The notes beneath the pieces are model-generated. The model had not been told where the DNA came from. It saw only the letters and a list, made by a program, of their open reading frames with translations, and ran no database searches. Below are positions 1 to 64,000 of a stretch of 64,000 nt of DNA, in pieces (position 1 is the stretch's first letter; each line of letters starts with the position of its first letter). Source of the DNA: Desmodesmus armatus. Taxonomy: Eukaryota; Chlorophyta; Chlorophyceae; Sphaeropleales; Scenedesmaceae. Where the stretch lies: positions 1 to 64,000 of the forward strand of contig VIIQ02000110.1 in assembly GCA_007449985.2 (NCBI GenBank). Direction: 5' to 3'. Made by a program: the position numbers and the translations under genes.

Positions 1-756
1 CAACACGCAATCATGGCAGACGTATGAAATTGCAATTGCGAATTGCGTGCGTGCTGCGTAACAGCATGCACTTTGAAACACTGAACAGCTGCCATGCTGT
101 TCACACCTGTCAGCCTGGCATGCACATACAAGCATGTGCCCTTCTAAACAATGCAGAAAAACCACTCTAGTTACCGTGATAAACACATCAGCACCCTGTC
201 AGCCAGGGGCTGTGCTGACCTGTGCCCAGTACTGCTATGTACTGCCTGCAGATCGCCAACTGCCACTGCGCAGGACAGACAGCAGCAGCACTACCAGGAA
301 GCAGTGCAGATGCCTCGTGCCAGGTGGTTGAAAGGAATTGAGCACATTTGCAGTGCTGGGAATGCAGCTGCTGGATCCCCAATCTCTCACAGCAGCAGGT
401 GCTCAAACCACGCACGTACTCTGGAAAAATGACAGCACAGCAGCTGCGCCAACGCGCGCGCGCGCAGCGCGTGGACTGGGCATGCATGCCAGCACCAACA
501 GCAGGCTGCTGGCTCATGCCCAGGAGGCAGTACCCAAGACTAGTAAAACACACACATGGGCCCATACACGCCTGTCGAGAAGGCAAGCAAAGCTTGCACA
601 TAACAGGCTGAGGCAAGCCCAGCACAGTGCACAGGAGTAGTGCGCAGCAGCAACAACACCTTGCATGCATGCACACCCAAGAAAGCAGCAGCAGCTGGGT
701 GCAGCTGCAAATGTGCTGCAGATGTGCCCTAGTGTGCCCCTCACCCCACTCAACGA

Positions 757-3000
757 GCATAGGCGTTGGGTAATCGCCCCCAGCCCCCACACACACACGG
801 TGCTTCTCATCCAAGTAAGAAACACCTGTGGGGTCTTCAGCATCTGCCACAGCTGAGGGAGCCCTGCCACATCCTTCTCCACATGCTGAGCCCAGCCATA
901 CGTAGGCAGATTGTAAAAGACCTTGCGCACCATGTCCTGCAACTTGGTGTGGTCATCAAGGAGGCTCCAATCCTCATACAGCTGGCACCTGAGGTGGTGC
1001 TTCACAGTACCAAACAGGTGCTCAATAGGCCTGTTCAAGTCATGGCTGTAGGAGGGCAGAGGCAGCTTACAGCCATTGACAAGGCAATCAATCGTGTCGG
1101 TGGGGTCATTGGGGTTCACCACCACTTCCCACGTGGCAGTTGCCTGGACGGCGTCATTGTCATAAGACAACCAGAAGTTATCAAGATAGTTACTTTGTTC
1201 CACTCCTTGACTATGTGGTAGAGGTTGTTCTCAAATTCCTCCCTGGTCATCTTCCCTGCCTTGCGGCTGCCGTCTTGAATCTGCAGGGAAGCAAAAAGGA
1301 GGCGGGGCACGGGGAAGCTGCCTCAGTGGAAGTTCAGGGCGCTACGTGCCATGCGGGGGGAGGGGCTCAGGGTTGAGAAGTATGGCAGTGATGGGGCTGA
1401 GCTGTGGTTCCCTGATGGCACCTCCCTGCCAGTTGGCCACTACTCAGGAGAGTACCAGTTGCATTGGCGGCTCCAAGGGTGTCCCCGTGGCACCCCCCAC
1501 CTGCGGTGGCAACTAGCACAACAGTGCGGGACCCCTGTGATCTGTGGTGTGCCTTCTGTATGTACAGTGAGGAGGCATGGAGGCAGCAGGGCATGCGTGT
1601 GCTACCAGCCTGTGAGCTGAGCTTCATGGACCTGTTGAGGAGGTGGGGGGTGGACAGGGAGTTCAGCCTTCAGGTGGTGCCGGCTTTTTGGCCGTGGCCC
1701 ATGGACTTCTTCCACATGCAGCAGGGGTACTTTGTGCAGGTGGATGGGAGGTGCCATTGGGTTGCTATGTACCACCACAGCACATGGGTGGTGTTGTGGC
1801 GCGACATGATGCAGAACATGGCAGCAGTGCAGCAAGGTGGTCGGTGGTGCGGGTGCACACAGAGGATCTTGGTAATGCTGACTGCATTGCTGCCGCCCTT
1901 GAGTCTGCGGCAATGGGCTACACCCTTGTGCTGACACCCTCATATAGTACAGCCTAGTGCGCTGGGGTTCCTTTGATGTGCCCTATTTGCAGCTGCTGAA
2001 GTGGTTAGTTCCCAACTGCCAGGGTCACACTGACGGTTACGGCAATCACACAATTTCCCCAATGTAACAGGCTCACCTCGTACTCCATGTCCCGCTCTAC
2101 CGCATTGCCATCCAGCCTTGTGTTGATGTGCCGTTGGATCTTGGTGGTCCAGTGGTGAACTCCATATACACCACACCCCCTCTGTGCGCAAAGGCGGGGT
2201 GGGCGGTCACTGCAACAATGAACTTCACAGTGACATGCTTGTGGCCCTTTTTCAGCTTCCTCGGCACCACATCAGAGAAGTTGAGGTCATGCTTGTCACA
2301 CCAGACAAAAACATCAGACTCAGTGTACTTGTCGACAGTGAATGAAGACTCATCAATGTAAATGGTGTGGTTCAAGAATGCTGGCCAACCCTCTTGAATG
2401 CCCAAACAGTGCTTGGCGTAGTCCACACGCTCCTGCAATTCCTGTGTTGTGAAGGAGTGCTTGAAGAACAGCTTGCGGCGCACAAGGGAGGGGTCAGCGT
2501 CGTGCATGGCATGCAGCAGCTGGTCTGAAAACTTGAGGCCGTTGTTGGTCATAATTCCTTCAAACGGGGGCTCTCCCTGATGGCCTCTCCCAGGCTGGTG
2601 AAGTGTACCCTGTGCTGGACTGTGTTGCCCTTCACTTTCTCCTCAACAAGCTTCCCCTCCTTGCAAATCTGAGCTGCTTCAAGAGCCTCCTTCTCGTTGC
2701 ATTTGCGACTACGGCCAGACCTGTGTGCATCGTCCACACTCCCGTTCTCAATCCAATGACCCCACCAGGTGCGCAAGTAGTTGAAATCTTTGCTACCAAT
2801 GAACTGCTGCTCGTCCTCTGGCAGCTGCTGATTGAGAGAGTCAAGAATGCCCTTCAGGGCATGGTGCGCCTTGGCAAAGTCTGGCCCAGCTTGCCCCAGA
2901 AACATGAAGCACAACATGCACCCCAACACCCTCACCCCCGTCTTTTCCGGGCGTACTTGGTGCCCCTGACATGCTCTCGCAGCAATTCCTCTGCGCAGCG
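757..3000 (-). pseudogene. Transposase, array copy 1, frameshifted
   Basis: This is the same gene as the intact copies at 5029-7289 and 9316-11578. The reading frame is broken by several one-base indels: the first exon is split near 2550 and 2950, and the second near 800 and 1190. The donor near 2075 and the acceptor near 1290 are still recognisable. The lesions are nearly all single-base losses, so unpolished long-read sequence is as likely an explanation as true decay. Confidence 0.8.
1351..2067 (+). pseudogene. Intron-nested nuclease-like ORF, array copy 1, frameshifted
   Basis: This is the counterpart of the intact ORF at 9920-10639, with the same ATG context and the same terminal ATG-TAA. 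One-base differences near 1505 (a lost C in CTGCGCGTGG), near 1845 and in a C run near 1950 shift the frame. It should be read together with the intact copy. Confidence 0.7.
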
Positions 3001-3107
3001 CAAAAGAAGGCAGCAGCAGGTGCAGTGTGCGGCACTTGTCAGCCACTACTAGGGTACAGGGTACACTTGGCTAAACCCTAACTTTGACCGGTTCTCACTG
3101 GAGAGTG

Positions 3108-3781
3108 CAGTGGGGCAAAAAGTAACTTGTCTAGTTTCAGGGCGCGTGTGGCGGGACCTGCGCTGTATCAAGCAAAACTACTTGATATATCTGATACCCT
3201 GGGACTTTGCTCGGGGGCTCTAGCTGCTGCTGGCTATTGGTCATCCGTCCACATCGCCTAACAACCTTGACTGCCAGGATTCGAACTGTAAGGGGGAACG
3301 TGGGTGCTGTGCAAACGTTCAAGTGTCTTGGGCGCCTGTTGGTGGCAGTGCGTGGTGTGAGTGTGCAGGTCGTTGGCCAGCTGCTGCTTGATCGACAGGT
3401 TGATCTGCCTGCGCTGCAGCTGCTGCTGTGCGCTGCCTCAAATTTGTCTCTTTACTGCATTCTTTCCTGTACATCAGCTATCTCCCCTGGCCAGCGCTGC
3501 ATTGCGTGTGCAGCAAGGCAGTGTCCCCCAGACACTGACAGTTGGGCTTTTGCAGCTGCTTGTGTGGAGCCTGGCAGTGCAGCAGTCGACCCCAGTTTGG
3601 TCAAACGGCCCTATCCTGCCCTCAGCACAGGACTCGTGTTCATACAGGTGTGCTGTTACAGGTGTGTGCCTGCTACTGAAACATGCTGGCAGCCCCTAGC
3701 TCTAGCTTGCTGCCTGCTGCTGGCTGCACCACAAGCAAAGTCAAGGTTATTGGCTGTGCCAAGTTACTTTTTGCCCCACTG
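3108..3781. mobile_element. Inverted-repeat-bounded 675 bp module, copy 1
   Basis: The left end reads CAGTGGGGCAAAAAG and the right end at 3760-3781 is its exact reverse complement over 22 bases. A CAGTG terminus followed by an A run resembles Tc1-family terminal inverted repeats. The interior of about 630 bp has no convincing protein and lies on the 5' side of the minus-strand transposase of the same unit. It could be a MITE or the end of a larger autonomous element. The inverted repeats are certain; what they bound is inferred. Confidence 0.75.
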
Positions 3782-5028
3782 CACTTTCACCAAGGAGAGG
3801 CTGGCAAATGCTCAGGCTGCATGGATCTAGCAGGACTCCACCATAGATGTGTATCCCCTGAAGAGTCCTTTCTGCACACCTGGGTCGAGGGTGCCCTCCT
3901 GCTCCATGATTGCAAGCCAGTGCTGCTGCTAGAGGATCTGCAGCAGCAATGCCCCAGTGCTGAACGCGTCCCGTGCCTTTGCTTGTGCCCAGAGTGCACT
4001 GGAAGCTGAACAATTTGCCACTGTTTGCCTGGCCTTTTGACGCCGCTGCTTGTGTGCAGAATTATCGAAGTGACGGGGGTGATTCAGCTGCGGAACAGCA
4101 CGTCCTGCCAGGTGCGTTGATCTGCTGCGTGAACGTAGGGTTGTTTTGATGAGATTGATTAGAACCAGCTGCGCGTAATCAAGGCTGGAAGTGCAGTCCA
4201 CAGGAAGGGCACGTTGCAGATTGTGTCCGAGGTTGGGCTGTGTGTGCGCAAACGGCAGCAGGATGCATCTGCAACACGCAATCATGGCAGACGTATGAAT
4301 TGCAATTGCGAATTGCGTGCGTGCTGCGTAACAGCATGCACTTTGAAACACTGAACAGCTGCCATGCTGTTCACACCTGTCAGCCTGGCATGCACATACA
4401 AGCATGTTGCCCATTCTAAACAAATGCAGAAAAACCACTCTAGTTACCGTGATAAACACATCAGCACCCTGTCAGCCAGGGGCTGTGCTGACCTGTGCCC
4501 AGTACTGCTATGTACTGCCTGCAGATCGCCAACTGCCACTGCGCAGGACAGACAGCAGCAGCACTACCAGGAAGCAGTGCAGATGCCTCGTGCCAGGTGG
4601 GTTGAAAGGAATTGAGCACATTTGCAGTGCTGGGAATGCAGCTGCTGGGATCCCCAATCTCTCACAGCAGCAGGTGCTCAACCACACGCACGTACTCTGA
4701 AAAAATGACAGCACAGCAGCTGCGCCAACGCGCGCGCGCGCAGCGCGTGGACTGGGCATGCATGCCAGCACCAACAGCAGGCTGCTGGCTCATGCCCAGG
4801 AGGCAGTATACCCAAGACTAGTAAAACACACACCATGGGCCCATACACGCCTGTCGAGAAGGCAAGCAAAGCTTGCACATAACAGGCTGAGGCAAGCCCA
4901 GCACAGTGCACAGGAGTAGTGCGCAGCAGCAGCAACACCTTGCATGCATGCACACCCAAGAAAGCAGCAGCAGCTGGGTGCAGCTGCAAATGTGCTGCAG
5001 ATGTGCCCTAGTGTGCCCCTCACCCCAC

Positions 5029-7289
5029 TCAACGAGCAAAGGCGTTGGGGTAATCGCCCCCAGCCCCCACACACACACGGTGCTTCTCATCCAAGTAAGA
5101 AACACCCTGTGGGGTCTTCAGCATCTGCCACAGCTGAGGGAGCCCTGCCACATCCTTCTCCACATGCTGAGCCCAGCCATACGTAGGCAGATTGTAAAAG
5201 ACCTTGCGCACCATGTCCTGCAACTTGGTGTGGTCATCAAGGAGGCTCCAATCCTCATACAGCTGGCACCTGAGGTGGTGCTTCACAGTACCAAACAGGT
5301 GCTCAATAGGCCTGTTCAAGTCATGGCTGTAGGAGGGCAGAGGCAGCTTACAGCCATTGACAAGGCAATCAATCGTGTCGGTGGGGTCATTGGGGTTCAC
5401 CACCACTTCCCACGTGGCAGTTGCCTGGACGGCGTCATTGTCATAAGACAACCAGAAGTTATCAAGATTAGTTACTTTGTTCCACTCCTTGACTATGTGG
5501 TAGAGGTTGTTCTCAAATTCCTCCCTGGTCATCTTCCCTGCCTTGCGGCTGCCGTCTTGAATCTGCAGGGAAGCAAAAAGGAGGCGGGGCACGGGGAAGC
5601 TGCCTCAGTGGAAGTTCAGGGCGCTACGTGCCATGCGGGGGGAGGGGCTCAGGGTTGAGAAGTATGGCAGTGATGGGGCTGAGCTGTGGTTCCCTGATGG
5701 CACCTCCCTGCCAGTTGGCCACTACTCAGGAGAGTACCAGTTGCATTGGCGGCTCCAAGGGTGTCCCCGTGGCACCCCCACCTGCGCGTGGCAACTAGCA
5801 CAACAGTGCGGGACCCCTGTGATCTGTGGTGTGCCTTCTGTATGTACAGTGAGGAGGCATGGAGGCAGCAGGGCATGCGTGTGCTACCAGCCTGTGAGCT
5901 GAGCTTCATGGACCTGTTGAGGAGGTGGGGGGTGGACAGGGAGTTCAGCCTTCAGGTGGTGCCGGCTTTTTGGCCGTGGCCCATGGACTTCTTCCACATG
6001 CAGCAGGGGTACTTTGTGCAGGTGGATGGGAGGTGCCATTGGGTTGCTATGTACCACCACAGCACATGGGTGGTGTTGTGGCGCGACATGATGCAGAACA
6101 TGGCAGCAGTGCAGCAAGGTGGTCGGTTGGTGCGGGTGCACACAGAGGATCTTGGTAATGCTGACTGCATTGCTGTCGCCCTTGAGTCTGCGGCAATGGG
6201 CTACACCCTTGTGCTGACACCCTCATATAGTACAGCCTAGTGCGCTGGGGTTCCTTTGATGTGCCCTATTTGCAGCTGCTGAAGTGGTTAGTTCCCAACT
6301 GCCAGGGTCACACTGACGGTTACGGCAATCACACAATTTCCCCAATGTAACAGGCTCACCTCGTACTCCATGTCCCGCTCTACCGCATTGCCATCCAGCC
6401 TTGTGTTGATGTGCCGTTGGATCTTGGTCGTCCCAGTGGTAAACTCCATGTACACCACACCCCCTCTGTGCGCAAAGGCGGGGTGGGCGGTCACTGCAAC
6501 AATGAACTTCACAGTGACATGCTTGTGGCCCTTTTTCAGCTTCCTCGGCACCACATCAGAGAAGTTGAGGTCATGCTTGTCACACCAGACAAAAACATCA
6601 GACTCAGTGTACTTGTCGACAGTGAATGAAGACTCATCAATGTAAATGGTGTGGTTCAAGAATGCTGGCCAACCCTCTTGAATGCCCAAACAGTGCTTGG
6701 CGTAGTCCACACGCTCCTGCAATTCCTGTGTTGTGAAGGAGTGCTTGAAGAACAGCTTGCGGCGCACAAGGGAGGGGTCAGCGTCGTGCATGGCATGCAG
6801 CAGCTGGTCTGAAAACTTGAGGCCGTTGTTGTTCATAATTTCCTTCAAACGGGGGCTCTCCCTGATGGCCTCTCCCAGGCTGGTGAAGTGTACCCTGTGC
6901 TGGACTGTGTTGCCCTTCACTTTCTCCTCAACAAGCTTCCCCTCCTTGCAAATCTGAGCTGCTTCAAGAGCCTCCTTCTCGTTGCATTTGCGACTACGGC
7001 CAGACCTGTGTGCATCGTCCACACTCCCGTTCTCAATCCAATGACCCCACCAGGTGCGCAAGTAGTTGAAATCTTTGCTACCAATGAACTGCTGCTCGTC
7101 CTCTGGCAGCTGCTGATTGAGAGAGTCAAGAATGCCCTTCAGGGCATGGTGCGCCTTGGCAAAGTCTGGCCCAGCTTGCCCCAGAAACATGAAGCACAAC
7201 ATGCACCCCAACACCCTCACCCCCGTCTTTTTCCGGGCGTACTTGGTGCCCCTGACATGCTCTCGCAGCAATTCCTCTGCGCAGCGCAA
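5029..7289 (-). CDS. Tc1/mariner/IS630-type DDE transposase, copy 2 (two exons)
   Basis: The exons are complement(6360..7289) and complement(5029..5562). The intervening 797 bp starts with GTGAGC and ends in a pyrimidine tract plus CTGCAG, and joining in phase 0 gives one frame to the stop. An N-terminal helix-turn-helix region is followed by RSGRSRK, as in Tc1-type proteins. The first catalytic Asp is in IYIDES (about residue 218), the second in SYDNDAVQ (351 or 353), and the Glu is in RPIEHLFG (397), the classic SPDLNPIEH-like block. The frame opens at a TTG; the first ATG would be about residue 30, or an upstream exon may exist. Protein and splice sites match copy 3. The gap between the second Asp and the Glu is 43 or 45 residues, longer than in DD34E Tc1 proteins. 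Confidence 0.85.
5633..6350 (+). pseudogene. Intron-nested nuclease-like ORF, array copy 2, two one-base losses
   Basis: This is identical to the intact ORF of copy 3 except for a missing C in the C run near 5777 and another near 6235. These break the frame into pieces at 5633-5902 and 5746-6240. Both differences are in homopolymers, so sequencing error cannot be excluded. If they are real, only copy 3 can make the full protein. Confidence 0.7.
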
Positions 7290-7393
7290 AAGAAGGCAGC
7301 AGCAGGTGCAGTGTGCGGCACTTGTCAGCCACTACTAGGGTACAGGGTACACTTGGCTAAACCCTAACTTTGACCGGTTCTCACTGGAGAGTG

Positions 7394-8068
7394 CAGTGGG
7401 GCAAAAAGTAACTTGTCTAGTTTCAGGGCGCGTGTGGCGGGACCTGCGCTGTATCAAGCAAAACTACTTGATATATCTGATACCCTGGGACTTTGCTCGG
7501 GGGCTCTAGCTGCTGCTGGCTATTGGTCATCCGTCCACATCGCCTAACAACCTTGGCTGCCAGGATTCGAACTGTAAGGGGGAACGTGGGTGCTGTGCAA
7601 ACGTTCAAGTGTCTTGGGCGCCTGTTGGTGGCAGTGCGTGGTGTGAGTGTGCAGGTCGTTGGCCAGCTGCTGCTTGATCGACAGGTTGATCTGCCTGCGC
7701 TGCAGCTGCTGCTGTGCGCTGCCTCAAATTTGTCTCTTTACTGCATTCTTTCCTGTACATCAGCTATCTCCCCTGGCCAGCGCTGCATTGCGTGTGCAGC
7801 AAGGCAGTGTCCCCCCAGACACTGACAGTTGGGCTTTTGCAGCTGCTTGTGTGGAGCCTGGCAGTGCAGCAGTCGACCCCAGTTTGGTCAAACGGCCCTA
7901 TCCTGCCCTCAGCACAGGACTCGTGTTCATACAGGTGTGCTGTTACAGGTGTGTGCCTGCTACTGAAACATGCTGGCAGCCCCTAGCTCTAGCTTGCTGC
8001 CTGCTGCTGGCTGCACCACAAGCAAAGTCAAGGTTATTGGCTGTGCCAAGTTACTTTTTGCCCCACTG
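7394..8068. mobile_element. Inverted-repeat-bounded 675 bp module, copy 2
   Basis: It has the same 22-base inverted ends as the module at 3108-3781. Inside the array, the flanks GTG (left) and CAC (right) extend the inverted match by a few bases. Confidence 0.75.
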
Positions 8069-9315
8069 CACTTTCACCAAGGAGAGGCTGGCAAATGCTC
8101 AGGCTGCATGGATCTAGCAGGACTCCACCATAGATGTGTATCCCCTGAAGAGTCCTTTCTGCACACCTGGGTCGAGGGTGCCCTCCTGCTCCATGATTGC
8201 AAACCAGTGCTGCTGCTAGAGGATCTGCAGCAGCAATGCCCCAGTGCTGAACGCGTCCCGTGCCTTTGCTTGTGCCCAGAGTGCACTGGAAGCTGAACAA
8301 TTTGCCACTGTTTGCCTGGCCTTTTGACGCCGCTGCTTGTGTGCAGAATTATCGAGGTGACGGGGGTGATTCAGCTACGGAACAGCACGTCCTGCCAGGT
8401 GCGTTGATCTGCTGCTTGAACGTAGGGTTGTTTTGATGAGATTGATTAGAACCAGCTGCGCGTAATCAAGGCTGGAAGTGCAGTCCACAGGAAGGGCACG
8501 TTGCAGATTGTGTCCGAGGTTGGGCTGTGTGTGCGCAAACGGCAGCAGGATGCATCTGCAACACGCAATCATGGCAGACGTATGAATTGCAATTGCGAAT
8601 TGCGTGCGTGCTGCGTAACAGCATGCACTTTGAAACACTGAACAGCTGCCATGCTGTTCACACCTGTCAGCCTGGCATGCACATACAAGCATGTTGCCCA
8701 TTCTAAACAAATGCAGAAAAACCACTCTAGTTACCGTGATAAACACATCAGCACCCTGTCAGCCAGGGGCTGTGCTGACCTGTGCCCAGTACTGCTATGT
8801 ACTGCCTGCAGATCGCCAACTGCCACTGCGCAGGACAGACAGCAGCAGCACTACCAGGAAGCAGTGCAGATGCCTCGTGCCAGGTGGGTTGAAAGGAATT
8901 GAGCACATTTGCAGTGCTGGGAATGCAGCTGCTGGGATCCCCAATCTCTCACAGCAGCAGGTGCTCAACCACACGCACGTACTCTGGAAAAATGACAGCA
9001 CAGCAGCTGCGCCAACGCGCGCGCGCGCAGCGCGTGGACTGGGCATGCATGCCAGCACCAACAGCAGGCTGCTGGCTCATGCCCAGGAGGCAGTATACCC
9101 AAGACTAGTAAAACACACACCATGGGCCCATACACGCCTGTCGAGAAGGCAAGCAAAGCTTGCACATAACAGGCTGAGGCAAGCCCAGCACAGTGCACAG
9201 GAGTAGTGCGCAGCAGCAACAACACCTTGCATGCATGCACACCCAAGAAAGCAGCAGCAGCTGGGTGCAGCTGCAAATGTGCTGCAGATGTGCCCTAGTG
9301 TGCCCCTCACCCCAC

Positions 9316-11578
9316 TCAACGAGCAAAGGCGTTGGGGTAATCGCCCCCAGCCCCCACACACACACGGTGCTTCTCATCCAAGTAAGAAACACCCTGTGGG
9401 GTCTTCAGCATCTGCCACAGCTGAGGGAGCCCTGCCACATCCTTCTCCACATGCTGAGCCCAGCCATACGTAGGCAGATTGTAAAAGACCTTGCGCACCA
9501 TGTCCTGCAACTTGGTGTGGTCATCAAGGAGGCTCCAATCCTCATACAGCTGGCACCTGAGGTGGTGCTTCACAGTACCAAACAGGTGCTCAATAGGCCT
9601 GTTCAAGTCATGGCTGTAGGAGGGCAGAGGCAGCTTACAGCCATTGACAAGGCAATCAATCGTGTCGGTGGGGTCATTGGGGTTCACCACCACTTCCCAC
9701 GTGGCAGTTGCCTGGACGGCGTCATTGTCATAAGACAACCAGAAGTTATCAAGATTAGTTACTTTGTTCCACTCCTTGACTATGTGGTAGAGGTTGTTCT
9801 CAAATTCCTCCCTGGTCATCTTCCCTGCCTTGCGGCTGCCGTCTTGAATCTGCAGGGAAGCAAAAAGGAGGCGGGGCACGGGGAAGCTGCCTCAGTGGAA
9901 GTTCAGGGCGCTACGTGCCATGCGGGGGGAGGGGCTCAGGGTTGAGAAGTATGGCAGTGATGGGGCTGAGCTGTGGTTCCCTGATGGCACCTCCCTGCCA
10001 GTTGGCCACTACTCAGGAGAGTACCAGTTGCATTGGCGGCTCCAAGGGTGTCCCCGTGGCACCCCCCACCTGCGCGTGGCAACTAGCACAACAGTGCGGG
10101 ACCCCTGTGATCTGTGGTGTGCCTTCTGTATGTACAGTGAGGAGGCATGGAGGCAGCAGGGCATGCGTGTGCTACCAGCCTGTGAGCTGAGCTTCATGGA
10201 CCTGTTGAGGAGGTGGGGGGTGGACAGGGAGTTCAGCCTTCAGGTGGTGCCGGCTTTTTGGCCGTGGCCCATGGACTTCTTCCACATGCAGCAGGGGTAC
10301 TTTGTGCAGGTGGATGGGAGGTGCCATTGGGTTGCTATGTACCACCACAGCACATGGGTGGTGTTGTGGCGCGACATGATGCAGAACATGGCAGCAGTGC
10401 AGCAAGGTGGTCGGTTGGTGCGGGTGCACACAGAGGATCTTGGTAATGCTGACTGCATTGCTGTCGCCCTTGAGTCTGCGGCAATGGGCTACACCCTTGT
10501 GCTGACACCCTCATATAGTACAGCCCTAGTGCGCTGGGGTTCCTTTGATGTGCCCTATTTGCAGCTGCTGAAGTGGTTAGTTCCCAACTGCCAGGGTCAC
10601 ACTGACGGTTACGGCAATCACACAATTTCCCCAATGTAACAGGCTCACCTCGTACTCCATGTCCCGCTCTACCGCATTGCCATCCAGCCTTGTGTTGATG
10701 TGCCGTTGGATCTTGGTCGTCCCAGTGGTAAACTCCATGTACACCACACCCCCTCTGTGCGCAAAGGCGGGGTGGGCGGTCACTGCAACAATGAACTTCA
10801 CAGTGACATGCTTGTGGCCCTTTTTCAGCTTCCTCGGCACCACATCAGAGAAGTTGAGGTCATGCTTGTCACACCAGACAAAAACATCAGACTCAGTGTA
10901 CTTGTCGACAGTGAATGAAGACTCATCAATGTAAATGGTGTGGTTCAAGAATGCTGGCCAACCCTCTTGAATGCCCAAACAGTGCTTGGCGTAGTCCACA
11001 CGCTCCTGCAATTCCTGTGTTGTGAAGGAGTGCTTGAAGAACAGCTTGCGGCGCACAAGGGAGGGGTCAGCGTCGTGCATGGCATGCAGCAGCTGGTCTG
11101 AAAACTTGAGGCCGTTGTTGTTCATAATTTCCTTCAAACGGGGGCTCTCCCTGATGGCCTCTCCCAGGCTGGTGAAGTGTACCCTGTGCTGGACTGTGTT
11201 GCCCTTCACTTTCTCCTCAACAAGCTTCCCCTCCTTGCAAATCTGAGCTGCTTCAAGAGCCTCCTTCTCGTTGCATTTGCGACTACGGCCAGACCTGTGT
11301 GCATCGTCCACACTCCCGTTCTCAATCCAATGACCCCACCAGGTGCGCAAGTAGTTGAAATCTTTGCTACCAATGAACTGCTGCTCGTCCTCTGGCAGCT
11401 GCTGATTGAGAGAGTCAAGAATGCCCTTCAGGGCATGGTGCGCCTTGGCAAAGTCTGGCCCAGCTTGCCCCAGAAACATGAAGCACAACATGCACCCCAA
11501 CACCCTCACCCCCGTCTTTTTCCGGGCGTACTTGGTGCCCCTGACATGCTCTCGCAGCAATTCCTCTGCGCAGCGCAA
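9316..11578 (-). CDS. Tc1/mariner/IS630-type DDE transposase, copy 3 (two exons)
   Basis: The exons are complement(10649..11578) and complement(9316..9849), joined in phase 0 across a 799 bp intron with a GAG|GTGAGC donor and a TTGCTTCCCTGCAG acceptor. Together they encode 487 residues from the TTG at 11578, or 458 from the first ATG at 11491. Order of parts: HTH region about 60-110, first Asp 218, intron after residue 310, second Asp 351/353, Glu 397, then a C-terminal tail. The intron sits between the first two catalytic Asp residues, so an unspliced transcript could not make an active enzyme. An in-frame TAG lies just upstream of the TTG, so the native start is unresolved. Confidence 0.87.
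9920..10639 (+). CDS. Putative PD-(D/E)XK nuclease ORF, nested antisense in the transposase intron
   Basis: This 239-residue ORF starts at ATG 9920 and ends ATG-TAA at 10637-10639, with a TGTAA polyadenylation-like motif overlapping the stop. It lies entirely inside the 9850-10648 intron of the opposite-strand transposase. Residues 117-136 read PMDFF then FVQVDGRCHW; with a following RD at 151-152 and GGRLVRVHTED at 163-173, this matches the layout of DUF559/Vsr-like PD-(D/E)XK nucleases (D...ExDGxxH...RD...G..V.RV). The usual Glu is Gln here (Q130), so activity is uncertain. A CxxC pair at 67/70 and Cys 63 and 88 could bind zinc. Family assignment is my pattern reading, not a search result. 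The near-exact fit of ORF to intron recalls a homing-type element, but this is inference. Confidence 0.6.
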   Translation: MRGEGLRVEKYGSDGAELWFPDGTSLPVGHYSGEYQLHWRLQGCPRGTPHLRVATSTTVRDPCDLWCAFCMYSEEAWRQQGMRVLPACELSFMDLLRRWGVDREFSLQVVPAFWPWPMDFFHMQQGYFVQVDGRCHWVAMYHHSTWVVLWRDMMQNMAAVQQGGRLVRVHTEDLGNADCIAVALESAAMGYTLVLTPSYSTALVRWGSFDVPYLQLLKWLVPNCQGHTDGYGNHTISPM

Positions 11579-11682
11579 AAGAAGGCAGCAGCAGGTGCAG
11601 TGTGCGGCACTTGTCAGCCACTACTAGGGTACAGGGTACACTTGGCTAAACCCTAACTTTGACCGGTTCTCACTGGAGAGTG

Positions 11683-12357
11683 CAGTGGGGCAAAAAGTAA
11701 CTTGTCTAGTTTCAGGGCGCGTGTGGCGGGACCTGCGCTGTATCAAGCAAAACTACTTGATATATCTGATACCCTGGGACTTTGCTCGGGGGCTCTAGCT
11801 GCTGCTGGCTATTGGTCATCCGTCCACATCGCCTAACAACCTTGGCTGCCAGGATTCGAACTGTAAGGGGGAACGTGGGTGCTGTGCAAACGTTCAAGTG
11901 TCTTGGGCGCCTGTTGGTGGCAGTGCGTGGTGTGAGTGTGCAGGTCGTTGGCCAGCTGCTGCTTGATCGACAGGTTGATCTGCCTGCGCTGCAGCTGCTG
12001 CTGTGCGCTGCCTCAAATTTGTCTCTTTACTGCATTCTTTCCTGTACATCAGCTATCTCCCCTGGCCAGCGCTGCATTGCGTGTGCAGCAAGGCAGTGTC
12101 CCCCCAGACACTGACAGTTGGGCTTTTGCAGCTGCTTGTGTGGAGCCTGGCAGTGCAGCAGTCGACCCCAGTTTGGTCAAACGGCCCTATCCTGCCCTCA
12201 GCACAGGACTCGTGTTCATACAGGTGTGCTGTTACAGGTGTGTGCCTGCTACTGAAACATGCTGGCAGCCCCTAGCTCTAGCTTGCTGCCTGCTGCTGGC
12301 TGCACCACAAGCAAAGTCAAGGTTATTGGCTGTGCCAAGTTACTTTTTGCCCCACTG
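11683..12357. mobile_element. Inverted-repeat-bounded 675 bp module, copy 3; right edge of the array
   Basis: It has the same inverted ends. The right repeat occupies 12336-12357, and similarity to the other units stops at its last G. The next bases are TGTACACGG instead of CACTTTCACC. This marks the terminal CACTG as a real element boundary. Confidence 0.8.
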
Positions 12358-12378
12358 TGTACACGGGCGCCGTGTACA
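12358..12378. repeat. Palindrome TGTACACGG-GCG-CCGTGTACA at the array edge
   Basis: Nine-base inverted arms around a 3-base spacer lie immediately next to the transposon end. The same arms recur around a single A at 14900-14918. Confidence 0.8.
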
Positions 12379-14690
12379 GCCCGCTGACGGCCCAAGTATA
12401 CATGGCTGCCGACACAGCTGCAGCAAACACGATAACGAGCCCAGTATGGATGTTTGGTGGCTTGGTCTAACCTTGGGTGGACACTGATTTGCAGGAACAC
12501 GGAAAACACGTACTTCAGGAAGCACTGCCGTTTCGCGTAACAGCATCGTAACGGCAATTGTATCGCTTCTGTTTCAGCACACGTTCCTCTCATCCACACG
12601 CTTGATCGGAAGAATGCTGTTGACGGTGAATGCGCCAGCAGTCAGCCCGGTCAGACGATATGCCTTGGACTTCACCCAGCTACGCTGCTTGGCAGCGTAG
12701 ATCCAACGCAATGCCTCAAAGATTGCGGAAGGTGCTGCTCTGGAGCCTCGGACAAAGGTGAGGGGCTCTCACTGCCAGGAACCTGCAGGTTGCTGATTTG
12801 CAATTGGAACAACCACAGCACAGATGCAGCTGCATGGCACTGCATATGCATGGACCATAGCACAGTCTTGGATGCTGCATCGATTCGATTGTAGCACAGC
12901 ATCAGCTGTGCAGGTCTGTGCTGGTCAGGCAGCATGCAAGCATGCTTGCAGCAGATCTGCTGCGCAGCAGACATGCACATGTGCCAGCTGCTACTGCCAC
13001 ATGCCCTTATACGTTTGCAGGTGCTGTTTTTGCAAGCAGCTGCTACCAGTTGGCATGCAATCCTGATCCCATATCCCACCAATGCAAGCTTGTTCAAGAT
13101 GAGACGATCTCCACTCTGTGAGGTCCCCCACACCTACATGGGCAGCAGACTGGCAGGTGACAGGCAAGCGACCATGCACCTGCAGCAGGGATCGACTGAA
13201 GCAAGTCTGCCTACTGCTGTGGGCTGGGCGGCTTGGCCTGCTGTGATCCAGGCTGGATGAGCGCAGCATAGGTAAGTGAGCTGATGTTTTGCAGGTCACC
13301 TGCAGTAGTACTGCCTTCATACTGATTTGGCTTCAACACCAGCTCACAAGGTCGCCTTACTCTCCACACCATCCAGCTACCAGGGCGTGTCAGGCCATGC
13401 CATGCTGTGCTGTGTAGTTTAATGACCCCTGCGATTGCCTCCTGCTGGGCAGTGCAACCGTTGATCTCTTCTGGCATCCCTATCGCCTTTCTTGTAAGAA
13501 ATGGTCACTTTGACTGCCTGTGTGATTCTGTGCTTCCTTCCTGCTTTGTGCCGCTTGCTATACAGCCTGATGTCTGACAGCTTCTGTTGCTGCACTACCA
13601 AAGCGTGGACACCAACATGATCAATGATGTGGAGGCCAAGCAGCACATGAAGGCCTACTGGCGAAGGAGCTGCTGCGTGAGTGCGCAATGTATGGGCAGC
13701 CAGTTTACTGTGCCTGGTTCCTCCCAAAACAAGACAGACTAGTGCTCAGCCCTTGCTAGCAGGCAGCACCACAGTGCCCTACACTGCAGCAAAGAGATCT
13801 TGCATTTACTGTTGTGGTGCAACTGTTCTGCGGGTCCCTATCGGCGTCATACACATGCAGCTAACATCAGTGCTGCCGCTGCTGATTTGCTGCTGCATGG
13901 GCAGGTGACAGCCAGCATGGGCAGGTGACAGCCAGCATGGGTTGACCAGCATCACGCGGAGACGGTCTCAGGCAGCCACTGTCAGCTGCCGCGTCGACAG
14001 CTGGGAGCATAACAGCACTGTGTAGAGGCGCGTGCCTGTCTACAGCCGCCACGTGATGTGGTGCATGTGTGTGTGTGGGGGGGGGGGGCTGCACGGTGGC
14101 ACAAATGGTGGGCTATGTGAGGGTAGCTTGTTTGTTTGTTTGTGACAGGGCTTACTGCAGAGTAAAAATGAATGTATGTGTATGTCGTGCTCAGTGTGGG
14201 CTTTCAGCAGCGACTTGCGTGTGCTTTGTAGCCAGGTCTGCAACATGCTAGGCTTTCCTGAGCTCAGGTTCTGGGTGTTAGGTTGCGGCACAGTGGTGTG
14301 CGGGCGCATCGTGTCACGGTGTTGTGGGGGGTATTGCTGGGTGGTATTGCTGCGTGTTCCATGCGTCCAGTTGATCTAAACATTCAGGGGGTGGTCATGT
14401 ATCTGTTCTGTCACAGCAGCATGCTGCTGCTGTTGACAGTCAACAGCAGCGATGTGCAGGTAGCTAGAGTTTGTGAACGCTGCAGCTGCTGGTGGGAGCG
14501 AAAATGTGTGGTCACATTTGTGGTAACTTGTGTGCATCACATGTGCAGAGTGCCAATTGCACTGTGACATGCTGCTGACATAGAGAGTGAATGTGGTAAC
14601 TGCCACCTCCAGTGTGAAACAGCAGCGGGCACACATGCACCTTAAAACACCACAGCAGTGCAACTGCCCTGTATGCCAGCAACAGCAGCC
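12379..14690. other. No gene recognised between two palindromic zones
   Basis: Short ORFs are present on both strands, for example complement 12672-13133 and 13419-13727, but none shows a domain or believable splice structure. Notable only are a 20 bp unit repeated twice at 13895-13934 (GCATGGGCAGGTGACAGCCA) and a run of about nine G near 14080. Confidence 0.5.
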
Positions 14691-14935
14691 ATATATACAC
14701 GGCGCCATGTATACACGGCAAAAACACTCCCGTACATGGCCCGTGTAGCGCAGTGCTGGCGCCCCGTGTATGTCCCGTGTATCAAACGGCCCCCGTGCCA
14801 CGATAGTATCGCCGATGTACGGTCGCTGGTACACGGACCGTGCACAGCCGTGTATCCACGGGCCGTGTAGGGCCGTTAGACCGTTCCGTTGACAGGCTCT
14901 GTACACGGACCGTGTACAGACGATGCGTACATCTG
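14691..14935. repeat. Cluster of CCGTGTA / TACACGG inverted motifs
   Basis: About a dozen copies of CCGTGTA, CCGTGCA or their complements lie in 245 bp. They include a perfect palindrome, TGTACACGG-A-CCGTGTACA, at 14900-14918. Interleaved GGCCGTGTAGGGCCG and ACGGACCGT pieces can form many alternative hairpins. The cluster could be a transposon end, a protein-binding array or a recombination hotspot. Confidence 0.75.
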
Positions 14936-15197
14936 TTGGATACAAGGCCCCCAAAAACAGGGACGCCCATTAGTGCAATCGAGTCTTTCAAGAACAGAGT
15001 CTACAAAACTGCAGGATGCTAGTAATTACTAGTAGCACAGTACTGTGCTGTCATGCAGAAACAGCACTTGCACCTCAGCACAGCACCAATGCTACAGCGC
15101 ATGAACTGTGCAGCCCGCATGCATGTGACATATGGTGTGCAATGAAGGACACCAGCAGTAAGTGTGACCCCATTCTGGCAGCAAGATGGGTACTCAC

Positions 15198-15791
15198 AGT
15201 TGCATCCAGACTTGGTGGGTTCATGGCAATGTTCACCCAGTCGCCCGTTGCCTGGGAGAAGGTTTGGTCCACTGGTTCCACTCCAGGTACGTTTGGGTCC
15301 ACAACATCACCGTTTGCATCTGGGAGGTACACTTCGAAGCTGTAGGTAGTGGTGCCCACATCCTGGCTGTTGGCATAGAAGATAAAAGCACCGTTACTTT
15401 CAGTAATGGTATCTGCGGTGTCGAACTGAGTTGCCACTGGGTCCTGGTGTGGCTTGCCAGGTAGGCGTGGCACATCAGGGGCGTCCTTGGACTGTGCTCC
15501 TGCTTGGCTGGGGGCCATGCTGTTGAGAGGAGCAGGGGCCCGCGAAGGGTCGTCACCTCGAACATCCCCAGGTCCTTCCTCAATTTTGATTACCACAATA
15601 GCATTACTTATGGTTGTCCCATTTCCTTCAAGGGTACCTGAAATCACCTGTTCTTCATTGGTGAGAGCTACAAACGTTCCGGCTCTAGCAAGCCCAAGGC
15701 TATATGTTATGCTGCGCTGGTCCGCCTGACAGAGCTGCAGGCCAATAGCGGCTGCCCACAGCCAGGCCAGCATCGCCAGCTGTCTCCCCAT
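15198..15791 (-). CDS. Secreted protein of unknown function, 5' exon
   Basis: ATG at 15791 opens a 198-codon exon that ends at a strong GTGAGT donor (15197-15192). The first 22 or so residues form a signal peptide (MGRQLAMLAWLWAAAIGL, then a Cys-Gln-Ala-Asp region). The mature part contains NEEQVISGTLEGNGT, a Pro/Ala-rich linker, then TESNGAFIFYANS and TYSFEVYLPDANGDVVDPN. These resemble Cna-B/prealbumin-like beta modules with an Asp-rich loop, but I do not assign a family. The 3' exon(s) must lie below 15191 and could not be identified. The long ORF continuing upstream of 15791 is probably 5' UTR or intron. Confidence 0.55.
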
Positions 15792-17195
15792 GCTGTCCAG
15801 GTTGGACTGACTTCGCTTGTTACGACCTGCAGCAGTACAAAATCCACACAAGCAGAGCATCAGTAATTGTGAAACAAGCTGCAAAGCCAAAATAATGAAA
15901 GATATGCTGTGGACCCACGCCAATCACGGAAGTGTGCTGTTTCTGTCTAAACTTCGAGGCACCTCAATGTCCCCTTGCGTAGGTCATTTGACAAGACAAG
16001 ACATACATTGATAGCTGACACTGGTAGCATTGCTGCCTGCATGGCTTTGCTACCTGTTTCAGTCGGCCGTTTCAGTCGCTGTTTCTAGTTCTGCTGCACC
16101 CTGATTGACGAAAATGCGACTGACAAAAGCAGAATTAAACAACGCAAAACATTTGTCCACATGCGGAGCTTTCCGGCCCGTTTCTTCTGTCTTGCGCGTT
16201 GTTGCTGGTGAGCGACTGCAATAATAAGCCTTTCGAATTCAATGTATGAGTTGCCAAAGACACTGTTGGTGTTGAACTCACGTTTGCAGTAAAGTGCCTT
16301 TGAGTCAGCTGGGGCGGTTTCATGTATCGACATCTCCTGCACGAAAGACTTGTGTGCATGCCACGAGGTGCATGGTTGAGTTGGGCTTGCTAATTTCCTC
16401 GGAGAAGGAGAATCCTTCGGAGAGCCTGTGGCCCGAGCAAAAGAGTAACAAAATGAGTAATAAAATGTGCAATAAATGTGTAATAAATGTGTAATGCCGT
16501 TTCATTTGAAAAAGTGTGGCGACAGCTGTGGTCTTTGAGCACTCAACTGGTTGTATGGATGTCTGTCAAGCTAGTTCGCAATATCGGCCTGCAGCACGGT
16601 CGGAGCAGGCCGGAGTTGGCACTCCAGAAATAACATGCTCCAACATGGTTAGGTGGCAGCATGCTACAAAAGATTTCTGTAGTAGCTGCACTGCCTACTG
16701 GGCATAAGCATGTGGTGGCCGTTGTTTGGCTGTGCTGGTGACCGCACGGATGTGTTCTTGCTTGCATCATCAGCAACTGGCTGGCTGTGTGTGCATGTCA
16801 CATGGGAACTGGCCTGGCGTGCAAAGCAACATGCTGCCCTCAAAAGAGCGGCTGCTGTGCATGGTAGTCCTGAACCAGTGTTACTAGCATGCTGCTGAAG
16901 TGCCGTGCCTGCTGCTGAGTAGCCTGGTTCCATACTTCACTGCTGGTTATGCTCCTGCTGTGTTGCAGTCATGGCTGTGCCAGGTAGAGGCCCCAACTGG
17001 TTACTGATTGCCACCCAGATCATGACACAGACAGGTATCTGCTGATGTCCCTGCAGCAACTAGCACAGTCGATCTTATCTCGCTGTACATACGGAGGGAA
17101 GCAGCAGGCTGAAGCAGGGCCTTTGCCTGCACAGGCTGTGCAAAGGGCAATAGTGGCCGAAAGGTGGGATGAGGGGTTGTTTTTTTGTATGTTCG
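15792..17195. other. Intergenic, no gene recognised
   Basis: No ORF with a recognisable domain or splice chain was found. An AT-rich stretch at 16447-16495 repeats AATAAATGTGT twice. The segment separates the secreted-protein gene from the U2 snRNA gene. Confidence 0.5.
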
Positions 17196-17383
17196 GGGTT
17201 GCACGCTGCTGGAGGTAGTGCGATACCAGCAGCATGCCAGTGAGGTTAGGAGCAAGCCCCAGATACCATCACCACCCTCAAAAATATAGAAGCAACAAGT
17301 GGTTCAATGAACCACAGTTTAGTTGCTAAACTAAACAGAACAGATACTACACTTGATCTTAGCCAAAAAGCCGAGAAAGGTAT
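17196..17383 (-). ncRNA. RNU2: U2 spliceosomal snRNA
   Basis: The minus strand begins ATACCTTTCTCGGCTTTTTGG followed by CTAAGATCAAGTGTAGTATC, matching the near-invariant U2 5' end, including the branch-point pairing element GUGUAGUA. Stem-loop IIa (about 17320-17340), stem-loop IIb (GTGGTTCA-TTGAACCAC) and an Sm site (ATATTTTTG, about 17280-17288) follow. A 3' stem-loop IV contains CTGGTATCGC...CTCCAGCAG, as in other U2 RNAs. The length of about 188 nt fits the family. The 3' end is placed at the base of stem IV and is good to within a few bases. One or more copies usually exist per genome; this one has all core elements intact and looks functional. Confidence 0.93.
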
Positions 17384-18189
17384 GAAGAAAAGGTGAGGCA
17401 GGTGCCTGTCCTCATACAAAAGTGCTGAGCAGCAGGTGAGTGGGGCCAGGGGACAGGTGTGAGCCTGCCACGTGGGACTCTACGCCCGAGCCAGCACTCC
17501 GCACCAAGTAAGCAGAATGTGAACTGCACACTACTTCCAGTGCCTGCACAGCGCCTGGACAGCCTTGTCACAGTGTGTTGGTGCTGCTTTGACAGGTTGC
17601 TACTGTAGCCGCAGCAACTTTGAGTGCTATGTTGTGGCGGTTATATAAACATTATAAGCAGATCTGCCTGAATGGAAGGTCTGCACTTCTGCGCGCGGGC
17701 CGCTGGCAGGGTATGTACAGCCGTAACCCATCGTCCCATCAACAGGCCAAACTGAGGCTGTTACGACAGAGGCTGAACACCCGGCCCTGAAAACCAACTA
17801 CACAAAAGCACCAACATCTTCCACCCGTGCGCGCTCTAAAGGGTATCACCCACTACACTCTCTGCTGTCAGCCTGCTGATCTAGATCTGCAGCTCTGACT
17901 ACTGTCAACTGTATTTCGTGTCCTTGACTGCGGTCATAGCCCCCTGTTCCATCTGCTGCAGTCAAAGTGGTGCTGCTGCAGCTACCAGACATGCTTGTTC
18001 TGGTGGTGCTGCTGTGCTGCTGTGCTAATGGCACTCACCAGGTGTGCAGCGCTGCCAGGCCCCACAGCAGGCTGCAGTAGGCAGCAATGCAGGATCGCAT
18101 CAGCATTAACATGTCATTGCGTAGCACCAGCAGCAGCTTAACATCTTTTGGGTATGTACCTCTCCTCTTCCGCACAGCATATCACCAGC
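17384..18189. other. Upstream region of the U2 gene, no protein gene recognised
   Basis: The minus-strand U2 promoter should be here. A TATA-like TTTTGTATGAG lies about 35-45 bp upstream of the U2 start. A TTATATAAACATTATAA stretch at 17640-17657 is the most AT-rich element. I see no second snRNA. Confidence 0.4.
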
Positions 18190-18620
18190 ACTGATGGCGG
18201 CATGCTGCTGTGCAGCCTCAGGGGCCCTTCACACCCCAGGGGCCCTGCACCAGCTGCCCTCAGCCCTAACCAATCTCAGTAGCCTGGCGTTGGCTCATAT
18301 GTTCCTGCTCCTACAGCGTGTCAATAGCGATGGCTACAAGTGGGTGTGCTGCATCCTGCTGCTGCTCCTGCTCTCAAGCAGCTGTCGTTGAATCACTGCA
18401 TCGTGCCTTCTGAAGAAATGGAAGCAACGCTAGCACTGCTGCCTGGGCTAGAGCACCTCGGCATCTCAGACCAATGCAAGCCTGGCCCCACAGTTAGACT
18501 GCCCGTGACATGCTGAAGACATACCGTATGTCTTACTAAGTTGGCCTAACTACAGTGTAGGCTTACCGCAGTTTTCTGACAAGCTCACCAAACACCTACC
18601 GCACCTGCCCACCTTGGCCT
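18190..18620 (+). pseudogene. Leucine-rich-repeat gene remnant
   Basis: Short plus-strand pieces read as LRR units: LHQLPSALTNLSSLALAHM near 18250-18305, LKQLSLNHCIVPSEEMEATL and LLPGLEHLGISDQ near 18370-18475, and LTKHLPHLPTLA near 18580-18620. They are in different frames or separated by stops. Either introns too short to call by eye separate them, or this is a decayed LRR (F-box/NLR-like) gene. No start, signal or partner domain is visible. Confidence 0.45.
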
Positions 18621-19718
18621 AGCTTGTTGCCAACAACATGCAGATGATTTGGGCATGTTTGTTGATGGCGGCCACAGCTTTTCTGCCAGCGTGCTGTCAG
18701 GCACACAGCACCACACACACCATGCAGTGCACCTGAAAACAGGTGCACCCCTGTGTGTTGTCCCCTGGCTCTCTTGCGGCTTGCATGGCCTCCTGTGGTG
18801 TGTTGCACGGCATCTGAAACCTTTATCTGAATCCAAGATTTGAGGACTTTAGACTGCTGCTGCTCATCCTTCGGCTCCAGGTCACTGGCCTACTGTCCAT
18901 GCCTACCAGCAGTACAGGCTACAAATCCTAGCTGTACCTACAGGGCAGGGTGATTTGTTGGTGCCAAGCGGTGGGGGCAGACAGCAGAGCCTCTGCATGG
19001 CATGCAACTGACATGCACTTTGGCGAGCAGAGTGCGGCACTGACAGCGGAGATATGCCACTGACATGCATCATCGCAAGCAGAGGCAGAGACCATATGGT
19101 CACATGCATGTGACCCGCTTGACACACCAGCAGGGCAGTGGCTCACACATTTGCGCACCAACCCGTGCGCATGCTGGCATCGCACTTGGCCAGTAACCAG
19201 CAATGCACATCTGGCAATGCACGTATGGCAATGCACCGTCTTGGCCGGACCACAATCCACATCTGAGCTGCAATTCTTTAGGTAGCTACAGGCGAAACCA
19301 CAAGTCACCACCACTTTGTGCGCCCAAAAACATACTGTATAGGCTTCCCCGAAAACTCCGTAAACAGTTTTTCGGCTGTCTTGCGCCTTGCGCCTTGCGC
19401 TCGAAGCCTTCGGTTTTCGCGACGATCCAAAGTCCGCCAGAAGCCATGAAGGAGGACGTTCCGCATTGTCGAAGTTTGTATAATATGAGCACACGAACAG
19501 CCAAAGCTACATCGGCCATGGGCCTGACCTTGGACGGGCGCGACCTTCAAGGGAGCTGCTGAACACACCTGCGGTGGATGTTCCGCGGGGCACGAATAGC
19601 ACGTTCAGTTGGCTTCAATTTCAGACTCACCCTTAAATCCGTCCATGTTTCTCGTGTTGGTTGCTTCAAGCTGCCTCGACGATCGGGTTGCGAGTGGTCG
19701 GGTCGCCTCCAGCTCACC
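18621..19718. other. Intergenic and 5' region of the beta-helix membrane protein
   Basis: No supported gene. CATGC/GCATG words are frequent, as elsewhere in the window. The last 150 bp before ATG 19719 are the likely promoter and 5' UTR. CTTGCGC is repeated tandemly near 19380-19400. Confidence 0.4.
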
Positions 19719-22700
19719 ATGATACCTCGAGCACTGTTCCTCTTCGTGCTGCTGGCAGTGCTGCCTGGCACTGCTTTTGGCACTCGCTGCACTCTTCGGC
19801 TGAAAGGCAACAGCAGCGCTGGAGGAATCTCAGTCGCAAACCTGACTTGCACAGGAGGACCAAACCTAGTGGCAGCAGCAGATCCGTCCTTCATTCTGGG
19901 CATGCATGCCGTCGGGGTTGATTGGCAGGGCCCTTCCGCATGCAGACCTTCCAGGAACGTGTCCTTCTGCCTGCTTACAGTGTGTGGAGGTGTCGACGTG
20001 GAATTTGAAGCAGCAGAGCTCCAATGGCTCAACATCACCAAGGGTCATGTCCTCTGTCTTGCTCCCGGATCGCGCGTCAAGATCACCAACTCAATGCTGG
20101 CCAACAATGCTGCAGCCATGCTCCATGCCCCAGACTCGTCCCTCGCCATCATCAACACCACCTTTGGTAACAACACCTGCAGCCACCAAGCGGGCTGCAG
20201 GGCGCGACAGGGGTCACTGTGGACGGCAATGGCAGCGCGCTGCACATTGAGGGCAGCGTCTTCATAAACAACACCCACGCCTCTGTGGGAGGCCCTGCAA
20301 TGTACATCAGCGGCAGTACCAATGCCACAATCATAAACACGACTTTCAGCGGCAACAGTGTGGATTGTCAAGACTGTGGAGCTGGGGCGGTGGAGGTCCT
20401 TGAAGGAGCTACAGGTACGTGAACAGCTTTCAGACGCTGGGCCCTCGGGGAACATGGACTGCACATGGCATGCTGCATGATGTCATGCAACAGCAGACAT
20501 GCCAGGCTATAGCCACGGCATGCTGGCACATGTCACAAAGCGTGCAACCATGGCATTCAAATGTGATTAGAAGCAACCCCAGATCAGTGTGCCCCTGCTG
20601 CATGTTGTCCGCCAGCTTGACATGGCATGCATCTTGGACTCGGTCATGCTGCACAAATTGATCAACCATGACCCATCTGCGTTGGCAATCATGTCGTTGG
20701 TCCTGCAGTGCGCTTTGCTGCCTGCACCTTCACAACAAACACGAGTCCATCGGGAGCTGGTGCCCTGCGTGTAAGCGGCGATGCCCGTGTCTTTGTTGAA
20801 GCCGGAGTGTTCTCCATGAATACATGTCAAGTGCGTCAAGCCACATATGAGGATGAAGACACATATGAGGATGAGGACACATATGAGGATGAAGACACAT
20901 ATGAGGATGAGGACACGTCTGCCAGACGGCTGGCTTCCAGTGAAAACCTTGCGCCGACAGGCAGCGGGGTGCTATTTCCATTGAGGAGCAGGCGTCAGGT
21001 GAGGTTGGTGACAGCGTGTTGAGCATTGTTATCACAACGCACCATGCTGCCGCATCGTGTCACTGACACCTGGCAGGCAGCAAACCGACTGCTGCCAGCC
21101 CTACAAGGCATGCGGCACCAGCCTGAGGGTGTGTTCGGCAGCCTGTTGCCGCCGGCCAACGGATGGTCCAACATGCTTATTGGGAACAAGCCCTCAGCGT
21201 ACACTATAGGCGCTTGTGTTCATTGACGAAGTCGAGAGTGTTGCAAGCTTGGCGGCCAACCATTTACTGCCGAGTATGGCTCGGCCTCCCTCAGAGACTG
21301 TGGTGCGGTTCCGCAGTACAGCAAGCAACAACAATCTGTTTTGCCTGACGCATGCCTTGTGTCCCCCCTCTGCTTCCGCTTCCTGCAGTGGTGATACAAG
21401 ACGCGAGGTTTGAGGAAAACTCGGCCGACCATGGAGGGGCAATTGCAATCTCTGGACAGCCTTCGGTGCAAGTCCAAGACTGCATGTTCATGGGCAACGA
21501 AGCATCCAAGCATGGTGGTGCTGTATTTGCAAATGTGCACCTGCTGAACGCCAAGGATGCTGCCCAAATCAGCATCTCCACCACCAAGTTCACTGACAAC
21601 ACAGCTGCTCAGGGCGGCGCTCTTTCTTTCCAGGGTGCAAGTGTGGTCAACATCATGGACGTGCAGATGGAGGGTAACAATGCTGGTGATCAAGGCGGTG
21701 CTATGTTCGTCAGTGGTGATGCAGGTAGGTGCCAGACTGGGTTGGAAAGCCTGCCAGCGGCAGGCCTTGCCGCATGTACTCATCACGATCGCCACAGCCG
21801 ATGCCGCATCGTAGTACATGCGCCGTGTCCGCTGCAAGTGGTCACAACTACAATCTGAACAAGACGTGCTTGATGGAATCAAACGTGCACACGTGTACAA
21901 ACCAGTCATGAGCTGGCCATTCATGGGTGCTGCATGACACGCCGCATGTTGTCGTGTCAGTGGATATGCACTGGCAGCACCACAGAAGATTGCACTGCAA
22001 TTTAAGGGCCGAAAATACAGATTCAATACTACACACACCCTTGGTGTAGTTACGCATAGACTTCCACCATAGCATGACTCATGCTCGGACTTGTCCCTCT
22101 ATCAGCAGCACCACATGTGTCAACATGACTCTCTCCATTAGTTTGATGCCCCATTATGTGACCAGGGGTTGACTGCTGATGGCATCATATAGTGCCCTAC
22201 ACAGTCACTGTGTATGACCATGTCTTGACAAGGGACTTGTCTGTGCAACCGACCACCGCCCACTGCTTGTTGCTTGTTGCAGAGATCACCATGCATGCAA
22301 CAGTCATGCGCAACAACGTGGCCGCCTGGCTGGGAGGTGCTGTTGTCGTGTCATCATCAGCAACCCTGCATGCTTCTGGCTGCTTGTTTGACAGCAACAG
22401 AGCCATGGATAACGAGGACGCAGGTGATCCCGAAATTCAAGCCATGCTGAAGATGGTCATGCCCATGATGCCCATGATTACAAAGGAAACTGGGCTGGAT
22501 GATCCAGAGCTTCCAGAGTTTGTGGGGTATGGGGGAGGTGCACTGTTTGTCACCAGCTCAGCACCTGTCATCCTCTCTGACAGCAACATGGTCAACAATT
22601 CTGCGGCCTTTGGAGGAGCCATCTGTGCTGTAGCAGCTAGCAGGGTCAACCTCAGCAATACAGTGAGGGTACATGGCAACAAGGCGCTTCATGACGGTGG

Positions 22701-25421
22701 TGCAGTCTATCTGAAAGAGTCCGCTGTGGTCACGCTGAGTGATGGAGTGAATATCACCGCCAACTCAGCTGAAAATAATGGTGGCGGCCTAGCTGTTCTG
22801 ATGAACAGCACTTTGGAGCTGGGCACGAGCGTGCAGGTCGCCAACAACAAGGCAGCTAATGACGGAGGTGGGATATACACAGCTGATGCAAGCAGTCTGA
22901 CCTTCAGCCAACCAAGCCCTGCCGCGGGGGTGTTGGTTACGAACAACGTGGCGAGGCTGTCAGGCGGCGGCTTCTGCCTCCTCTCACAGGCAGAATACCC
23001 ATGGGATTCTGTCAGGGCTGCTACCAGCTCCAACACCGCACCGTATGGCGCAGACATTTTTGTCCCGACGGAGCACCTACAACTCGTCAACGGCACGCAG
23101 ATAGATGCCATCAGTAGAGTGGACGCATCTGGCGTTCAAGTGACAATCAACGCAACCGGCCGCAGAGGCCTTCCAAGCGAGCTCATGGTGCAGGCTTCAC
23201 TCGACGGAGTGTTGGTGGACACACTCAAAACAGCTAGTGCCACAGGGCTGGCGACCTTCAACGTACCGCTCAGGAAACCGCCCGGTCAGTACTTACTCAA
23301 CTTCAAAGCGCAGAAGGTTTATGGCAATGTGACTTTCCAGACCTCCACTCTGATCAACGTCAAAAGCTGCCCGATCGGTGACGTGGTCGCAAGTACGCGC
23401 GACGCCTGCATCACCTGTGTCGCGGGCAGCTTCAGCATGGATCCCCGAAACACAACGTGTGACAGTTGTGATGATAATGCAGTGTGTCCGGGTGGCTGGG
23501 CTGTGCTGCCAAAGGAAGGGTTCTGGAGTAGCTCTCCCTCCTCCACCCAGATCCATAGGTCAGCTGTTGGGAGTTGCAAGTTGCCACTACTAGTGGCACT
23601 GCCGGGCAGTGTGACTGTGAGAGTCAGACTGTCTCTGTCACCATCACGGAGCTTCAGCAGCGTGCGCGCGCTGAACATTGAAAGGGCAAGCGGTCTGCAA
23701 GCCTTGCAAGGCTTGCAGAGCTTAGCTCCAGTAGTTGTTAGCCTGTGTGACGCATGCAGCCAACATGCTGACCGGTGCATGCCTTCAGGTTGAGTGAAAT
23801 GGATGCGGGGCCCTTGCCTGTTTGTAATCTGATCTGGATATTGCCGAACTGGCAGCATGCATGGGATACCAACCCATGGAGGGGGTCTGGCAGACAGCTG
23901 AACTTACCTTGTTGCGGTGTTGTGTGCAGGTGCAAGACCCAAGAGGCATGTCCCGGCAACACCAGCAACAGCTGCGCCCGTGGTTACACCTCCAACCTGT
24001 GTGGGAAGTGTGAGACAAACTGGGGCAGCCCAAGGCCTTTCGTGTGCCGTGAGTGCTGGGGCTCTGGGGTGATCATCACTCTGTACATACTGGCAGCTTT
24101 GGCCATGCTGCTGTATGCCAAGGTCCTGTGCCACTTTACGCTCTCTGGCAAAACCACACCACCTCCGGGACCTGTGGCAACTCCGATGAGTCATCCTCCA
24201 GCACAAGGGCCTCCTGATGAGTTGGTCCAGCAAAAAGCAAAGCAGCAGCCTCTCAGTGCAGCTGTGTGTGCAACAGATATTGCACACGTGTTCATGTTCT
24301 ACCTACAGTGCATGTGGATCCTCAGCACCCTCGACGTTCAGTACCCGGCAAGCCTGTCGGCGCCCTTCCATGCTCTGCGCTGGCTCTTCTCCACCTCCTC
24401 GCCGCGGGCACTTGGCATCGACTGCGTCTTGCGCGACCGCGGGTACATGACCGTGGCTGCGCAGGAGTTTGTGCTGAGCATGTTCATGCCGCTGGTGATC
24501 ATGGGGGTGCTGTTGGCCTACGAGACACTTGTGATGTTTGCAAAGCTTGCACAGCGCCGCCGTGCAAGGGCTGCTATGAGGGAGCAGCTACACAAGCTTA
24601 CCGCCACAGGCATCATTGTGCTCAGCACTTTTCTGCCACAGCTGCTACGGGCCGTGTTTGGTCTGTTCGCCTGCGTGCCGCTTGATGGTCCGGTGTCTCC
24701 TCCTTATGATGCCAAAGCTGTTGGCTCATTTTGGGTCAGCGACATGTCTCAACAGTGTTGGCATGGCTACCACAAGGCAATTGCACTCGGAGCTGGCATT
24801 CCCTTCATCCTTCTGTTGTGTGTCGTGTGGCCGGGCAGTGTGCTGGTATTCATGCTGAGGCACCGGGACGGAAGCTTGTACAACAGCGAGCTGCGCCACT
24901 ACTCCTTCCTGTTTGCCATGTACAAGCCGTCTGCCATGTGGTGGGAGGTGGTGATCATCATTGAGCTGTCGGTCTTGGTTGCGATTGCTGTGTTTGCTGT
25001 AAAGCTGGGGACATACCTTGGCTGTGTGACCCTCCTGATAGCCTTCATCTTGGTGGCTGGGCTTCTGGTGTGGATCAAGCCTTACAAGAGCACCGCTACA
25101 GGCTCTGTTGCGTCCCGCGCAGCGCTGTGTGTGCTTCTTACCAGCTGCTCAACACTGCTGTTCATGCCCGCGGGGACCTTAGTGGGCCAGGCGGGTGCTT
25201 ACGCGCAGTATGGAGTTGCTGTTGGCATTGTAGTGCTTTGCATCAATGTCGCGTTTGTGGTGTCAGTTGTCTGGCAAGTTGTGAGGGTGGTGGCTTGGAA
25301 GGCGGTGGGGGCGAAGATGAAAGAATTCATTGGCAAGGTTGTCGGGTTGCGTAGGCAGGCTCCTCAGGCTGCAACAGTGCCTGGCCGTGGTGGCCAGCTG
25401 CAGCTGGCGGAGGATGTTTGA
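19719..25421 (+). CDS. Beta-helix (Pmp-like repeat) ectodomain fused to Cys-rich and multi-pass membrane region
   Basis: Five exons: 19719-20414, 20709-20998, 21389-21724, 22283-23558 and 23930-25421, about 1,363 residues. A signal peptide (MIPRALFLFVLLAVLPG) precedes many beta-helix rungs with GGA[IVLM] and NNTA/NNSA motifs (for example GGAIAISG, GGAVFANV, GGAMFVSGD). This is the layout of polymorphic-outer-membrane-protein-like repeats known from algal surface proteins. A Cys-rich EGF/ephrin-like segment (CxxC pairs around the last exon junction, CPGNTSNSCARGYTSNLCG) leads into roughly eight or nine membrane helices, reminiscent of TRP-like C-termini. A likely cell-surface receptor or channel-like protein. 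Exon 1 loses a G near 20193 and exon 2 a G near 20957, each restoring the expected frame (HQAGLQG, GGAISI) if added. TGTAA follows the stop at 25428. Confidence 0.8.
20843..20914 (+). repeat. 18 bp minisatellite x4 encoding TYEDED repeats
   Basis: ACATATGAGGATGARGAC is repeated four times in exon 2 of the beta-helix gene, adding an acidic 24-residue (TYEDED)4 tract between beta-helix rungs. AAG/GAG alternates between units. Copy-number change stays in frame. Confidence 0.9.
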
Positions 25422-26273
25422 GCAGGATGTAAGGGCACTACCGTTGTAGCAATGCACCAGAATGTGGACGTGCGTATTCAGGCGTGGCCCTGACCCACTT
25501 TAGTAGTAGTAGTAATCAGAGTACAATGATGTTGCCAATGGTACTGGGCATACGTGTTGTTGTGTGGTCGTATACACACAGTTGTGTGCACAAGCAGCAG
25601 TACTTTCCAGGCGGCATCTTGAATACACAAGAGGTTGCTTGCTGTCACTTTGAGTGCGAGTCAATGGCACCTTGTCACGAAGTTGTGGTATGGCATGAGC
25701 GGACCTGTGTGAAACAATGCTGCCGTTTGTGAACATGATGCTGCCCCTACTTTGCCAGCCTAGCAAAGTAGCCAGCCTAGCGTGGAGCTGGTGCTGCGCA
25801 GCACTGCTCAGCCACACTGCATGATCTGCGCCAGCTCCCTTATTGACACTGTTGATGTGGCACGTTCACGAATGCAAAGGATCAAAGGTGCTCCAGTACC
25901 TGGCTGGGCACCCTTAGCTGGCAGCTTTTGCCTTGGCAAGTTTTGATGGGGCATCAACTGCAGCTGCGAGTATAACTTTGTAACCGTTACCGTTGAGTCA
26001 GTCCAGATCTGAAGATGAATACAGCCAGGGCTGACTGGGCCCACAATTGCATCATAAACAACACCACAAACTCCTATCAGCACCCTCCTCATGTGATATA
26101 AAAGTGCACAGTGGGGTCCAGACCATTGCCACTTCCCAAATGAAGTTATTCCAATACTCGTCAACAGCCACAAAAGGCTGCAGTGCAGTGAAGGGGTCCT
26201 ACAGAACCCTGTTCCCAGTATACACCACACCATGACAGTAAACATATCAAAAGCACACCCAAAGCAGCAGCAC
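25422..26273. other. Convergent 3' region between the beta-helix and NYN genes
   Basis: No gene recognised. It holds the 3' UTRs of the two convergent genes. A (TAG)4 tract lies at 25500-25512. Confidence 0.5.
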
Positions 26274-29200
26274 TCACGCAGCATCACACTCATACCGCCC
26301 AGCAGCCACCCACTGCCATCTAAGAGTGACATCCGCCCCTTGATACCGCTTCACCTTGCCACACACAGCAATGCTCTGCACACCCCACTTGCGCGCATCC
26401 TGCAACACCCCCGCATGCGTCCCTTTGTCCGACACCACAACTAACACATCTTGCACTTGCTGCACCTCCTCAGCAGTCCTAGCAAGCAGCTCTCCCCGCA
26501 GCGTCTGATGCAGCGAATCTGCAACGGCTGCAGACACCGCTCGCTCCGCCCGCTGCACCGTACGCACCTCCACACCCTCCCGCACTAACACATACTTCAA
26601 ACTGATTTGGTGACTGTCAGGCGGGATGAACTGCTCTCCGCAGGAATTGAAGTACCGACTTACCCGTCCTAAGGTACGCGTGCTACTGTTGCGCATGGCA
26701 AACGGGTCAGCAACCTTCCAAGTAAAGTTGGGTGTTTGGGAGGGTCGCTGCTCTCTTGCTGCCGTGGCTCCCGATACACCCGGGCTGTCAGATCTGCTTG
26801 GGGGTTGGGATCGTGCTGAGTCGTACACACTGCTGCCATTGTTGCCGCCATTGCTGCCACTGCTGCCGCCGGCGGCTGCTATGGCAGCAGCCAGCATCGG
26901 TGCCAGGGCGCCCTCTGGTAGCAGCCTCTCCAACGGTGGTGCGGCCTGTATGAACAGAAGGGAAGGGCGTGGGAAAGCCCAACACGACACGTCTGAGAGC
27001 AACTTGTGTGTTGTGTCAATGAAAGATTCACACAGCCATCCAATACAATGCGACACTGTAGTTGTTGCTGCCGTCATTTTGGGGTTAGCTGAGAGTAGCT
27101 TTGCTGATATAACGAGACCACTGTTCACTAAACTGTGCTGCATGACCAGTGTAGAATAAATGCACGGCCAGTCCCTCGAGCAATACTGAAGTGAACTGAG
27201 CCTGGGGTGGACTGTAGCATTACAAACTGCAAGGGAATTGTATCCGGAATGGTCCTTCAATCCTACTTAGCCCCAGCACCGCTCCTCAACCGGGGAGCCA
27301 GAACAACCCTAAACCCCAAAAGGGCAGGAATTGCCCTGGATGGAACCAACTGTAGAGCTGTTTCCCTTGTTGCCTGCTACAAATACTCAAGATGGCTCAT
27401 TCATGGAATCATCAAATCAAATCAAATCAAAAAAAAAGTTACACCTAATCCTGTGACCTTTCCCCTTTGAGCTCCTGGTTGCCTTGCGGTTGCATGGCTT
27501 TGGTGTTTCAAATACTGTAGCTGTGACTGTAGCTGTAAGCATAGCCTGCAGCAGCATACCATACCTGCTTGTGCCGTTGCACCATGTGAGCATGCAGCTG
27601 CTTGTAGTTGTCCCGCAGCTTGCCACACACTCGGCACCTCAGGGGTCCAAGATTTTCTTCCAGGGTGACCCCTGCTGGCTTGGCCTGCTGCAGCAGCTGC
27701 TGCACCTCCCGCTGCTGACTGTGGATGCTGATAGCGGGCGCTTGCTGCTGCTGCTGCTGCTGTTGGTCCCTCCTGCGACCTGAAACAGTGACAGCACCGG
27801 TGGTGGCAGCAGCAGTGGAGAGGGTGTAAGCTGTAGTGCTCAACTCAACCAGGCAACAGCACTGTCACAGGATGCAGCAGCACAGCACCATGGAGGAGCA
27901 GGACTGTCCTTATCCGTGGGTGCACCGAGTTGCAGCAACCTGTCCACCACCGCTGCATTGCACATGCACGTCCATTGGTACCCCCTTGTGTGTGAGTAAA
28001 AGCTATGCGGCTTGGGGTCCAGGCGTGGAGGAAGAGGAGCAGCAGGAGGAGGAAAAGGGAGAGGTCTGGGCACTGGGCACCTCCTAAGTAAGAAGGGTGT
28101 TGGGGGTCTCTCATCGGTGTGAGGCCAGACTGTTGTGTGCGTGGCCAGCCGGTGGGCGTCCGCCCCCCTTGTCTTCATAGCAAAAGAGGACATGAGGAAC
28201 CACTCATTGTCACAGCAGCACCATAAGCTGCAGAAGCTTCCTGGTGGTTCTGTCGCAGTACCAATGACAGCAGTCTCACCTGGCAGTCTGTCTGGTGCAT
28301 ACTGCAGCATGAAGGACTCAGGCACCCAATTGAACAGCTTCTGAATGCCAAAGGCATACACACCAGCCACCGTCCCGTAGCAACCCAGAACACGACGCAG
28401 CTGTGCCACCAACACTCGAGGGTCGTAGCCACCGGGATGTAGGCTGCTGAGATCCCAGAAGACATGCAGCAGCACACGCCGGGGAGCAGGAAGGGCTTGT
28501 GTTGCATTCCCGCTGCTGCTGCTGCTGCTGGTGGTGGTGGTGGTGGTGGTGGGGGTGTTGGCGGCAGCTGCATCACTGCTGCTGCTGCTGGCGGTTGTTG
28601 TGGTGGCATAACTGTGGCTGTCGCTGGTGGCTGTGTGGGTGCTGTTGCTGGTCACTGGTAGGGGCGGCAGAGGTATCAATGGTTCAGCTGAGATGGCAAC
28701 ATGCCGCAGCAGCGGCGGCAACACATGGCAGCAGAAGATTGGTCAGCGTCCCAACCTTTCAGTTTATGGGCCTCATGCATAGTGGCTTTCTAGCAGGCCT
28801 AACAAGGCAGAACCCCCATTTTTCTTCTCTCCAGGGGCGGCTTGCATAATGACTCTCAAACCAGAGTTGAGGCATTGACAGGGCTTTCCATGACAGCAGC
28901 CATCGCACACCTGTCACACCCACTAACACACCCAACCGTCACAAGACTATCACCCACCAGCCAGGATCTGTGTGAGCTCCACCACCACACCTCCTTTCTT
29001 CTTTAGCAGCTGCACCATGCTATCAGCAAGCTCGGGCCATGGAATGTCAAGCAGCTGCCACAAACCCCCTGCTGCTGCTGCTGCTGCTGCTGGTGCTGCT
29101 GCCTAGGGTCGTGCGCATGTCCCCACTGCTGCTGAGCCTCTATCTCAAAGTGGCCTGAGCATAATGACGAGCCCCAAAGTCATCACCCCTCCCCCTTCGT

Positions 29201-29806
29201 TTTACTAATACAACTGCCCCCTGGTCCTCACCTGACAAGATTTGTGGTCGTTCCACCACCACACCTCCTTTCTTCTTTAGCAGCTGCACCATGCTGTCAG
29301 CAAGTTCGGGGCGCACATAGTCAGGCAGCTGACACGGTTGGCGCTGCTTGCTGCGCTGCCGCTGCTGCTCCAGCCGACTCGTCACTACCTCCAGCTGCTG
29401 CTGCTGCTGCTGAGGGTCACTCGGCTGTCCCATCTGCTGCTGGAAACCAGATGTGCTGCTGCTGTTGTCATGTAGCTGGGGTGGCTGTGTGCCTGGCAGT
29501 GGGGCTGCTACTGCTGCTAGACACGACTCCAGCAGCTGCTGCAGGCTGGCAGGGCCCATAACTGCAGCAGCGGCCTGAGCGCTGGGGTGGTCCTCTCCAA
29601 GCTGCTGCTGCTGCTGCTGCTGCTGTTGTGAGAGCTTCTCCCCCTCCAGCTGCTGCTGCTGCTGCTGGTGGTCCTGCAGTACAACAGGTTGTGCCGCCGC
29701 CTGGCCAGCACCCACATTGGAGAGTGAGGCCTCCCAGTGCTGCCGCTGCTGCTGCTGCTGCTGCTGCTGCTGTGGCGACCCTTCTGCTTGTTTTTGCTGC
29801 AGCTGT

Positions 29807-29851
<45 letters not shown>

Positions 29852-30042
29852 TCAACTTGTGCTGCATCAGGCAGCAGGGGTGGTCCTAAAAATTGTCCGC
29901 CCCGCTGCTGCCTGTTGCGCAAGTAGTTCTGGCGGGGGGAAAAGCCGGCAGTCGTGAACAACGTGAGAAGGTATGAACATAAGCTGGTACAGGAAGAAGC
30001 TAATGAGACGTGGTCATATGGTATCTGAGTGCCACACGGCAT
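26274..30042 (-). CDS. PolyQ, C2H2 zinc-finger and NYN-domain (predicted RNase) protein
   Basis: The exon chain on the minus strand is 30042(or 29928)-29232, 28687-28280, 27779-27565 and 26945-26274; all junction phases agree and give about 663-700 residues. The N-terminal exon is mostly Gln runs followed by PELADSMVQLLKKKGGVVVE, possibly the start of a winged-helix (LOTUS-like) fold. The NYN fold begins with VLLHVFWDLSSL (the Asp of the usual FWDxxN) and ends with DVLVVVSDKGTHAGVLQDA and GVQSIAVCG. It is split by an exon carrying a C2H2 finger, CRVCG...HAHMVQRH. NYN proteins such as MARF1 and plant relatives cut RNA; here some catalytic Asp positions (the second, in SDKGTH) differ. The stop TGA overlaps a GTGAGT, so a further exon is possible. 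First-exon membership rests on phase only. Confidence 0.65.
27412..27434. repeat. (AATCA)n tract beside an AGGTGTAAC word, shared with 47968-48000
   Basis: CAAATCAAATCAAATC followed by an A run and GTTACACCT occurs here in an intron of the NYN gene. Its reverse complement, AGGTGTAACTTTGATTTG, occurs at about 47968-48000. This may be the tail of a dispersed short element. Confidence 0.5.
28958..29112 (-). repeat. Shadow copy of the NYN-gene polyQ/PELADSMVQLL exon end
   Basis: The minus strand reads PELADSMVQLLKKKGGVVVE then LTQILAG and a GTGGGT donor, preceded by a CAG tract and a CCTAGGGTC remnant. It parallels 29232-29420 (same peptide, then RPQILS and a GTGAGG donor). Both donors are phase 1. 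It lies in the intron between the polyQ exon and the next exon, so it is either a duplicated, unused exon or an alternative exon. Confidence 0.7.
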
Positions 30043-30081
30043 AGGTTACATGCTGCTTCAGTAGGGTGGGTAGTGACTGTC

Positions 30082-30118
<37 letters not shown>

Positions 30119-30824
30119 AGGGTCACGCGCCTGTCACAAGTGCAGCTCTTATCTCTATGTCAACGTTGTGGTCTTACTTGGTAGTATGTGGACCCCGCCT
30201 GCTTGCCCGCAACCCTCCCTGGCTTCTTCCTCACTGCTGCTGCAACGACTGCAGTGGCAGGATATCAGACACAGACAACAGCAGCAGCAGCAAAAGCAGA
30301 AGGCACCGGCAGGCGAGTACAGCACAGATTCAGCAGCGTCCGGGGGGGGGGGGGGGGGTGGATGCCAATCAGCAAAAATGTGATGTAGCAGCGCCAGGAC
30401 CAGCACAACATTCAAGTCATAGATACAACAGTTATGCAGGCATTGCGCTATAAATACAGTCGGGGGCAGGATGTGGGGTGTGTACCTTGCGTCCGTCCTG
30501 CAGGGGAGCTGGGGAACAGCTGCTGTTGCTGGTAACACCTATGCATGATCAATGATACTCATTTTCAAACTGTGATACGAAGACACCATGCTGCACAAAT
30601 CCCCTGTTCAACTGTAGGCCAGGGTCTAGATCAGCTTGTTATTTCAGTTGTTGAACAAACATGCACACGTGCGGGCTAGTATACTACTATCAGCTATAAG
30701 CTGGCTTGCGGTGCTGATGTGCTGCTCTTGAATCACACTGATCTACCAACAGCAGCAGTTGGCAGTTGGCAGTAGTAGCACTGATCACAAACAGCTACAA
30801 GCACCAAAGCACCACAGCAGCACG
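30043..30824. promoter_or_regulatory. Divergent promoter interval between the NYN and OTUD6B genes
   Basis: This 780 bp segment separates two divergently transcribed genes. It contains a (CTG)11-12 run at 30080-30118 followed by AGGGTCAC, as in the polyQ exon at 29398-29418, which suggests another exon fragment. A run of about 16 G lies at 30341-30358. No TATA box was assigned with confidence. Confidence 0.45.
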
Positions 30825-33800
30825 ATGGGTCGCAAAGGCATGAAAGGGTTCATGAAGAGCGCTTCCAGACCCTCAGACAAACCACAAGATGAGGAGACCG
30901 AGCAGCAGCAGCAGCAAACCACTGCAACCACAGCAGCACCAGCCCCCACTGCCGGTGCAGCAGCAGCACCACCAGCAACAGCGAAGCCTGACATCACACC
31001 AGCCACAGTAGCAGCAGCAGCAGCAGGTTCAGATGACGAAGAAGGCGGGGGGGAGAGCAGGAGCAAGATGCTGCAGCGGCACAAAAAGGTGGGTGCGCCC
31101 CTCACTGCCATACGTAAAACAGCACCAGCTGACTGCTTGGTACAGCGGCAACAGCAGCAGTAGCAGCAGTAGGGCAGCTGATGTCCACCCGCACCCAGCA
31201 GTACACAGTGATGCAGCAGGATATAGCCCATCGCATTGGCGTGCCCCCTCCAGGCTGGGCGGCCCCGGTGTGGCAGCGCAGCCAGCCCAAGCTCCTGAAC
31301 TGTCAGTAACGATGGCAGCAGCAGCAGCAGCTCCCCGTGCTTTATATCAAACCAGCTGCTCGTTGCTCGTTGAAAATAGCTTTGGCGTAGTAATGCTGCT
31401 CGTTGAATTTAGCTTTCGTGTGGAAGTATGAGGCTTCTGTTGCAACTGGACCCCCCTGTCATTGGTTTACACCCCCCCCCCCCCCCCCCCCGGGGCGCTG
31501 CTTGGATCCCCCCAGCAAACATGGGTTCGGGGCGTCTGTGCTGGCATACAGGACCAAGGCGCAAGCAAGCTGAGCAGCAGGCGTGCCACAGCAGCAGTCG
31601 TGCCATAGCAGATGCAGATTGTCACTGACAGGCAGTGTTTCTGGCTGTATCAATGCCGTCCCAATCTTGTGCTGTGTGCCTTTGCTGAGCCGTCACGTGC
31701 TGTGCTGTGCTGTGCTGTGCTGTGCTGTGCTGTGCTGTGCAGGAGCTGTTGGCTCACAAAAAGGCAGTGCAGCGCATGGGCAAGAAAAGCAAGGTGGGGC
31801 TAGATGGAACTGATGCATCTGTATGCATGAAAATGCATTGTCATAATTGTACGATGACCTCAGAGCATAAGGGGGAGGGGAGATGGGCCACAAGTGGACA
31901 CTTTACATTTCTAGACGGCACTCTGTGGTAAAGGCGCTTGCAGCTGCCCACACTTTCACGGGTCAGGCACTGCTGTGATGCAACAGCCAAGCAAACATCT
32001 GCTGCTCAGTTTAAAGAATGGCTGGTGCTTCTAAGCGGGAGCCCTTCTTCAAACTTTGGGGCAAGTGGTTGTGGGGCTGTTGCAGTACATCAGTGTTACT
32101 GGGCCCCTCTGTTGCTGCTGGCTGGGCGGTTGCCAGGTGCTTTCAATGTGAAACAAACAGCAGCTGATGGTTGAGTGAAGCACAATCCTTGGTTAGCCAA
32201 CTCACTTCACCTAGGCTGGCTTTGTGCGCTGCTGTATTCCCTCCCCCCCCCTCCCTCGCCCCCAAAACACTTCCTTGCTGCTGAACCTGCTTGCGCTTCC
32301 TGCTGCTGCTGCTGCTGCTGCCCAGGATAAGTTGGCCAAGCTTGATGCAGAGGTAGCAGCCCCAGATACTCTGACACATACGCTGACTTGTGCTGCCGCT
32401 GCTGTCGACCCCCCCCCCCCCCATCACCCCCTCCCCCATCTTATACCCAGCTTTGGGATGTTCACAACTTTGGATGGTTGATGCATTGGCTGGATGCACT
32501 CCCTGTGTCTACACACACCTTGCTTGCTGCTATGTCTGCTTCTGTGCCCTGCCCCCCAACCCCCCTTTTCCCCAGGATGAATTGACCAAACTTGATGCAG
32601 AGATCACAGCCCGGCATGCAAAGGAGCTACAGGACCTTGACACAGCAGCAGCAGCAGCTGGAGGTGGTGGTGCAGCAGCAGCAGCAGGTGTGCAGCAGCA
32701 GCAGGCAGCAGCGGCGGCCGATGGTTCTGCTGCTGCTGCTGACAGTGCCAGCAAGTACCTGAAGGACCTGAGTGTGGGGGATGGGGAGGAGGAGGAGGCA
32801 GGAGGAAAGGGAAAGGTGAGTGGTGTTCGGGATGAGGGTGTGTGTGTGTGGCAAGGTATGTGTGTGGTGTGTGTGTGTGTGTGTGGGGGGGGGGGGCGGA
32901 AGAAGAAAAGCCAGCACATACCTGAAGGAGTGTAGGAGAGGGGGAGGAGACGAGGCAGGGGGAAAGGGAAAGGTGAGTGCGTTCAAACACCACGTGGTTT
33001 TGGGAGTTTGGGGGTTGGTGGTGTTGGTTGGTGGAATGGGTGGGCGCTGGTGGGTACGGGGGGAGGGAAGTTGGGGGCTGGGGGGGGGGGGGGTGTGGGA
33101 GGGGGGTGGACTCGTGGAAGAGAGGGTAGCAATTATGTGAAGGACCTGAGTGTGGGGGAGGGGAAGGAGGAGCACGAAGGAGGCAAGGGAAAGGTGAGCT
33201 GGTTGGTCAGGTGTGTGGGTGAGGGTGGGGGTGAGGGTATAGTCGCACATAGTTTATCAAGCTTTGGCTTTGGCAGTTCATCAAGTCTGGGAGGTAATTC
33301 AAAAAGGGGAAAGTACCAGTGACGAGGATTGACAGCACAGTGGCAGCATGACGCAGCAGCAGTCCCATCTCCCCTTTGACCTTCGAATTGGCACTGGACG
33401 TACCATGTGATCCCATTATCCCAGGATATGATCAGGATAAATGCCACTTGCCGTACTGTGTGTGTAGCTGTTGTGTCTGTCTGTCCTGCAGAAGCAGAGC
33501 GAGGCGCAGTGGCGGCGGGAGACGGCAGCAGCTAACCATCAACCCTAGCATAGGCATACAGGAGATAATGATACTTGTCGTACCGTGTGTAGACAGAGTG
33601 CATCTGTGTATCTGTTGCGTCTGCTTGTCCTGCAGAAGCAGAGCAAGGCACAGAAGCGGCGTGAGAAGGCAGCAGCAAAGGATGCAGAGCGGGAGGCACG
33701 CATCGCAGCAGGTAGGCAGCACACCTGCCTAGGTGGCTGACTGTCATACACATGATGTCTTTTTTTGGTGGTTGGAGCTTAGACCTTTGAACTCACACCC

Positions 33801-36800
33801 TAACCGCAACACACACCCAAGTCTTGCATTGCAGCAGGCAGGTTCCTTGTGCTGGATTGGGTGTTGCTGCTTTAAAAACTTGTCCATCTTCGCTCTGTTG
33901 CCCCCCCCCCCCCCCCGCCTCCCCTTCGGCAAACAAACACAGAGCTTGAGGCGTTGGGTCCCAGTGAGCGGGCCACGGAGGAGGATGCACTGCCCGCCCT
34001 TCGCCCTCCCTCATGATGTGGGCCATGTCATCTCTCCTCCTGCCATCCTGCTGCCACTTACCCCCCCCCCTTTCAATGCAGAGCTTGAAGCTTTGGGTCC
34101 CAGTGAGCGTGCCACTGAGGAGGCTGCACTGCAGGAGCTGCTGGCTCCACTGGGACTGGCGGTCAAGGAGATACGGGTGAGGGTGGGGGGAATATGCAGC
34201 CCGGGTGGTCGGGCGGGGCACCCGGGGGGAGGGGAGGGTGCGTGTACACACACACGCACGTCCCATACAACTCATGTGTCAACACACTGCATCTGTCTAC
34301 AGACGTTGCTTCACTGTCACAGCAAGTCCACGCTTCCTGCTCCCCCCCCCTTCCTGTTGTCTCATGCACCCCCCCCCTTCCTGTTGTCTCAGGCTGACGG
34401 TCACTGTCTGTACCGCTCCTTGGAGGGCCAGTTGGAGCACTCCCCCCCCCACCCCCCCACAAACACACCCACTCTCTCACAATTCTCATTTCTTCTTGGG
34501 GCAAGTGAGTTCCGGGCAGACAAGGCTACTGCAGACCAACATCAGGGGGGAGAGGGGGGCACAGATGCTGCCACCCTCGTATGAACTCAACCGCATGCCA
34601 ACCTGGACCATGACTGACAGCCACGCTGCACCATTCGCGTGCTCTCCTTTGTTTGCAGGCTGATGGCCACTGTCTGTACCGCTCGCTGGAGGACCAGCTG
34701 GAGCAGACAGCAGCAGCAGCAGCAGACAGCAGCAGCAGCAGTGAGCAGTACAACTACCAGCAGCTGAGGGAACTGGCAGCAGACTACATCAGGGAACACA
34801 AGTACGTACAACCGGCTTTTGAGACATATGCTGTCATCCCAACAAACAATTTGGGACCCAGCAGGGCCTTCATGTACTGTTTCGAAGATTGGATAAACGT
34901 TTGATAGCCACTGCTACACCAGCAATGAGCAACCTTGTTGTGCCGCTGCCTGTACACCCCCCCCCTCTGGATCATCGCCCCATCGTCCCCCCCCCCCCTG
35001 CAGAGACCAGTTCACCCCCTTCCTGCTGCCAGAGGATGAGTCACAGGACCCTGAAGAGCACTACGAGCAGTACTGCTACACTCTGCCCCTATGACCATCC
35101 ATACCACCATGCACACACACAGACCTGGCCACAACCCTCTGTGCCCCCGTGCACACCCGCACACTGCCAACCACCACACGGGGATCAATCTTCCCCTGCT
35201 CCCACCACCATACAACACCTTGATCAGCCCCCCTCCCCACCCCGCCTGTTCTCCCTCCCCCCCCCCCCCCTGCAGGGACCAGTTCACCCCCTTCCTGTTG
35301 CCAGAGGATGAGTCACAGGACCCTGAGGAGCACTACGAACAGTACTGCTACACTCTGGAAACTACAGCAGGTGGGTGTGGTGCTTCTGCAAGCTGCAGCA
35401 ACGCTGCTGCAAGTTGTGTTGTGTTGTTTGTGTGATGTGCAGTTGGTCAGGTGGCAGTGCTGTGCAATGGTTTGGTGTGGTGGTGTGGTGTGTGTGGGGT
35501 TTATGGGGTGTGGCACTCGGTGGTGCTGGCGTCCGGAAGACGCCTGCTACTCGCTGCCTACTGTCAGGGAAAAGATACCCCGTCCCTGCAGCATCTGTTG
35601 CTTCACTTGTCTTCGATGATCCAGTTTGCATGCTGTTGGAACCCCGCCCCCGATGCTGCCAACCCCACTCCCCCTGCCATTGCTGCCATGTTCATTTTCA
35701 CTGCCATTGCTGCCACTATTGGTTTTTGTCCCCCTGCAGCGTGGGGTGCCGTCATTGGTTCTTAGTGTGTCAGCTTGTGCTTGCAGATGCCACCGCTGCT
35801 GTGTTGGCACCCCCTGCCTTTGCTGACATGCCCCCCATTGCTGCTGCTGCCACTATCGATCTTTGTGCTCCTGCAGCGTGGGGTGGTCACCTTGAGCTGA
35901 GTGCGCTGTCGTCAGCCCTACAGCGCCACATACGTGTGCATGCAGTGGGCATGGACACCATCAGCCTAGGTGAGACACGTTTCTCCGGCCCCCGGCTGTC
36001 CAGACATCTAGACGGATCTGTGTGCGGCCAGCTGGTGCGGGGTGCGCCCCTTTTGTACATTTGAAAAAGACACGTTTCTTGCAGACCATGCTTGTAGACA
36101 GCCTGCAGATGTTGCCCTGAATACGTCAACCACACGCTGTTGCATAATTTTAGCAGTGGGCATGGACACGGTTGCTTGTGCATGTTGGACGGGGGGGGGG
36201 GGGGGCATGTTGGACGCGGGGGGGGGGGGGGGGCATGTTGGACGCGGGGGGGGGGGGGGGGGCGCTGTCGTCTGCCCTACAGCGCCACATACGGGTGCAT
36301 GCAGTGGGCATGGACACAATCAGCCTAGGTGAGGCCAGGTCGCTTGTGCACGTTGGACGGGGTGGGGGGGGGGGTGTCTTCTGCCCTGCAGCGCCACATA
36401 TGTCATGCGCAGGGGGGGGGGGGTTCTTTGTACCTGGGGAAAAAAACAGTGCCAGTGCCATCCCTTGCATGTCCGACCTGACCACATACGCGTTCATGCA
36501 GTGGGCATGGACACCATCAGCCTAGGTGAGGCCATGAGGTTGCTCAGCTGTTGTGCATGGCTTGGCGTACTTGTGGTGCAAGTACGCTATCACTGTGGTG
36601 TCCCCTGATACTACCTGCAGTGCCACATACGTGTGCATGACAGCCTGCAGATGTTCCGTTGAATACGTCAATCAAACACATATTGATCGTAGCAGTGGGC
36701 ATGGACACCATCAGCCTAGGTGAGACACATGCTTGCAGACCGTGCTTGTAGATAGCCTACAGCCTGTTGCCCTGATTACGTCAATCACACACTGTTGCAT

Positions 36801-37374
36801 ACTCATGTATATACGCGTACAGGCGGTGGGCATGGACACCATCAGCCTAGGTACGGCCAGGTTGCTTGTGCAGGGGATAGCGTACTTGTACTCCAAGTGT
36901 TATGACTGTGTAGTACAAGTGCGCTGTGACCGTGGTAGTACTACCTGGGTACTGGATAGTACACCACAGTACATGTGGCATCACTGGGAAGTTGTTTAGG
37001 CCGGACCTGACCACCCATGCGCGCATGGGTGTTGTGCTGCACAAAGGAACACAATCATCAATGAAAAATGACGTTTGTCACAAGCTTGCGTAACGTCACA
37101 ATGCAGATTGTGACGTTACTCACACATTGAAATAACACTGAAGACAAAAGTGTTGTGGGTTTGTGCTGCAGGCGAGTCAGAGTTCACTGACAAGCCTGCG
37201 CTGGAGGTGTGCTACCTGCGGCACGCATTCGGCCTGGGCGAGCACTACAACAGTACCAAGAAGCTGTTGTTTGGGGTTGAGACACAAGCAGATCAGGCGG
37301 AAGGGGAGGAGGAGCAGGAAGAAGGGCAGGATGATGCAGCTGCGGGACAGGATGCTCCAGCGGCGTCCTTGTAA
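30825..37374 (+). CDS. OTUD6B: OTU-family deubiquitinase, OTUD6B-like (nine exons)
   Basis: Exons: 30825-31088, 31743-31793, 32576-32815, 33636-33711, 34082-34176, 34659-34801, 35276-35370, 35877-35969 and 37172-37374. The sum is 1,260 bp, or 419 residues, with all phases matching. The N-terminal half is a charged Gln/Ala-rich coiled region (KQSKAQKRREKAAAKDAERE), as in OTUD6. The OTU domain starts at ADGHCLYRSL (catalytic Asp and Cys, DGxC). It continues through DQFTPFLLPEDE, TTAAWGGHLELSAL and VGMDTISLG, and ends with RHAFGLGEHYNS, which holds the catalytic His. OTUD6B cleaves ubiquitin chains and is linked to translation control. Almost every exon has one or more partial tandem copies in the adjacent introns (listed separately). 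The stop TTG-TAA contains a TGTAA signal. Confidence 0.9.
31697..31740 (+). repeat. (TGTGC)8 microsatellite forming the intron 1 3' splice region
   Basis: Eight TGTGC units run directly into the AG of the exon 2 acceptor of the OTUD6B-like gene, so the repeat itself replaces the usual pyrimidine tract. Length change would alter the acceptor context. Confidence 0.85.
32326..32361 (+). repeat. Shadow of OTUD6B exon 3, 5' end
   Basis: After a CCCAG acceptor, GATAAGTTGGCCAAGC encodes DKLAKLDAEV, matching the true exon 3 start DELTKLDAEI at 32576. Similarity fades after about 36 bp. Confidence 0.8.
32905..33193 (+). repeat. Two shadows of OTUD6B exon 3, 3' end
   Basis: Segments ending at 32972 and 33193 repeat the exon 3 tail (YLKDLSVGDGEEE...GGKGK) with intact GTGAG donors. 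The first is degraded (a stop in the tail); the second still reads YVKDLSVGEGKEEHEGGKGK. Confidence 0.8.
33492..33532 (+). repeat. Shadow of OTUD6B exon 4
   Basis: TGTCCTGCAG followed by AAGCAGAGCGAGGCGCAG repeats the acceptor and first 40 bp of exon 4 (33636). The flanking intron words (GTGTCTGTCTGTCCTGCAG) are duplicated too. Confidence 0.8.
33943..33994 (+). repeat. Shadow of OTUD6B exon 5
   Basis: An ACAG acceptor is followed by AGCTTGAGGCGTTGGGTCCC, reading ELEALGPSERATEED. It parallels exon 5 at 34082, including the C-run intron upstream. Confidence 0.85.
34393..34440 (+). repeat. Shadow of OTUD6B exon 6 with the catalytic Cys motif
   Basis: CTCAG|GCTGACGGTCACTG encodes ADGHCLYRSLEGQLEH, a second copy of the catalytic Asp/Cys motif 266 bp before the true exon 6. 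It runs into a C-rich tract and has no matching donor. Confidence 0.85.
35004..35085 (+). repeat. Shadow of OTUD6B exon 7, nearly full length
   Basis: CTGCAG|AGACCAGTTCACCCC carries 82 of the 95 bp of exon 7 (DQFTPFLLPEDESQDPEEHY...CYTL), about 95% identical to 35276-35370, but it lacks the donor end. It would splice in phase from exon 6. Confidence 0.85.
36105..36850 (+). repeat. Ladder of at least six shadows of OTUD6B exon 8, 3' end
   Basis: GTGGGCATGGACAC recurs at about 36156, 36306, 36508, 36695 and 36830, mostly followed by CATCAGCCTAGGTGAG, the exon 8 tail and donor. Larger pieces (CTACAGCGCCACATACG) occur at 36280, 36390 and 36620. G runs of 12-18 separate the first copies. The intact exon 8 is 35877-35969. 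Confidence 0.9.
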
Positions 37375-37414
37375 CACCAGGGTATAGCGGTGCAGATCTG
37401 ACTTGCAGGGGTTT

Positions 37415-37925
37415 ACCAATTGAGGGAAGGCTGCGCTACCTGCAGCACGCATTCGGCCTGGGGGAGCACTACAACAGCACCAAAAGCTGCTGTTTGGTGC
37501 TGAGACACAGGAAGAGGAAGAAGCGGAGCAGCAGCAGCAGGTTGAAAACAGGCAACTGGACAAGATGCATCCTTGTGGCATGGAAGGTGCAGGGTTTCTG
37601 TGCTGGGTTTTTGCCAAGGCGGGGGGGGGGGACTACAACAGCATCAAGGCGCTGCTGTTTGGTGCTCAAGCCGATCCAGAAGAGGAGGGGGAGGAGCAGG
37701 GCGAGTAGGATGATGCAGCAATGGAACAGGTGGCGTCCTTGTAACATTGAGGGGTGCGACTTTGGCCGATCAAGCGGGGGAAGGGGGGGGGGGGGGGGGC
37801 GAGAGGGCCACATCAGCACCAATGGGCCTGTTTGGGGCACAGGCAGAGGAGGAAACGGAGGAGGCGGAAGAGCAGCAGGGACAGCTGGATGATGCAGCAG
37901 CAGCAGGACGCCTCCTTGCAATCAC
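37415..37925 (+). repeat. Three decayed shadows of the OTUD6B terminal exon
   Basis: Downstream of the true stop, pieces near 37430-37560, 37630-37745 and 37800-37925 repeat RHAFGLGEHYNS, LLFGVE/LLFGAQ and the acidic EEEQEEGQ tail with the GTCCTTGTAAC end. All carry frameshifts, so they are not translated as part of the protein. Confidence 0.85.
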
Positions 37926-38583
37926 ACATACGCAGTGTAACAAAGGCCCACCGAATGCAAATGCTAATGCCCACCGTCAGCTGACCCACCAAGGAATTTG
38001 TTGCCTGGTGGTCAGGAGCCTGGTGATGGGGCAATATAAGAAGATGGACAGCGTAGCAGCAGAGGGATGGGCAGCTGAAGGTGCCCATCCAGGTTCCCGG
38101 ATATTCTGAGACTGGCATCAAGCTGAGCTAAGTGATGCATGCCAGCAGCTTGCTTGGATGGTGGGAGCGGGCTTTTGAAAGTGCCAGGAAGTGGTGCAGA
38201 GGCGTTTCCAGTGAAGGTACTGAGAAGACAATCGCAGACAACAGAAGCATGTTTGCCAGCTGCCAGGCACGTCTTCTGCAAGGTGCACACCAGCACATGC
38301 ACTAGTGTACTCGGAATTCTTCCCGTTAACTCCACACACAGCTTCAGTCATTCATCGCCTGCTGTGCTGCTGTAGGCTGCATCATAAAGTTTGATCCCGT
38401 CTGTTGATCAAGTCAAATCCACTTCGTCGGGTCAAAGACCAGGAGGCTGCTCAATTGCTTTTAGCTGTTACTCTGCCATCACTGGGCCCTTTACCAGGTC
38501 GCTGCATCGTCGCTACAGCAGGTTCACGCCTCGCTGCCCTTCGCCCCCAACAGCCGTCGTTGTAGCCAATCAACAGCATCACC
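37926..38583. promoter_or_regulatory. Upstream region of the C2-domain gene
   Basis: No gene recognised. It lies between the last OTUD6B exon shadow and the ATG at 38584, and should contain the C2 gene promoter and 5' UTR. Confidence 0.4.
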
Positions 38584-41311
38584 ATGTCTGACGAGAAGAA
38601 GCTTGTGATCGAGGTTGCTTCCTGCAACGTCAAGAAGCTTGACCTCAAGGTGCGGCGCCAAGATCCAACCATCTACCCGCTGTGCTGCTGCTGCATAGAC
38701 AGATTGGTTGCCGGCAGCTGCTGTGATATGAATTGGTTACAGTATGTCCGCATATGACAGAAGCAGGACGCCCAGGGGTGTATGCTGGGGGCATATGCTT
38801 TTGAGAGGCACCCCAAACCAAACCAACCACCACAGGAACTACTGCACTGCTGCTCACTCGTTGACTGAATCTGCTGCCTTTGTCTGGACTGCCTCACACA
38901 ACAGGCATACAACATCACCAAGCAGCGCAGCTACGTTGTCTGCAGGGTGGGCGACAAGGAGCAGCAGACAACAGTCGGCCTTGGTGAGCATAGCAGCACA
39001 AGCTTTCCTGCACCTTGCGGCTGCATGGGAACTGACACAGCGACCAGTATATTTAGCCAGCAGATGCACATGCTGCCACGGCCCATGGCGTGCTGACCGC
39101 CAATTCCTGCACACCATCACCTAGCTGGTGCCCGCCTCCTTCTCAAAAGTTGTTTGTGCTCAGAAGTTCTGTCCTGCTGCTGTATTGTGCATATGGTGGG
39201 GTTTCAGGCAGCAGCTGTGACCCCACTTAGGGCTGTGCTGATGTACTTCCTACCCATCATCTTGCTGGTTCCTGCTTGCAAATCAGCACCAGCACTAGCA
39301 CCACTCCTTCCCACCCATCCCATGCGCACGAACACCCACTTGCTCTCCCCTTCCTCTGCCTGCTTCCCTCCCCACCCAAAACACACACACAGGAACACAG
39401 ACACCACAAGACAGTCTCAGACGCACATCGACGCCCAATCCCCCCCCCCCCACACACACACACACCACTGCAGGCCTGGACCCCACCTGGGAGCAGACCT
39501 TTGAGTTTACCGTTGCTGACGAGAACAGCAACCATCAAACCCAATCACCCCCTCCTTGTCCACCACACCCTGTCAGATACACTGCTCAACACACAACACC
39601 GTGTCAGGTACAGATACAAGCCCTAACCCAAACCCCCCTGTCCCGCCCCCACCCACACACACAAACACACACCACCCACTGCAGGCCTGGACCCCACCTG
39701 GGAGCAGACCTTTGAGTTCACCGTTGCTGATGAGAACACCACCAAGTGCTTCGTCAAGTTCATGATGGGCGCAGAGGGAGAGGAGAAGCAGATCGGCGAT
39801 GAGTGTGAGTGGCGTGGGCAGCAGGGGCAGGGGGGGGGGAGGCAAGCGGGGCAGGGCGAGGGGGGGGGGGGGGCAGGGCAGGACATTTGTCTGTCGGAGG
39901 AGGTGTGGGGCTGAGAAGCAGATCGGCGACAAGTGTGAGTATGGACGGGCACAGGCTGAGCATGGCAGGCCAGCGGTGTGTGTCTAGACACAGGGAGTGG
40001 GGGAAAGGAAGGGAGGGCGTCTGTCTGTCAGAGGTTGAGAGGGCGCGGGGAAGCAGACCGGCGACGAGTGCAAGTACACAGTCTCTCTGCGTGTGCTTAC
40101 CCTCAAATACCGTTGCAGCAGGGCTAGCAGCCGAAGTCCTGATGGTGTGTTGGCCCTGTGCCATGCTGTGCTGTGCTGCGTGTCCTGCAGGCGAGTACCT
40201 GCTCAACGTCCTGGTCATCAACAAGCCCACATACAAGGGACTCATCGTCCCAGGGTGAGCAGCAGACACAATAATAAGATGTGGGCTGGGTGGCAGCAGC
40301 AGCAGCAGCAGTGCAGCAGCAGCGACGGCACCAGTGCGACAGCAGCAGCAGCAGATAGCAGTGGCAGCAGCAGCAGTGCACTGGCATCAGCAGCAGCAGA
40401 TAGCAGTGGCAATGCATCGGCGTCGTCAGTGCAGCAGCAGTGCAGGGGCAGCCGCAGCAGTGCAGCTAGTCAAGCCCTCCCAGCCCAGTGCAGCGTCAGC
40501 ACGCTTGAAACCCGTAGCAAAGCAGGTCTACGCAAGCGTAGTAGCATGCATCAGCAGCATAGCCCAGGCAGCAGCGCCGCAGCAGCCGCCGCAGCGGACG
40601 TATCTGTTCAACAGCAGCTTGGGCAAGGCACAGGGCGCCTGCGCCAGGTGCAGCATGGCCAATTCAGGGCGAATCTGCCAATCAAGCTGCGTTGAATAAG
40701 CACGCGCTTTGTGGTGTACTGACTATTCACGGTTGTGTGTCCGTCGCTGCTTGTGTGCTGCAGTGGCAAGGTTGACATGATGTTCACAGCAAAGGGCTTC
40801 GGCAAGGAGGATGGTGAGTGCCTGGCCTGTTCCTGAGTGTACACAGGGAGTGCATCCAGTCAATGCAACAACCATCCAAGGATGTACATTCCGAAGTTGG
40901 GTATAAGTGTGTGGGGGCGCACAGTAAAAACGTAGTCATTTTGGCTGGAGTGTGTTTGGGGGGGGGGAGGGGGTGCGGACAGACAGACACATGGATTAGG
41001 GCTGTTGGTTGATGTTGTCACTGAAAGTGCCACTGCTGGGCCCCCCGGCAATCGGGTGTGCCTAGCTAGTGTGCGATGCCCCCCCCCCCCCACCCCAAAC
41101 AGTGTGAGACAGCAGTACCCCCACCAATGCCCCGTATGCTGGCATCTCTGAGCGCTCGGCTGCCTCTGTGCTGCTGCTGTCCATGCTGCTGTCCATGCTG
41201 CTGCTGCTGCTGCTGCTGCTGTTGCACCCTGCAGTTGAGGTTGATGACTCAGCTTTCCTTGACCTCATGGAGGGTGGTGAGATGATGATGGAGAGTGAGG
41301 AGGACGAGTAA
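38584..41311 (+). CDS. Small single C2-domain protein (six exons)
   Basis: Exons: 38584-38649, 38905-38983, 39685-39804, 40191-40254, 40764-40813 and 41235-41311. They total 456 bp, or 151 residues, with all phases consistent. MSDEKKLVIEVASCNVKKLD, YVVCRVGDKEQQTTVG, LDPTWEQTFEFTV and GEYLLNVLVINK follow the beta-strand order of a C2 domain (compare NPxWNExFxF). The C-terminus is acidic (MMMESEEDE). The protein is probably cytosolic and membrane- or Ca2+-associated; the loop Asp residues are only partly present, so Ca2+ binding is uncertain. No signal or membrane helix. Intron 2 and intron 3 carry shadows of exon 3. Confidence 0.8.
39474..39540 (+). repeat. Shadow of C2-gene exon 3, 5' end
   Basis: CACTGCAG|GCCTGGACCCCACC through GACGAGAACAGCAACC duplicates the first 60 bp of exon 3 (39685), including the CA-rich intron upstream. 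It diverges before any donor. Confidence 0.85.
39911..40075 (+). repeat. Two shadows of C2-gene exon 3, 3' end
   Basis: GAGAAGCAGATCGGCGAC-AAGTGTGAGT (donor at 39935) and GAAGCAGACCGGCGACGAG-TGCAAGT (about 40050-40072) repeat the exon 3 tail and donor seen at 39790-39806. Confidence 0.8.
40296..40640. repeat. CAG-rich intron low-complexity block
   Basis: This is an imperfect GCAGCAGCAGCAGTGCAGCAGC-type repeat within intron 4 of the C2 gene. It keeps a 200-codon ORF open on the plus strand only because of its triplet composition. Confidence 0.7.
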
Positions 41312-41910
41312 AGTGTGACATTAGTCATCACACTCTCCCTCTCACACACTGCACTCTTCCAGCGTGCATTCTTCCCTACACCCCTGGATTGCATCGCCAG
41401 GCCCTGCATTGGGGTTTATTGGCGGTCTTGCGCTGGGGTCGAAAGGGCCAGCAGCAGCAATCTCAGCAGGGACTGCTGCTGCCGCTGCTTGAATACCTGC
41501 TTGGTTTGAAATGAGCTGGCTGCACACCTCACAGCTTGGGGAGCAGCGCACTGAACAAGTGCATCTCTAGATTGTGCAGCTGAATATATAATCTGCCGTG
41601 AACCCGGGTAACTGGTTGGCCCTGCTGATCCAGTCAACGGTTGAGCTGTCTGTCAGTTGAGAAATCGATTGCCGGGGTACGCCTGTCGCAGCATCGAGAT
41701 GAAGGAAAGCACGCATGTGCTTGTAAAGGAGCAAAGCGCGCACATATGCAGAAGTAATGCAGATGTCAACGCAAGTTTGGTTCAGCAACCGCCATCGCCG
41801 CTTACCATGGCGGTCAGTTGACAAACATTCAGCAGCCGTCCATTAGCGTAGTAATCCATGCCACTGCACGTATTGTCTCACTGGGATCATTGACTGCATT
41901 TTCACCAAAC
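41312..41910. promoter_or_regulatory. Intergenic region before the first lactone-oxidase-like gene
   Basis: It holds the 3' UTR of the C2 gene and the promoter of the next gene. No other feature recognised. Confidence 0.4.
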
Positions 41911-44900
41911 ATGGCGCGCTCGCTTGGGATTGTCATAGTCGCGCTCGTTCTGTGCCCCAGCATTTGCTTCGCCAATGTGCCCATCGACCTCACAAACTTT
42001 CAAAACGAGTATGCATGTGATGCGGCCACCCTGATCGTCAGGCAAGCGCGGGAACGAGTTGGCAGCACACCAAGCCCAAGCCAGCACAAGTAGCAGCAGC
42101 AGTTGGGACGCATGGCTGCCTCTGATGCTATCTGCTGGATTCTTGCAGGCCCAGAACGCTGGATGATGTAGCTGAAGCAGTGAGGCTGCACGACCATGTG
42201 AAAGCAAGCGGCGAGGGACACTCATGGAACCAGGTGAGGGGCGTCTACTGCCCAAATTGACAGCAGTGACAGGAGTGGCAGCCACAGCTGGCAAGCTGTC
42301 TGAGTACTTACAGGCCTAACCACAGTGGGAGTTGTTGAACACAACATCACTGCTGCCAGTGACGGTGGTCACCCTGCCAACAGTCGGATGTCCCCCTCCG
42401 GCATGACATGCGGCAGGACATGGCCAGCACACATGCTGGCAGCACAGCATACCAGCATACCAGGGCCGCAGGACAGCGTGCACAACTAGCATGGTTCTGC
42501 TCGGTCCTGCTGTACAGGCTAGTACATGCTGTCAGCCTGAACTTGCAGGTGTTGCTGCAGTGTTTCCCGCGCCCATGGGCGCCCATGGCCACTGGCACGG
42601 CATGACGTTGACTGCGACAATCTGTCAAATCTGCACCTGCTGCTGCTCTTGCAGCCGTTCTTCTGTGCAAGTGCACCACAGCACAATCACGACAGCGGCA
42701 GCAGCAGCCCGGTACCAGCAGACACCCCCGTCCTCACCGCAGGTCGCAAGCTGCTACAGCCAAACTCCGCAGCTACAGCCCCATCAGCACAAAACAGCAG
42801 CAGCACTACAGCCAGCACGGCAAGCAGCTCAGCACACCGATCAGCCAACATAGCGATGACTACACTGCGGCCACTGAACATCACAGTGAATGAGTCAGAG
42901 GCCTCTGTGTGGGTGGACTCGGGTGTGAAGGTTGTCGACCTGCTGCAATACCTGGCAAACTATGTCACGCCAGCGGCACCTGCGGGGTATACCCTTGGTG
43001 CCTTCCCCTGGTTTGTGTACCAGGTAAGTGGACACACACCTGATCTTGATCTGCTGGCAGCAGATGCATACAAAACCAAGCTAGTAAGTTTTGTGGCTAC
43101 CATTACAATGTAGTGCCTGCACGCGGTATTGGCTCCAACACATGAAGCAAGAAGCTTACGCCCACAGTTGCGACCCTGCTGCCACGTTGGTGCGTCTCAC
43201 CTTGATTTTGTGTTGCACACGGTATGCCAGTGGCCTCTTCCTGCCTGCAACTTCTGCTGTTGAACCATGCCATGGCTGCTGTTTTTTGCTACAGTCTGTT
43301 GGCGGTGCTGTGGCAACTGGTACGCATGGCAGCAACCTGGGGCCCTACAGCTCAATGTCACACCAGGTGGGGACGCGGCTTTGAAAGCAACTGCTGCTGG
43401 CTTCAGCCTGAAGCCACTGGCGGCCAGCAGGGCTCGAATGTGTGCCTGTACAGCATAGTCACTGTACAGCGTAGTACCTACCTAGCTAGCTGAAGACTGC
43501 CCCCTGGGCACTTCTGTTTTGTGTGGCACATCGGCTGTGCCTGCAGCGCTTGCTGGCCAAAGTCACCATCTCGAGGACTGGCAGTCACACAGCATGCGAT
43601 CTGGCATACTGGATTGGTCACCAATTGGGAAGTGGTGGCGCTGTGGCTGCTGACTGTGTTGCAGGTGTTGGCGCTGGACGTGATTCTGGCCAATGGGACA
43701 CGCAAGGTGTTCACAAACGAGACAGACCCCTTCCTCATGAAGGTGAGGGTGCAATGACCCCATGTACATGTGCAGTTGATACCGTATTGAGCCAGCAGAT
43801 CCATGTCACAGTGGACTTCCAACGATCCCGGATTGGCAATGGTTGAGTCAACTTGTATTACATCCAGCGGCTGGCAAGCATATAAGAATGCATCACCACC
43901 TGCTGCCACCTGCAGGCTCTGCGTGTATCTGTTGGCAAGCTCGGTATCCTGGGGCGTGTCAAGCTGCAGCTTGTGCAAGAGGTCCCGGTGCGCAGGTATG
44001 CGCACAGGCTTTGCCTCCTCTCAGGATGGTGAATGTTGCCTGCTAGTGTGTCCATGCCAGACATTGGTGATGACTCATTGGGCATTTGCGGGGTGCCTAA
44101 AAGTTGCTCCATGCCCAAGCCAGATCTGAAACGCTACCTCACTACAAATGCAAGGGCATGAAGCGCTTGCATGTTCGTCCGTAGATCCGTGCGTGGGCAT
44201 TGAACCCCATGGCATGTAATGCTTCTTTGCCTATCCTGCAGGAGCTTGAAGGCACTGACCACCCCCCAGTTCCTTGAGCTGATGACCTCAGCACAGAGTT
44301 CCATTGTGAAGGGCAATCGCCCGCCAGCATGGATGAACGAAACACAGTTTTTCTGGCTGCCACAACAGCAACAGGTAAGTTGAAGTAGGTGTTTGCGAGG
44401 CCGGAGTCGACGACACCACACTAAAAGCACTACAGCTACTGTGGAAACTCTCTGCAAAGCAGGCAGTGTCGTCACAGATACGATGCCATTGGATGAAAAG
44501 TCAGTGCATGCGTCAGTCTGACTGAGCGACCAGTCAACAATTGTGTTAGCGGCCCAGCACAATCTGCTGCAGATATCAGAGCTGCTTCCAGTCTCCCCTT
44601 CACAGGCTGACCAGTGCTCTCACTGCTGCTTGCACTGCTGCTGCAGTTCATGATGGTTGGCTTCACCAGGGCAGATAATGCGGACCCTCAAGCTGCACAG
44701 GCGGCCCTGGCAGGTAAAGTACGTCCTCCACTGCCGTGAGTTCCACACTGTGGAACTGAGGCCGCCTGCAATAGCCACTCGTGGCTGTCACAACAATGGC
44801 CACCACATTTGCCAACAGGCTGCTTCCTGGACAGAGAGCTTTCGAGGCATGTGAACATACGTTCACGATGAGCTGCGAACAGCTAGCGATGGTTGTCACC

Positions 44901-47900
44901 ACAATGACTGCTTCAACCCGTTGCCGATGCCTGCCATACGTCACCACTTGTAAGGCTCACATTGGTCGCTGGTGCCTCAACATGTTTGCCGTAGGCTTTT
45001 TCCCCGATGCCACCACTGTCTTCAACAAGAAGGGAGACATGCTGAAACTTGGAGAGCTGGTGCTGCCTGCTGATGCACAGCTCAACATCAACCAGTCACA
45101 GGTGCTCCACAGTCCCCCGGCACACTGTGCTTAGCCACACCTGCCGTGTCAGCCATCGTGGCCAGGGGCCCTGCCAGGGTGACCCATCTCCAAATGACTT
45201 TCAGCCACAGCAGCTTACTTGCTTGAACAACACAACCATTGTGTTTTCAACACTTGGCATGTTGCTGCAGCAACAACACACGCAAACTGCTGTGCGATAG
45301 CTGTACTGTATGTACCACCAATCGCGCACAGCCGGCTTCCACCAACCTCCACACGTCAGCCTGACGGTGATGCATCCGCTGTACTGCAGGTTGTTTTGAC
45401 GCCGCCCGCCAACGGCTCCCAGGACTCAGAGCCCTATGCTGCCGCTCAGCGCTGGCTGGATGGCTACTTGCAGGACACCATCAATAGCCCACTGCCTGAC
45501 AGCGTGCTGAACGGCTCTAGTGCTGAGGCAGGCAGGACCGAGGGCGTGGAGTGGAGTACACCAAAGCCCAAGCCTCCAGCAGGTAGGAGAACACACCTAT
45601 TGGCAAGTTTGCGCAGTTGAGTCATGGCATGATGGTTGGATGGCCCTGACTGAGGATTTGCTGGGCCACCCGTCTCTGTCGTTGTGTCCACTGCTGACTG
45701 TGCTGGCTGCAAAAGCATGTGTGGTTGTTGAGCAAATGGCTGTCTGGGCCAGCTCACAGCAGCAAAATGCTGCGCACGTGACATGGCTTATGCTTACAAG
45801 ATACAAAGCACGCCGCTGCAGCTGCTGTGTGTGAAATTTGCTGCAGCGGCGTATGTGGTGAACAACTCAGCCTCCAGCATGATGGCCATCAGCGCTGGAG
45901 GGATCCAGTTTGTGGCAGGCAACCTGTCAGCAGAGGTGAGCTGTTGCCATCGATGCAGAAGTGCAGCAGGGGCTGCAGTAGCACTGGAATGGCTCAGCCC
46001 TACATACATGTCTATGTGGTTTTCATGACATAGTCAAGCAACCTTTGGTCTGGATGGTCGGCAGCATAGCAAGGTCGCTTGCAGCGCACCACGGGCCTGC
46101 TGAAGACATCACATGCTTACCAAAGCCCCTTCTTACTGCTAGGCTGGGCCCCAACCTAGCAGTACACCTTGGCATGGAACCTGAGTCCTGCACTTTGGGT
46201 CAGCACTGCACCATGATGGTTGCCTTGACAGGGTACCTTCTCTGGCAACATACGGTAGGCTACCACTGAGCATCGACCACCGCTGAATGCGAAGCATGCT
46301 GAGCAGGGCAGCCGACTGTCACGTGTGACCTGTGCAGCGCGCATCCTGCAGTATGCGGTTTCACTGTGACCCCCATCATCATGATGCTGCTGTTCTGCAG
46401 GCCACCAGCATCTACATCAAGCAGCCAGTGCAGAGCCTGATCACCATTCAGAACGTTCTATACGACCAGTATGAGGTGAGGCGACATGTTGCTCACTTAT
46501 GTTTGTTGATTTGGCAACCGTCAGTACCAAAGGTTGCTTGGTATCAAGCACCAGGCTGGACTCAGTTGACAAACTAGTGGTGGTGAGACACCAAGAAGCC
46601 GCTGACCGGTGTAGGCAGCAGCATTACTGCTGTGTGATGTGACTGCATCACCTAGCAGCAGCCTGAGGGGCCCGGCCCCTGAGGTGCCATCGCAACCGTT
46701 GCACATGATGTGTGCTGTGTCTGAAAGAAAGTAGCGGCACAGCAGCTGTGATGGGTTCAACCCAGTTATTACGGTGACAACTCCCAGTCTGGTAGTGTCG
46801 CTTATCAGTGTGTGATATGTGGATTCCTGCAGGTTTCCATCCCTGTCGCAACTATGGGCGACTGTTGGCGCAAGCTGTTGGACGTGGTTCACGATGGGGA
46901 CCTGGAAGGCAGCAATGCTACACAAAGGTACGTCCTACTTGCTCACCAACCTCCGGTCACCGGAGGCAGCGCCCATCAGTTCTTGGCAGCGCCCATCAGT
47001 TCTTGGCTGCGGCAGCGCCCATCAGTTCTTGGGGAGGTTTGTAAAGAGAGCTTAGTCTGCCCGCTGGGAGGTGTTTGCTCAGCGGATGGGAAGCCGCTCC
47101 GGGAAAGGGCGATGCATGCCGGGTTCAATGTTGCTGCAGACATGCCTTATGCTTGCGCACCGTTTCACTTTCCAAGTGAGCCACCCACACCACTTGTGCG
47201 TGTCTTCTCCCACTGCAGGGCGCGTGACAAGGGCCTCCGCACGGCAGGTTTGATCCGCTTCATTGGTGCTGAAGATGGCCTGCTCAGCCACACACACGAC
47301 GGACCACGCATGTACATCAACATCGAGGGTACGCCTGTAGTACAGTGTGTCCAAGTTGGCTCTGTATCATGCATGAAAGGCGGACCCTTGCTGTTGCCAG
47401 CACCTGCTGAAGGTCCAAACGTAGGCGGCAGGTCCTAATCAGGGTCTATAGACCGCGATTAGCTAATCGCGGACAGTGGCTGCCACCGGGTGTCAGTTGC
47501 CGATGTGCTTGGTCACAAAGAAATGCCGCACAAGCCCAGCTCATCCTTTTCCCAGCCAGGCGGCCTGCATGTGCTGTGGTGTCATCTCACACTTTGCTTG
47601 TTTGCTTGCCTGCCTACCACAGACTATGTCTTCTACAATGCCAACAAGACCATCAACGAGCCCTTCAAGGCAATCATGGCAGTGCTGACCGGCGATCCCG
47701 CGTGCACATCAAAGTAAGCCTGTCTCTTGTAGCTTGCATGTCATGGCCGCCAATGGCACCGTGGCACGGTGTTTGCAGTTGTAGGGTGGAGGGCAATTCA
47801 CAACCAGCAGCCACGATGTAACAATAATTGGCTGATCCTGATCTTTACTGCACTTGCTGGGTGTTCTCTGCTTCTCTGTTTTGATCCTCAGTATGTTGTT

Positions 47901-48309
47901 CCTTCTGGGTTGTTGTGCTATCTCCGTGATATTAGTGAATGGCTGGCATGAGCTCTTGAGTTTCATAGCTACAGGTGTAACTTTGATTTGATTTGATTTG
48001 GGTGTTGCCTGCAGGGGCCATGTTCGTCTGCATTGGGGCAAGGCTGGGTGGCCCGACAAGGGCTGCTGGCACGGTGACAAGCACTACGGAGACAACTGGT
48101 GCCACTTCGGTTGCGCAGTCAAGCAGCTCGATCCGACTGGGAAGTTTTCTGACTCGGCAGCGGATAGGTGGACATGGGCGGGTGTGGACTTGGAAAAGTG
48201 CTGTGGGCCAGAGGGCTTTAGGGTTAGCGCAGATGGCTGTGAATGCAAGGTGCAGCATGAGAGGGCTATGAGTGACTGCCCTCCTGCACCGTTCTATTCC
48301 TCAAGGTGA
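41911..48309 (+). CDS. Secreted L-gulonolactone-oxidase-like FAD oxidoreductase, paralog A (16 exons)
   Basis: Exons: 41911-42041, 42149-42233, 42655-43023, 43295-43366, 43665-43742, 43916-43995, 44242-44374, 44647-44713, 44995-45101, 45390-45582, 45847-45935, 46401-46475, 46833-46927, 47219-47328, 47623-47713 and 48015-48309. They give 689 residues with all phases closing. A signal peptide is followed by a VAO/PCMH FAD domain: GEGHSWNQ (GHS, where the family attaches or contacts FAD), SVGGAVATGTHGSNL and LRVSVGKLGILGRVKLQL. An ALO-type C-terminal domain follows, with FFWLPQQQQ and the LHWGKAGW (HWxK) motif, then a Cys-rich tail of about 80 residues. The family oxidises aldonolactones (ascorbate route in animals and plants); the substrate here is unknown. 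Intron 1 uses a GC donor (GTCAG|GCAAGC). TGTAA lies about 130 bp past the stop. Confidence 0.88.
46965..47032. repeat. 20 bp direct repeat x3 in intron 13 of paralog A
   Basis: GGCAGCGCCCATCAGTTCTT occurs at 46965, 46985 and 47011, with a 6 bp spacer before the third. The palindrome CTCCGGTCACCGGAG (46951-46965) abuts it. Confidence 0.9.
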
Positions 48310-48744
48310 CAATTCCTCGAGGTGACACTGGAGTGCGGATAGCAGCACTAAACCGTTGGTGTGGTTACAGCAATTACAGCACAGTGTGGTTGCAGCACTG
48401 TATTGACTGCACTTTGACCAATTTGATTAGGCGTCATAATCTGTAACCTTGACTGTGACTTGGTTCGTGATAGGCCTGGGTCTTGGGTCGACCAATCAAA
48501 GTTAGCCAGCTCCTGATCAATGCAACTTGACAGTCATGCACGCCAGAGGCTGGTTTCAGGTATCATACCTGAGCGTGTGCATGCACACTGCGCAGTGCCA
48601 GGAGATGCCCTTGATGCCCTTGATGCTACTGGCCTCTTTGCCCACATTTGAAATGTTGTTAGACTTTGCACAAAGGTGGTGGTAAAGACAGCCATAGAGG
48701 AGGACTGTTCTGGCTGGCTACTTGTAGAACACAGCTTTTTCTGC

Positions 48745-48780
<36 letters not shown>

Positions 48781-49372
48781 GCCTCACTGGATATGGCATG
48801 TCTCTTTTGTTGCTGATACCCAGCGTGGCTAACAGGCTGTGGGTTCAACCCACTCACCCACCAGTTGGACCAACAAGCATATGCACCCTCCCACAACCCC
48901 AGCAGACATGCCTATGGGTCATGAGCATGCTGGCTCTTGAATCTGCCGTGGTCTAGCCAATCACTGAGCTGCACTGCTGGACAACTAACTGTGTACAGGC
49001 GATGCATGTACAACATACCCCACTGGGCCTTCATGGCCGGGCTGCTTTAGCACACCAACCAGACTGGTGTTGTCCATGACATAAGGAACGCTCTGCTGCA
49101 GGTGTGGGCTGCCCTCCCGCACTGACGCTCAAATTTCGCCTTGTAAAAGAGGCTGGAGTCAAATGTGGGGAGGGTGGGGCAGGTTTTGAGGGCACGAAAG
49201 CAACCGGTGAATGTTGCCACCCGTCGACGCCGGGCGACGTGACCCCCGGGGGCGGTTGGCTAATGCAGTGATTCGCAATAATGCTTCGGCTGTGCAGCTC
49301 AAATCGTTCTGATGTGATTCTAAGTCATCATTTGATCCGCAGCTTTTGAAAACTATACTATTCGGAAGCGGG
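48310..49372. other. Intergenic between the two lactone-oxidase-like paralogs
   Basis: No gene recognised. It contains a (CTG)9-10 run at 48740-48780 and, in the last 200 bp, the presumed promoter of paralog B. The 48300-48330 stretch repeats TTCCTC(A/G)AGGTGAC. Confidence 0.5.
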
Positions 49373-52300
49373 ATGGCGCGCTTGCGTTTATGGCTGGCGA
49401 CAGCTGTGCTTGTTGCGTGGCTGGCTGGAGGCCATGCTAGAATTCCTCAGGACCTGGCTAATTTCTGCCAGGAGCATGCGTGCGACACCTCCACACTGAT
49501 CGTGCGGTAAGTGGCCACATGCATTCACTGAATCCGGCTGTCAGCCAGGACAGCAGCAACTGCTGCGGTGCAGGCTGAAATAGATGAGACAGTGGACCTG
49601 GACAGTGCGCAGCACACTTAGCATGCAGCTGGACATTGGCATGAGACACCCTGCAGCGGATGCACATCACAAGCAAGGCCTTTGTGCACACAATCGCACA
49701 AGCAACAGCAACATACCGTCTGTTGTGCAGCTGCCATGACCTTCCGACAGCGCAGCTGCCAGTGCCTGGGCGACCGTTTGCCGCAACAGTGTAGAGATCT
49801 GTAGCTGGAACCCAACTACAAGGACTAGGCCCACAAGGGTGCTCCCTTGAGTTTCTGTTCCACAATGTTTGCATTCTGCAGGCCCAAGACGCTGGATGAT
49901 GTTGCTGAGGCAGTGAGGCTGCATGACCATGTGCAGGCAACCGGCGAGGGCCACTCATGGAACCAGGTGAGGGGCTTCTGAGGCTATCAGGCTGCCTCAA
50001 TGTTTATGGTGTGCACTAGCTGCCAGCCATGGCATGGGGTTGGGCTGTTGGCAGCACAGCTGGCTGCTGTCACTTAAGCTGCTTTGCCTGGCTGGCTGGC
50101 ATGGACCACGCTGAGCGCGCCTGTGTTCACTCTGTGACCGTTGACCGACCAGTCCGACATGGCATGTTATGGACTGTGGGGGAGTTCGAAGATGTAGCCT
50201 ACTGGCAGTACCAACTTACTGACACCCATGTCCGCTTCTGCTGCCCTGCAGCCGTTTTTCTGCGCCATGCCCCCAGCGCCCACACTCCCAGCTCCATCCA
50301 GAACCCCAGCCTCAGCACCCAGCGCCCCTCCCACTGCCGGCAGGAAGCTCTTCCAGATCCCACCAGACAACAGTTCGGCCGCAGGGACCAACACCTCTGC
50401 CAAGCCTACTGCCGCCAACATAGTCATGCGCACAATTCGCCCCTTGAACATCTCGGTGAACGAGACTGAGGAGTCCGTGTGGGTGGATGCTGGAGTGATT
50501 ACTGCTGATTTGCTGGCTTACCTGGCAAGCTATGTGACTCCTGATGCACCTGCGGGGTACACCCTGCCAGCTTTCCCATGGTTTGTCTATCAGGTGAGTA
50601 GTGCGCCCAAGGTGCAGCACAGCTTGCCACAGTCCCTGGCTTGCGATTTTGTTATAACAAGTCACGAGTGCGAAGCGTGCTCAAGCAGCGGTGGTGCAAA
50701 AGCACGCCGTGTTGCAACCCTCAAGTCACACCCATCTTCAAGATGAGTCAGCAAGTTTTCAAAGGGGACACCACACGCTGCCAGTGCTTTTTCTGCTGCT
50801 GTTCTTGTTGGCTGCAGTCCATCGGAGGTGCTGTGGCCACTGGCACGCATGGCAGCAGCTTGAAGTACGCCTCACTGTCACACCAGGTGAGGGCTGCTGG
50901 CAACGCTACTCAGTACTATCGACGGCTACAAGCAGTGCTCTCCTGCCAGTCGATGTCGCGCGTCGCCCCGGCTGTCAGTCCCGGTGGTGATCTCAGTCAT
51001 CGCAGACTGTGTTCCAGCAGCTTTGGAAGCTGGCTTCGGAAGCAAGAGTCTTGAAGGACTGTCAGTACACATATGACTAGCTGCCGACATCCAGGCCCGT
51101 CACGACATCCAGGCCCGTCACGACATCCAGGCCCCTCACGTGTGGCATCATGTCACATCAGTACCTGATTAGTAAGCATATGCTTGAACGTCATCACTGC
51201 TTGCATCACACCTGCCTACCTGCCAGGTTCAAGTGGCATGAGGCAGTTTTGACAGATACAGGCTCTGTATCTGACCATTCAACGCTTTATTTCTCTCCCT
51301 GTTAAATGCAGGTGTTGGCGCTGGATGTGATCCTGGCAAACGGGACACGCAAAGTTTTCACAAATGAGACAGACTCCTTCCTCATGAAGGTGAGAGTGCC
51401 TTGGCAACGCTGATGACAGCAGCAGTTGGCTTGTCGGTTATTTGTCACTCTTGCGTCACACAAGGCTTCAGGCATGTTGGGGTGTATTACTTGCAGCTGC
51501 AGCTGCAGTACAGCATATGGTGTGGAAGAGTAGGGTGCTGAGGTTGGCTGCCTCAGAAGCAGGTTTGTGGCGTGCTTGCATTACGGACGCAGTGCTGGCC
51601 AGCCGCCAGTGCAGGCCCGGTGGGATCCTGATGGTCTGTTTGACTTAGAGGACGCAAGTGTGGCTGGCATACTATGAGCATGCAACTCATATGCAAACAA
51701 TCTATGAAGCATACCAACATATTCCGACAAGGGTAGCAAGCCGTGGAGTGCATCAACGGCAGGTGCGTGTGTATTGTGCTGCAGGCGCTGCGTGTCTCAG
51801 TCGGTCAGCTGGGGATCATTGGCCGTCTCAAGATGCAGATTGTCAAGGAGGTGCCTGTGCGCAGGTACGCGGCATGTCTAATCCAGCGCCTGCCTCACAA
51901 AGGCATGGCATGGCTGCCAGCATGCACCATGCAGCCGTGATGGCCTAAGTGGGTTGCTGACTGTAGGTCTGCCAGTGGTACGGAGCAGGGGGCACGTTCA
52001 GAGGACCGGTAGCGTTGATCAACGTTGATGTGTGCTGGTTCAGGGTGATGCTGTGCGTTTCCACTGCAGTGGCACCACGTGGGCCATGCACTGCATCCTC
52101 GGGCCGGCCCTGCCAGGGGTTAAATTCGAAGAGCCCCTGCAGCACGTCAAAGTCAAGCTCAGTGACTGTCAACTTGAGTCAAATGGTTTGTTCACAATGA
52201 CCGCTTTTCGGGCTGAGCTTGCTTGGGCTCAGGTGCACCCCACGCCTGTGCACAGGTGTGTCTACCGCACAATTGTGTGTCCTACAAAGCTGTGTGTCCT

Positions 52301-55300
52301 GCACAACTGTATGTCCTGCAGGAGCCTGAAGCTTCTGTCCCTGCCTCAGTTCCTTGAGCTGATGACATCCGCACAGGAGTCCATTGTCAAGGGTGATGGA
52401 ATACCAGCGTGGATGAATGAGACACAGCAGTTCTGGCTGCCACAGCAGCAACAGGTGGGTTCCAGGGCCAGTAAATGCCTTGCTGATTAGTTATTGATTA
52501 GTCGGACGGGCCAATGTTGACAGAGGGTATGCATGTACAAACCGTATGTGCACGTTTGTGGGTGATCCTACCAAATGCACCCATGGCATGCTGGACCTTA
52601 TCTAGACAGATCCGAATACTCTGACTCAGACCAACTTTATCTTGGCTGGGATACTCGCAACTTGTACCGTACATCGTATGTCTTGTTATCCCGGATAAAT
52701 GATTTGGTGGCCAGACTCTCCAGGTGACCAGGTTTGTGAGAGCATAAGTCACTCGGCACTGAGTGCCTGCCATTTCCTGTGGCCCCAAGAAAGTGGAATC
52801 TGATGGTGACTGTGCTGACTTGACCCAGCGGCTGGGGTGCCTGTGCTGCAGGTGATGTTCATCGCCTTTACCAGGGCTGATCAACCCGACCCTGAGGCGG
52901 CAAAGAATGCACTGGCAGGTGGGTGGGGGGCCCAGTAGTGGGTGGGCATGCTCGATCGCACACTCAACCGCTCCGTAGTCAGTGACTTGACTCAATGATT
53001 GTATTACTATTAATTATTAATTTATTTTTTGGGCCGCTTGCTGTCATGCAGGTTTCCTGCCTGACTCATCCACTGTGTTCAGCAAGAAGGGTGACCTAGT
53101 CATGCTGGGGGAGTGGGAGATGCCCGCTGATGCACAGCTGACAAGGTTTGGGCAGAACAACTCCCAGGTACTGCTGATGCATTGTTGGTGTCAGTCGTTT
53201 GACAGCTCACCGTCATGATCAACAGCTGTGTAGTTTTGCTGTGCAAACATGAGCCGTGCAGGTTGCTAGATAGACGCAACGGCACATCCACAGAATTGCC
53301 CTGCCTCCACAAAGACGACTGCTCTCCCGTTCAAGTCAAACTGTCGAGACACTCCAGCACTTTTGTCCCCCCCCCTGTGTGTGTGTGTGTGTGCAGGTCC
53401 TAGTTGTGACCCCTGCAGACGGCGTGGACGGTCGCGATGCAGAGCCATACAGGGCCGCTCAGCGTTGGCTAGATGGTTTCCTCAACAACACCATCAACAA
53501 GCCCGTAAACATCAGCAGTGCCTCAGTGGACGTAGAATCTGAAGAGGCTAGGGTTCAAGGGGTCTCCTGGACAGTGCCTGAGCAGAACCCTCCTTCAGGT
53601 GAGGGTTTAGTCAGGAGAAGAGTAGCGCTAAACCGCAGTTGAAGAAGTTGAGAGCTGTGCTGAGCAGCAACTGGAAGCTGTGCTGACACAAATCTTGTCA
53701 TCCGCTGATGGTTTGATGGCTGCTGCCGTGGGGCTGTCGTGGGGGGCGGGGATGGGGGCTCGCTCATTTATTTTTTGTTGAGTACAGGCCATACATACTG
53801 TCAGTGGGGCCACACATCACGTCTGCAATGCATGCGCCTGGATGCATGGTTGGTGATCTGCTCAGAACCCTCCCCCCCCCCCCAACCACAAATACACATT
53901 ATTTGACATGCACATGTCTCAGCTGTCGGTATTCCTGTCGTGTTGCCCTGCAGCTGTCATGGTTGGCAACGGTTCTGCGGTCGCTCAGCTGGGTGCCAGC
54001 GCTGCAGGCATCAACTTTGTGGCAGCAAACATGTCAGCAGAGGTGAGGGTGTGAAGACTCAACTGCATTGAATGCATGTTGTCAGCATGATGGCAGTCAC
54101 TGCAGTGTCCAGTCCAGTTGAAGTAACTAGGACAGTGCAACGTTCAACGGTTGGTGTGGCGCAATAGTGTGACTTCACTGATGGCAGCAGTGGCGGCGCC
54201 AAACACGTGCTGTAGCCGGCTAGCCTCCCCACCTTAAACTTCAGCATTGAATATTTAGCATACTGTGTGAGACTTAGTGCTGGTCAGCACCACGCTCAAA
54301 ATAACATAAGGATTTACATCTGACTCTGATCTGCCTCCGCATTGCTGATGTGTGCTCGACTTGCACATGCACATGCCGCTTCCTCATGACCCCCTTCTTT
54401 ATTCAGTCTGCCACAATCTACGTGAAGCACCCTGCCATCAGCCTCCCTGGACTGCGGACCATTCCGTTCGACCAATATGAGGTGGGTGGGAGGTGTGCTG
54501 TGTGGGCGGTGGTGTTGGGTTTTTCAAGAGACTTGATTTCTTCCATACTTTGACTGGCTATCAGCTCCAATTCTAACTGGCAGACAGGCACCATTGGATG
54601 TGCATATGCTTTTGGCATCACCTGAACGATAAACAGCATCCATTCATCGGCGTTCGTGCCCAGGATGATGTTTGTCATGATCATCATGGCGTGATGTTGC
54701 CGCCTCGTAGGTGTCAATCCCAGTCACCACCATGGCTGACTGCTGGCGCAAGATCTTCGACACAGTGTATGAGGGAGACTTGGAGGGAAAGAACGCCACA
54801 CAGAAGTGGGTACCATGCTGTCGCCTAGCGCATGGCATGTATCATCACATCAATGCTGTACACACTGCTGAATTCAGCAAACTTGCCTGCCTAGCATTGT
54901 TGTTGAGCCCAGTCCGGGGAGCACAGTATCCTGAAGGCCACTGCTATATGAGTCAGGCTTGCAAGCCTGCAATTTCAAACAGGCAGCTTAGGTTGTGACC
55001 CGGTCTCTGTTTTTGTGTGCAGGGCGCGTGACAAGGGGCTGCGCACTGCCTCCCTGATTCGCTTCATTGGTGCTGAGGATGGCCTGCTCAGCCACACACA
55101 CGACGGACCACGCGTGTATGTCAACACTGAAGGTGAGATGCTACCTGTAGAAAACCTTTGGACTGCCAGTGAGGCCACCTTTTTTGAGCTCAGACTCCCT
55201 GCTACGTGTACAGCATGCATACACAACACTAGGTGACGTCAGTGTGTCACGGCACTAGCAACCAACGCAAAACAAGTGTTGCCGCAATGCATGCGCCCTG

Positions 55301-56529
55301 GACAACATGCTGCATGGGGTCCAGTATTGTGTTGCAACCCTGGGTGCGCCTGTACCGCCTTTTCCTTTGCCCCTGCCCCAGACTATGTCTACTACAACAG
55401 CGTCCCCCGCACTGCCAACCAGCCCTTCCGCAAGCTGATGGCCCTGTTCACCAACGACCCAGCATGCACAGCCAAGTGAGTGACACACAGCCTGGGGGGG
55501 GGGGGGGGGGGGGGGGCAGGCTTAAGCCACAGGACAAGCTTGTGCAACTGCCAGCAACCCGCCACCCCCTACGGACAGACTGGCTTGGCTACTAACCCTA
55601 GTAACAACTGTCAGGGGGTTGGTAGCCTGGGTTAGTAGGCTGAGCAGATTGTGTGGCTACTAGTTAGTAGGGGGTTAGTAGTTGCGGGCAAAACTAAGGG
55701 TGAAACTAAGGCTAGTAGGGGTTAGTAGTTAGTAGGCCTGGTTAGTAGCCCCACTTACAGCTACTAGGGGCCTAGTAACCTGACAAATCGCCCAGGAACT
55801 AGCTGCCTGTGAAACTAGGCCTGGTAAGCATGGCCTGCAGGCTGAGAGCATATGCTGGCTGGCCTATTCAGCATGCAGATGCTTGCTGTACCCAACTGCC
55901 AGCAACCCGCCACCGGTACCATGTTTTGCTGTGTCTATAGTCGTCTATAGTCAGCTAGCGCAAAGCTAAGGTGAAATACATGACAGATTGGTGCCAGACC
56001 AAGACAAATGGTCAAGGTCACTGACTGGCAGTGGTTTCAAACCACATTGTGACATGTAGGGGCAGTATCCCAGCACTGACAGTCCTAAGGACATGCCAGA
56101 GTGGTGCACCCCAACCAACTGGCCCCCTTGGGTGTTGATGTCTCTCTATGTAAGCATTCCCGCTCAACATGTATGTGAGGTTGTCTATACTATCCCTCAC
56201 AAGGCGCTTCTGCACCCGGTGATCCCTCATGCAGGGGCCCCACTCGTCTGCACTGGGGCAAGGCTGGCTGGCCCGACAAGGGCTGCTGGCATGGTGACGA
56301 GCACTACGGGGACAACTGGTGCCACTTTGGTTGCGCAGTCAAGCAGCTTGACCCCACACGAAAGTTCAAAGACTCTGCTCCCGACCGGTGGACATGGGAG
56401 GGTGTGGATTTGGACAAGTGCTGTGGGCCGGAGGGTTTTAGGGTTGGTACATCTGGCTGTGAGTGCAAGGTGCAGCATGAGAGGGCTATGAGTGACTGCC
56501 CTCCTGCGCCGTTCTACACCAAGGTTTGA
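49373..56529 (+). CDS. Secreted L-gulonolactone-oxidase-like FAD oxidoreductase, paralog B (16 exons)
   Basis: Exons: 49373-49506, 49882-49966, 50252-50593, 50818-50886, 51312-51389, 51785-51864, 52322-52454, 52852-52918, 53052-53167, 53397-53598, 53954-54042, 54407-54481, 54711-54805, 55023-55132, 55382-55475 and 56235-56529. They give 687 residues. Every intron position and phase matches paralog A, so the pair arose by tandem gene duplication. The same motifs are present: signal peptide, GEGHSWNQ, SIGGAVATGTHGSSL, LRVSVGQLGIIGRLKMQI, QFWLPQQQQ, RLHWGKAGW and the Cys-rich tail. The paralogs differ most in the Pro/Ala/Ser linker of exon 3 and in exon 9. Intron 1 has a normal GTAAGT donor. The conserved FAD motifs suggest both are active. 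Confidence 0.88.
51085..51138. repeat. 18 bp direct repeat x3 in intron 4 of paralog B
   Basis: CGACATCCAGGCCCGTCA is repeated three times head to tail; the third unit has CCCC for CCCG. Confidence 0.9.
55493..55790. repeat. G run and degenerate TAGTAGGGGTTAG repeats in intron 15 of paralog B
   Basis: A run of more than 20 G at 55494-55516 is followed by 200 bp of variants of GTTAGTAG / CTAGTAGGGG / CTACTAG on both strands. It is telomere-like only in composition; the period is irregular. Confidence 0.75.
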
Positions 56530-57420
56530 TCTAAGATGATTTCATCTGCTTGAGTGGCCGCCCGCCTACGGACACTTTGGGGGCCTTGACAGCAGTTTGA
56601 TTGGAGTGAGGGATGTTCCTTGAATGTGTTTGATTCAGGGATCAGACCTGCTTAATTCAGGGCTCAAACCTGTCATGTTTCAGGTCCCCACTCGCACTAG
56701 ATGCAAAGTCGGTTCAGCCTGAAGCGGCCTTGATTGCTCAAGACGGCCTTGAATGCACAGTGAGCCACATCAAATTGATGCCAGTTGACACTGCGAGCTA
56801 CTCTGACATGAGCTGACACTGCTAGTTGCGTTTGTAGAGGGTATGTGTTGTGCGTGTTAACATTGTCACGTGGCAGGGTGTACGCCGTGTCACATGTGAC
56901 AGTGCAGCATGGTGCAACTGCAAAGTTGACATACCAAGAGTTGCATAGGTTGCTTGAAGGGTGTGGTTGGACCGTCCATGGCATGTTGTTTGATGGCACT
57001 AATCATGCTACCGTACGGTTCGCACAGGACAGCGGCTGCGTTGTGCAGAGAGGGTATTGTTTGATTGCGTCACCGCCTGACTCATCGGTATCTGGAGTCA
57101 AGTCACTTGCAGTGTTGCTTTGGAGTGTTACATCACTGCACCTGTGCGTCAAGTTCACAGATGCCTCATACCTGCATCGAATGCTGCTGTAAGACTTGGA
57201 CAAGCATATGAAGCTACAGCAGCAGAGGCGCACACCTCAACATCGACTGGCAGGAAGTCACAGAGGGTCTGCAGAAGCGTGTGCTGCTTGAAGCTGGGGT
57301 GGGTTGAACAGACAGCAGCTTTAGGCATCTCAGATGCCACCAGTGGTAGCCGTCGGGCTGCACCCTGCAGCCTGGCCCAGTGAGAACCAGGTCCCTGGCT
57401 GGAATACTTGCTCTCTCATT
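56530..57420. other. Region 3' of paralog B, no gene recognised
   Basis: A plus-strand ORF at 56845-57192 (TYQELHRLLEGCGW, then FDGTNHATVRFAQDSG) has protein-like composition but no recognised domain and no ATG-anchored context. It may be an unplaced exon or chance. Confidence 0.35.
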
Positions 57421-58519
57421 CTCTTTGTTGCATGTTGAGACTACACCGAATGTTGCACAATTCCCGGCCCGCTAAAATGAACACACGCGGTTTCCAACAG
57501 CAGGGGCCTCGCATGCTCCATTTAGCTACACCAACGCATTGCGGAGGTTTTGCAATCGATTATAAGCTTGTCGGATCGGCCATTGCGGGCCTGTGGCTAA
57601 AGCAGTGTGCACCGGAAACGTGTACAGTTAGCGATGGAGGCACGATAGCGCTTATAAGTCTGAGAAATGAACTGATATATAAGTAGAACACATTTTGGCC
57701 TGTCTGTGGGACCAAGCCATGCGGCCACACAGACGAAGCTGGTAGTCACACGGGCTGCATGTCAACTTCAACGGCCCTCGCCGTGGCAGACAGTTAGTGC
57801 ACACAATGTTCCACGACGTGCAGACGTCGTCGTGTTGCTGCCAAGCAAGCCAAAAATGCACGCTATGTGGGCAGGCGATCAGTTCAGGCTGCAGGGTTGT
57901 GCACGGCACATCTAGATCTGCTGATCTGCAGCCACAACTGCATTGCCACAGATCAGGACAAGGCAACGTTGCTGCAGCTTCTCAGGCACAGTAAAGATAA
58001 GAATGTGCTGGACCAGCAAGGCCTGGCTGCCTGCACTGCAGCACAGCAGCCGCCGGCAGAACAGCAACAGCAGCAGCACCCCATCGTAGCCCCATCATCA
58101 GCCAGCACCAGGCGATCCCAGCGTGTGCAAGCACAGTTGGATCAACAGCAGCAGCAACAACAACAGCAGCAGGATCCAAGTGCCAGTCGCAAACGCCAGG
58201 AGCAACCAAGTTACAGCAGCACTGCAACCACCTGATGCCACACACTTGACAGCACAACAACCAACACACAGCATGGCACCAAACGCCCAGCAACACACCG
58301 CACAGCGCACTCTTGCGTTTGCACGCAAGCATTGGCTGCTGTGGATTGCAACAGCAGCCCAGCTGGTGGCCAACATGCATGCATACGGCTGGTGTCAGCG
58401 TGTAGCACTGGGAGCCACAAATAGCCCCTGCGGCGTGACATGCGGCAGCTCAACGGCTGCGGCATGACAGGCGGCAGCCAAAAACAACGGCAGCTCAACA
58501 TGCTTACTTCATCTCTGGT
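57421..58519. repeat. 1.1 kb direct repeat, left copy
   Basis: It starts at TTGCATGTTGAGACTAC and ends at CTTCATCTCTGGTTT; the right copy is 59448-60517. The copies are roughly 93-95% alike, with small indels. Both hold a conserved 122-codon Gln-rich ORF. No TG...CA LTR ends or target duplication could be made out. Confidence 0.85.
57867..58235 (+). CDS. Gln-rich ORF in the left 1.1 kb repeat, unknown function
   Basis: The 122 codons contain TLLQLLRHSKDKNVLDQQG, a Q5 and a Q10 run and a basic SRKRQ patch. The same ORF, with a handful of substitutions and no frameshift, is in the right repeat (59892-60260). In another frame just upstream a KCTLCGQAISSGC Cys pattern is seen. The start is not ATG-secured, so this may be an exon of a larger repeat-borne gene. 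Confidence 0.3.
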   Translation: MGRRSVQAAGLCTAHLDLLICSHNCIATDQDKATLLQLLRHSKDKNVLDQQGLAACTAAQQPPAEQQQQQHPIVAPSSASTRRSQRVQAQLDQQQQQQQQQQDPSASRKRQEQPSYSSTATT

Positions 58520-58549
58520 TTCACTGGCTTCCTACTTATTCCGTGAGGA

Positions 58550-61500
58550 TCAGGCATCATCGTCTGTCTCGTAGCTGCTGCTGCTGACATCCCCTTCCAA
58601 CGCTGCCATAAGTTCGTCCTCATCATCACCATCCAGCCCGCCGACCCCATCGCTGCCCTCGTCCCCTTCCTCAAACTCTCCCTCGTCTATGGAGATGTCA
58701 AGCTCGTCAGGGTCGATGCCGGCAGCCATGGCCTCTTCGTAGAGGTCGGCAAACTCCTCACGTAATGCGTTGACAGCTTCTTCATCAAGGTCTGAAGCAC
58801 CTGCGACAGCAGGATGTGGCAGGATCAAAGTTCATTAGCAGGGCGCACTGTGGGGTAGGCAAATTGCGCACGCAGTGCGTTGACGGCTTCTTCATCGAGA
58901 TCGGAAGCACCTGATACAGTGGTGGGACACAGCACAATTCATCCGATGGTGATTGCACAGCAAGGACAGGAGGTGGTTGCGCAGTGTTTTCATAGGGGTG
59001 GGGGAAGAGGTGGCGGCCATGGCCTCTTCGTAGAGATCGGCAAACTCCTCACGCAATGCGTTGACAGCTTCTTCATCCAGGTCTGAAGCACCTGCAGAAA
59101 AGTGGTGGGCAGCACAGTAGGTGATCACTCGTGAGTGACTGCACAACAAGCACGGGAACATAGGTGGATGCGTGCAGACTGAGGGGTGCGGGGGACAGGC
59201 AGAGCCACGGCCTCCTGATAAAGGTTGGCAAACTCCTTGCGCAACGGAGAGGATATGTATGACGACGTGTGCATGGCACGGCGGGTCAATGTCATGTGTG
59301 CATGTTTGTGTGGTGTTTTCTGGCGCTGCAGCTTCAATTGCTGATGCTGTCAGTTGGTCACAGACCTAAACCCTGGTTGGTGGTCTGCTGCTGGCTGGGT
59401 GAAGTCTGCTGCACGCCCTTGACGTGGTCAAGTGGCGTGCAGTCCTGTTTGCATGTTGAGACTACCCCGGATGTTGCACAATTCCCGGCCCGGAAAAGTC
59501 ACACACGCGGTTTCTAAGAGCATGGGCCTACGCATGCCCCAGTTAGCCAGACCAACACATTTCCGAGGTTTTGCGATCAATTATAAGCTTGTCGCATCGG
59601 CCATTGCGTGCCTGTTGGCAAAGCAGTGTGCACCGGAAACGTGTGTACAGTTAGCGATGGAGGCACGATAGCGCCTGTAAGTCTGAGAAAGGAACTGATA
59701 TATGAGTATAATACATTTTGGCCTGTCGGACCTATCCATGCGGCCACACAGACGAAGCTGGTAGTCACACGGGCTGTACGTCAATTCAACGGCCATCGGC
59801 CATCGCCGTGGCAGACAGTTAGTGCACACAATGTTCCAAGACTTGCGGACGTCGTCGTGTTGCTGCCAAGCAAGCCAAAAATGCAAGCTATGTGGGCAGG
59901 CGATCAGTTCAGGCTGCAGGGTTGTGCACGGCACATCTACATCTGCAGATCTGCAGCCACAACTGCATTGCTACAGATCAGGACAAGGTAACGTTGCTGC
60001 AGCTTCTCAGGCACAGTAAAGATAAGAATGTGCTGGACCAGCAAGGCCTGGCTGCCTGCACTGCAGCACAGCAGCTGCCGGCAGAACAGCAACAGCAGCA
60101 GCACCCCATCGTAGCCCCATCATCGGCCAGCACCAGGCGATCCCAGCGTGTGCAAGCACAGTTGGATCAACAGCAGCAGCAACAACAGCAGCAGCAGGAT
60201 CCAAGTGCCAGTCGCAAACGCCAGCAGCAACCAAGTTACAGCAGCACTGCAACCACCTGATGCCACACACTTGACAGCACAACAACCAACACACAGCATG
60301 GCACCAAACGCCCAGCAACACACCACACAGCGCACTCTTGCGTTCGCACGCAAGCATTGGCTGCTGTGGATTGCAACAGCAGCCCAGCTGGTGGCCGACA
60401 TGCATGCCTACGGCTGGTGTCAGCGTATAGCACGGGGAGGCACACATAGCCCCTACAGCGTGACATGCGGCAGCCAAAAACAACGGCAGCTCAACATGCT
60501 TACTTCATCTCTGGTTTTGGTTTGATCTCATAAATTGATTAAAGGATCAACGCTGGTTTTGGGATACGATGTGCTGACGTCGCATCGCTGTAGAGTGCTG
60601 TTGGTACGGTTGGTACACCTTGCTACATTCACACTGCAGTTTCCCAGGACTTAGACCATGGTGCTGCGAGGTTCGGCAAGGCTTTTGCCTGTGTTCACAC
60701 CGGGCCACAACGCACCCAGTGTGAACATCTCCTCCCAAGTTCACCAGGGAGGAGATGTTCACAATGGGTGCTCTGTGGCCCAGTGTGAGCAAAGACAAGG
60801 GGTTGCTGTTCGACCGCAGCGCTGCCTCCAAGCTCAACAGGGCCTTGAAGCACAACAAGACTCTGCTTGAGATGGAGGACACAATGGTAGCAGGTGTGTA
60901 CTGCTACTGGCTGGTGGGTGCTGCGCGCGCACCCACTTGTTTTGGGTGTGTGCCCCTGGTGTGTGTGTGTCAGTAATAATCATGGGCACCGTGGTGTGAG
61001 TGCTCTGGGGTTTGACATGACATTTGCCCCATGTGTGTGTGTATTCTGGACAAATGCTGGTGGCTTGGGCCACAAGGCGGACAATCGCGCATTTGGGTGC
61101 TTTTAGGACTGTTGTCAGCACTGCCATGCAGTACTGCAACTAGTTGCTGAGGGGGGATGCACAGTCTGAGACTGTGGTGCCCTCTCATGGATTACAGGCT
61201 GGTCAGCAGGCATGCATGCAATGCAAGCAGTGAGTGGCAGCCTGAGACACACACTTCAGACATTATGTGCAACAGCGGCTAACTGACGTGGCACCCCTTG
61301 CGTGCGGCTGTTGAGCAACATCCACACAACCGGTAGCACCAAGGGTACCAAAAGTGTGACGTCACACTAGACTGTAGTTGACTACAGTGGCGATTGGTAG
61401 TCACCATTCACAGGGATAGCAAAGCAAGATTATACGAGGCCTCACCTTCGTCTAGCTCATCATCAAGTCCGTCCAGGGCAGCTTGCGCACGTAGGCCATC

Positions 61501-63158
61501 ACCACCCCTCCCTCCACCATCCTCGCCACCATCGTCATCACCCTCCACCCAACCGATAGTACTAAGAGTGTCACACAGTAGAGATGGGTAGTCAAATATG
61601 CAGGGCGAGCAAAGCATGAGGTGAGGCCCCACCTTCATCAAGGTCATCATCCAGACCGTCCAAGGCAGCTTGTGCACGCAGGCCGTCACCACCCCTCCCT
61701 CCACCATCCTCGCCACCTTCGTCATCACCATCGCCCAGGAGGGCCCGCAGCATCCCGCCATCACCATCATCACCGTCTGCATGTGCAGCACGTTCAAATG
61801 GCACACCATAAGTCAAGAGTCGAAATGTCAGGCTCACGACTTGACTTCACTCTATGCATGTGCGATTGTAGCATGATAAAAGGGCTCGCAGCATGCCGCC
61901 GTCGCTATCATCGCCGTCTGCACATGCAGCAAAAAAATCCACGACACACCATTTGTCATGGTCAAGGTTTGACTGGCTCACGGGATCAGGTGCCCAGATT
62001 TGCATGCTCTGCGTGTGCGATTGTGACAGGAGTGGTAAGCTGCTTAGCTGAGAAGGTTCAGGACCAGGGCCTGTCACGTGTGTTCTTGTGTACGCACAGT
62101 CTTGGCAAAGGATGCAAGCGCTGGCACCCGGAATCCCGCCTAGCACTAGCACTAGCACTCTTCGCTTCCGAAGTAAATGATTTACAACAGCCATCCCTCC
62201 AAGTGAGAAATCAAAGCAGGAGGCATCTATAACAGGCAGTACCCAAGGCTGGGACCACGTCAGCATGGCAGCCCACAGAGGACACTGGCGCTTCAAGTAT
62301 CACAAGGAAGGCCCCAAGCTCACCTCCGTCTGACTCATCGCTCTCGTCTTCGTCTTCCTCCTCATCTTCCCCTGCACCATCAGAGCCGTCCTCATCATCC
62401 TCACCAGGGGGCTGACGGCCAACCTAGCAGAAGCAGAAAAACCGGAAACGATTGTGAACCAAAGGCTGGCTTTGTTTCATTGTCCAAGGCTGGGACAATC
62501 GAGCAATTTCCCCACCACCACTCTCACCACCTGCTCAAACCCTCCCCCTTTTACAAGCATGTTTGCAGACATATGACATGCGCGATCTCAGGCAAGGCGC
62601 ACCCACCTCGTACAACCTCACGCTGCTTGAAACGCTGCCTTCTGCCAGGCTGGTGCCCATGTCCACCGCCACAGCAGCCATGTAGGAGTCAGACGGGTCC
62701 AGGCACAGGTCCAACAACGCACGCTCAACCTGGTGGTGGGACAAGATGATGATACCACCACCACCAGCAGCAGCAGGCACACGTGTGAGTGACAGGTAGG
62801 AGCTAGAGGGTCCAGGTAAAGGTTCAACAACACACGCTCAACCTGGCCGCAACACAAACAGCACCAGCACCAGCACCAGTAACAGCAGCAGCCACAGCGT
62901 GAAGGCAGGGGCCATGGCACCACCAGCAGTATCAACTGACGCGAAGCCATCCCCTGGGGCAGTTGCTTACTACACAGTCATTCTCTGCACCCCCTGTCAA
63001 ATTCACCTGCACATTTGCAATCTCGCTGTAGCTGCGTGCATCCAGTATGGCAAAGCTGGTGGCAAGGGCATGCCGCCGTCGCTTGGGCTGCAGCAGTGCA
63101 GCCATCGAGTCGTCCGAGGGCCGCCGCAGCCACGCACACAACACATCGCCACCTGCAC

Positions 63159-63196
<38 letters not shown>

Positions 63197-63736
63197 GCAG
63201 CTGAGTGTGCCGCTGCCTGGAGAGGTTTAGGTTGTAACTGTGTGTTGACATCTGTGAAGCTGCAGGGACGAACCTGGCTATTTGGCTGCACTTCCTGTCG
63301 AAGCACCCCCCTACACACACACACCCTGTGTCTACACACCACCTCAATGCACTGGGACCCTTTCACGTCCACCAGCTTGCCATCCACTGTCCTGTCAGCT
63401 GACTCTGGACCCCTCCTGGGGGGGGTGGGGGTGGGGGTTGGGGGGGTGGGGGTAGGGGGGGTTACCCCTGTGCAGTGCCGGGTGCAGACTCAGTGTGGGA
63501 GCCAGACCCTTCCATTCCCTGCTGGCCGTTCGGCAAGCTGCAACAGATGGTGACATGACGACAATCGCAACCAAAGACAGTGATGGCAGCGGGACTGCGG
63601 CAGTGCTCCCCCTTCTTCGCATGCACGCGTTCTCACCCCCCCCCCCTCCCATGTGTTTACCTGAGCTAAAGGTCATGCTGGTGCCGTCCAGCAACGGCAC
63701 ACTGCGCAGTAGCTTGCGGGTACGCAGGTCCCACAC
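58550..63736 (-). CDS. DCAF1: DCAF1 (VprBP)-like protein, C-terminal exons; 5' part beyond the window
   Basis: Minus-strand exons with matching phases: 63736-63661 (VWDLRTRKLLRSVPLLDGTS), 63152-63007 (GDVLCAWLRRPSDD to YSEIANVQ), 62729-62607 (VERALLDLCLDPSDSYMAAV to VRLYE), 62423-62324 (VGRQPPGEDDEDG, acidic), 61776-61633 (acidic, DGLRAQAALDGLDDDLDEG) and 58800-58550 (GASDLDEEAVNALREEF to the stop). The order matches the last WD-repeat strands and acidic tail of plant and animal DCAF1. DCAF1 is the substrate receptor of CUL4-DDB1 ubiquitin ligases and acts in the nucleus. The last intron is about 2.8 kb and contains one 1.1 kb repeat copy and a long foldback. Several exons have shadow copies. 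Confidence 0.8.
58865..59245 (-). repeat. Three shadows of the DCAF1 last exon, 5' end
   Basis: Copies start after CAG acceptors at 58910 and 59091 (GASDLDEEAVNALREEFADLY, the second extending to EEAMA), and a worn piece lies at 59203-59243. The intact last exon begins at 58800. Confidence 0.85.
59448..60517. repeat. 1.1 kb direct repeat, right copy, inside the DCAF1 intron
   Basis: This is the partner of 57421-58519, in the same orientation. Together the two copies bracket the 930 bp segment holding the DCAF1 last exon and its shadows. Confidence 0.85.
59892..60260 (+). CDS. Gln-rich ORF in the right 1.1 kb repeat, unknown function
   Basis: This 122-codon partner of 57867-58235 differs at only a few residues (for example KATLL versus KVTLL). 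See that entry for content and doubts. Confidence 0.3.
   Translation: MGRRSVQAAGLCTAHLHLQICSHNCIATDQDKVTLLQLLRHSKDKNVLDQQGLAACTAAQQLPAEQQQQQHPIVAPSSASTRRSQRVQAQLDQQQQQQQQQQDPSASRKRQQQPSYSSTATT
60661..60822. other. Long imperfect foldback (hairpin) in the DCAF1 intron
   Basis: Arms 60682-60736 and 60747-60801 pair around a 10-base loop (AAGTTCACCA). The innermost 16 pairs are perfect (GTGAACATCTCCTCCC with its complement), and about 48 of 55 positions pair counting G-U. Weaker pairing continues to about 60661/60822. It looks like an inverted duplication; the right arm runs into an LRR-like reading, LNRALKHNKTLLEMEDTMV, ending at a GTGTGT donor-like site. It could be a small-RNA precursor. Confidence 0.7.
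61446..61561 (-). repeat. Shadow of the DCAF1 acidic exon, downstream copy
   Basis: It reads GWVEGDDDGGEDGGGRGGDG then LRAQAALDGLDDELDEG with a GTGAGG donor, parallel to 61776-61633. Its upstream TTAG acceptor would give the wrong phase, so it is probably unused, or it needs another acceptor. Confidence 0.7.
61880..61917 (-). repeat. Shadow of the DCAF1 acidic exon, 5' end
   Basis: The GTGCAG acceptor and DGDDSDGGMLRALL repeat the first 40 bp of the exon starting at 61776; similarity then stops. Confidence 0.8.
62795..62842 (-). repeat. Shadow of the DCAF1 VERALLDLCLDP exon
   Basis: A CCAG acceptor followed by VERVLLNLYLDPLA duplicates the first 40 bp of the exon at 62729, then decays. Confidence 0.8.
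63157..63202. repeat. (CAG)n microsatellite beside a DCAF1 acceptor
   Basis: About 14 CAG/CAA triplets lie directly upstream (in minus-strand sense) of the exon at 63152, so on the transcript the 3' splice region is a (CUG)n run. Confidence 0.85.
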
Positions 63737-64000
63737 CTGACACAAGTTCAAAAATGCAGTGGCAGCAGCAGTGCTTTGTCAGCCATACCGCCGTACATCA
63801 ATTTAAGAGACTTAGTGCTGTATGCTGGCAGCATGCAGCAGGACAGGCACCCCTACAAATGGTTGCATCATGCACGCGTACGGAGTATCCTGATGTGGAA
63901 GGAAGTGGGACACTCCAGAGAAAGCACTTGTCAGGCCCTGCCTGAACCATGTAACTGTAACAATGACAACAGCAGCAGGGCAGTTACAGTAACCATGTGA
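63737..64000. other. DCAF1 intron and window edge
   Basis: No exon recognised here; it is upstream intron of the minus-strand DCAF1 gene. The gene continues past the right edge. Confidence 0.45.

Follow-up and report, generated by a model that had tools for sequence, protein, structure and literature searches.

A predicted nuclease gene nested antisense in a transposase intron, probably the second gene of an array-forming composite DNA transposon

A nuclease-like open reading frame (ORF) that lies antisense in the intron of a transposase gene is, in our reading, probably the second gene of a composite DNA transposon, in which the nuclease would help to add units to tandem arrays. The host of the nested gene has the structure LTDR-INT-LTDR, an internal unit (INT) between long terminal direct repeats (LTDRs), and the copy in the window (the whole stretch of 64,000 nucleotides analysed) is one unit of an array (Table 1). 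The original prediction had offered two explanations for the nested gene, a homing gene that colonised a transposon by way of its intron and a two-protein transposon with an antisense second gene; the latter gives the better fit. What that prediction did not include are the long terminal direct repeats, the array structure and the resemblance to the KolobokP transposons.

Table 1. Positions in the window of the nested genes and of the repeat units that carry them
Feature	Position	Strand	Description
Tandem array	1..12357	.	a partial unit and two full ones; start of the contig falls within the array
LTDR B separating array units 1 and 2	3108..3781	.	
LTDR B separating array units 2 and 3	7394..8068	.	
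Internal unit A (INT), third array unit	8069..11682	.	from locus comparison: A-A spacing 3615, A-B-A 4288
LTDR B, right-hand array end	11683..12357	.	675 bp; 22-bp terminal inverted repeats CAGTGGGGCAAAAAGTAACTTG; solo copies with 3-bp target duplications elsewhere
Transposase exon 2	9316..9849	-	second Asp (YDND), Glu (PIEH), stop included
Palindromic CTGCAG	9847..9852	.	acceptor edge; same place in three families
Transposase intron	9850..10648	-	799 bp, phase 0, GTGAGC...TGCAG; splicing predicted; equivalent position in two other families (848, 799 bp)
Antisense ORF	9920..10639	+	239 aa from ATG; C/H-rich N-terminus and predicted Vsr/EDxHD-type PD-(D/E)XK core; homology from ~9878; frame open from 9848
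Transposase exon 1	10649..11578	-	HTH-type region at the N-terminus; first catalytic Asp (IDES); 5' limit provisional

The transposase is encoded on the minus strand by two exons over 9316-11578. Re-reading of the sequence bore out the coordinates, splice sites and phase proposed for a 799-bp GT-AG intron between the first and second catalytic Asp. The intron falls between the motifs IYIDES and LSYDND, whose Asp residues we take, from the motifs, to be catalytic; exon 1 ends in ...DMEYE and exon 2 opens with IQDGS... On the minus strand the junctions read GAG/GTGAGC ... CCCTGCAG/ATT, in phase 0, and the exon-1 frame is closed by stops within the 799 bp. To judge by these signals, the segment is probably removed by splicing, and a spliceosomal intron is plausible because the genome has U6 RNA matches (five of six above the cut-off). 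The CTGCAG palindrome at the acceptor, seen also at loci L021 and L019, could be a 3' splice site on both strands.

The antisense ORF was likewise found as described, with its own ATG and a TAA stop within TGTAA, its 720 bp filling the intron in the opposite direction. The start codon used in the window copy is uncertain, since homology continues upstream of the ATG at 9920 to the point where relatives begin M-x-x-G-K-L. An upstream exon, with homology running toward the CTGCAG palindrome, was considered and largely dropped, since relatives carry an ATG of their own within the intron at the corresponding point. In the genome of the window (115.8 Mb, 831 contigs; 150 of 438 candidates scored) there are at least 160 matches to the ORF, at least 52 of which cover residues 1-239, free of stops and at least 97% identical; such copy counts cover the scored candidates only and may be inflated by haplotype contigs. 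Two further nuclease copies in the window, at 1309-2064 and 5591-6347, are 99.5-99.7% identical to the intact one and have single-base gaps, through decay or through sequencing or assembly error.

Two more families (II and III) encode proteins with 28-33% identity to the window ORF and to each other. All three families have a homologous intron at the same position and in the same phase (799, 848 and 799 bp), each filled by an antisense ORF whose stop lies 9, 21 and 9 bp from the donor edge; the donors are GTGAGC, GTGGGT and GTGAGT, and the acceptor is CTGCAG throughout. Family III has at least 40 full-length intact ORFs (149 of 383 candidates scored). Comparison of these sequences confirms the antisense ORF in the intron as a real, conserved gene arrangement. 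A database search with the three family proteins and first-round matches as queries returned 37 proteins at E ≤ 0.1, some of them nearly identical copies of the window protein. Among the database relatives of nuclease and transposase, the longest source sequences of P0006 and P0048 have the same length (4289), as do those of P0009 and P0049 (3596), and the paired lengths suggest that elsewhere, too, the two genes share their units.

An AlphaFold2 model of the ORF protein (pLDDT 88) has a Vsr/EDxHD-type nuclease core with the Vsr-type PD-(D/E)XK fold, and Vsr and the homing endonuclease I-Bth0305I came out as its top structural matches in a search that bears mainly on residues after the first 80. 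Residues E103, D133, H150 and D166 are near-invariant, and at the level compared, that of order and approximate spacing, they fit the Vsr/EDxHD site. Predicted structure and conserved residues together support the Vsr/DUF559-like, homing-endonuclease-related fold that had been proposed, and the ORF product would be a Vsr/EDxHD-type nuclease, presumably with cleavage activity. It differs from I-Bth0305I and Vsr in its setting, a spliceosomal-type intron of a transposon, and in a C/H-rich N-terminus that probably forms a zinc site. Neither I-Bth0305I nor the Vsr endonucleases gave a significant sequence match to the nuclease; NCBIfam and PHROGs searches returned nothing useful for it, and plain Foldseek against PDB gave no informative match for either of two models.

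Arrays are built of an internal unit A (~3.6 kb) and the LTDR B, with A following A either directly or across a B. The inverted ends of B are perfect, and the family-I termini read 5'-CAGTG...CACTG-3'. Outside the window, monomers B-A-B were read through on contigs C283 and C75 and recognised by the spacing of their ends on C14; C682 has a dimer B-A-A-B, and C542, C73 and C6 have solo copies of B. Perfect 3-bp target duplications flank six of the seven family-I insertions read at both ends, including three solo LTDRs and one B-A-A-B (TGG, AGG, AGG, TGT, CTC and GGT; the exception is C75, with GTA/GCA); this count leaves aside C16, which has the same insertion as C14, and C34, C713, C558 and C618, where the element or array runs on or one end was unread. 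The insertion shared by C14 and C16 (L036-L039) has identical flanks on both contigs, which carry it in opposite orientations, and this suggests haplotype contigs. On C667 the left array edge is a fragment of A, so B does not stand at every edge. Families II and III have the same arrangement with LTDRs of ~655 and 677-680 bp that show no significant similarity to B. The A-A junctions apparently hold 2-3 bases beyond A plus A, depending on the chosen ends, and these extra bases could be excision footprints. A subtelomeric satellite was also considered and rejected; telomere-type repeats were not found in 28 loci and the window.

In its overall plan the element resembles KolobokP, a group of animal composite-like DNA transposons (Kojima and Bao 2022, PMC9587614). 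As given in the available part of that paper, KolobokP has LTDRs of ~450 or 660 bp with their own terminal inverted repeats, occurs as solo LTDRs and as multimers with and without an internal LTDR, makes target duplications of 3-5 bp, encodes a DDE transposase and, on the complementary strand, a homing-type nuclease, and is said to differ from all other DNA transposons in having such long terminal direct repeats (PMC9587614). Shared with the present element, as far as this text goes, are the LTDR-INT-LTDR structure, LTDRs with short inverted repeats of their own (here ~655-680 bp, next to the ~660-bp class), solo LTDRs, multimers with or without an internal LTDR, short target duplications, and a DDE transposase paired with a nuclease of homing type (here a predicted one) on the opposite strand. 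By the same text, the two differ as follows: the C/DxxH motif between the second D and the last E is absent here (none of three families), the transposase resembles Tc1/mariner-IS630, the nuclease is predicted to be Vsr/EDxHD-like whereas that of KolobokP is a His-Me finger enzyme, and it is nested in an intron rather than placed downstream. The ends are 5'-CA here and 5'-RR...YY-3' in KolobokP, the INT-INT junctions seem to have 2-3 additional bases (by chosen ends) where KolobokP has deletions of 3-4 bp, and KolobokP is reported there from animals only. The element appears to have arrived independently at the KolobokP design, as we infer from the different proteins. KolobokE is a DDE transposon with an accessory PD-(D/E)XK nuclease, for which the available part of the same paper describes no LTDRs (PMC9587614).

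The transposase, taken as Tc1/IS630-type in the original prediction, resembles Tc1/mariner proteins in its matches to HTH_32, SETMAR and, weakly, DDE_3, but the 3-bp target duplications lack TA. Composite ends, an intron and a spacing of 44-48 residues from the second D to E further set it apart from Tc1/mariner-IS630 elements such as Mos1 and SETMAR. We therefore file the element under neither Kolobok nor Tc1/mariner, because it has no C/DxxH motif or Kolobok termini, has another nuclease fold and makes no TA duplication. ISL2EU, with YqaJ, is another DDE transposon with an accessory PD-(D/E)XK nuclease. Both it and KolobokE, as far as the latter is described, resemble the present element in joining a DDE transposon to a second, PD-(D/E)XK-type activity, but the enzymes there are of exonuclease type. 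To our knowledge neither has a nuclease nested in an intron, and a search of open-licence PMC papers by title and start of abstract found, among the matches listed, no precedent for a nuclease gene nested in a transposase intron.

In the mechanism that we propose, the spliced transposase would act on the inverted ends of the LTDRs, moving whole elements or solo LTDRs, and the nuclease would cut a putative site in or at the LTDR/INT junctions. Repair of the break from a neighbouring unit could then add units, giving rise to long arrays, and restore LTDRs lost by excision, while nesting in the intron would hold both genes together and pit sense against antisense transcripts. Such induced unequal crossover is a model carried over by analogy from the KolobokP authors, in whose paper, in its available part, the link between nuclease and multimers is a proposal that awaits validation (PMC9587614). 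A bolder version, to which we give somewhat less than an even chance, holds that a second lineage, starting from another transposase and another nuclease fold, independently evolved a composite LTDR transposon with a homing-type nuclease housed antisense in a spliceosomal intron of its own transposase, that targeted break repair set off by this nuclease restores LTDRs and enlarges the arrays, and that the overlap switches the element between jumping and local amplification. A second system on the KolobokP plan, with a different set of proteins, suggests a functional link among direct repeats, nuclease and arrays, and the nesting has been kept across families at 28-33% protein identity. If the host is a culturable alga, the nuclease-multimer question could be tested in it.

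One deletion derivative bears on how far the nuclease is needed. On C193 (L040/L041, C193:29313-57491) family III forms an array of at least ten 2502-bp units, each with an LTDR, exon 1 and a nuclease truncated at its start, but no exon 2. We rejected its reading as a nuclease-only array that would show nuclease-driven amplification, given that exon 1 is retained and the nuclease lacks its start. The array is evidence against the nuclease being strictly required in cis, and supply in trans or plain unequal crossing-over would explain it.

Rather unlikely, to our mind, is an independent homing-type parasite, a selfish nuclease gene that spreads by homing into transposase introns without benefit to the transposon. 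Its place in an intron and the Vsr/EDxHD fold shared with I-Bth0305I would suit such a parasite, as would predicted viral proteins of similar fold (with low TM-scores, 0.3-0.4), among them a group I intron endonuclease, matched at E 7.6e-5, and one phage homing endonuclease, matched at 1.1e-3. Against this, the three families examined all have the nuclease at the same site, and the transposase intron is, to judge from aligned relatives, old. All but one of the 22 database transposase relatives reach the intron site (P0059 stops before it), and none of these 21 continues into exon 2; each has the conserved Tyr-x of the end of exon 1, then Val, then intron sequence (only proteins were compared), the Val being consistent with a GT donor codon. 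A 120-base query of the joined exons found them joined at none of 40 scored places in the genome (of 202 candidates), all 40 matching the exon-2 side only, and scans of viral and prokaryote contigs (viral_contigs, genome_contigs) gave no relatives. Since these searches turned up no intronless relative, they lend no support to recent homing into the transposase or, as a recent event, to the colonisation of a transposon intron by a homing gene, as first suggested; such colonisation may be the distant origin of the nested nuclease.

Slightly less probable still is that the ORF product is not a DNA nuclease but a Vsr-like RNA-binding regulator (RAP/FASTKD-like) that attaches to the transposase pre-mRNA and governs how its own host intron is spliced. 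In FASTKD4 an Asn replaces Vsr His69 and the protein is reported inactive, whereas here the presumed E, D, H and D of the Vsr/EDxHD site hardly vary; nuclease activity of FASTKD5 is mentioned in the same paper, so the class is not uniformly inactive.

We think it improbable that assembly artefacts or ordinary transposon-seeded satellite DNA account for most of the arrays and repeats, with the nuclease unlinked to the multimers. Several arrays do stand at contig ends, the single insertion of C14 and C16 in two orientations points to haplotype contigs that may inflate the counts, and the C193 derivative forms an array without an intact nuclease start. Yet B-A-B, B-A-A-B and solo B each have target duplications of their own, and the arrangement recurs in three families whose LTDRs show no significant similarity.

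A chance or non-functional antisense ORF is rejected as highly improbable on conservation, the same protein being found in three diverged families and among the database matches, with a confident predicted fold and conserved residues. Length alone is no proof, because simulated 799-bp stretches gave an open run of at least 255 codons, counted over all six frames, in 16 of 2000 and in 8 of 2000 cases, and eight such runs occur in the other 51.5 kb of the window; the ORF is more than chance because it recurs antisense in the homologous intron of all three families. Within families dN/dS ranges from 0 to 1.43 on 1-9 differences, too few for a verdict, and between families third codon positions are only slightly more divergent than first ones.

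Other repeats were noticed in passing. At an inverted junction, C254:1-9728 (L018), two family-III arrays face each other, since this initial 9.7 kb is a 96% match to its own reverse complement. In the window, outside the array, 57428-58453 and 59449-60477 form a direct repeat of ~1 kb with 93% identity, and a shorter pair (87%) lies at 48010 and 56230.
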